From: Sedimentisphaerales bacterium
Lineage (GTDB): Bacteria > Planctomycetota > Phycisphaerae > Sedimentisphaerales > Anaerobacaceae
Direction of reading: 5' to 3'
NCBI GenBank assembly: GCA_016932095.1
Contig: JAFGDN010000064.1
Coordinates: 1 to 38,404 of the forward strand
DNA: 38,404 nucleotides
In this document: piece by piece, positions 1-38,404 of the stretch
Numbering within the stretch: the first letter of the stretch is position 1
How the letters are laid out: the number at the start of each line of letters is the position of its first letter
The notes under the pieces: model-generated
Databases searched by the model: none
What the model saw: only the letters and a program-made list of their open reading frames with translations
Told to the model about the DNA's origin: nothing
Program-made: the position numbers and the translations under genes

Positions 1-185
1 CATAATCCTTAACGTTATGATTCGGAATCAGACCTTATGGCGTCCCGAAAAAATCTAAAAAAACCCTTGATTTCAAACACAGCCGCTCTGTGGCTAAAAT
101 AAAAACCTCTGTGGCAAAAAACCTTGAATTTCCCCGCCGAATCAATACACTTGCTCTTTCAAACAAAAAGCGGAAAGGAACGAAT

Positions 186-1616
186 ATGCCCGACAAACAG
201 ATTAAGTTCTACTACAAAAACGTCCTCGCCGACGTCCTCGGCCCCGAACATGGCATAACCAGAGACCAGCTCGCCGGCCTCGCAAAACAAACCACGCCCC
301 TCATCCCAAAAATCAAAGACGAAATTGTTACCGGCAGCTCCCGATATGGCCTGTTACCCTTCGACCCGCAAATCCCGAAAGCCGTGAAAAAAGTCGTCCG
401 GCAGTTCAAAAAACGCTGCGAAAACCTCGTCGTCCTCGGCATTGGCGGCTCAGCACTCGGCAATATCGCCCTCCAGACCGCGCTCAATCCCTATACCTAC
501 AACCTCGACCCCGCCGCACGAAAGGGGCCTCGCCTTTTCGTCTTCGATAACGTTGACCCCGCCCAGTTCGGCTCATTTCTGGACTTCATCTCGCCTCGTC
601 TCGGCAAGACCGTCTTTAACGTCATAAGTAAATCAGGCCAGACCGCCGAAACCGCCGCCCAGTTTATACTCGTCCGCAAAATCCTCGAAGCCCGTTTCGG
701 CACCAAAAAACTCAAAAACCACATCGTTGCCACCACCGACGTCCAAACCGGCGCCCTTCGCAAAATAGCAACAGAATACCAGCTGCCAACGCTCGAAGTC
801 CCTGCCGGCGTCGGCGGCCGCTTCAGTGTCCTTTCAGCCGTCGGACTTTTCAGTGCCGCGATGACCGGCATAAATATCGCTCGGCTCCTCGCAGGCGCAG
901 CCGATATGCACAGCCGCGTTACGAACCCCGACTTCTACAAAAATCCCGCCGCCGTCATCGCCGCCATTCAATACCATTTTTACAATCGCGGAAAACGAAT
1001 CTCCGTTATGTTCCCTTATTCCTATGCCCTTTACGGCCTCGCCAACTGGTTCCGCCAGCTCTGGGCCGAATCCTTAGGCAAGCGTTACTCCCTCGATGGC
1101 CGCGAAATTTACGTCGGCCCCACCCCCGTCAAGGCCCTCGGCGCCACAGACCAGCACAGCCAGGTCCAGCTTTACCGCCAGGGCCCAAACGACAAGGTTT
1201 TCACCTTCCTCGAAGTTGAAAATCACTGCCGAATCCTCAAAACAGGCCCCGCTCCAAAATGCGCACCGGAGCTTGCTTTTCTTGCCAAAAAGGACCTGGG
1301 CCAACTGCTTAACGCCGAGAAAAAGGCCACCGAATACGCCTTATGCGAAAGCAATCGTCCCTGTTTAACGGTCATTTTCCCCCAAATTAACGCCTATACC
1401 GTTGGCCAGTTCATTTTCCTGTATGAAGCAACCACCTCGTTTGCCGGGGCTCTTTTCGGCGTCAACACCTACGACCAGCCCGCCGTCGAATTAGGCAAGC
1501 ACGCCGCCTTTGCCCTTATGGCCAAACCCGGCCAATACACCCCTGAAAAATCATACGCAAATTTTGCGCAGGATATTCGCGCAAAGACCGAGCTCGACGC
1601 TGAGTTCATAATTTAA
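186..1616 (+). CDS. pgi: Glucose-6-phosphate isomerase
   Basis: Interconverts glucose-6-phosphate and fructose-6-phosphate in the cytoplasm, feeding glycolysis and sugar-nucleotide synthesis. The protein has about 476 residues. It shows the SIS-fold sugar-phosphate region (LGIGGSALGN, then NVISKSGQTAET), the family signature VGGRFSVLSAVG and the C-terminal signature YDQPAVELGK, all conserved in phosphoglucose isomerases. The frame is open upstream to an ATG at 90, but that extra 32-residue stretch is basic and unlike the family. The ATG at 186 follows an AAAGGA ribosome site at a good distance, so I prefer it. The next gene downstream makes a sugar-nucleotide precursor, and fructose-6-phosphate is the shared metabolite. 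I see nothing abnormal in the frame. Confidence 0.95.
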   Translation: MPDKQIKFYYKNVLADVLGPEHGITRDQLAGLAKQTTPLIPKIKDEIVTGSSRYGLLPFDPQIPKAVKKVVRQFKKRCENLVVLGIGGSALGNIALQTALNPYTYNLDPAARKGPRLFVFDNVDPAQFGSFLDFISPRLGKTVFNVISKSGQTAETAAQFILVRKILEARFGTKKLKNHIVATTDVQTGALRKIATEYQLPTLEVPAGVGGRFSVLSAVGLFSAAMTGINIARLLAGAADMHSRVTNPDFYKNPAAVIAAIQYHFYNRGKRISVMFPYSYALYGLANWFRQLWAESLGKRYSLDGREIYVGPTPVKALGATDQHSQVQLYRQGPNDKVFTFLEVENHCRILKTGPAPKCAPELAFLAKKDLGQLLNAEKKATEYALCESNRPCLTVIFPQINAYTVGQFIFLYEATTSFAGALFGVNTYDQPAVELGKHAAFALMAKPGQYTPEKSYANFAQDIRAKTELDAEFII

Positions 1617-1659
1617 TCAAAAAATCGGAACATGCCTGCCTTTCGTAGCGTTGCGCAGA

Positions 1660-1682
1660 CCCCAGAAAGTCGTTATCTGGGG
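1660..1682. other. Stem-loop in pgi-manC spacer
   Basis: A seven-base stem (CCCCAGA at 1660-1666 with TCTGGGG at 1676-1682) around a nine-base loop lies 44 bases after the pgi stop. No T-run follows directly, so it is a weak terminator or an attenuator candidate. The rest of the 257-base spacer is T-rich and I see no gene in it. Confidence 0.3.
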
Positions 1683-1873
1683 CCCAGGCTACTTTGGACC
1701 CACTATCGGGGATGTATCATTTTTAATCACTTTTGCTCAATTTCACTCACTTTTTTATCATTTTGCTACTGTTTCTTACGCTTTTATTCGCTTTTTCATT
1801 GTTTTATGTTAAAATCCGCCCTAAATACTTGTGTCTTGCTTCTTGTGTCTTTGGTCTTTTTAAGGATTAGACA

Positions 1874-2962
1874 ATGAATTACGCCGTTATTATGGCAGGC
1901 GGCTCCGGCAAGCGCCTCTGGCCGTTAAGCCGCCGAACCCGTCCCAAACAGGTCCTTAAGCTCTTTCAGGGCCAGACGTTGCTGCGCCTCTGTTTCGAGC
2001 GGCTGTCGGCCCTTTTCGACGCCCGCAACATCCTCGTCCTGACCAATGTCGGCTTTGCTGATATCGTTCGTGAATCCGTTACCGGCCTTACCCCCAATAA
2101 CGTGATAGCCGAACCGGTGGTGCGTGATACCGCCGGCGCCGTCGGCCTCGCCGCCTCCATTTTAACCAAGTTTGACCCCGACGCCACTATGGCCGTCGTT
2201 ACCGCCGACCAGATGATAGAGCGGGAGGAAAAATTCAGGCAGGCCATCAAAGACGCGATTAATTTCGTAAATGCAAATCCCGAGAGAATGGTAACATTCG
2301 GTATAAAGCCGAGCTTTCCCAGCACGCAGCTGGGATATATAAAATGCTCCTGGTCGCAAAAATACCCCAGGTGCAAAAACGAGATTTACAAGGTTGACCA
2401 CTTCAGGGAAAAGCCGGATGAAAAAACCGCTAACCGTTATATAAACGACGGCAAACACTTCTGGAACTCGGGAATGTTCGTCTGGAAGGCAAAAACCATA
2501 CTCGGCCATCTTAGCAAATATCTTCCCGAGGCCGCGGAACCGCTGAAAAAAATCGCCGCCAACTGGGACGGCCCCATACAGGAGCAGACGCTCAAGGACA
2601 TCTTCCCCAGGCTGCCGAAAATCAGCATTGATTTTGCCGTAATGGAAAAGGCCCCTGAGGTTTACGCGATTATGCTGGACTGCCGATGGCTTGACCTGGG
2701 GTCGTTCGCGGCGCTGGCCGATATCGTCAAGAGCGACAAAAACAAGAATATCGTTATCGCGGGACAATCCGAGCTTATGGACTGCAAATCGAGCATCCTC
2801 GTTACCGAGGAAGCAGGACACCTGGTGGCGGCAATCGGCCTGGATAATATGGTAGTGGCGCACAGCCCTGACGCGACGCTGGTTTGCCCCATTAACGAGG
2901 CATACCGGCTCAAAGAGCTGCTCGAACGAATCGAGCAGCACACGGGAGAAAAATTCTTATAA
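1874..2962 (+). CDS. manC: Mannose-1-phosphate guanylyltransferase
   Basis: Makes GDP-mannose from mannose-1-phosphate and GTP, the donor for mannose, fucose and related sugars in envelope polysaccharide. The N-terminus carries the nucleotidyltransferase signature MAGGSGKRLWPLSRRTRPKQ. It is followed by TADQMI, the FREKPD motif and WNSGMFVW, which line the sugar-nucleotide pocket in this family. At 362 residues it is the single-domain form, because the C-terminal phosphomannose isomerase domain of the bifunctional type (about 470 residues) is absent. An AAGGA site lies seven bases before the ATG. Family assignment is firm. The exact sugar specificity (mannose rather than another hexose phosphate) follows from similarity only. 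Confidence 0.9.
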   Translation: MNYAVIMAGGSGKRLWPLSRRTRPKQVLKLFQGQTLLRLCFERLSALFDARNILVLTNVGFADIVRESVTGLTPNNVIAEPVVRDTAGAVGLAASILTKFDPDATMAVVTADQMIEREEKFRQAIKDAINFVNANPERMVTFGIKPSFPSTQLGYIKCSWSQKYPRCKNEIYKVDHFREKPDEKTANRYINDGKHFWNSGMFVWKAKTILGHLSKYLPEAAEPLKKIAANWDGPIQEQTLKDIFPRLPKISIDFAVMEKAPEVYAIMLDCRWLDLGSFAALADIVKSDKNKNIVIAGQSELMDCKSSILVTEEAGHLVAAIGLDNMVVAHSPDATLVCPINEAYRLKELLERIEQHTGEKFL

Positions 2963-2990
2963 TCGACATAAATAAAACGACGATCGTTTA

Positions 2991-3010
2991 GCGGTTGCGG
3001 TTGCGGTTGC
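2991..3010 (+). repeat. Short GCGGTT tandem repeat
   Basis: Three perfect copies of GCGGTT followed by GC, in the spacer between manC and ruvX. It is a simple-sequence tract with no coding context. Confidence 0.6.
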
Positions 3011-3142
3011 GCGGCTTGTTTCGGTTACGTCAAACGTTAGTCGTAGTTTCAAACGCAGCCGTAAGCCGATTGACGACACGGAGCATAGCGACGAGCCCGC
3101 TTCGGAAACGAGCAGCGTAACCAATGGACGATAGACGAAACA

Positions 3143-3553
3143 ATGAGATACCTGGCGATAGATTACGGAACGAAGACGACCGGGCTGGCAATATGCGACC
3201 CGTCGGAAACAATCGTATCGCCTTTGGCGGTCCTGTCTAACGACCGGGACATCGTTGACAAAATACTCGAAATCATCAAAAGAGAAGGCGCCGAGGCAAT
3301 CGTAATGGGCCTGCCGTTTAATATGAATGATTCCATCGGCCCGCAGGCCAGGATTGTTCAGGAATTCGCCGGCACACTCGGGAAAAATTTAACTATCACT
3401 ATTTATTTTCAGGATGAACGATTAACGACGTTCGCCGCGGAGGAAAAATTAGTATCGAGGGAGCTGACCAGGGGCAAGAAGAAAAAACGCCTGGACGCGG
3501 TTGCGGCGGGGGAAATCCTGCAGGCGTTCTTGGATTCAAAGAAAGGCACATAG
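3143..3553 (+). CDS. ruvX: RuvX/YqgF-family putative Holliday junction resolvase
   Basis: A 136-residue RNase H-fold protein of the YqgF family. Members are linked to 16S rRNA end processing and, in some species, to resolution of recombination junctions. Visible family motifs are AIDYGTKTTGLAI at the N-terminus with the first catalytic aspartate, MGLPFNMNDSIGPQA, FQDERLTTFAAE with the central acidic residue, and RLDAVAAGEILQAFLD near the C-terminus with the final aspartate. Length is typical for the family. The ribosome site ahead of the ATG is weak (GGACGATAGACG). The gene stands alone, 180 bases after manC, with no obvious operon partner. Confidence 0.9.
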   Translation: MRYLAIDYGTKTTGLAICDPSETIVSPLAVLSNDRDIVDKILEIIKREGAEAIVMGLPFNMNDSIGPQARIVQEFAGTLGKNLTITIYFQDERLTTFAAEEKLVSRELTRGKKKKRLDAVAAGEILQAFLDSKKGT

Positions 3554-3933
3554 TTCACCGCGAAGGGCACGAAGGTAAATAAGGGAATCGGGCTATCAGT
3601 GAAACAGTCCCGTAAAGGACATCTTACGGTGGTTGCAGGAAATCAGATTAACAGATTATCAGGGAAGAGCATAAGATAAAAGTATATAAGTATATGCGTA
3701 TATACTTATCGAGTGCATTAACTATCAGGAATTGAGGGTGATGGGATTGATTGCGAAATCGCGGGATATCTTTTTTCTCAAAAATGGTCGTTTTTCAGGT
3801 CATAGTGACTTTGTTATGGGGTATTGGCCAGCTTAAGAAGACGGGGGATTTGGCCGATGATTTTTAGCGGAGGAACTGCTCTTTTTCCCCGGTATAGGGA
3901 CTGTTAAGGGCATATTTAAAAGCGAGGAAGAAA
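3554..3933 (+). other. Spacer with degraded repeats and a hairpin
   Basis: No gene is supported here. The stretch contains a degenerate fragment of the intergenic repeat family seen elsewhere in the window (near 3557, reading CCGCGAAGGGCACGAAGG). It also has a perfect eight-base inverted repeat AAGTATAT/ATATACTT at 3688-3707 with a four-base loop inside a TA-rich run. A good ribosome site (GAGGAAG) for the next gene sits at its end. Confidence 0.5.
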
Positions 3934-4710
3934 ATGAGTGAGTCAAACGAACAAAGTTGTGTGCCGGTGAAAGCGGTCGAAACGAAAAATCCGATGTCCA
4001 TACTTGGCAGTAATACGGCCAAAATCAGCATAATCCTGGCCGTAATTGTAATCGCGATGAATCTTGCGGCGGAGACAGTTTTGCAGGAGCAGCCGGCGGC
4101 GAAAACAGCCGCGGCACTGGCTGCGAGGGCGGCGGTCCTGGTAGGCGTGTCGGCGGCGCTGGCAGGATTGATATGGGCGTTTTTCGGGCGGGGAAAGGAC
4201 GCAATGATACTGGCCGGGGCGGGCTTGCTTTTGAACGCTGGTCTGTTTGTAACAGGTTTCGGCGGGCCGACTGTGCGAGGCAGGCACGTCGCCGAGGTGC
4301 AGGACATTTCCGCGGGACGGCCCACAGTGCAAACCATATCGTCAAAATCTGGCCGAACGATTGAGACAAGGGACTGGACGGCGGGATTTGTGACGGAGCT
4401 GACCGACTATAATTTCGACGAAGTTGTCGAGGACTCGCGTATGCCGGTCCTGGTTGATTTTTATGCGACGTGGTGCAGGCCCTGCCGGAAACAGTCGCCG
4501 ATTATCGAGCAGGTCGCGCAGGATTACGAGGGAAAAGCCAGGGTCTGCAAGCTCGACGTAGATGTCGGGGTCAAATCAGCGGACAGGTTCAACGTGAGCA
4601 GCATACCGACAATCATCCTGTTTGACAGAGGTAAAGTAAAAAAGAGGTGGAGGGGCACGACCGACAGGGCAGCCATTTGCCTGGCAATGAACAAGCTGCT
4701 GGAAGAGTAA
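3934..4710 (+). CDS. Membrane-anchored thioredoxin-domain protein
   Basis: A 258-residue protein with three predicted membrane segments (about residues 30-50, 66-84 and 90-110) and a C-terminal thioredoxin domain (about 155-258). The domain has the redox motif W180-C-R-P-C184 and the cis-proline loop SSIPTIILF. The classical motif is WCGPC. Arginine in the third position is common in thioredoxin-like proteins that act on particular partners. The likely role is thiol-disulfide exchange at the membrane; the side faced is not certain from sequence. The ATG follows a strong GAGGAAG site. The gene is isolated between repeat-rich spacers. The thioredoxin call is firm, but partner and direction of electron flow are unknown. 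Confidence 0.85.
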   Translation: MSESNEQSCVPVKAVETKNPMSILGSNTAKISIILAVIVIAMNLAAETVLQEQPAAKTAAALAARAAVLVGVSAALAGLIWAFFGRGKDAMILAGAGLLLNAGLFVTGFGGPTVRGRHVAEVQDISAGRPTVQTISSKSGRTIETRDWTAGFVTELTDYNFDEVVEDSRMPVLVDFYATWCRPCRKQSPIIEQVAQDYEGKARVCKLDVDVGVKSADRFNVSSIPTIILFDRGKVKKRWRGTTDRAAICLAMNKLLEE

Positions 4711-4716
4711 CTTAAT

Positions 4717-4866
4717 AGCCACAGAGGATAAAAATTATTTGTAGCCACAGAGCACGCGGAGGACGCAGAGAATTGATACTCGATGCTCGATACTTGATAC
4801 TCGTAACTACAACGGACGATGCGTATCTCGTATTTCGTATATCGTAGTTCGTATTTCGTAGTTTGG
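4717..4866 (+). repeat. Intergenic short-repeat cluster
   Basis: Two copies of AGCCACAGAG (4718 and 4743) are followed by degenerate tandem units of the type GATACTCGATGCTCGATAC (about 4775-4804) and CGTATTTCGTA (about 4819-4862). Pieces of the same AGCCACAGAG family occur inverted at 86-115 and inside leuS at 18673. No coding function is seen; ORFs across this tract are repeat translations. Confidence 0.65.
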
Positions 4867-5031
4867 ATTCCGCAGGGAGGCGGGTCTTTAATAATAAATA
4901 TGACGCTAAAAAAAATGGTGATTTTTAGTGGGCTTGGGATTAACAAGGAGTTCAGGTGCGTTTCGACAAATATATTGATTTTTCAATGTCAGCCGATACA
5001 ATGGCGATTAAAAGACAAGGATGTATTTTTA

Positions 5032-5247
5032 ATGCGTGCTATGCTGAGCGAATCCGTAATAGAAACACAAAAAGCAAGACCATTCTTGAAATGGGCAGGT
5101 GGTAAAACACAATTGCTCGATGAGATAGATATTCGCCTGCCTATTAAAGAAATCGAATCAGGTCAAATCGACAGTTATATCGAACCATTCGTCGGCGGAG
5201 GCGCTTTATTCTTTCACGTTGCTCGGAAATACCAGCAAATGTATTAA
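5032..5247 (+). pseudogene. Truncated Dam-type DNA adenine methylase (N-terminal fragment)
   Basis: Encodes about 71 residues that match the start of Dam-family N6-adenine methylases. RPFLKWAGGKTQLLDEI is the N-terminal AdoMet-contact motif, and YIEPFVGGGALFFHV is the FxGxG region of motif I. The frame then stops after KYQQMY. The catalytic DPPY motif and the rest of a normal protein of about 270 residues are absent downstream in all frames I could follow. It is therefore a remnant and should not methylate DNA. The ATG at 5032 follows AAGGA at a distance of ten bases. A PLD-type nuclease with a DpnI-like C-terminus lies just downstream, which suggests this was the methylase of that restriction system. 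Confidence 0.8.
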
Positions 5248-5289
5248 AAAATTCTTCCGCAGCATTTGACTCCATTACCTGTTTGATCA

Positions 5290-5318
5290 ATAATGTCGTA
5301 TATGTCAAACGACATTAT
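5290..5318. promoter_or_regulatory. Inverted repeat ahead of small ORF
   Basis: A perfect nine-base inverted repeat, ATAATGTCG at 5290-5298 and CGACATTAT at 5310-5318, separated by eleven bases. It overlaps the start region of the small ORF at 5293. It could be an operator for a restriction-locus regulator or an RNA hairpin that hides the start codon. No regulator gene is visible nearby. Confidence 0.35.
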
Positions 5319-5499
5319 GAAATATGATGAAAACCCCGAATTCTTGGGATTTATTACCAGAGAGTTCGACAGGACTGCTACCGGTGCAACCACAGAAGAA
5401 CTGGCAGAGTTTGCATTTGGAAGTCTGAACAAAGCTATTGCGGCTTACAAACTATGGAGGAAAAATGAGTTATCAAATCATAACCAACCCGACAACTGA
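5293..5499 (+). CDS. Small hypothetical protein in restriction locus
   Basis: A possible 68-residue protein, with in-frame ATGs at 5293, 5302 and 5317. I recognise no family. The sequence is acidic in its first half and has a helical stretch (TTEELAEFAFGSLNKAIAAY). It overlaps the start of the nuclease gene by 35 bases, which would allow translational coupling. It follows directly on the break point of the truncated methylase, so it may instead be the tail of a larger lost gene. Confidence that it is expressed as drawn is low. Confidence 0.35.
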   Translation: MSYMSNDIMKYDENPEFLGFITREFDRTATGATTEELAEFAFGSLNKAIAAYKLWRKNELSNHNQPDN

Positions 5500-6286
5500 G
5501 GTTTTTCTCGAGCAGGTCAGAAATTCGCATGAGCAATTGTTCACCTGTCCATTCATCAAAGCCAACATCGCCAAACTCATATTGGATAATATCTCTACCA
5601 AATCCAAGACGTCACTTTTAACAAGTTACAAACTCACAAATTTTTACAGAGGCTCTTCTGATTTAACCGCCCTCAAATCATTTATCCAAAAGCAAGTACC
5701 TGTCCGTAATCTTCCCGGATTGCACGCCAAGACATATATCTTCGATTCCGACCGCGCTATTATCACCTCCGCAAACTTGACTCTTGGTGGTTTGCAAAAT
5801 AACTACGAGTGCGGCGTTCTTATCGAAGATGACAAGACAGTCAGCAAACTCAAGTCAAATTTCTTGGCTATCTTTAAAGACAGGGAGAGGGTATCAATTG
5901 TCACTGAAGAAATTATTTCCGTAACGGAAGGAATTCTCGCAAAAGTCCCCAAAGAGAAAAAGGTAAAGTTTGAGAAATCAGAAAAAGAATTATTCCCTCA
6001 AAAGATTTATGAGCCGGAGGACGACCTCTACGATGCTGGAGTAGAAACAATAACTAACACATTGTCTGGTTGGCGGCTCGATGTCTTTAACACCGTTGCT
6101 AAAATTCCGCTCAATATCTTCAAACTCGATAGTGTGTATGCCTTCAAAAAACGACTCCATGAATTGCACCCAGAAAATCTGAACGTTGAGGCTAAAATCC
6201 GCCAACAGCTTCAAGAACTGAGAGACTTGGGGCTGGTTGAGTTTATGGGCAAGGGCGCTTACCGCAAACTTTGGAAAAACCTTTAA
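5465..6286 (+). CDS. PLD-family restriction endonuclease-like protein with DpnI-type winged helix
   Basis: A 273-residue protein in two parts. Residues about 1-135 resemble phospholipase D-type nucleases: a single HxKx4D motif (H87, K89, D94, in LHAKTYIFDSD) followed by SANLT. A single HKD motif is usual in nucleases that dimerise to form the active site, such as BfiI-like and NgoFVII-like restriction enzymes. The last 65 or so residues (KIRQQLQELRDLGLVEFMG and flanks) resemble the winged helix at the C-terminus of DpnI and Dam-replacing proteins, which reads the target DNA. The ATG at 5465 has GGAGG four bases upstream. With its methylase partner truncated, the enzyme is either orphaned, inactive, or targets modified DNA. 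Function is inferred. Confidence 0.75.
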   Translation: MSYQIITNPTTEVFLEQVRNSHEQLFTCPFIKANIAKLILDNISTKSKTSLLTSYKLTNFYRGSSDLTALKSFIQKQVPVRNLPGLHAKTYIFDSDRAIITSANLTLGGLQNNYECGVLIEDDKTVSKLKSNFLAIFKDRERVSIVTEEIISVTEGILAKVPKEKKVKFEKSEKELFPQKIYEPEDDLYDAGVETITNTLSGWRLDVFNTVAKIPLNIFKLDSVYAFKKRLHELHPENLNVEAKIRQQLQELRDLGLVEFMGKGAYRKLWKNL

Positions 6287-6311
6287 GCCGTAGCGTAATA
6301 GGGAGTCGATT

Positions 6312-6653
6312 ATGGACAGCTCAAAATCGTATTTTATCCAACAGGCCAATAAGTATGATGTCCTTTTCGTCAGAGAGAGAAATCCGAAAGAAGACCTTAC
6401 TGGGTGGGGGGCTTTACAGTTTGTGCTTAACAACGGAGAGATTTTCGTAATTAGTGGTTATCAGTTCGGGCAAGGACCGGGAGAGGAAGGTTTGTGGGTG
6501 GAAGTACATGGCCTGAACAAAGAAGCTTTTGAGGAGCTAAAAAAGAAGTTGCCTCCACGAAAAACAATTAAAGATATAGACATCGAGAAATCCCAGCTTG
6601 AAGATTATTTGTCCCACCATATAGACGAAGATTTACTCGATAATATGATATAA
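6312..6653 (+). CDS. Hypothetical protein, 113 residues
   Basis: Starts 26 bases after the PLD nuclease with a GGGAG ribosome site, so it is probably co-transcribed. I do not recognise the family. The protein is soluble and mixed alpha/beta, with an N-terminal half containing VLFVRERNPKEDLTGWGA and an acidic, helical C-terminal tail. There is no signal peptide, metal site or membrane segment. Its place directly behind a restriction-type nuclease raises the possibility that it assists or restrains that enzyme, but nothing in its own sequence shows this. Confidence 0.6.
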   Translation: MDSSKSYFIQQANKYDVLFVRERNPKEDLTGWGALQFVLNNGEIFVISGYQFGQGPGEEGLWVEVHGLNKEAFEELKKKLPPRKTIKDIDIEKSQLEDYLSHHIDEDLLDNMI

Positions 6654-6654
6654 T

Positions 6655-6798
6655 TGCACCTGCACCGCACGTTGGCGAGCCAAAGCCCTGCAAGACAAGT
6701 TTTATTTGATTATGCATGAACACTTATTTGTCTTTCGCAAGCCAAGAACTGGTGAAGATATCAATCGAATAAAAGACAGTGCGATAGGCAGATATTGA
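6655..6798 (+). pseudogene. C-terminal remnant of a DNA methylase
   Basis: The frame ending at 6798 reads DKFYLIMHEHLFVFRKP followed by a short polar tail. A final HEhLFVFRKP-type strand is characteristic of the C-terminus of many N6/N4 DNA methyltransferases, where it follows a line of text about returning to the target strand. Only about 40 residues can be traced, with no start codon and no catalytic motif. I read it as the last piece of a deleted methylase gene, consistent with the neighbouring broken restriction locus. Confidence 0.45.
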
Positions 6799-7129
6799 CT
6801 ATTGAGAGGTATTTAAAAATGGTTTTTAACGGGATATTGACGGCGATAATGAGCTGATGGGTTTGGATATCGACCAAATAATTGTGTAAAGGAAATAATA
6901 AAGCGAACCTTGCTGATGCAACCCCGGCCGCCCCCAACTACGGCATTCGAGGGCAGGGGGGCCGTTGCTAAATACATCGCAAAGCGATTAAAAGGTGGAA
7001 TAAGTCGGACGATTCGGACCAGTAGGACAGGTCGGAAGACAGAAAACCGAATATGGCGAACAAATGTCGAAGTAAAATAAGTCCCCGGAAGAAAACTCCC
7101 TGCCGAATAGTTAAAACAATTAACTGTCC
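6799..7129 (+). other. Spacer with a degraded EF-hand/dockerin-like gene tail
   Basis: No intact gene. Bases 6833-6889 read DIDGDNELMGLDIDQIIV then stop, and the following bases up to about 6925 continue the similarity. Nearly the same DNA recurs at 15305-15395. After it come a GC-rich stretch and GCTAAATAC (from 6967), which is also found after the second copy (from 15412). The rest is unremarkable spacer before the convergent DUF2809 gene. Confidence 0.5.
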
Positions 7130-7543
7130 TTAGTTTTCTTTTGTGTCTTTTACTCGGCAGGATAACAGTTTCAAAAACAGGATAGACAGGGCGCAGCCGA
7201 TGAAGTAATAGGGAAACTGCTTCCAGATGAAACAAGTGCCGAAAAGGGCGGCGCCGAGGAGATTGGAGCGGATACTCTGGAGAAAAGGCGGCTTCCAGAT
7301 TTGAAGAAATTCGAGAATGCACGTCACAATGAGGACAATGACGGGAATCCTGACGACATTTGTTCGGCTGGGCCAAATCAAAAAGAAGACAAAACACCAA
7401 AACATCACGTAAAAGACATCCGGCAGGTAAAATCTCACCCAGTTTTGCGCGGTTCCGCGATAATAGCGCCACAGCAGAAATCCCGACGAGGCGGTAATCA
7501 ATATACCAATCAAAAGTATGATGCGCTGCTTTATCAGATTCAT
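7130..7543 (-). CDS. DUF2809-type small integral membrane protein
   Basis: A 137-residue hydrophobic protein with four or five membrane helices (around residues 8-26, 40-60, 66-84, 95-106 and 112-130). Length, helix pattern and the LEFLQIWKPPFLQSIRSNLLG loop (between helices three and four) fit the DUF2809 family. No biochemical role is known for that family. Start at the ATG at 7543. It stands alone between a repeat-bearing spacer and the HNH gene. An overlapping 219-residue frame on the same strand is its out-of-frame shadow. Confidence 0.75.
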   Translation of the reverse strand: MNLIKQRIILLIGILITASSGFLLWRYYRGTAQNWVRFYLPDVFYVMFWCFVFFLIWPSRTNVVRIPVIVLIVTCILEFLQIWKPPFLQSIRSNLLGAALFGTCFIWKQFPYYFIGCALSILFLKLLSCRVKDTKEN

Positions 7544-7916
7544 AGAACGAAAAACATTTTAATCCCGGTCTGCGAAGAAAGCAAAGGATTTTCGGATACG
7601 ATGCACCGCAGAAGAATAAAGAATAATGATAAATTTAAGGGCAAAAATAAAATGAGCAAGAGCGGCGCTCAAACCCTTGGCGACGCCCTTCCTCATATTT
7701 TTCGAGTCAGATGGATATTTTTATTTTCAGCAATCAATACGAGAGAGGTATTCGAGGGTTCAAAAAATCCGCAAAAATTTTTAAAAAATTCTCCCTAACT
7801 GCCTTCAATATTGCGTTCGCAATGACAAAACTGGATTCCCGCTTTAGCGGGATTGATGCCCCCCCAAACCCGGCAATGTTTGGGGCTAAACGATGCGTAA
7901 CCCGCCGGTTTAACTT
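7544..7916. other. Spacer with REP-like hairpin
   Basis: No gene is supported. At 7837-7852 there is a hairpin TCCCGC-TTTA-GCGGGA within CTGGATTCCCGCTTTAGC. The same element occurs at 17768-17794 just ahead of leuS, so it is a dispersed REP-like repeat. It is followed by CCCCAAAC...GTTTGGGG (about 7863-7885), a further inverted repeat. The two may work as a terminator between the converging and diverging genes here. Confidence 0.5.
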
Positions 7917-8537
7917 TTAATCTTTCCCATCCGTCATTGGAAATTCGTTAATGTAATCTTCCCTCGGGAAATTTAATTTTGCGCCTTCGCCGTAATATTT
8001 CAGTGCGGCGCGGTCGTAGGCGCGGGCGGCGTCGATTTCATTATCGAAAAGCCCTAAATATATATTTTCTCCATTGAGCATGATTCGGACTATCCATCTA
8101 ACGTCTGATTTACGGTAACTTACGCCAAGGTATTTCGATGAGGCATTTTTTTGTTTTCTCCTGTTCTGGCAGTTTTGAGAGTGAGTGGCGAGGCGAAGAT
8201 TATCACTTCGATTATCAAGCCCGTCGCGATTTCGATGGTCAACGAGTTTGCCTTTCGGGGCATTCATAATGACCCTGTGCATTGCGAGGATTCTTGGGTG
8301 CGTATCAGTGAAATTATTGAAACGAACGGCGTGAAGACAGCCATTGTTTTCCTGAAGTAACCATTCGTATTTGTTCAAATCGTAAAAATCCCGCTGGTCA
8401 ACTTTTGAGTAGTATCCTTCTGTCAGATGAATAAGACGATAAGTTTTACCATAACGTATTTTGCGATAAATTAAGACCGGCCAGGAGCATATACGGTCGA
8501 GCCAGTCGGGAACTGGTATTGTTAAGCGAAGTTTCAC
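7917..8537 (-). CDS. AP2-domain HNH endonuclease
   Basis: A 206-residue protein with an HNH nuclease core (MHRVIMNAPKGKLVDHRNRDGLDNRSDNL in the middle, the H-N-H residues spread through it) followed by an AP2/ERF-type DNA-binding domain (KYLGVSYRKSDVRWIVRI, then YLGLFDNEIDAARAYDRAA). This pairing is that of homing-endonuclease-like free-standing enzymes, which often occur in many copies per genome. It cuts DNA and promotes its own spread; a host role is not evident. The start is a GTG at 8537, preceded by GGGAGG at a suitable distance. The nuclease fold lies in about residues 75-130 and the AP2 domain in about 135-195. Confidence 0.85.
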   Translation of the reverse strand: MKLRLTIPVPDWLDRICSWPVLIYRKIRYGKTYRLIHLTEGYYSKVDQRDFYDLNKYEWLLQENNGCLHAVRFNNFTDTHPRILAMHRVIMNAPKGKLVDHRNRDGLDNRSDNLRLATHSQNCQNRRKQKNASSKYLGVSYRKSDVRWIVRIMLNGENIYLGLFDNEIDAARAYDRAALKYYGEGAKLNFPREDYINEFPMTDGKD

Positions 8538-8608
8538 AAATCAAACCTCCCTCCTTCAAAATCCCAATCTCAAATTTTCAAAGGATTCGCCTCAGGGGGC
8601 AACCCCGG

Positions 8609-8649
8609 CGGACAACCCATCGACAACTGCTAAACCAGGCAGTTGTCCG
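8609..8649. promoter_or_regulatory. Competing inverted repeats upstream of AP2-HNH gene
   Basis: GACAACTGC (8622-8630) and GCAGTTGTC (8639-8647) form a perfect nine-base stem with an eight-base loop. An extra CGGACAAC at 8609-8616 can instead pair with GTTGTCCG at 8642-8649. The element lies about 85 bases ahead of the gene on the minus strand. It could be an operator or a switchable RNA hairpin; no partner protein is known. Confidence 0.3.
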
Positions 8650-8835
8650 ACAAGTTATTAGTATAATAAATAATAATGCTATGTCAATAAAAATATAACA
8701 TTTTTATAATATATTTTTGTCATTCCATAAGTTATTGTTATTACAAAGGTTATGTCTTTCGGGCCGTTGAGATAGCGTATTAAAATTGCGTCTGCGCGTC
8801 AAAAACGACTGCTGATGTTGTCTTTTTGTGAATTT

Positions 8836-9588
8836 TTAGCGTCTTTTTTGTGAGACGACGAGCCAGTCCCAGGGAAGCGGCTCTTTCATCCAGCAGGGGG
8901 GAGAATCGAACTCGGTGTCCCAGGGGTATTCGATTTTCAGGATTTCATCGATACGCAGGCCCCTCGGCCGCAGCAGCGCGACAAGCTCTTCTTTGAGGTA
9001 GTGTTTGGTAGGAACGTTGTCGATGGGGATGATGCCCTGGCGCAGACGGCGATGATTGGTTGTTTCAAAGCCGGCGCGCTCGGCGTAAGCCGGCCTGAAG
9101 CCATTGTGCAGGTTCATCTCAACGAGGCGAAAATCGGCCAGCATTGCCGATTCGAGCGAAGGGACGACAAGAACGAGATGGCCGTCTTTGAGGATGTGAC
9201 CGGCCAAGGCGTCGAGTATGCGAAGCCGCCACGCCAGCGACGGCATAATGAGCATATTAACGCTGAGGCCAAAAGGGGTTTTTGAGAGCCGCAGGCCGCG
9301 AGAGGCGAGGTCTGCTGTCATATACGAGACATTCGAGAGCCGGGCGCATTTCTTTTTCGCCGTGGCGAGCAGGTCTCGGGAGATATCTACGGCGAATACT
9401 TTTTGAAAGCTTTCTGAAAGATACGGGAGAAATTGACCCGTGCCGCAGCCGAAATCGCAGGCGGTTTTGTCTGGCGAGCCGAACCTGCGAATCTGCTCAA
9501 CGACTAATTCGTTGCGGTCGTTTTGCAAAACGCTGAAGATTTCATCCTCGTACTGAGGCGCCAGGTTGTTCCAGTATTCGCAATTCAT
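8836..9588 (-). CDS. Class I SAM-dependent methyltransferase
   Basis: A methyltransferase of about 250 residues, with motif I DFGCGTGQFLPYL, the acidic motif II end VFAVDIS and the post-core strand HLVLVVPS. The substrate is unknown; the fold and the absence of DNA-binding parts suggest a small molecule or protein target. I prefer the ATG at 9588 because the protein then opens MNCEYWNNLAPQYEDEIF, as is usual for this family. The longer frame starting at 9657 adds 23 residues without a ribosome site. No clear operon partner. Confidence 0.8.
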   Translation of the reverse strand: MNCEYWNNLAPQYEDEIFSVLQNDRNELVVEQIRRFGSPDKTACDFGCGTGQFLPYLSESFQKVFAVDISRDLLATAKKKCARLSNVSYMTADLASRGLRLSKTPFGLSVNMLIMPSLAWRLRILDALAGHILKDGHLVLVVPSLESAMLADFRLVEMNLHNGFRPAYAERAGFETTNHRRLRQGIIPIDNVPTKHYLKEELVALLRPRGLRIDEILKIEYPWDTEFDSPPCWMKEPLPWDWLVVSQKRR

Positions 9589-9779
9589 CTCACGTCCGTC
9601 TATGCCGAAAATCAACGGTGGAAAGTTAAAATGGGCATCTTTTTGTATTATCGGCAATTGAACGAGTATTTTATCTGGAAAACGAAGGGCTGTTTTTCAT
9701 TTTACAATGACGGTTTACGCATCGATGGTTTCTTGAACGCAGGATACAATGCCGCGCCTGGTAAATTGCGGGGCAAAAA

Positions 9780-10109
9780 TCAGGTATCGAGAAAATCCCA
9801 CTCAAAGCCGAGTATCCATCGAAGGGCGGAGAGTTTCCCGTTAATCATACCCCATTCGAAGTCGTCCCAGGGTCCAAGGTTATCAACGCCGTATTTATCC
9901 TCGATTTTTTTGGCGTTTTTACAGGCGTCGCGCCAAATCTGCGGCTCGCACGTCTCTTCGCCTTCCTCAATGGCAATTTTCAGATCCTGATGCCTGTTGT
10001 ACCAGACTTTGTCGGTAAGCTCGTCGGCCATAGCAGCGACTTCATCCAAAGTCCTGTGCTCGAAAAGCTCCTCGTCATTTTCCGGGTCAAAGGAATCTTC
10101 GCTCGTCAT
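9780..10109 (-). CDS. Hypothetical acidic protein, 109 residues
   Basis: Starts at the ATG at 10109 with GGGAG eight bases upstream. The same frame is open further up to 10334, but that part is antisense to the neighbouring secreted gene and is arginine-rich, unlike real protein. The product is strongly acidic, with conserved-looking tryptophans (VWYNRHQ, WRDACKNAKK, GPWDDFEWGMINGKLSALRW), and helical. I do not recognise a named family. It is soluble, with no signal or metal site. Confidence 0.65.
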   Translation of the reverse strand: MTSEDSFDPENDEELFEHRTLDEVAAMADELTDKVWYNRHQDLKIAIEEGEETCEPQIWRDACKNAKKIEDKYGVDNLGPWDDFEWGMINGKLSALRWILGFEWDFLDT

Positions 10110-10219
10110 ATTATCAATCTCCCTTAAATAAGCCAGCCGGCTATTTGTCGAATTAAGACGTTCTCTTTCGGTTGGTATGATTTTACCGTTGGCTTTCGAT
10201 AAAATCAATAAGCAGCGTG

Positions 10220-12079
10220 TTAATCCTGCTGGAGATAGCTTTGGGCGGCGAGGGCGAAATCGAACAGGTTGACGATGCCGTCGCTGCGGCCGGCAGGAGC
10301 GATGTCGGCGAGGCCCGCCCCTGTGCCGAGCCACTGCCCGGTGAATTCAACGAGGTCGTCGAAATCGACGACGCCGTCGCCTCCCCGGGGGGCGACGTCG
10401 CATTTTACGTTCCAGTTTTTGGAGGCGGCGACGCTTTTCCAGGCGTTAGCAAAAAGGACCCAGTCGGCAAAATCGACTATACCGTTTCCCCTTACGCTGA
10501 AGATATCCGCCTTGTTATAGCCCCTGGCAAGCCAGTTTTCCGCGAGGGTTGACAAATCATAAAGGTTTATCGAGCCGTCGGGCGAGAGGTCGCAAAGGTA
10601 ATTATAAGCCGGCCAGCCCGTTTTTGTGCGCCAGGAGGAGGCAATTATGCTTAAATCCCTGAAATTTACGATGTTATCTCCGAGGCCGCCGACAAGGTCC
10701 AAAGAGGAAGTTCTTGCCAGCCATTGCTCAGCTAAAATTGCGATGTCGATGATATCCACGCCCTCGGGGCATTCGAAGTCGCCCGGCAGCCAGTCCTGCC
10801 AGGCAAGCCGCGGGAAACCAGCGCCGTCGCAAATATCCCACAGGTCAAGGTTTCCGTTTTGGCTTTCACCGACAAAATCCCATCCGGCGGTGATATAGGT
10901 ATCCAGCATTTTCATTTCAATGAGGTTCGAATCATTTTCAGGCCAAAATGAGGCCGAAACCTCGCCCTGGTCAGCCCAGCCGATAAACTGCTGCGTTTCG
11001 TAAACGCCGGCGTCAATTTGACATACGGTGTAACTCTTTGAGACAACGCCGGTGTCGTAAAGGAGTCCGGCCAATCCGCCTACATAATCGCCGCCCATGA
11101 TATGACTTCGGGCGTAACTATCCCGGACCAGCCCGGCATTTCTCCCGACGAGACCGCCGACTTCATTTTTTCCTTCGACAGAACCCTTCGCGAAGCAGCA
11201 TTTCACGGAGCCCCGCAAAGTTCCGACTAAGCCGGCAACTTTATCTTCATCGGCTTTAACATCTCCAGTTACGCCGCACAACATTATTTCACTGTCGCTT
11301 TCGCCGGCGATACCGCCGACGTCATCGAAGCCATAGACCATTCCGTCGAAACTGCACTTAGAGATTTCGACGCCGCAGTGGTAACCCGTAACGCCTCCTA
11401 CGTTAATATATCCGTTTACAGATGCCGTTACGCTGCAGTCGCGAATTCTTCCACTGGCGTTGTATCCGGCAATGCCGCCGACGCAGTCGCCGCCGCTGAT
11501 GAGTGCCTGCTCGACCGTGCAATTGATAATAGTTCCCGTTTTCAACCTGCCGGCGATAGCGCCGACATACATAGCGTCGCCGGCGTCGATTACGGGATTG
11601 ACAAGAGTTACGTTTTTGATACACGCGGCTGGGCCTTGTATAAATCCGAAAAGCCCGACAAAGTCACGTCCGCCGGTTTTTATACTGAGGTTGCTGATTC
11701 TTTTTTTGTTGCCGTCAAACACGCCTTTGAAAGGTTTTGAAGTGTACGGCTCCCATCTCATATAACCGATGATTGCAAAGGCCTCGCGGCCGGGCCGGCC
11801 GTTGAAATCCTTCATATCGACATCGGCCATAAGCTTAAAGCTTTTATCCCAGTCGTCGGGGAAGCTGCCTATACGGGATAACTGGAGAGGGGTGAAAATC
11901 AAAAACGGGTCATTTTCTGAGCCGTTTCCGCCGCCATAATTTGCGAAAACGTCGTATGAAAGAAAAGTCAACACAGCCATAACCGCCCAAAGAATACGGC
12001 GCAGGTTTGTATTTTTGTAACAAACCCGTTCTCGCCGATAACGGCTTACAAAGCCGTCGCAGCGGTTATGGCTCATCAT
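10220..12079 (-). CDS. Secreted GLUG-repeat protein with dockerin-like repeats
   Basis: A 619-residue exported protein. The start at 12079 (ATG, with GGAGG upstream) is preferred over the longer frame to 12202. A basic N-terminus and hydrophobic core (RRILWAVMAVLTFLSYDVFA) form the signal peptide. Then come many GLUG motifs (patterns like VGGLVGRNAG, VGGIAGESDS), which build a right-handed beta-helix, about residues 50-390. The C-terminal 200 residues hold five or so dockerin-like units of the form DGxVxxxDLxxLAxxWL, each a calcium-binding half-site. Such units are frequent in planctomycetes that lack cellulosomes, where they are thought to act in surface attachment. Substrate is unknown. Confidence 0.85.
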   Translation of the reverse strand: MMSHNRCDGFVSRYRRERVCYKNTNLRRILWAVMAVLTFLSYDVFANYGGGNGSENDPFLIFTPLQLSRIGSFPDDWDKSFKLMADVDMKDFNGRPGREAFAIIGYMRWEPYTSKPFKGVFDGNKKRISNLSIKTGGRDFVGLFGFIQGPAACIKNVTLVNPVIDAGDAMYVGAIAGRLKTGTIINCTVEQALISGGDCVGGIAGYNASGRIRDCSVTASVNGYINVGGVTGYHCGVEISKCSFDGMVYGFDDVGGIAGESDSEIMLCGVTGDVKADEDKVAGLVGTLRGSVKCCFAKGSVEGKNEVGGLVGRNAGLVRDSYARSHIMGGDYVGGLAGLLYDTGVVSKSYTVCQIDAGVYETQQFIGWADQGEVSASFWPENDSNLIEMKMLDTYITAGWDFVGESQNGNLDLWDICDGAGFPRLAWQDWLPGDFECPEGVDIIDIAILAEQWLARTSSLDLVGGLGDNIVNFRDLSIIASSWRTKTGWPAYNYLCDLSPDGSINLYDLSTLAENWLARGYNKADIFSVRGNGIVDFADWVLFANAWKSVAASKNWNVKCDVAPRGGDGVVDFDDLVEFTGQWLGTGAGLADIAPAGRSDGIVNLFDFALAAQSYLQQD

Positions 12080-12696
12080 CTCACCCTCCAGAATATCAAA
12101 ACAACTAGTTCCTCCTTTTAACGAGTCAATAGTAAAGTATAGTAAACGTTTTCGCTGAGGCACAATAGTCCTATAATATACAGTCGCGGAAGTTATTATC
12201 AAGCAAAATTGCCCATTTTGCCAAAATGCAAAAGCACAACGTAAAAGGGAACCACGGATTGAGAAGCAGCGGACAGCGTGTAGCGGACAGCGTTCAGTGA
12301 AAAGCGTTCAGTGAAAAGCGAACAGGGGATAGTTAAGAAATCCTAAATCCTAAACCCTAAATCCGAAACAAATTCAAATCACCAAGACTCGAAATTCAAA
12401 ACAAACCACGGATTTGGAAGTAATGCAAAAAGTAAAAATGCGGTATCCTGAAGGGATAGAGTTTTAAGTTTAAAGCGTTAAGTCCAAAACAAAAACTGAT
12501 AATCAAAAGCTTTATCCGCCGAAGGCGGATAACAATAATAAGATTGACGCGGGCAAAGGGTTTTATACAATTATAATCAAGAATTTCTGTTGGCCGTAAT
12601 ACTATGAAGGATAAAATGGCGGGATGAAAAATGGTTTTGATTGTCTGGTTTTTGTGAAGCAGGATATTTCTGTAAGCTTGGAGGTGCCAAGTTAAG
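12080..12696 (+). other. Long spacer with tandem short repeats
   Basis: About 600 bases without a supported gene. It holds degenerate tandem units: GCGGACAGCG at 12269 and 12283, GCGTTCAGTGAAAA twice in direct succession at 12291-12318, and CCTAAATCCTAAACCCTAAATCC (12342-12364, with its ends flanked by similar words). A possible stem GCCGAAGGC appears at about 12519-12527. The 128-residue frame on the minus strand here is repeat translation and not a gene. The promoter of the downstream island is probably in the final 100 bases. Confidence 0.5.
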
Positions 12697-13410
12697 ATGG
12701 CAGATACAATGAATGATTCAACAGGACCTCCCCTTTTCCTTGGTGTGTGCGAACGGGCATTAGTCAGGGGCGAAGGATTCATGCAAGACTTATATGGTGT
12801 CGGAGATATTTTACCCTTTGCATACTTTCCACAGAAGCTTCAGGGAATATATTTATTAATGGCGTTTCATCGAGACAATATAAATCAAGAGATGAAAATA
12901 ACTGTAAGGAATATAAACTGCCCTGAACTGACTGCGTGGAGCAAATTAGAGACGATGTCTTTACTTGGTCCGGAGCAAGTAAAAGTAACAGGGTTCAAAC
13001 AACCATATAAAAACGTCGGGGAATTATCAAACGAGAAGGAATCAATTCCAAGCGCACCGTTATTAACACGGAAAGATTTCCTGTACAAGATGATGTGCAT
13101 TCCGTGTCCGCCTCTCATAGTTATGGAACCAACAGATGTCGATGTCGTGATTAGCATAGGCGAAACCGAAAAGAAGATAGGTACATTTCGCTGCGAATTT
13201 GTAGAAACACCCGCAATATCAGAGGAAGAGCGAGCAGCAATAATGAGTCGGCCAGGTGCTTCGGTGGGTTTCAAGTTAATATTAGGATGTAAAAATTGCG
13301 GGGAACAGAAAGGATTCTTCCTTTTACTTGATCCTAATGGTCCAGTGCCGGGGGACTTCAAGAACGACCAGCCGCTAATTAATTCGCCAGACGAGTGGGT
13401 TTGCAAATGA
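12697..13410 (+). CDS. Zinc-ribbon hypothetical protein, probably the N-terminal half of a Shedu-type gene
   Basis: A 237-residue reading frame with an N-terminal beta-rich domain (GVCERALVRGEGF, then FPQKLQGIYLLMAF) that faintly resembles DUF6941-like sensor domains. A zinc-ribbon half, CKNCG, follows near residue 200, and the end reads DEWVCK before TGA. The frame stays open beyond that TGA without shift for 215 codons and enters a DUF4263/Shedu nuclease. A second zinc knuckle of the form CxCG would be completed if the TGA encoded cysteine. I therefore read this frame as the first half of an interrupted gene. The ATG at 12697 follows GGAGGTG at a fair distance. The A/T-rich codon use differs from the genes on either side, which points to transfer. 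Confidence 0.65.
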   Translation: MADTMNDSTGPPLFLGVCERALVRGEGFMQDLYGVGDILPFAYFPQKLQGIYLLMAFHRDNINQEMKITVRNINCPELTAWSKLETMSLLGPEQVKVTGFKQPYKNVGELSNEKESIPSAPLLTRKDFLYKMMCIPCPPLIVMEPTDVDVVISIGETEKKIGTFRCEFVETPAISEEERAAIMSRPGASVGFKLILGCKNCGEQKGFFLLLDPNGPVPGDFKNDQPLINSPDEWVCK

Positions 13411-14055
13411 GGTCAAAACAAGGCATCGCTTGTTTACGCAAAGAAGGGTTTACATGAGGTATTTCGTACGATAAGCCTGAAAGGAGGGCGTTACAATCTA
13501 GAATACAAGCCTCTTTATCAACGTGGGGCTTTGGCGGCTATTGTTCAAGAGTATCAACGTTTAATTATGGAACATGCTGACGACGAGGAAATTGTCCAAA
13601 AGTTCTTAGAGGAAAAGGAAAAGCAGGTGCTATGGAATTTTCTTGCACCAAGCAGAATTTGGAAGAAACCACCGATACTCGTCAAGTATAAGGCAGATTT
13701 TGCGATATTGAGCCGTAACAGGATATTGTATTTTATTGAGCTTGAGAAACCAGCGACTAAGCTTGCTAAGAGTAGAGGTGGTTTACACTCTGAATTACAG
13801 GTAGGACTTGATCAAATAAGGGAGTGGAAAAAAGAAGTTAAGGATCGACGAGAAGCAGTACTGTATGGTTTGGGATTGAAACAGGAAGAAGTACATGACA
13901 TTAAATTTATTTTGGTCGCTGGAATGGCGGCAAACACACCTATTGAAGACCTTGCGATACTAAGGAGTATGAATTCGGATGCGGATTCTATTTTCTGTTT
14001 CGATGAGCTTGCTTCCTTCCTTCATTCCACAGAAACTGCCCTCTTGAATATCTGA
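13411..14055 (+). CDS. Shedu-like (DUF4263) nuclease domain
   Basis: Open in the same frame as the preceding ORF directly after its TGA. Initiation alone could only come from a TTG at 13531 or the ATG at 13567, since no ATG follows the AAGGAGGG at 13481. The segment holds the features of the Shedu immune nuclease family: helical lead-in (EEIVQKFLEEKEKQVLWNFL), K-A-D-F with the first acidic residue, YFIELEKPATKL with the E-x-K pair of a PD-(D/E)xK site, and HSELQVGLDQIREW. Shedu proteins protect against phage by cleaving DNA, and their N-terminal part senses infection. If the stop is real, the separate piece still has its catalytic core. Function is inferred from family. Confidence 0.7.
   Translation, partial: GQNKASLVYAKKGLHEVFRTISLKGGRYNLEYKPLYQRGALAAIVQEYQRLIMEHADDEEIVQKFLEEKEKQVLWNFLAPSRIWKKPPILVKYKADFAILSRNRILYFIELEKPATKLAKSRGGLHSELQVGLDQIREWKKEVKDRREAVLYGLGLKQEEVHDIKFILVAGMAANTPIEDLAILRSMNSDADSIFCFDELASFLHSTETALLNI
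13416..13435 (+). other. Hairpin just downstream of the in-frame TGA
   Basis: AAACAAG (13416-13422) pairs perfectly with CTTGTTT (13429-13435) around the six-base loop GCATCG. The loop begins twelve bases after the TGA. A bacterial selenocysteine element would be a stem-loop just behind UGA with G at the start of the loop. This one is weaker and nearer than usual, so the resemblance may be chance. Confidence 0.25.
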
Positions 14056-14071
14056 TCATAGGTTTTTGAAT

Positions 14072-14200
14072 ATGTCTGATAGAGATGTTAAAACAATCCA
14101 GGATTTGATTTATTATCAATATACCAAGATAATTGTGCGAAAGGAATGCAGATTGGTAGAGGAAATATATTATGATGGAAAGATACCCGCCAAGCGATAA
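14072..14200 (+). pseudogene. Gene fragment A: N-terminal remnant related to fragment at 15219
   Basis: A 42-residue frame beginning MSDRDVKTIQDLIYYQY and losing similarity after the VR at residues 22-23. The same protein start recurs at 15219, with many synonymous base changes, so it was under selection as coding sequence before decay. From memory, such openings occur in small HNH endonucleases of uncultured bacteria, but no HNH residues remain here and I cannot confirm it. The frame overlaps the start of the RES gene by 29 bases. Confidence 0.55.
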
Positions 14201-15137
14201 AGCTTTGGAATATATTGAAAAGATACAGCCGGAGATGGCTTATTGTAGTACATGCCAGCCATATGATGAGGGCGATGTTGTTTGGATATTTGGTATAAGA
14301 ACTGATTTAGAAGATATCTTAGATGACTACGATGTCCCTGAAGAATTACGTGATGAAGTCGCAGATAATCTTCATTGCAATGGTTGTGGATGCCAGTTGG
14401 GTCGATACGACGATATAGGACTTAAGACAGAAGAAGAACTAAGGTCAGATCAACGATGGATGGATTGGTATGAGAACTATGAATACAAAATCGATGAATT
14501 CAGGGATTTCTTAGAGAAGTACCCATATTTAGGTTTAAGCCACGAGATTGGACGAAAGATATGTGATGCTATGCCTAATTTTCCTATTATTACTATCGAC
14601 AATGAAGTATGGTATAGGGCGAGACGTCCAGACAAGGGGCGACGAATGAATGTTGAAGATATGTATCCACCGGATTTCCCTGAGGCAGAGGGGAGATTTA
14701 GTCATTATGGACAACGTGTATTTTATCTTGCCTCTACAAAGGAAGCTGCTGCAATTGAAACAATTAAAAAAGATGAATGCTTAGCATGGGTTCAGGAGTT
14801 CAGGATCAAGAAAGCGACTAACATTCTCAATCTTGTGAATTATATGTATGAAGAAAAGGAAATGCCAGTGCTGGCATTGGGTCTTATCCATAGTAAATTG
14901 CGATATATAGTTCCAACAGATTCACCTTGGAAACCGGAATATTTTATTCCTAGATTTATAGCTGACTGTGCGAGAATACATACTTTAAATGGTATCGTTT
15001 TCGAGAGTGCAAAACACTATGAAAAAAATCTTGTTTTGTTCAACATAGATCCCACTATCATTGAGCCAGTAGGCGAACCAAGAGCATTGGAATTAAAAGG
15101 AAAAGTAAGAGGACCATTAAACGAAGATAGATTTTAA
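14172..15137 (+). CDS. RES-domain protein with zinc-finger N-terminus (toxin-like)
   Basis: A 321-residue protein. The N-terminal part (about 20-80) carries paired cysteines C25-x2-C28 and C69-x2-C72 that can hold zinc, as in RES proteins with a HEPN/RES N-terminal domain. The C-terminal part is a RES domain: WYRARRPDKGRR, then EAEGRFSHYGQRVFYLASTKEAAAIE, a variant of the family's R...GGRW...G...YtS...alE pattern. RES toxins degrade NAD and arrest growth, usually with a Xre-type antitoxin beside them. No antitoxin gene is visible here. In the present setting, next to a Shedu nuclease, it may act as an abortive-infection effector; that is inference. Start chosen at the tandem ATG of 14172. Confidence 0.75.
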   Translation: MMERYPPSDKALEYIEKIQPEMAYCSTCQPYDEGDVVWIFGIRTDLEDILDDYDVPEELRDEVADNLHCNGCGCQLGRYDDIGLKTEEELRSDQRWMDWYENYEYKIDEFRDFLEKYPYLGLSHEIGRKICDAMPNFPIITIDNEVWYRARRPDKGRRMNVEDMYPPDFPEAEGRFSHYGQRVFYLASTKEAAAIETIKKDECLAWVQEFRIKKATNILNLVNYMYEEKEMPVLALGLIHSKLRYIVPTDSPWKPEYFIPRFIADCARIHTLNGIVFESAKHYEKNLVLFNIDPTIIEPVGEPRALELKGKVRGPLNEDRF

Positions 15138-15218
15138 TAAAATCCTTACTTATATATAACAGAACTAAATAGCAGAGATTATATTCTTACATTTTTCAGA
15201 GAAGGATTTGCTTATCAG

Positions 15219-15329
15219 ATGCCTGACAGAGATGTAAAGACAATCCAAGACCTGATTTACTATCAGTACGCGAAAATAACTGTGCGGAGAGCGTTTGGGG
15301 CGGCGATATTGACGGGGATAATGAGTTGA
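15219..15329 (+). pseudogene. Gene fragment B: second copy of the 14072 fragment
   Basis: A 36-residue frame starting MPDRDVKTIQDLIYYQY, matching fragment A. Over codons 2-23, three codons change the residue and about eleven differ only synonymously. It continues a little further as VRRAFGAA, then runs into DNA that reads DIDGDNELTVLDIDQII in another frame (15305 onward), itself a copy of the piece at 6833. It is a mosaic of two broken genes. Confidence 0.55.
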
Positions 15330-15395
15330 CGGTTTTGGATATCGACCAAATAATTGGGCAGAGGAAATGAAAAAGCGGACCTCACGCGGGCAACC
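15305..15395 (+). repeat. Second copy of the DIDGDNEL gene tail
   Basis: Similar along most of its length to 6833-6925 (GATATTGACGG, GATAATGAG, then TTTGGATATCGACCAAATAATTG in two parts). Both copies encode a single calcium-loop-like segment, then stop. Both are on the plus strand, about 8.5 kb apart, and each is followed by a GCAACCC hairpin region and a convergent minus-strand gene. Confidence 0.6.
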
Positions 15396-15412
15396 CTGGG
15401 TGAAACCCAGGG
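15394..15412. terminator. Hairpin between island and larC
   Basis: CCCTGGGT (15394-15401) and ACCCAGGG (15405-15412) form a perfect eight-base stem with loop GAA, immediately at the larC 3' end. No T-run follows on either strand, so it may be a repeat-borne structure that also stops transcription from both sides. Confidence 0.4.
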
Positions 15413-16591
15413 CTAAATACGATTGAAGGCGCGGAGGGCGGCGTCAATGACGTGCCTGACGGGGATTTTATGCTCATCGGCGGCCTTAAGGCAATCCGAA
15501 AATTCGGGCTTAGTGTTGACGACCTGGCCATCTAATTTGCCAACCTTGATATTTATATCCCCGAATTTAGTATGGACGGAGACGAACTCCCTGGCCAGTT
15601 TGCTTCTTTGCATAATTTGTCTTCTGATTCCGAAGGTCAGGCCTGCTTTGAAGATGAGCTTTTCGAGTATATCGACGTCGGGGACTTCACATAAAACCGA
15701 AAGTTTCGAGGCGGGGCGGTTCTGCTTCATAGTAATGGCAGTCGTGTAAACATCCAGCGCGCCCTGTTCGAAGAGCTTATTCATAACAGAAGCGACGATT
15801 TCGCCTGATACATCGTCAATATTTGTTTCCAAAAGGCATATAGTATCCGCGGTTGCCTCGGCCTGACCGACGGATTCGCCGATAATGAGGCGAAGGACGT
15901 TCGGGAGATGCTCACAATCAAGCGTCCCTGCGCCGTATCCGATTTTTTCCAGTTTCATTTCGGGAAGGGTTCCGAATTTTTCAACGACCGTCGTCAAAAT
16001 GGCAGCGGCGGTGGGGGTGAGAAGCTCTTTTTCTATGGGGCCGCCGATTGTCGGGACGCCTTTGAGCAGCTCGGCGGCTGCGGGCGCGGGAACGGGCAAA
16101 CGGCCATGGGCAGCGTCGAGCCAGCCGCCGCCGACGCTGAGCGGCGAGCAATATACTTTGTCGATTTTGAGGGCGTCAAGGCCGATTGCCGACGAGACGA
16201 TATCGACGATTGAATCGATAGCGCCGACCTCGTGAAAATGGATTTCGTTCGGCTCTTTGCCGTGAACGGCGGCCTCGGCCTGCGCCAATCGTTCGAATAT
16301 GGTTAGGGCGGTGTGTTTCGGCTTTTCGCCGATACCGCTATCATTGATGATTTTTTTGATGTCTTCGAGATGGCGATGATGATGCTGTTCGGTAATGACC
16401 GGAATAAACTGGACGGCGCGCAGGCCGGCCCGTTTCACCTGGCTGACTTTCAGGGTGAGGTCCTTTTGCGGGATACCGAGTGCAGCAATCTGACTTTTGA
16501 GAAATTCGAAATCCAGTCCGGCGTCGAGCAAGGCCGCGACGAGCATATCGCCTGCTGCGCCGGCGAAACAATCGAAGTAAGCTAATCTCAT
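15413..16591 (-). CDS. larC: LarC, nickel-pincer cofactor biosynthesis protein
   Basis: A 392-residue homologue of LarC, which inserts nickel into the pyridinium-based pincer cofactor of lactate racemase and related LarA enzymes. Family features are the opening MRLAYFDCFAGAAGDMLVAAL, a histidine-rich metal segment (EQHHHRHLEDI, about residue 70), IHFHEVGAIDSIVDI, LETNIDDVSGE at the start of the C-terminal domain, and the tail EFSDCLKAADEHKIPVR. In some lactobacilli the two halves are joined by frameshifting, but here the frame is continuous. LarA, LarB and LarE are not in this window. Start at the ATG at 16591. Confidence 0.92.
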   Translation of the reverse strand: MRLAYFDCFAGAAGDMLVAALLDAGLDFEFLKSQIAALGIPQKDLTLKVSQVKRAGLRAVQFIPVITEQHHHRHLEDIKKIINDSGIGEKPKHTALTIFERLAQAEAAVHGKEPNEIHFHEVGAIDSIVDIVSSAIGLDALKIDKVYCSPLSVGGGWLDAAHGRLPVPAPAAAELLKGVPTIGGPIEKELLTPTAAAILTTVVEKFGTLPEMKLEKIGYGAGTLDCEHLPNVLRLIIGESVGQAEATADTICLLETNIDDVSGEIVASVMNKLFEQGALDVYTTAITMKQNRPASKLSVLCEVPDVDILEKLIFKAGLTFGIRRQIMQRSKLAREFVSVHTKFGDINIKVGKLDGQVVNTKPEFSDCLKAADEHKIPVRHVIDAALRAFNRI

Positions 16592-16626
16592 ACAAACACC
16601 ATTTACAAGAGTAGTTTTTGAAATCG

Positions 16627-17304
16627 TTACATATCGGGGACGACTTCGTCATAAAGCTGGCCTGTCGGGCTGATTTTGAAGACGTAAATCAGGCCCTGCC
16701 TAAGCTGCGAATATATCGCGTTACCATAAATAGCGGTAATGCCGTATTCGTTCAACTTATTTTTATCGTTGGCCAAATCCCATATATTCGACCAGAACAT
16801 TTCCCTGTGCTTAATCGGCAGCCGGGCCAGTAAGTCGGCGTATCGAGCCGGCTCAGCGCCGGGGCTTTCAATCGGGAAGCCGTCCTGCGGGGCCATACCT
16901 TCACTGTAAACCCGCCGCCAGAGATACATAGCGCGCTGCCGGCCATCCATTACCATTTTGTCGCTGAATTTGACAATAAGGGCGTCGAAATGGACGATGT
17001 CGCCTTCGAAAGTGTAATCCTTTTCGACGATTTTTTTAAGCTTGTCGTTCCTGGCGGTTTCGACGAACCGCAGCGTCGTAAAGGTTTTGGCGTCGCGTTT
17101 TTCCTGCTTTATTACCTTAGCGTAGCCGATTTGGTCCTCGGTCGTGAGGTTTGTGATTGCCTCTTTTAACTGTTTGTTATCGCTGAGGAGTTTATGAATC
17201 GTTATTTGCTGACGGAGCCATCCCTGCCCGAAATAACCCGCTACCGCCAAAACGCCGGCAATTAAAAGCAAAGTAGTAACTTTTACTTTCGTGTTTTTCA
17301 TCAT
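16627..17304 (-). CDS. Membrane-anchored hypothetical protein
   Basis: A 225-residue protein with one N-terminal hydrophobic segment (VTTLLLIAGVLAVAGYFGQ) that works as a signal anchor, followed by a helical coiled-coil-like part (about 30-75) and a soluble domain. Conserved-looking parts are YTFEGDIVHFDALIVKFSD and RAMYLWRRVYSEGMAPQDGF. I recognise no named family. The gene ends 35 bases before larC on the same strand, so it may share its transcript. An AGAAAG site precedes the tandem ATG at 17304. Confidence 0.7.
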   Translation of the reverse strand: MMKNTKVKVTTLLLIAGVLAVAGYFGQGWLRQQITIHKLLSDNKQLKEAITNLTTEDQIGYAKVIKQEKRDAKTFTTLRFVETARNDKLKKIVEKDYTFEGDIVHFDALIVKFSDKMVMDGRQRAMYLWRRVYSEGMAPQDGFPIESPGAEPARYADLLARLPIKHREMFWSNIWDLANDKNKLNEYGITAIYGNAIYSQLRQGLIYVFKISPTGQLYDEVVPDM

Positions 17305-17466
17305 TCTTTCTAAAAATGTGATTTTGTCATTGTTATATAATCGACCATTCTACTTTCAATCAATTACCAATTCACCGGGGAGGACGGATTGGTATTGATA
17401 TTTAAGCCGTATAATCATAACATAAACCCCTTTGAGAATGATACTAATCACAGGAACGAGCAAAAG

Positions 17467-17700
17467 ATGCCGATTTACGAATATAAATGCGACGACTGCG
17501 GCAAAATAACCGAATTGCTCGAGAGCAGCGGCAATAAAGGCAAGCGAAAATGCGGCAGGTGCGGAAGCAGCAAACTGACAAAGCAATTTTCGGTGTTTTC
17601 GGCGATGGTCAAGCCCTTCGGCTCCGCTCAGGGCAGGGAAGGGCAATCAAAAAAATGCTTTGGGTGCAGCGATAATACCTGCCCGCATTCGAGGCGTTAA
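17467..17700 (+). CDS. FmdB-type zinc-ribbon protein
   Basis: A 77-residue protein starting at the ATG at 17467, opening MPIYEYKCDDCGKITELLE, which is the FmdB/Zn-ribbon-8 signature. Two knuckles CDDCG and CGRCG bind one zinc, and a third pair (CFGC with a later C) lies at the tail. Members are small regulators with no agreed target. The frame is open upstream to 17389 but that part does not fit the family. The gene is followed by a spacer of tandem TTAACAC words and then leuS. Confidence 0.85.
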   Translation: MPIYEYKCDDCGKITELLESSGNKGKRKCGRCGSSKLTKQFSVFSAMVKPFGSAQGREGQSKKCFGCSDNTCPHSRR

Positions 17701-17703
17701 AAA

Positions 17704-17760
17704 GACGCGGATTAACACTGTTTTTTTTAGACACTGATTAACACAGATTTGCACTGTTAA
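17704..17760 (+). repeat. Short GATTAACAC repeats
   Basis: Degenerate copies of GATTAACAC/TTGCACTG with a run of eight T in between, part of the intergenic repeat family of this genome. No coding content. Confidence 0.45.
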
Positions 17761-17767
17761 TAAAAAA

Positions 17768-17818
17768 CTGGATTCCCGCTTTCGCGGGAATGACAAAAAG
17801 AAGCGGGAATGACAAAAA
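17768..17818 (+). repeat. REP-like element abutting the leuS start codon
   Basis: ATTCCCGC (17772-17779) and GCGGGAAT (17784-17791) form a perfect hairpin with loop TTTC. The right half, GCGGGAATGACAAAAA, is repeated directly at 17803-17818 and runs into the leuS ATG. The related element occurs at 7831-7853. The ribosome site of leuS, if any, must lie inside this element (GCGGGA). Confidence 0.7.
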
Positions 17819-20443
17819 ATGAACGAGAAAAAAGGCGGCTACAAGTTTAACGAGATAGAAAAGAAGTGGCAGCAGTTCTGGGAGCATAACAAGACCTTCA
17901 AGGCCGATGACAATGACAAGTCAAAGCCCAAATATTACGTGCTCGATATGTTTCCATACCCAAGCGCGCAGGGCTTGCACGTGGGGCATCCGGAGGGCTA
18001 TACCGCCAGCGATATTGTATCGCGTTTCAAAAGAATGAAGGGATTTAACATACTGCACCCGATGGGGTGGGACGCATTCGGATTGCCTGCGGAACAATAC
18101 GCGATTCAGACCGGAACGCACCCGGCGGAGACCACAAGCAAGAATATAGACGGTATGCGCCGTCAAATCAAATCGCTGGGTTTCAGCTACGACTGGGACC
18201 GCGAGGTGAATACGACCGACCCGAACTATTACAAGTGGACGCAGTGGGTATTCCTGAGGATGTTCAATTCGTGGTTCGATGAAAAACAGCGAAAGGCAAA
18301 GCCGATTGAGGAACTGCCGATACCTGAAGGGCTAATAGAAACAGAAAAACAAAAATATATCGACGACCATCGGCTGGCATACGAATCGGAAATGCCTGTC
18401 AACTGGTGCCCGGCGCTGGGCGCCGTGCTTGCCAATGAGGAAGTGGCAGGGGGGGTAAGCGAACGGGGCGGCCACCCTGTTATCAGGAAGCCGATGAGGC
18501 AATGGCTGTTACGCATAACGGAATATGCCGAGCGGCTACTGGAAGACCTTGCGGAGGTTGACTGGCCTGAGCCGATTAAGGAAATGCAGCGAAACTGGAT
18601 TGGCAAGAGTATCGGTGCGGAGGTCGATTTCAAGATTGAGACAAGCCCAAGCCACAGAGACAACGAGATTTTAGCCACAGAGGACACAGAGGACACAGAG
18701 GACACAGAGATAAAAGACAAGATACGGGTTTTTACGACCCGGCCGGATACGCTGTTCGGCGCTACGTATATGGTGCTTGCGCCTGAGCATCCGCTTGTCG
18801 ATTGTATAACGACGAATGATAAAAGAGACGAGGTGAAAAAATACCGGGAGGAGGCCGCCCGCAAGAGCGACCTTGACAGAACCGACTTAGCGAAGGAAAA
18901 AACAGGCGTCTTCACAGGCGCTTACGCAATCAATCCGGTCAACGAGGAGAAAATCCCGATTTGGCTCAGCGATTACGTTCTCATCAGCTATGGGACGGGG
19001 GCGATTATGGCGGTGCCCGCCCACGACGACCGCGATTTCGAGTTCGCGAAGAAATTCAGTTTAGCCATTATACAGGTGGTTGAGCCGCCGGACGCTCAAC
19101 AACAGGAGCAGGTCAAACAAGGAAAATTGTGCTTCACAGGGGACGGTACGGCCATAAACAGCGGGCAATTCACAGGCCTGCAAACGGCCGATTTCAAAGA
19201 AAAAATCACAAACTGGCTTGAGCAGAAAGGTCTTGGCAAAAAGGCAATCAATTACAAACTTCGCGACTGGCTATTCAGCAGGCAGCGCTACTGGGGGGAA
19301 CCCATACCGGTTGTGCATTGCGACAAGTGCGGGATAGTTTCATTACCGGAGTCGGCGCTGCCATTAAGGTTGCCGGATGTGCGGGATTACACGCCGCCGC
19401 AGACGGGCGAGCCGCCTTTATCGAAGGCGACCGAGTGGCTGAAGACAACGTGCCCACAGTGCGGCGGGGCCGCCAAACGCGAGACCAATACGATGCCGCA
19501 GTGGGCGGGAAGCTGCTGGTATTATTTGCGATATATCGACCCGAACAATAACGGGCGGTGCTGCGATTTGGCCAAGGAAAAATACTGGATGCCGGTCGAT
19601 TTGTATATCGGCGGCGCGGAGCATGCTGTATTACACCTGCTTTACGCCCGCTTCTGGCACAAGTTTTTGTTCGATTTGGGCTACGTCAGTACAAAAGAGC
19701 CGTTTAAGAAGCTGATAAACCAGGGGATGATTTTAGGCGAAGACGGCCAGAAGATGAGCAAAAGCCGGGGCAACGTGATTAACCCCGACAAGGTCGTCGC
19801 CGATTACGGCGCCGATTCGATGCGATTGTATGAAATGTTCATGGGGCCGCTTGAGGCGGTAAAACCCTGGAGTATGCAGGGTCTTGAAGGTCTCGAACGT
19901 TTCCTGCAGCGTGTCTGGCGATTGGTCATAGACGAGGAAACAGGCGCACCGGCCGGCTCAGTGAAAGACGCCGACGCCAATGAGCAGACGACAAGGTTGC
20001 TTCATCAGACGATAAAGAAGGTCGGCGGCGATATCGAGACGTTCAATTTCAATACCGCCATAAGCGCGATGATGATTTTAACGAATCACTTAGCCAAACA
20101 GGCCGTCGCGCCGAAATGCGTTCTTGAGCCGTTCATACTCATCTTGTCGCCTTTTGCGCCGCATATCGCCGAGGAGCTTTGGCAAAAGCTGGGACATAGC
20201 AAATCGCTGGCATACGAAAACTGGCCGAAATTCGACCCTGAGCTTGTAAAAGAAGCGGAAGTCGAGCTGGCCATTCAGGTCAACGGCAAAATCAAAGACA
20301 AAATAATCGTCTCAGCCCAGGCCGACGACGAGGAGATAAAACAAAAAGCCCTCGCCTGCGTAAAAGTAATCGCCGCGTTGGCCGGCAAACAGCCGAAAAA
20401 AGTAATCGTCATCAAATCCCGGCTGGTAAATATTGTCGTATAG
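17819..20443 (+). CDS. leuS: Leucyl-tRNA synthetase
   Basis: Charges tRNA-Leu with leucine in the cytoplasm. The 874-residue protein has the HIGH-type site HVGH within [19 protein letters not shown], the editing-domain motif [13 protein letters not shown], the KMSKS site as [11 protein letters not shown] and a C-terminal anticodon-binding region ending [15 protein letters not shown]. The length is normal for the bacterial type apart from an insertion at about residues 277-298. There the run [12 protein letters not shown] is encoded by a genomic repeat (AGCCACAGAG plus three GACACAGAG units at 18673-18709), at the entry to the editing domain. No strong ribosome site exists; a REP-like repeat directly precedes the ATG. 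The next gene begins 15 bases after the stop. Confidence 0.97.
18673..18709 (+). repeat. Intergenic-type repeat captured inside leuS
   Basis: AGCCACAGAG followed by three perfect nine-base units GACACAGAG. Because the unit is nine bases it keeps the frame and encodes D-T-E triplets. The same AGCCACAGAG word is found in spacers at 4718, 4743 and, inverted, at 86-95 and 107-115. Confidence 0.85.
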
Positions 20444-20458
20444 AAAGGAGTCATCGCA

Positions 20459-20956
20459 ATGCGCAGTGAATGCAGCAGAAGGTGCTTTCTTATGCGTGGG
20501 GCAGGCGCGGCAGCGGGACTGGCGCTGGGAGGTCTTGGTCTTATCGGCTGTAATAATCAGTCCGGAAAAGGAGCAGATGAAAAGATGGCTTCGGAAATGA
20601 TTGCATATTGCGGACTAAATTGTATCACGTGTCCGATTTACCTGGCGACAAGAGAAAAAGACCCTGAAAAACAAAGAAAAATGAGGGAGGATATTGTTAT
20701 CGCCATCAAGAAATACCTCGGCGAGGAAAAACGGATAGAGGACATTACCGACTGCGACGGGTGCACGGCACAAGGCGGAAGATTATATTCCGACTGCCGG
20801 AAGTGCCAGATAAGGAAATGCGCGAGCGAAAAGGGTCTTGAGAATTGTGCGTATTGCAGTGAATATGCCTGCGAGAAACTGAGAAAGTTTTTTGATTCAG
20901 AAGATATAGATGGTAACGCCAGAAGACGGCTGGACGCGATAAAGGCCCGGCTATAA
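20459..20956 (+). CDS. DUF3795 protein with Tat lipoprotein signal
   Basis: A 165-residue protein. The N-terminus has the twin-arginine motif SRRCFLMRG, a hydrophobic stretch and the lipobox LIGC, so it is likely exported folded and lipid-anchored. The rest is a DUF3795 domain, rich in cysteine pairs (CGLNCITCPIY, CDGCTAQ, CRKCQIRKC, CAYCSEYACEKL), probably binding zinc or an iron-sulfur cluster. Function of the family is unknown. Most DUF3795 proteins I know of lack a signal sequence, which makes the Tat part of interest. An AAGGAG site precedes the ATG, 15 bases after leuS. Confidence 0.85.
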   Translation: MRSECSRRCFLMRGAGAAAGLALGGLGLIGCNNQSGKGADEKMASEMIAYCGLNCITCPIYLATREKDPEKQRKMREDIVIAIKKYLGEEKRIEDITDCDGCTAQGGRLYSDCRKCQIRKCASEKGLENCAYCSEYACEKLRKFFDSEDIDGNARRRLDAIKARL

Positions 20957-21039
20957 ATGAAACCGATTTGTATTATCCTGGATTTCCCAAGCAGATTGTG
21001 ACAAATCGATACGTGGGTCTTCAGAAGGAGGTATAGTAA

Positions 21040-21603
21040 ATGACAAAGGACCAAAGACTCGGTGGGTGGATGACCAGGTTCAAGCGCTGCATCGACGCTG
21101 AAGCTGGCGCAGCGGTATCTGAAAAGGTCATCATCGAAACTGAGCGATTTGATGCGACATCGGACTACGCACAGAAAGCCGAATGGATAAAGAATGCTGT
21201 CCGGCGTCTTGAGAAGGAAGCGGGCAGAGCCACGGCGAGAAAGGTAATGCAGGCCTGCGGAATGAAATGCTGCGGTCCTACACAGCAGAAACGCGCCAAG
21301 CAGTTCATGAAAGAATCGAAATCAGTCAAGGAACTACTCGCCAAGCTGAATGAAAGAGGCATCGGTGGAGGAAGGCTGAAACTGAAAAACCGGAACACGA
21401 TAGTGGGCGGCTATGACTGGTGTTATTGCGGACGGGTGAAGCAGACCCAGAAACCGTTCCCAACCGATACCTATTGCCATTGCTCTGCGGGATGGTATAA
21501 GTCCCTCTTTGAAGCCGCGTTTGGTAAGCCGGTAAAGGTGAAACTGAAGCAGTCAATCATCCAAGGGGCAGATAGTTGTGAGTTTGAGATTGAGCTTAGT
21601 TAG
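21040..21603 (+). CDS. Cysteine-rich hypothetical protein (DUF6144-like)
   Basis: A 187-residue soluble protein with a strong GGAGG ribosome site seven to ten bases upstream. It has a helical N-terminal half and a C-terminal part with clustered cysteines and histidine: CGMKCC near residue 75, WCYCGRVKQ and TYCHCSAGWYKSLFE. The C-terminal layout resembles small-ligand V4R-like or DUF6144 proteins. I do not assign a reaction. It lies between the DUF3795 gene and the CYTH gene on the same strand, with moderate gaps. Confidence 0.65.
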   Translation: MTKDQRLGGWMTRFKRCIDAEAGAAVSEKVIIETERFDATSDYAQKAEWIKNAVRRLEKEAGRATARKVMQACGMKCCGPTQQKRAKQFMKESKSVKELLAKLNERGIGGGRLKLKNRNTIVGGYDWCYCGRVKQTQKPFPTDTYCHCSAGWYKSLFEAAFGKPVKVKLKQSIIQGADSCEFEIELS

Positions 21604-21671
21604 AGTTACTTTCAGCCGCTCATGTTGCTGTATAGCGCTGAATGACGAAGACGTGATTATGTGATTACCTG

Positions 21672-22229
21672 ATGTATATTGAAATCGAAGCAAAACTGAA
21701 GGTTGATTCATTAGCAGAGGCGGCTCGGCGATTAAAGGCGGCCGGCGCTGAATTTAAGCGGAAGCGTCTGCATACCGATACTTATTTTGACGACACCAAA
21801 GGGACGCTGCGGAAGGCCGACAGAGCCCTTCGCATTCGCAAACAGTTAATCGGTCGCAAGGAGCAGGTCGTAATCACATATAAAGGCCCGAGGCAAAAAG
21901 GTCGATTCAAACGAAGGCAGGAAATCCAGTTCAAGGTCGGTAACGCCGAGTCCGCAGAAATGTTCTTGTTCGCACTCGGCTACAAAAAGGCGCTTGTTTT
22001 TCAGAAGAAACGCCGCGTCTGGCGGCTTGACCGGTGCGAGGTTGCGCTCGACGAGCTGCCTTTGTTAGGCAGTTTCGTTGAAATCGAAGGGCCGAACGAG
22101 AAGACAATCAGCAGGGTTCAACGCAAACTTGGCCTTTCCGATTTGCCGCATATAAAGGAAAGCTACGCAACCCTGATGCAAAAAAGAAAGCGTCAGCTCG
22201 GGATAAGCGAAAAAGAGGTTTTATTTTAA
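21672..22229 (+). CDS. CYTH-domain (class IV adenylate cyclase/thiamine triphosphatase-like) protein
   Basis: A 185-residue protein with the CYTH signature ExExK at E4-E6-K8 (MYIEIEAKLKV), the tunnel-lining strands TDTYFDD, RALRIRKQ, VVITYKGP, RRQEIQF, DRCEVALDELPLLGSFVEIEG and the final ESYATLM. CYTH enzymes bind triphosphates in a positively charged tunnel and act as cyclases or triphosphatases. The class IV cyclase-like form CyaB is closest in length, but activity cannot be read from sequence. It ends nine bases before the lipid kinase gene, so the two are likely co-transcribed. Confidence 0.85.
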   Translation: MYIEIEAKLKVDSLAEAARRLKAAGAEFKRKRLHTDTYFDDTKGTLRKADRALRIRKQLIGRKEQVVITYKGPRQKGRFKRRQEIQFKVGNAESAEMFLFALGYKKALVFQKKRRVWRLDRCEVALDELPLLGSFVEIEGPNEKTISRVQRKLGLSDLPHIKESYATLMQKRKRQLGISEKEVLF

Positions 22230-22238
22230 CGGACTGAT

Positions 22239-23195
22239 ATGGGCGCAATCAAACCAGACGACGGCTACATCGCATATATAGTCAATCCCAAATCCGGGGC
22301 AAGCTCCGGCGAGAAGCTTCCCGGCTGGCGATTCGAGGAATACTTAGACGGCAGGGGCTTCGACGTTCGCGTCGGCGTCACCCGTTCGTTAGACCACGCC
22401 TGCGAGCTTGCGGGCAACGCGGGGACCGACCCCGACTGCGCGATGGTCGTTGCGGTCGGCGGCGACGGCACAATCAGGGAGGTTGTCCACGGACTTGTCG
22501 GCAGGGATAAGCCGCTGCTGATTGTCCCTGGCGGCACGGAGAATCTGCTGGCCAACGAGCTTGGCCTGGACAAGTCGCTGAGAACGCTGACCAGAACATT
22601 CGAAGCGGGCTTTACCCGGGCGCTTGATATCGGCAGCGCCAACGGCAAATGCTTTACGTCAATCGCCGGTTTCGGTTTCGACGGCGAGGTTGTCAAGGGC
22701 GTCAGCAGTAATCGCACAGGCCATATAACCTATTTTGACTATTTTTGGCCGCTCTGGCGGACATTCTGGCGATATGAGTTTGAGTCGATGAGCGTAGAGG
22801 TTGACGGCGAGAAAATACACGATGGGCCGGGACTTGTCTTTGTGGGCAATATTTCCAGATACGCCCTTGGTCTCAACATCCTCAGCCGGGCCGATTACAG
22901 CGACAGCCTGCTCGATATCTGCGTCTATAAGTGCTCAAACAAAGCACGCCTGATTAAACACTCGGCCGTAACCGTCTTCAAGCGGCACGACCACTTCCGC
23001 GACGTTGTTTATCGCCAGGGCAAACAAATTATGGTTACCTGCGACAACCCTGATTTGCCTACCGAAATCGACGGCGACCCAGGCCCGTCTGTTCCCGTTG
23101 AAATAAATGTGATTCCAAAGGCCGTGCGCGTTATGGTCCTCGAAGGCGCAAAACCCGCCGGCATCAGGGCACAAATCTTCAGGGCCTTGCGTTAG
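22239..23195 (+). CDS. YegS/DAGK-family lipid kinase
   Basis: A 318-residue kinase-fold protein. The nucleotide-binding motif GGDGT is at residues 74-78 (VAVGGDGTIREVVHGL), followed by the family motif PGGTENLLANELGL. The C-terminal beta-domain is typical of YegS/DagK enzymes, which phosphorylate diacylglycerol or related lipids at the membrane face. The lipid substrate is unknown. It is probably in one transcript with the CYTH gene upstream and kdsA downstream (43-base gap), linking it to envelope synthesis. Confidence 0.85.
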   Translation: MGAIKPDDGYIAYIVNPKSGASSGEKLPGWRFEEYLDGRGFDVRVGVTRSLDHACELAGNAGTDPDCAMVVAVGGDGTIREVVHGLVGRDKPLLIVPGGTENLLANELGLDKSLRTLTRTFEAGFTRALDIGSANGKCFTSIAGFGFDGEVVKGVSSNRTGHITYFDYFWPLWRTFWRYEFESMSVEVDGEKIHDGPGLVFVGNISRYALGLNILSRADYSDSLLDICVYKCSNKARLIKHSAVTVFKRHDHFRDVVYRQGKQIMVTCDNPDLPTEIDGDPGPSVPVEINVIPKAVRVMVLEGAKPAGIRAQIFRALR

Positions 23196-23237
23196 GGCTT
23201 TGACAAAACGCCATCTGCCGTCGATAATAGGGCCGTT

Positions 23238-24074
23238 ATGAAGACCAAAAATTTCAAAATCGGAACAGTTGAAGTCGGGCTGAACACCCCGATGTTTTTA
23301 ATGGCAGGGCCCTGCGTTATTGAGACAAAGCAGATTTGCCTTGATATTGCCAACCGCCTCGTCGATATTTCGCAACGGACCGGCGTCGGCGTGATTTTCA
23401 AGGCCAGCTTCGACAAGGCCAACCGAAGCAGTATCTCCAGCTACCGCGGGTCAGGTCTTGAAAAAGGTCTTGAGATTCTTAACGCCGTCAGGCAGCAGTC
23501 GAAATTACCCGTTATGACGGATGTTCATCTACCGGCACAGGCGCATATTGCCGCCGCGGTCGTTGATTGCCTTCAAGTTCCGGCTTTTTTATGCAGGCAA
23601 ACAGATTTGCTTTGCGCCTGCGCCGAAACCGGCAAGGCAGTAAACGTTAAAAAAGGCCAGTTTCTTTCACCGGAAGAGATGATAAACGTAGTGGGAAAAA
23701 TAAGGCATTACGGCAACGAGAAAATACTTCTTACCGAGCGCGGCACTTTTTTCGGCTACAACCGTTTAGTCAACGATATGAGCGGCATACCAGCTATGAA
23801 ACAACATGGCTGCCCGGTTGTCTTCGACGCCACCCACAGCGTCCAGCAGCCGGGAGGACTGGGTAAAGTATCAGGCGGTAATCGCGGTCTTGCCCCCGTC
23901 CTTGCCAGGGCCGCCATCGCTGCCGGCGCCAATGGATTGTTTATCGAGGTCCATCCCCACCCCGATAAATCAAAATCGGACGCCTCGGTCATTATGCCAA
24001 TCGACTGGGTTGAAAACCTTCTGGTTGACTGTAAGAAAATCTTTAGTATCGTTAGCAACAAGCAAAGTGAGTAA
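23238..24074 (+). CDS. kdsA: 3-deoxy-8-phosphooctulonate synthase
   Basis: Condenses phosphoenolpyruvate with arabinose-5-phosphate to make Kdo-8-phosphate for lipopolysaccharide. The 278-residue protein has GPCVIE, FKASFDKANRSS, CRQTDLL, NVKKGQFLSP, TERGTFFGYN and VFDATHSVQQPGG, all of the KdsA family. Cysteine at residue 26 (MAGPC) is the ligand that marks the metal-dependent class, as opposed to the asparagine of the E. coli type. Its presence implies that this organism makes Kdo. Only four bases separate its stop from the radical SAM gene. Confidence 0.95.
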   Translation: MKTKNFKIGTVEVGLNTPMFLMAGPCVIETKQICLDIANRLVDISQRTGVGVIFKASFDKANRSSISSYRGSGLEKGLEILNAVRQQSKLPVMTDVHLPAQAHIAAAVVDCLQVPAFLCRQTDLLCACAETGKAVNVKKGQFLSPEEMINVVGKIRHYGNEKILLTERGTFFGYNRLVNDMSGIPAMKQHGCPVVFDATHSVQQPGGLGKVSGGNRGLAPVLARAAIAAGANGLFIEVHPHPDKSKSDASVIMPIDWVENLLVDCKKIFSIVSNKQSE

Positions 24075-24078
24075 ACGG

Positions 24079-24999
24079 ATGACATATCTTTACGGGCCGG
24101 TTCCCTCACGCCGGCTGGGTCGCAGTTTGGGCGTCGATATCGTTCCGTTTAAGACCTGCACTCTCGACTGTGTTTACTGCCAGTTAGGCAAAACAACCTG
24201 CAAAACCATTCAGCGAAAAGAATATGTTCCAATCGAAACCGTTCTTGCCGAACTTCAAACTTATCTCGATGAAGATTTACAGACCGATTACATAACCGTC
24301 GGCGGCTCCGGCGAACCGACCCTTAACAGCGGCTTAAGAAGATTAATCGAGGGTATCAAAAAATTAACCTCGATACCGGCAGCCCTGCTTACCAACGGCA
24401 CCCTGTTTTATTTGCCCGAGGTAAGGGCCGATTGCTCAAAAGCAGACGTTATTTTGCCCTCATTGGATGCCGGCGACGAAGCCACCTTCAATAAAGTCAA
24501 TCGCCCCATAGCTGAAATTACTTTCGAGCGGCTGGTCGAGGGTTTAATCGCCTTGAGGACCGAATATTCCGGCCAAATATGGCTTGAGGTCTTTTGTATC
24601 GAGCGTTTTAATACTGATAGTAAGCAAATTGACAAACTTGCGGAGGCGATAAAGCGAATCCGACCCGACAAGGTCCATCTCAATACAGCAATCCGCCCGA
24701 CAGCCGAGCCGGGTATCGAAAAAATGCCCCCTGATGAGCTTCTCCGAATCGCCCGTCAAATCAGCCCAGATTGCGAGGTCATAGCCGATTATATGTCCAG
24801 TCACTGCGGCAAAGCAACCGCCGAAATCAGTCAAACCCTTCTATCAATGCTGAAACGCAGACCTCTTTGTCTCGAAGACGTATGTGCTGCACTCGGTCTC
24901 AATTCCATCGAGGCGATAAAGTACCTGGACGACCTTAAAAAACAGGGACTCATCCAGTATGAAAACAAGGCGGGGCTAATTTTCTACAAAGCCAGATAA
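24079..24999 (+). CDS. Radical SAM protein with winged-helix tail
   Basis: A 306-residue protein whose start is the ATG at 24079, four bases after kdsA. The frame is open further up inside kdsA but that part is antisense-like and not credible. It opens MTYLYGPVPSRRLGRSLG, the start of a well-conserved radical SAM family, with the cluster motif C27-x3-C31-x2-C34. The TVGGSGEPTL motif follows, and the last 60 residues look like a winged helix. These proteins bind a 4Fe-4S cluster and generate a 5'-deoxyadenosyl radical. The substrate of this family is not established. Confidence 0.85.
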   Translation: MTYLYGPVPSRRLGRSLGVDIVPFKTCTLDCVYCQLGKTTCKTIQRKEYVPIETVLAELQTYLDEDLQTDYITVGGSGEPTLNSGLRRLIEGIKKLTSIPAALLTNGTLFYLPEVRADCSKADVILPSLDAGDEATFNKVNRPIAEITFERLVEGLIALRTEYSGQIWLEVFCIERFNTDSKQIDKLAEAIKRIRPDKVHLNTAIRPTAEPGIEKMPPDELLRIARQISPDCEVIADYMSSHCGKATAEISQTLLSMLKRRPLCLEDVCAALGLNSIEAIKYLDDLKKQGLIQYENKAGLIFYKAR

Positions 25000-25240
25000 C
25001 CAGCACAAACGTCGTATAAATCTTTGGTTAAAACCCTTAAATATCACAACAAGCTCCCTCAATTTGTAAAGCAGTCCCTGCTTTTGGCCGATAAAACTAC
25101 TGTATAGTTTTCATTAAAGGCGATTTTATTGCCTCAAGCAAAAAAATTTTCTTATCGGCTTATAATTTCTGTTCTTGCGACCGATAAATAAATGGGGAAA
25201 TTTGTCCCTGTTGCAAATTGTAAAAATGGGAAAGGAAGTT

Positions 25241-25462
25241 GTGAGCAGAGCTACCAAACAACTCATTCTCAAAAAGGGGAAGCAAAAATTCATATTCCGC
25301 TATGAAAGCGGCTGCGAGGATAAGCTGCTCGACATCTTCATCGAGCAGGCAAAAAGCGGACAGACCGACTTTGACTGGTTTGACGCCGCGGTGCTTAGCT
25401 TCAAACTGACTCAATCGCTTGTTTGCCAGGCGGATGAGCTTATAAGCGATAACGTAAAGTAA
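25241..25462 (+). CDS. Small hypothetical protein, 73 residues
   Basis: A small acidic soluble protein with the stretch GKQKFIFRYESGCEDKLLDI and FDWFDAAVLSFKL. The GTG at 25241 follows AAAGGA closely and I prefer it over the ATG at 25226, which lacks a ribosome site. I recognise no named family, although similar short proteins are common in planctomycetes. It ends 70 bases before the recombinase gene. A GC-rich hairpin (GGCAGG/CCTGCC at 25481-25500) lies between them. Confidence 0.65.
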   Translation: MSRATKQLILKKGKQKFIFRYESGCEDKLLDIFIEQAKSGQTDFDWFDAAVLSFKLTQSLVCQADELISDNVK

Positions 25463-25531
25463 AATAATAAACAAGAATGCGGCAGGTTTTGAGGCCTGCC
25501 CGAAAATGAAGGCCAATTACGGGTGAACATT

Positions 25532-26548
25532 ATGGAAGACAGCTCAATTATACAGGATTTTCTCAACTATCTGCAGTTCGAGAAGCGGTTCAGTCCTCAC
25601 ACGGCAAAATGTTATGGTGTTGACCTGATTCAGTTCGGCGAGTTCATGTCGGGCTCAAGCCAGGAAACGCACGGCGAGCCGGATGTTATCGGTTCTCACG
25701 ATTCGGGAACGGCAACAGCCACGGCCGTTGAAGCCCATCCGAAAGTTGATGTTGACCGGCTTCTTTCAGATACGGACGTCAACGCTATAAGAAGCTATAT
25801 GGCCGGCTTGAATGAAAAGCAATACTCAAAGGCCACCATCGCAAGAAAGCTGGCTACGCTTCGAAGCTTCTTTAAGTTCCTCGTCAAGCGAAATCGAATC
25901 GCCTCAAACCCGGTCGTAGGCATACGAACGCCAAAGCAGGAAAAACGGCTGCCCAAGTTCCTCGAATACGAAGAGGTCAAGCGTCTGCTCGAAACGCCTC
26001 CAGCCGACTCCTGGCTCGGGGCGCGCGACAGGGCAATTATGGAAACGCTATACTCAACCGGTATGAGGGTTAGCGAGCTTGTGGCGCTAAACCTCGACGA
26101 TATGGACTTTTTAGGCGAGGTCGTTCACATCAGGGGTAAGGGCAAGAAAGAGAGAATTTGCCCAATCAGCTCGTCGGTGCTTCAAATAATACAGCACTAT
26201 ATGGAGTTCAGAAACAAACGCGCCCAGAGCAACGGCAACTTCGACGGCAAGGTGCTTTTCGTCAATAAGCATGGCAAACGCCTCAGCACGCGCAGCGTCC
26301 GGAGGAAAATGGACAAATACCTCAAAATGGCCGGCCTCGACCCGAATATCAGCCCGCACACTCTTCGACACAGCTTCGCCACACATATGCTAAACAGGGG
26401 CGCCGACCTCCGCAGCGTTCAGGAATTGTTAGGGCATCAGTCGCTTTCCACCACACAGATATACACACACCTGACGACCAAGAAGCTCAAGGACGTTTAC
26501 TCCGCCGCTCACCCCCGCGAAAACGACCAGCAGGATGCAGATGTTTAA
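25532..26548 (+). CDS. Xer-type tyrosine recombinase
   Basis: A 338-residue integrase-family recombinase. Catalytic residues are visible: R in STGMRVSELV, K in IRGKGKKERI, HTLRH, and the H and nucleophile Y in LLGHQSLSTTQIYTH. The layout matches XerC/XerD, which resolve chromosome dimers at dif sites. The N-terminal SAM-like domain carries a long polar insertion after residue 35 (about 40 residues, with SSQETHGEPD and GTATATAVEA), which most Xer proteins lack. ATG at 25532 is preferred to the GTG at 25523. No phage or transposon genes adjoin it, which favours a housekeeping role. Confidence 0.9.
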   Translation: MEDSSIIQDFLNYLQFEKRFSPHTAKCYGVDLIQFGEFMSGSSQETHGEPDVIGSHDSGTATATAVEAHPKVDVDRLLSDTDVNAIRSYMAGLNEKQYSKATIARKLATLRSFFKFLVKRNRIASNPVVGIRTPKQEKRLPKFLEYEEVKRLLETPPADSWLGARDRAIMETLYSTGMRVSELVALNLDDMDFLGEVVHIRGKGKKERICPISSSVLQIIQHYMEFRNKRAQSNGNFDGKVLFVNKHGKRLSTRSVRRKMDKYLKMAGLDPNISPHTLRHSFATHMLNRGADLRSVQELLGHQSLSTTQIYTHLTTKKLKDVYSAAHPRENDQQDADV

Positions 26549-26570
26549 AGCTTGAATAAAAGCACAAATA

Positions 26571-26599
26571 GAAAAGGCCGGCTTAAAGCCGGCCTTTTC
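26571..26599. terminator. Bidirectional terminator
   Basis: GAAAAGGCCGGC (26571-26582) pairs perfectly with GCCGGCCTTTTC (26588-26599) around TTAAA. It gives a T-run on either strand and lies between the converging recombinase and PEP-CTERM genes. Confidence 0.85.
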
Positions 26600-26622
26600 T
26601 ATTAACGAAGTAAATAATCGCT

Positions 26623-27210
26623 TTAGCGTTTTTTTCTTATTGCAATAAAACAACCGAGAGCAAAAAGAGTAAGGCTCGCCGGTTCAGGAATATAGACACC
26701 TAAAGTGTAATTACCAACGTCAGGAAGAACGCTTAGAGAGCCGCCAAGTCCGGAGACGAGGTTCTCGCCGTTGCCGTTTGTAGCAATCGGAGACGATATA
26801 GAGAAGTATATCCAACGAGGCGTCGAATCCGAAGATGTTATTTCAAAGGACTCGACGATGCCCGAGCCGGGGCTGAACTCAGAGCCAGCGGGGCTATGAA
26901 CGGTATTGAAACGAATGTTATCGAAAGAACCAGAAGAGCCGTCGGCCGGAGAGCTGCTGTCAAATAATCCATCGTTTGCCGTCCAGCCATAGTCACTATA
27001 CTCCCTCGTAAGATTCAGCGATTCGCTAAACACAAGGTCATACGTCAAAGAACCGAGGCCGAAATCCGTATTAGTCCTGTGAACCTCGACTGTTGAAGAC
27101 CCGCTATCAAATTCCATCCAAAGGTCAAGATGCGGCACAGCATTTACCTGCTGTGTAAAAACGGCGCATAAGACAACACACGTCATTACAAATATTCTGC
27201 CTCGTTTCAT
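26623..27210 (-). CDS. PEP-CTERM-sorted secreted protein
   Basis: A 195-residue exported protein. The start is the ATG at 27210 with AGGAG six bases upstream. A signal peptide (MTCVVLCAVFTQQVNA near residues 8-24) precedes a beta-rich mature part (LDLWMEFDSGSSTVEVHR, then SSPADGSSGSFDNI). The C-terminus reads IPEPASLTLFALGCFIAIRKKR: the PEP motif, a membrane helix and a basic end, the sorting signal cut by exosortase EpsH/XrtA systems that link to exopolysaccharide. Exosortase is not in this window. Confidence 0.85.
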   Translation of the reverse strand: MKRGRIFVMTCVVLCAVFTQQVNAVPHLDLWMEFDSGSSTVEVHRTNTDFGLGSLTYDLVFSESLNLTREYSDYGWTANDGLFDSSSPADGSSGSFDNIRFNTVHSPAGSEFSPGSGIVESFEITSSDSTPRWIYFSISSPIATNGNGENLVSGLGGSLSVLPDVGNYTLGVYIPEPASLTLFALGCFIAIRKKR

Positions 27211-27587
27211 CACTATCTCCTTGCATTAAAGAATATATTCGAATCTGCACGATTTCAGAACGCGCAAATTACCGTTTTCAAGGAACGTTTTTGTACGTGC
27301 GCATAACTGCCAAAAACAGAAAATACGCGCAAATAAAAACACATAGTGAGTTTTCGCCTGCCCCAAACTACTCATCTTCCATCCCAACTTCGAAAATGAG
27401 TATATCACATCTTTATATTTGTGTCAAGAAATTTTTTCAGATATTTGGCGATTAAGGCGAAAAACCGCTGTAAGGCCCTGAAAAAGCCATATTTAGCGGT
27501 ATAGAGGCATAAAAAAACCGGCCAATATCATTTTAAAAGGGCTGGTTTTATGAAAATTTTTCGGATTCCCATTCAACCGTGATTGCG
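27211..27587. other. Spacer with terminator of the metacaspase gene
   Basis: No gene. On the minus strand an imperfect stem AAAACCAGCCC...GGCCGGTTTT followed by a T-run (about 27511-27551) terminates the large metacaspase gene. The remainder, A/T-rich, likely holds the promoter of the PEP-CTERM gene; I cannot fix its boxes. Confidence 0.55.
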
Positions 27588-30500
27588 TTATGGGCAAGAT
27601 GGGGCTTTATTTCCAGTTAACACATACAAACGGGCAGCCAGAAGGTCTCCCGGTGTAATAGCCCCGTCACAGTTGATATCGAACCTGGCATTGCTGCTAT
27701 CTACAGGCGGATTGACAAGAACCGGCCCCCTGATGAAAAGCAGGTCTCCGGCAATAACACTGCGGTCACCGTTTGCGTCGCCTTTCAAAGCTGTGATACA
27801 TATCGAGGATTCATCAATGGGCACGCCCGATGCTGATTTGACGTTGCTGGTGATGGTTATGGCATATGTGTCTTCGTCCGGCAGCGGCTCGTCCAGAGAA
27901 ATGACCAGACAGTTGTCGTCCCACCACTCAGTCCAGCCGGAAACCGATTGAGCGCCGCCGTTAACGCCCTCGATGGAAATGATGTCGCTGAATTCGGTTA
28001 TCGAAGTGTCCATTTCCATATCGAAGCAGACGTATAATTCCTTGACGCCATAATTTCGCGGTTCGACGTAGCCGCTGGTTATTTCGCACCAGATATCGCC
28101 GACGCTGCTGTGTATTGCGCCTATCTGCCAGCTTACGACCTGAGGCGGGATTCCTTCCCAGGCAAAACGTGGGTAGTGCTTAGGCGTCAGATACCATATA
28201 TCCTCAGTTCCGTTTGCGGTTTCATTTATGAAATCCCACCATGCGTCGATAAACGTGCTCAGCGTTTGCATCTGGGCCGTTGTTTTACCCGTTCCGCCCG
28301 CGCTTCCGGAAAGAGCGCTGACATCCGTATCCCAAAACGAAGCTGAAACGGCACTATCGGTGCTGTTCCCTATCAGGCCGCCTCTGCTGCCAAACCCATT
28401 CACTTCGGATGCAGCATAGCATTTATAGACGGGATTTTCATATATGTCGCCTATCAGCCCGCCGGTGCGATTAGTTCCTGATACTGCGCCAACGGCATAA
28501 GAGTCCTGGACCGAGCCCCATCCGGCAGAGCCGATTAGACCGCCTACGTCCGCGGCGCCTGATATTATACAATTAGCGTAGCATTGGTTAACGTCGCCAC
28601 CAGTTCCTTGGCCGAACAAACCGCCACATTTGTTGTTGCCGCTGATTTCGCAGGAAGCGGAACATCTCGACATAGCTCCCCACCAACTGCCAGCTAAACC
28701 GCCCGTATAATCGCCACCCGAGATTTGGCCTGTGACATGACAATCGAATGCAGAACCTTCGATTCTTGCGCCAATCAAACCGCCAGCCCGACCTGACATG
28801 CTGACGCTGACATCGGTTGCATAACAGTTTGAAAGAATACCCCTTTCAAAAGAGGCAACAAGCGTTCCGCCATGGTCGCCGCTGACAACGGGCGAGATAA
28901 GACCGACATTTTTGATTTCCGCTTGTATGTCCGGTTGACCGGGAAGCGGTTCCTCTCGACCGGCGACGCCGAAGATTCCTACAGGGCCGGCGTCCTGTGA
29001 CTGGTAAGTAAAATTATGAATTTTGTAGCCATCCCCATCAAAGACGCCAAGGAACGGAGTGATATTTGTGCCAATAATGTTAAATGAATTGCCTGTAAAG
29101 CCGCCGAGGTCTATATCGGCAACAAGTTTGAAATGCTTGTTCCAGTCGTTGGCGTCAAGGCCAATCCTGTTCATCTGCTCGGCGGTGCAGATAAGATAGG
29201 TGTCTTCGGCTGTGCCGGTGCCGCCGCAGTATGAATATTTGCCCGTATAGTTTTGGTTCGTTTGATTTGTCGTTACGTTTGTATAGAGCTTGCTTGAGGG
29301 CGTAAATACCCACTCGGCCTTGCTGGGCGTAACGGTTACGCTCCAAGGCGACATCGCTGTAAGCTCGTAGAAGCCGGCTGAATCGGTTGTATCGTTTTGG
29401 CCCGTGCTTGCCGAGACGTAAACGTCTTCAATTGGCGTTCCGGAAGCATTTCTTACATAGCCGGATATGGTTACCGGTACCTGTGGAGCAGTTAAATTTA
29501 TCGTATAATCCTCGGCCTCGCTCCACTGAAAATAGCCGCAGGGATTTGGACTGACGTTCCATATTACACGAATACGCATACGAGTATTACCGGTGAGAGC
29601 TCCTGCCGGTGGGATTATAGTAGCCGAATAAAGCCCCGATGCGGGAGTGCCGCTTACCGTAATGGTCTCGGATGCGTCGTCGAAATCCTTGTCCTGGTTC
29701 CAGTCAACCCATATCCCAAGCTGGTCCTCCGGATACGGACTGCCTGTGTTTATGCTTATCGGATATGAATTGCCGACCTGCATATTCGTGCTGAGCGACG
29801 TGTAATCGGTATAGCCGTTTGTGCCGCAGGATGTGCCTGTATTATTGATGGAGCCGACCTGGACATCTCTGACGTGCTCGAAGCCGCAGGTGCCCGTCGG
29901 CGAGCAATATTCCGGTTCGGTTTCCTGGCCTAAAAAGTCAAGCTCGCCCGTATAGGCATCGTAAATCTGCGCGTGCTGGCCGGAGTAATATGTCAATGCA
30001 CAGGGACCTGTATAAATGTAACATTCTTCCGCTGAAATCCGACCGTCCGAATCGCTATCCGCTGGGCCGCCCATCCCCTTCACAAGGCAATATGTAAAAA
30101 TGCCGTTTTCCAGTAACGAGCTTTCCTGCGATGTTTCGTCATCGTCGCAGGCGGTAATAACCACGCCTCTGCCGTTGTCATCGAGGTCTTTAATGCCTAT
30201 TTGGGGCACTAAATCGGCGGCGAAGCCGTCGCCCTTTTGGGGCACGATACTCCCAAATCCCTTGACAGTCCCGGCACCCTTGATTTGCCCGCCGGAATGG
30301 CAGGCGTCAAGCAAGATGACGTATTTGTTCGTCGGTAAGGCGTCAAACCAAGAGCCAAGCTCGTCATCGCTGATGTATTGATTAACGTGAGTATCGGAGT
30401 CATAGACCGCCAAAAGCTCGTCATAACCGTCGGTTTCATCGTAAGGGGGCTGGTCGTTGACGGTTGTGCCGTGTCCCGAGAAGAAAAACAGGCATAAGTC

Positions 30501-31967
30501 ATCGCTATCGGATGCGGAGGCCATATTTTGGATGGCTGTCCGAATCGCGGCCTTTGTCGCGGCGGAGTTGGTCAGCAGGGTTATATTTGCGCTGCTCCAG
30601 TTGCCTGCCGCCAGTAACGCGTTACGAACGTCTATAGCGTCGTCGTCACACCAGGTCAGGTCGCCGATATATTGGTAGTCAGCAATTCCGCATACTACCG
30701 CGCGACAAGTGGTTATTCCGTCAGGCGGCTGCGTTTCATCGGGGGTAACTGTAAGCTGGTAATTACCCGTGGCGCCGTTCACGCCTGAAACGCGAATTAG
30801 ATACTGATGGCCGGCGTTGAGTGCAACCTCAATCTCGGATTGAGAACTGCCCGCGCCGCAGGCGCTGGAATTATCATTGCAGGCCAACTCGTCTACCCAA
30901 CACTCGTTAAATACAGCAAGGGTTGTGTCAAAGGAGCTGCCGCACAAACTAACAGTGTATTGGCCGGTAGTTGCGGGAGTAAAGGAATGCCAAACGTCGG
31001 CCGTATCGTTTTGACCGCAGCTGGTTACATCTGTTCCGGTAGCGCAAAGGGAACTGCCGGCATACGGAATACCGGCGCTTACAGCTATGGCGTTACCACA
31101 ATCGTCATGCACAGGCGGTGTGCATCCGCCCGTTTCGTAATAGACCCTTATCCACCAGTTATCGATATAACCCTCATCTTCATACGCAGTATCATATGCC
31201 CAGAGGCGCCATGACTGATTAACAGGCCTGCCGTTGCAAACGCTTAATCCGGTAAACGTTCTAGTGAAGTAGCTACTATCGTATTCATTTTCAAATAAAT
31301 GTATCTCGCAACCATTAACAAGGTCTTCGTCGGTGAGGTCAATAACGAGGTCCGAAGGGTAGGTGTGATAAATCTCAAAATGAACATCTATTGAAATGAC
31401 AGTTGAACCGGCCGGGGCACAGGAAATCGGAATTTCACTATAGACCCAGCCATAAGGATAATCGGGGATATAAACCATATTATTGTTTTGGCCGGCGCAG
31501 CTACCTGTTGCCTTGGGGGTGACGGTATCAGGGTCTGTTTTGAGATTAGTTTTTGTACCTTCGACCAGAACGAAATTTCTCAGTTTTCGCACGTTTGCGC
31601 CTTTATTTATAAGCATTTCGACCTGCTCGGCGGGCAGTTGCAGGATTACTCGTCGTGGTTTACCGAGCACTCTGGGCTTGCTTTCAGGCGCATAAGGAAG
31701 GCCGGTCAGGTATTCGAGGGTAAATTGCTTACCAATGAGGACCTCGACTTCGAGAAAAGAGGTTCCTCCCGGTTGAGACGCGTCTATGGCCGGCTTTGAA
31801 GGAATGACACTCTGAGAAAGATGAGCCGGTTTTTTAACTAATTTCTGTGGAACAGCTTCGAGAGAGGTTTTTGCCTTGCAGTAAGCAAACGTGTCAAATA
31901 AGACCAGAAAATAAATAACCAGAACGAACAAACGGACAACACTGGAAAGAAAATTACGCGAACACAT
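27588..31967 (-). CDS. Secreted multidomain metacaspase (caspase C14) with GLUG and dockerin domains
   Basis: A 1459-residue exported protein. The ATG at 31967 has AGGAGG seven bases upstream. The modules are: signal peptide; an N-terminal prodomain; a proprotein-convertase P-like beta-sandwich (about 155-285); a PPC-like domain (about 287-415); and a caspase-like peptidase (about 417-640) with the catalytic histidine in FFFSGHG (near 496) and cysteine in LLDACHSGG (near 555). After these come a GEVED domain (LGIWVDWNQDKDFDD), a carboxypeptidase-regulatory-like beta-sandwich (ISGYVRNASGTPIEDVYVS), many GLUG repeats (about 940-1235), a bacterial Ig-like region and a dockerin end. Both catalytic residues are present, so it should be an active arginine- or lysine-specific peptidase. 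Substrate and role are unknown. Confidence 0.88.
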   Translation of the reverse strand: MCSRNFLSSVVRLFVLVIYFLVLFDTFAYCKAKTSLEAVPQKLVKKPAHLSQSVIPSKPAIDASQPGGTSFLEVEVLIGKQFTLEYLTGLPYAPESKPRVLGKPRRVILQLPAEQVEMLINKGANVRKLRNFVLVEGTKTNLKTDPDTVTPKATGSCAGQNNNMVYIPDYPYGWVYSEIPISCAPAGSTVISIDVHFEIYHTYPSDLVIDLTDEDLVNGCEIHLFENEYDSSYFTRTFTGLSVCNGRPVNQSWRLWAYDTAYEDEGYIDNWWIRVYYETGGCTPPVHDDCGNAIAVSAGIPYAGSSLCATGTDVTSCGQNDTADVWHSFTPATTGQYTVSLCGSSFDTTLAVFNECWVDELACNDNSSACGAGSSQSEIEVALNAGHQYLIRVSGVNGATGNYQLTVTPDETQPPDGITTCRAVVCGIADYQYIGDLTWCDDDAIDVRNALLAAGNWSSANITLLTNSAATKAAIRTAIQNMASASDSDDLCLFFFSGHGTTVNDQPPYDETDGYDELLAVYDSDTHVNQYISDDELGSWFDALPTNKYVILLDACHSGGQIKGAGTVKGFGSIVPQKGDGFAADLVPQIGIKDLDDNGRGVVITACDDDETSQESSLLENGIFTYCLVKGMGGPADSDSDGRISAEECYIYTGPCALTYYSGQHAQIYDAYTGELDFLGQETEPEYCSPTGTCGFEHVRDVQVGSINNTGTSCGTNGYTDYTSLSTNMQVGNSYPISINTGSPYPEDQLGIWVDWNQDKDFDDASETITVSGTPASGLYSATIIPPAGALTGNTRMRIRVIWNVSPNPCGYFQWSEAEDYTINLTAPQVPVTISGYVRNASGTPIEDVYVSASTGQNDTTDSAGFYELTAMSPWSVTVTPSKAEWVFTPSSKLYTNVTTNQTNQNYTGKYSYCGGTGTAEDTYLICTAEQMNRIGLDANDWNKHFKLVADIDLGGFTGNSFNIIGTNITPFLGVFDGDGYKIHNFTYQSQDAGPVGIFGVAGREEPLPGQPDIQAEIKNVGLISPVVSGDHGGTLVASFERGILSNCYATDVSVSMSGRAGGLIGARIEGSAFDCHVTGQISGGDYTGGLAGSWWGAMSRCSASCEISGNNKCGGLFGQGTGGDVNQCYANCIISGAADVGGLIGSAGWGSVQDSYAVGAVSGTNRTGGLIGDIYENPVYKCYAASEVNGFGSRGGLIGNSTDSAVSASFWDTDVSALSGSAGGTGKTTAQMQTLSTFIDAWWDFINETANGTEDIWYLTPKHYPRFAWEGIPPQVVSWQIGAIHSSVGDIWCEITSGYVEPRNYGVKELYVCFDMEMDTSITEFSDIISIEGVNGGAQSVSGWTEWWDDNCLVISLDEPLPDEDTYAITITSNVKSASGVPIDESSICITALKGDANGDRSVIAGDLLFIRGPVLVNPPVDSSNARFDINCDGAITPGDLLAARLYVLTGNKAPSCP

Positions 31968-32196
31968 CAGCAAACCTCCTTTTTCAAATCAAATTTCGCT
32001 ATTAAAAAGCACTCTCCTCAATTTTCATGGTTGATGATGCCTTTGTTAGCGGACCTTTCTATGAGAGATAATATAACATAATTACCAATAAGAGTGAACA
32101 AAAAAATGATTTTTAACGTTTTTATATGTCTTTTTGATGCGGGATTTAAGGTTCCCAATCTGCTGTTCTGCTGAAATAAAAGGGATTATGGTTATC

Positions 32197-34161
32197 TCAA
32201 GCGGTTTGGATGTTTGTGTTATTGTTGTTTCCGATGTATTCGGGGACAAGCTCTTTGATTTTAGCGGCTATCGCATTATGCCCGCCCGTTTTGGCGAGTT
32301 CCAAAAGCTGAACGATTCCTCGTCGGAGGGTGTCGCGGTCCATCTGGATATTTTTCCATATACCGATTTTGGGATGCCTGGTTTCCTGTAATCCCTCTCC
32401 TTTTATCGACAGCTCCTCGAAGAGCTTCTCACCGGGCCTGAGTCCTGTAAAGGTAATTTCGATATCCTCACCGGCCCGAAAGCCGCTCAGCGTTATCAAT
32501 TCCCTCGCCAAATCGACGATTTTCACGGGTTCCCCCATATCGAGCAGGAAAATCTCGCCGCCTTTACCCATAGAGGCCGCCTGCAAAACGAGCAGACTGG
32601 CCTCCGGTATGGTCATAAAATAGCGTTTCATATCCGGGTGCGTAACCGTTACGGGGCCGCCGTTGGCGATTTGCTTTTTGAAAATCGGCACGACCGACCC
32701 TTCCGAGCCGAGAACGTTACCGAACCGTACGGTAACAAAATGCGTTCTGCTTGTCTTGTTCAAATCCTGGACGTACATCTCGGCGATTCTCTTTGATGAA
32801 CCCATTATGCTGGTAGGGTTTACCGCCTTGTCTGTGCTTATCATAACGAAGCTGCCGCAGCCGAATTTGTCCGCGGCGTCGGCCACCGTTTTACTGCCCA
32901 CGACGTTGTTTTTAATCGCCTCGCCCGGGTTCAATTCCATCAGCGGCACGTGCTTGTGCGCCGCTGCGTGAATCACTGTATCGGGCCTGTGCTCGTTAAA
33001 AATACTCTCCACCCTTGGCTGGTCGGTTATATCGCATATAACAGCTTTCAAAGCTACGTCGGGGAATCTCTCACTCAATTCGCGTTCGATATAAAACAGA
33101 GGGTTTTCCGCCTGCTCGGCAAGTAAAAGCATCTTCGGCCTGAAGTAACAAATCTGCCTGCACATCTCCGAGCCGATTGAGCCGCCGGCGCCGGTAACCA
33201 GAATGGTCTTATCCTTGAGAAAATTCTCAATCGAATCGGTATCGAGCTGCACGGCCTCTCTGCCCAAAAGGTCGTTAATATCGATGTCGCGTATCTGCGA
33301 AACGCGAAACCTGCCCGAGGCGATGTCGGTCATCGAGGGCACGGTCCGGAATCGGACCTTTGTTCCTTCGCAAACCTGTATCACGCGTCTCCTTTGCGGC
33401 ACTGTCGCCGAGGGCATAGCTATGGCGACCTCCTCGATATTTTTTTCTTTGCAAATCTCCGGCAACTGCTCGACTGTCCCCAGGACCGGCAGGCCGTGTA
33501 TATTTATTCCCTGTTTGGCCTGGTCGTCGTCTATGAAGCCAATCACCTCGTATTCGGTTACCTTCATTCGGTGAATTTCCCGCAAAAGCGCCTCGCCGGT
33601 ATTGCCCGCCCCGACAATTAAAAACCGCTTGAGCTTGCCGGCCTCAACAGTGTGGAATTCCTCGTGATAAAGCCGGATTACCATACGAAGCGCAGCCAAC
33701 AGGAAGATAGTCCCGAACAAATCCGCCATAAAGACGCCCTGACCGACCTCCAATATGGCTGTCGGCATCAATCGCCGGGCAGCTTCAATCTGCAGAGCCG
33801 AAAACCACAGGATTACGATTATCGCCGTGCTTATCATTGAGCTGCGAATTATTCCCGTCAGGTCCGATATCCCAACGTATCTCCACCAGCCGCTATATTG
33901 CTTGAAAAGTCCGAAAACAGCAAATTTAACGACCACGAAAAACAGCAACAGCAGGGGGAACTGCTCCTTGAGCCATTCAGGCCGGAATTGCATATTTGAC
34001 GTGACTAAAAACGACAGAAGCAGCGACGACGCGAAGACGAAAATATGCGCGCATATTATCAGGGGCTTACGGTACCTCAAAAGCCGGCTTGACGGAGATT
34101 GGAAGGTTGGTGCGTTCGAGTCCTTGTTTTTTATATGCCTTTCGGTATTTGTTTCAGCCAT
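32197..34161 (-). CDS. FlaA1/CapD-type UDP-sugar dehydratase/epimerase (membrane)
   Basis: A 654-residue polysaccharide synthesis protein. The N-terminus has four membrane helices (about 28-165). A first Rossmann domain follows (LIVGAGNTGEALLREI), then the main SDR domain with the cofactor motif TGAGGSIGSEMCRQI, HAAAHKHVPLMELNPGEAI and STDKAVNPTSIMGSSKR. These match FlaA1, WbpM, PglF and CapD, which convert UDP-GlcNAc by 4,6-dehydration or epimerisation for O-antigen, capsule or protein glycosylation. In the SDR domain the usual catalytic tyrosine is replaced by methionine, as in that group (MGSSKR). Start at the ATG at 34161 has a weak ribosome site. Confidence 0.92.
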   Translation of the reverse strand: MAETNTERHIKNKDSNAPTFQSPSSRLLRYRKPLIICAHIFVFASSLLLSFLVTSNMQFRPEWLKEQFPLLLLFFVVVKFAVFGLFKQYSGWWRYVGISDLTGIIRSSMISTAIIVILWFSALQIEAARRLMPTAILEVGQGVFMADLFGTIFLLAALRMVIRLYHEEFHTVEAGKLKRFLIVGAGNTGEALLREIHRMKVTEYEVIGFIDDDQAKQGINIHGLPVLGTVEQLPEICKEKNIEEVAIAMPSATVPQRRRVIQVCEGTKVRFRTVPSMTDIASGRFRVSQIRDIDINDLLGREAVQLDTDSIENFLKDKTILVTGAGGSIGSEMCRQICYFRPKMLLLAEQAENPLFYIERELSERFPDVALKAVICDITDQPRVESIFNEHRPDTVIHAAAHKHVPLMELNPGEAIKNNVVGSKTVADAADKFGCGSFVMISTDKAVNPTSIMGSSKRIAEMYVQDLNKTSRTHFVTVRFGNVLGSEGSVVPIFKKQIANGGPVTVTHPDMKRYFMTIPEASLLVLQAASMGKGGEIFLLDMGEPVKIVDLARELITLSGFRAGEDIEITFTGLRPGEKLFEELSIKGEGLQETRHPKIGIWKNIQMDRDTLRRGIVQLLELAKTGGHNAIAAKIKELVPEYIGNNNNTNIQTA

Positions 34162-34314
34162 ACCAGGATATCGTCAAGTTCAGACACCGGCATTATTTAC
34201 ATTCCCTATTCTATGGGCCCGGCTACCAAGTTGTCAAGAAATGAACCCCGACAGGTAATTGGCACACCATCGCAGGGCTTACTGTCCCTGACTATGCCGT
34301 ATTTATTCTTTTAA

Positions 34315-35580
34315 CTACGCCCCCTTTTGCGGCAGGTTCGCCTCCTCAAGCGGCGTGTAAATCTCATCAAACGGCATGTCCTCGACCTTGTTTCGCAGAA
34401 GCGCGTAAATGACGGTATTGGCGGAATAGTAAAAACTGATTATAAATGAGACGACCAGTCCTACGACAATCAGAGTGAACAGATATACCAGAAACGCCCC
34501 GGCTTTCTCGGGCAAGCTGCCTGCCGAGGTCGAATACAACGTCAATCGCGAAAAACTCGGCTCAGGCCATATTGCCATTATCTTGTCAGCCAGTCCCTGT
34601 TTGCTGTCCAGACATGCTCCTATACGCAGGCCTGTATAGGTCGTCCATAACAATAAAAACGCGAAAAAACGAACAAAAAGATAGCAGATTGCGCCATAAA
34701 TCACCCCCGCGGCCGTATAGATTCCCATTCGCCAGGGCCTGACGTAAATATAATGAAAAGACCTGCTTACGGCGTCCAAACTGTCCAGACCGTCGTATGC
34801 AATCGCCGGGAAAACGAGATTGAAGCCGGCGATTGCCCCGATGAGCACAAACGCCGCCACTGCTCCCCCGACCAGCGCCGCCGGCGTAAGAATCCCCGTT
34901 ATAAGCTCGCCCGCTCCAAAAGGTATATTTGCCAAAAGCCCCAACAGCGCTATCAGCCCGATAACCCCTATGACAAATCCCGCAGGAAACACCGGCGCCG
35001 TGAAAAAGCTCACGAATTTATTTATACTGTAGCGCAACGCCTCGCTTATCCCGGGTTTTTCGTCCCGTGAAAACTGCAGCGCTGCTATCCTGCATATCGC
35101 TCCTCCCGCGATTGAAATCAGGCAAAGGTTTATCAGGCCGAATACTGCGCAATAAAGGTAATGGTGTTTGAAAGCCCACTCCATCGCCGTTAAGTATTGC
35201 GTAACGTTGTATAAAATCCCCGGCAGATTCAGCTCGAACAGATTCTTCAGCGAGCCGTGAAATTTCTCGATTCCGAACGCCCACATCGTCGAAAATACCC
35301 CTCTGCCTTGTCCGGCCGGCGCGTATTTTTGAATATATGACTCTAATCGGTGCGGTGCATTCAAGAACAAATCCAGCTCCGTCTCACGTCCGTTCGAGCC
35401 GGGCGTTGTCACAACGCTCTTTGTAACTTTATCCAGAGACCATCCGACAAATCCAATTCCAGCAATCAGTCCCAGCGCTATTATCAGCTTGCCTGGTCCA
35501 ATCGCCATCCTGAAACTGCGGAATATATTCGCGAATAACAAATTCTCCGGAATCTGTCCCGCTTGCTTCTCGCAATCCAT
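34315..35580 (-). CDS. Six-helix integral membrane protein
   Basis: A 421-residue protein with six membrane segments (about 33-55, 138-165, 190-222, 230-260, 288-318 and 365-400) and a periplasmic-size loop after the first (residues about 56-137). Similar proteins occur in planctomycetes without known function; I recognise no named family. The ATG at 35580 follows AAGGA. The gene lies behind the sugar-nucleotide dehydratase on the same strand with a 153-base gap, so an envelope role is possible but unproved. Confidence 0.7.
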   Translation of the reverse strand: MDCEKQAGQIPENLLFANIFRSFRMAIGPGKLIIALGLIAGIGFVGWSLDKVTKSVVTTPGSNGRETELDLFLNAPHRLESYIQKYAPAGQGRGVFSTMWAFGIEKFHGSLKNLFELNLPGILYNVTQYLTAMEWAFKHHYLYCAVFGLINLCLISIAGGAICRIAALQFSRDEKPGISEALRYSINKFVSFFTAPVFPAGFVIGVIGLIALLGLLANIPFGAGELITGILTPAALVGGAVAAFVLIGAIAGFNLVFPAIAYDGLDSLDAVSRSFHYIYVRPWRMGIYTAAGVIYGAICYLFVRFFAFLLLWTTYTGLRIGACLDSKQGLADKIMAIWPEPSFSRLTLYSTSAGSLPEKAGAFLVYLFTLIVVGLVVSFIISFYYSANTVIYALLRNKVEDMPFDEIYTPLEEANLPQKGA

Positions 35581-35712
35581 ATCAATTCCTTTCTTATGGC
35601 GGGCTTCACCCCGCCGCCCTTATATGTCCTTTGACCTGATAATTATCGCCCTTTCTTTTTATATTGTCCACTGTTTTCGGCCTCTCGCTTCTCTTCGGTT
35701 TGTTTCCCTTTA

Positions 35713-35734
35713 GGGCAACCACATAGGGTTGCCC
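35713..35734. repeat. Hairpin repeat GGGCAACC/GGTTGCCC
   Basis: A perfect eight-base inverted repeat (35713-35720 and 35727-35734) with a six-base loop, located between the YacG-like gene and the membrane protein gene. Related GCAACCC words occur at about 6919, 8600 and 15390, so it is probably a dispersed genomic repeat as well as a terminator. Confidence 0.45.
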
Positions 35735-35754
35735 CTACTGTAATCCGTTATCCA

Positions 35755-35985
35755 TCACAGGTTTTCTGTCCTCTGTTCTCCGTTCTCCTTTTTCGCGTCC
35801 GTCACTATCCTGTAATTCTCATCAAGCCAATGCCCCAAGTCCACCCATTTGCATCTCTCGCTGCAGAACGGGTAGAACTTCTCCCGCCGGCTTTGCTCAA
35901 GCAAAATCCTGCTGATAACCATTCGACAATTCGGACATCTGTGCCTCATAACGCCCACTAACTTAGCATTTTCTCCACTTTCCAT
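35755..35985 (-). CDS. YacG-like zinc protein (DNA gyrase inhibitor family)
   Basis: A short protein of about 76 residues when started at the ATG at 35985. It has a four-cysteine zinc site C17-x2-C20 and C41-x3-C45 (CPNC, then FCSERCKWVDLGHWLDENYRI), the signature of YacG. YacG binds gyrase and inhibits it in E. coli. The spacing between cysteine pairs here is 20 residues, longer than the 15 in the E. coli protein. The frame is open upstream to 36207 but that part would overlap the promoter region of the divergent gene and does not fit the family. No strong ribosome site decides the start. Confidence 0.7.
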   Translation of the reverse strand: MESGENAKLVGVMRHRCPNCRMVISRILLEQSRREKFYPFCSERCKWVDLGHWLDENYRIVTDAKKENGEQRTENL

Positions 35986-36194
35986 AAAGCCCGCTTTTTT
36001 GGCGTTTTTGCTTGAGATTTCAACAAAATCTGCTATATTATTGTACGTGACCTTTCGTTGCTTTATTGGCGACGGGAGGAGGGTATGGAGATGTTGATGA
36101 ATCATGCTTTTATCGTAATTTGCATTTTTATTCAAGGAAGCCGGTCTGCGCGCACACGGCGGTGAAACGAAAAACTTTTTGAGAGGGTAGAAAA

Positions 36195-38404
36195 ATGAAT
36201 CAAACAAAAATCTCTAAAATCCTGTTAGCGCTATTTACTGTGGTTTTCTGCTTTGGTCCTGTTGGCCAGGCGGAACCAATCGGCACGGCGTTTACGTATC
36301 AAGGCCGGCTGATAGACGCAAACCAGGCGGCGGACGGCCTGTATGATTTTCAGTTTAAGCTGTTCGACGAAGAAACGGTCGGCAGTCAGTTGGGGCAAGA
36401 CGTTAACACACCTGAAGTAGATGTTATTGACGGCTATTTCACCGTGGAGCTGGATTTCGGCGTTGTTTTCGACGGAAACGAACGATGGCTCGATATCGGC
36501 GTCCGGCCGGGAGATTTAAATGACCCGAATGCCTATACGGTCTTAAGCCCGCGGCAGGAGGTAACGGCGTCGCCGTATGCGCTTCACGCAAAAAGCGCTG
36601 ACAGCGTTAAAGAAGGAGTGAGCTGGGCGCAGGTTTCCGACCGTCCTGCCGGACTGGACGATGGCGATGATATTGGCATAACAACCGAGACGGACCCGAC
36701 CGTCGCAGCGAGTGTAAAAGACGGAGTTGACTGGACGGAGGTCACAAGCAGGCCGGCAGGGCTTGATGATGGTGATGATGTCGGCATCACGGTTGAAAGC
36801 GACCCAACCGTTCCGGCGAGTGTAAAAGACGGAGTTACATGGAGTGAGGTGAGTGACAGACCGGCGGGACTGGACGACGGCGATGATGATACACAGTTAT
36901 CAGAAGCACAGGTTGATGCGTATACGGCCAACAACGGATACTTGACGAGTGAAAGCGACCCGACGGTTCTTGAGAGCGTCAAGGACGGAGTTGACTGGAG
37001 TGAAGTGACAAGTATCCCAGCCGGCTTTGCCGACGGAAACGACGATACGGGGGACAACGACTGGACCATATCAGACGGCAATATGTATTCTGCCGTGGCC
37101 GGAAATGTGGGTATCGGGACAACAACCCCGACGGCGAAACTCGAGGTGAATGGCAATATCAGGACGGCTGGAATCTACGAGACCGTCTTGTATGGTCATA
37201 CCTGGACGGCGAAGGAATCGAACAGAAACTGGTGGTCGGTGGCGATGTCGGAGGGCGGGACGATACAGACAGCAGTAGTTTATGGCGGGCAGATATATGT
37301 CTCTACGGACTCCGGCAACATCTGGACAACGAAGGAATCGAACGGAAACTGGCGCTCAGTGGCGATGTCGGCGGACGGGACGAAACAGACAGCAGTTGGT
37401 TACTACGGGAAGATATATGTCTCGATGGACACCGGCAATACCTGGACGCCGAAGGAATCGAATAGAGAATGGTATTCGGTGGCGATGTCGGCGGACGGGA
37501 CGAAACAGACCGCGGTTGTTGAATTCGGGCAGATATATGTCTCGACGGACACCGGCAATACCTGGGCAGCGAAGGAATCGAACAGAGACTGGCGGTCGGT
37601 GGCGATGTCGGATGACGGGACGATACAGACCGCGGTTTTTTATGGCGGGCAGATATATGTATCGACGGACACCGGCAATACCTGGACGCCGAAGGAATTG
37701 AATAGAGACTGGATGTCGGTGGCGATGTCGGCGGACGGAACGACCCAGGCCGCGGTTGTTTATAACGGGAAGATATATGTCTCGACAGACACCGGCAACA
37801 CCTGGACGGCGAAGGAATCCGATAGATACTGGATGTCGGTGGCGATGTCGGCGGACGGGACGAAACAGACGGCGGTTGTTTATAATGGGCAGATATACGT
37901 CTCGACGGACACCGGCAACAACTGGACTACGAAGGAATCGAACAAAAACTGGATGTCGGTGGCGATGTCGGCGGACGCCAGCGTACAGACCGCGGTTGTT
38001 TATGGCGGGCAGATATATGTCAGTTACGCCGGCGGTAGTGTGGGTGTGGGCATCGGGACGACGAGTCCGAGTCAGAAGCTGGACGTGGCAGGGAACGCTG
38101 CTTTCTCGGGTAATGTCGGCATCGGGACGACAAGTCCGAGAGACATGCTGGATATCCAGGGTAGTTCGTTTATGCCCCTGGTTATCCTGGAAAATACGAA
38201 CACTACAGATGGACACGTAGGAATCAAGTTGAAAAGAGGCAATTCTGACGCAGAGAGTTCTATATCGTTCCGTAATCCCGACGAAACAGAAGTCTGGAAG
38301 GTAGGGATGGACAACGCCCCCGCGGGGACGCAAGGTGATTTTGCCATTAAAACGACAAACAACGCCTCCGCAGAATTCACTGTGAAGTCTTCGGGCAATG
38401 TCGG
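36195..38404 (+). CDS. Large secreted Asp-box repeat protein (incomplete at window end)
   Basis: Open from an ATG at 36195 (GAGAGGG ribosome site) to the end of the window, over 736 codons, without a stop. A signal peptide (ISKILLALFTVVFCFGPVGQA) is followed by a beta-rich domain (FTYQGRLIDANQAADGLYDF) common in planctomycete and tail-fibre-like proteins. Then come four units of the type SVKDGVDWSEVTSRPAGLDDGDD (written in two halves: SVKDGVDW and RPAGLDDGDD), and the motif VGIGTTTP. Next are seven tandem units of exactly 120 bases (about 37201-38030). Each encodes 40 residues with an Asp-box (STDTGNTW). The VGIGTTSP motifs resume after them. Such proteins often end in an S74-type self-cleaving chaperone, beyond this window. 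Seven blades suggest a beta-propeller that may bind sugar. Confidence 0.85.
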   Translation, partial: MNQTKISKILLALFTVVFCFGPVGQAEPIGTAFTYQGRLIDANQAADGLYDFQFKLFDEETVGSQLGQDVNTPEVDVIDGYFTVELDFGVVFDGNERWLDIGVRPGDLNDPNAYTVLSPRQEVTASPYALHAKSADSVKEGVSWAQVSDRPAGLDDGDDIGITTETDPTVAASVKDGVDWTEVTSRPAGLDDGDDVGITVESDPTVPASVKDGVTWSEVSDRPAGLDDGDDDTQLSEAQVDAYTANNGYLTSESDPTVLESVKDGVDWSEVTSIPAGFADGNDDTGDNDWTISDGNMYSAVAGNVGIGTTTPTAKLEVNGNIRTAGIYETVLYGHTWTAKESNRNWWSVAMSEGGTIQTAVVYGGQIYVSTDSGNIWTTKESNGNWRSVAMSADGTKQTAVGYYGKIYVSMDTGNTWTPKESNREWYSVAMSADGTKQTAVVEFGQIYVSTDTGNTWAAKESNRDWRSVAMSDDGTIQTAVFYGGQIYVSTDTGNTWTPKELNRDWMSVAMSADGTTQAAVVYNGKIYVSTDTGNTWTAKESDRYWMSVAMSADGTKQTAVVYNGQIYVSTDTGNNWTTKESNKNWMSVAMSADASVQTAVVYGGQIYVSYAGGSVGVGIGTTSPSQKLDVAGNAAFSGNVGIGTTSPRDMLDIQGSSFMPLVILENTNTTDGHVGIKLKRGNSDAESSISFRNPDETEVWKVGMDNAPAGTQGDFAIKTTNNASAEFTVKSSGNV
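37201..38040 (+). repeat. Seven tandem 120-bp coding repeats
   Basis: Units begin at 37201, 37321, 37441, 37561, 37681, 37801 and 37921, with almost no length change. Each shares ACGAAGGAATCG-like and GTGGCGATGTCG words, ending ATATATGTCTCGACGGAC. The last unit diverges after about 38020. Base-level similarity well above that of typical propeller proteins suggests recent amplification or gene conversion. Confidence 0.95.

Follow-up and report, generated by a model that had tools for sequence, protein, structure and literature searches.

A putative exported metacaspase set into a modular secreted scaffold in a Sedimentisphaerales bacterium

Described metacaspases and the window protein

Discussion of bacterial caspase homologues usually treats them as proteins of the cell interior with links to cell death or photosynthesis. 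A survey from 2012 placed 30 prokaryotic metacaspases in the extracellular space and interpreted 46 N-terminal helices as possible signal peptides (Asplund-Samuelsson, PMC3501461). In TbMCA2, which is specific for Arg/Lys, the putative S1 pocket comprises Cys92, Asp95, Ser156, and Asp211, while Asp173, Asp189, Asp190, and Asp220 make up the calcium site (PMC4357240). Presence of a p10 part is the criterion that separates metacaspases from p20-only orthocaspases (PMC5756287, PMC6426788). Beyond this family, the secreted clan CD peptidases clostripain (C11) and gingipain (C25) likewise combine export, a caspase-type fold, and Arg/Lys specificity (PMC4357240).

The protein studied here (hereafter the window protein) is encoded on the reverse strand of a window of 38,404 nucleotides, which is the whole stretch of DNA that was analysed (Table 1). 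With AtMCA4 (6w8s), TbMCA2 (4af8), and Yca1 (4f6o) of C14B as well as bacterial GSU0716 (3bij), it shares the predicted p20 and p10 fold, the His/Cys dyad, the Cys/Asp/Ser/Asp set of S1 residues, and the DD calcium pair, but differs from all of them by a signal peptide, a modular extracellular shell, a Lys in place of the fourth calcium-site Asp, and an EF-hand-like loop in p10. Clostripain and gingipain belong to different peptidase families, and the window protein has no sequence match to them. The exported prokaryotic metacaspases and orthocaspases (PMC3501461), including relatives from Planctomycetota and Spirochaetes, also carry a C14 domain behind a signal peptide; the Spirochaetes relatives (L040, 134-1063; L041, 6445-7323) are single-domain caspases with lipoprotein-like N-termini. 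However, among the relatives examined, the order of P-like, GBD, C14, GEVED, GLUG, and dockerin modules occurs in the window protein only, so that the first-pass annotation was right to call it unusual, and a literature search found no description of this architecture.

Table 1. Positions of the features of the window protein gene (in the window unless a locus is named)
Feature	Positions	Strand	Basis
Whole coding sequence, 1459 aa, ATG start at 31967	27588..31967	(-)	Single uninterrupted frame
Sec-type signal peptide, aa 1-33, cleavage site approximate	31869..31967	(-)	Sequence features only
N-terminal leader module, then P-like domain (Pfam P_proprotein, aa 193-274 from ATG)	31146..31868	(-)	Pfam and relatives
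PPC/galactose-binding-like domain, aa 301-405 (Pfam GBD_T9SS_assoc; PPC weak)	30753..31067	(-)	Pfam
Caspase (C14) domain, p20 and p10-like part, aa 422-678	29934..30704	(-)	Pfam, structure model
WCDDD: Cys440 and Asp443, equivalents of TbMCA2 S1-pocket Cys92 and Asp95	30639..30653	(-)	Alignment
SGHG: catalytic His499; Ser497, S1-pocket equivalent	30468..30479	(-)	Alignment
SDDEL: Asp534 and Asp535, equivalents of TbMCA2 calcium-site Asp189/190	30357..30371	(-)	Alignment
DACHSGG: catalytic Cys556; Asp554, S1-pocket equivalent	30288..30308	(-)	Alignment
EF-hand-like loop DSDSDGRISAEE within the p10-like part	30024..30059	(-)	Pfam scan, alignment
GEVED domain, aa 750-824	29496..29720	(-)	Pfam
Carboxypeptidase-regulatory-like domain, aa 833-884, below Pfam cut-off	29316..29471	(-)	Pfam
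Six GLUG-like repeats, about aa 1042-1200, ends approximate	28368..28844	(-)	Pattern and own-genome alignment
Big_5 Ig-like domain, aa 1310-1382, below Pfam cut-off	27822..28040	(-)	Pfam
Type I dockerin, two calcium-loop motifs, aa 1395-1443	27639..27785	(-)	Pfam, motif
Caspase domains of giant relatives with Cys replaced	L022 3614-4417; L023 4467-5264; L024 10661-11458; L025 9848-10648; L026 9993-10781; L027 7256-8110		

The start codon is preceded by a GGAGG ribosome-binding site (aaaggagg; upstream sequence aaaggaggtttgctg), the same-strand upstream neighbour ends at 32197, and the gene appears to be a stand-alone unit. The neighbouring genes that were scanned encode a polysaccharide biosynthesis protein, an integrase, and a small exported protein. 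The last of these lies just downstream (26623-27213, reverse strand, with its own start at 27213) and ends in a PEP-CTERM-like tail (IPEPASLTLFALGCFIAIRKKR), and the gene of the phage integrase family (25523-26548, forward strand) is found about 1 kb past the end of the caspase gene.

The coordinates given in the first-pass annotation hold. Module by module, the chain also bears out its list, which had comprised P-like, PPC-like, GEVED, GLUG, and dockerin modules together with a signal peptide and both catalytic motifs in one chain. The signal peptide, called from sequence features, has the n-region MCSRNFLSSVVR and the h-region LFVLVIYFLVLF. The Peptidase_C14 match places the protein in C14 (1.1e-17; 64.9 bits against a cut-off of 21.4), and GEVED (5.5e-20), P_proprotein (24.8 bits, cut-off 21), and Dockerin_1 (26.2 bits, cut-off 22.9) are equally real; a DNA pattern search for further dockerin loops found none and left the Pfam dockerin count unchanged. 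The PPC label is weak, given that the PPC model itself reaches only an E of 0.1 over this stretch while GBD_T9SS_assoc scores 27.5 against a cut-off of 27. No match of the Pfam GLUG model reached an E of 1, and the GLUG assignment comes from six GGL.G repeats spaced by 26-27 aa (aa 1062-1196, found with a simple pattern) and from alignment with ORFs elsewhere in this genome that bear GLUG modules (35-41%). An ORF of the window (10220-12202, reverse strand) also resembles this region (37%). CarboxypepD_reg and Big_5 are sub-cut-off Pfam matches that the earlier list lacked.

Predicted fold and active-site residues of the caspase domain

Given an alignment of 18 rows as input, AlphaFold (AF2) modelled the caspase part with a pTM of 0.82 (on the single sequence, pLDDT was 37). 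This model, over its residues 2-269, superimposes on Arabidopsis metacaspase-4 (AtMCA4) with a Z of 24.5 and an rmsd of 2.6 across 226 residues (VIA-align). Beyond residue 185 of the model, strands and helices continue to match AtMCA4 up to residue 424 of the latter, which corresponds to a p10 part C-terminal to p20. The p10 assignment rests on the model because a sequence-only search for this part gave no significant match, and by the p10 criterion the modelled domain is closer to metacaspases than to orthocaspases, which have p20 only.

The domain is apparently active-site-complete, as judged by alignment to solved metacaspases: besides the dyad of His499 in SGHG and Cys556 in DACHSGG, all 4 residues of the putative TbMCA2 S1 pocket are kept (Cys440, Asp443, Ser497, and Asp554). 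Of the calcium site, Asp189 and Asp190 have their counterparts in Asp534 and Asp535. Asp173 of TbMCA2 falls in an acidic loop of the window protein (aligned by region, not by residue), and the position of TbMCA2 Asp220, seven residues after the catalytic Cys, is occupied by Lys563; the nearest relatives of the window protein have Lys or Asn there, and AtMCA4 and Yca1 have Asp. Because the DD pair is kept while the fourth calcium Asp is Lys563 and an EF-hand-like loop lies in p10, calcium control likely differs from that of eukaryotic metacaspases. This loop is not special to the window protein, since many other C14 relatives of the phylum have it as well.

Relatives of the caspase domain and of its scaffold

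Among 161 genomes from the order, 16 contain a match at 1e-10; three further congeneric species have none. The C14 matches in viral contigs were all distant, at 21-33% identity, and those in plasmids did not exceed about 30%. The own genome contains a paralogue that is 63% identical in the caspase domain and has the dyad, a signal peptide, and a different shell; its gene (L036, 8954-11242, reverse strand) is adjoined by two ORFs, one for an AAA-type ATPase (6225-7184) and the other subtilase-like (3714-6218). In the tree, the window protein and this paralogue group with Zipacnadia/WS1 proteins (support 97/86), then with L021 from another family of the same order, where the caspase is joined to GLUG repeats (98/95), and then with six very large proteins (97/89) that form a supported sister clade of their own (99/88). 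The window protein, the paralogue, the Zipacnadia/WS1 proteins, and L021 all have signal-peptide-like N-termini.

The first-pass annotation had named loss of the catalytic pair in all homologues as evidence against its reading. No such general loss is seen: His and Cys are both present in the paralogue, L021, and the Zipacnadia/WS1 proteins L037-L039, but the pair is lost in the sister clade. The window protein and its paralogue keep all four S1-pocket residues. Specificity is not uniform within the clade, because in L037, L038, and L039 AAC or CAC replaces DAC, which removes the S1 Asp that adjoins the Cys. The modules of L037 are PPC, caspase, PKD, and FlgD_ig.

In the six giants, which are open frames of up to 6922 aa from order-level relatives, the catalytic Cys is replaced by Gly, Ser, or Asp without exception (6/6) and the His is kept in 4/6. 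Since this sister clade has lost the catalytic Cys, a caspase domain can serve without catalysis in the lineage. A subtilisin-like domain adjoins the caspase in at least three of these proteins; Pfam finds subtilase, C14, and beta-helix in L022 as well as C14, beta-helix, and a weak dockerin in L023. Subtilase-like sequence can also be seen beside the caspase in L106 and L107. Signal peptides are visible in both giants with a retrievable N-terminus, the other N-termini being cut by contig ends.

Export as such turned out to be far from exceptional. Signal-peptide-like starts were scored for 45 of 58 C14 relatives with a readable N-terminus, compared with 42 of 175 control ORFs (24%); the rule is home-made and tries several starts, which inflates both counts, so that the difference between them is the informative part, and the loci scored are the best-scoring relatives rather than a random sample. 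These relatives speak against export as an exceptional trait of caspases, and together with the extracellular proteins inferred in 2012 (PMC3501461) they leave the earlier view that an exported caspase would be unusual unsupported. Exported caspases thus appear to be common in the phylum, and the window protein would therefore be a new combination of known parts, not a new class.

Of 159 genomes from the order, 20 encode the N-terminal stretch of 260 residues, and ten proteins bearing it that were scanned included six with a trypsin-like domain and three with GEVED. Six exported proteases from this order (L094, L096, L097, L101, L102, and L104) have the front of leader, P-like domain, and GBD in common with the window protein at 35-45% identity, but their catalytic domain is trypsin-like where the window protein has a caspase. 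The C-terminal part of the window protein matches 33 other places in its genome, most of which lie within other large ORFs, and GEVED and GLUG modules recur across that genome. Because the N-terminal front and the C-terminal modules are shared with other proteins, we view the caspase as set into a locally common exported scaffold. The proposal that this architecture marks a distinct exported class is not supported, given that its modules are shared with other exported proteins and the real clade is defined by the caspase domain.

Proposed role and alternative explanations

We consider the window protein to be probably a metacaspase with Arg/Lys specificity that is exported and sits in a scaffold shared with other secreted proteases. 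The signal peptide would carry it across the inner membrane, and outside the cell the caspase domain is predicted to fold as p20 plus p10. The His499/Cys556 dyad would then cut after Arg or Lys, a specificity suggested by homology because all 4 putative TbMCA2 S1-pocket residues are present. The leader, P-like, and GBD front and the GEVED, GLUG, and dockerin tail look like general-purpose exported modules of the lineage that may keep the enzyme attached to the cell surface or to an extracellular polymer. The gene may have arisen by placement of a caspase domain in a scaffold that carries trypsin-like proteases in relatives, where the shared modules support the joining but not the direction of the swap. 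The most likely task of the enzyme would be to process or turn over proteins on the surface or outside the cell, as opposed to a part in cell death.

The Cys-less giants suggest another reading, namely an adhesive or structural surface protein whose caspase domain serves mainly for binding and cleaves little or nothing. Non-catalytic modules do form the bulk of the chain, and the replacement of Cys in a whole well-supported sister clade sets a precedent, but retention of both His and Cys in the window protein, its paralogue, L021, and the Zipacnadia/WS1 proteins, together with an intact S1 pocket in the first two, makes this unlikely. We give still less weight to an enzyme of a cellulosome-like complex anchored by its dockerin to a cohesin on a scaffoldin. 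The first-pass annotation had envisaged a partner bound through the dockerin end, and the dockerin does score above its Pfam cut-off with two calcium-loop motifs and is one of a type with nine matches in the genome; however, the Pfam cohesin model (PF00963) found no match in this 96% complete genome, and of 80 genomes from the family only 3 gave a cohesin match. The source organism may still have a cohesin that is diverged or missing from the assembly. The least probable reading in our eyes is an exported caspase that acts in the death of the producer or its neighbours (fratricide), as suggested for extracellular prokaryotic metacaspases in 2012 (PMC3501461), since neither the chain nor the neighbouring genes scanned contain a toxin, immunity, or death-associated module.

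We tentatively suggest a wider picture that is possible rather than probable: bacteria of the order and Zipacnadia/WS1 might share a lineage of exported caspase domains that moves freely from one secreted-protease scaffold to another. The branch of the window protein would have stayed catalytic, and in the other the caspase would have become a Cys-less module that follows a subtilisin-like protease in chains several thousand residues long, acting as a substrate-binding or regulatory partner.

What emerges is a supported caspase lineage that would be exported and treated as an interchangeable protease head on secreted scaffolds, with a sister lineage that has lost the catalytic Cys. This system may offer a simple way to ask what prokaryotic metacaspases do outside the cell and by which route a caspase becomes a pseudoenzyme.
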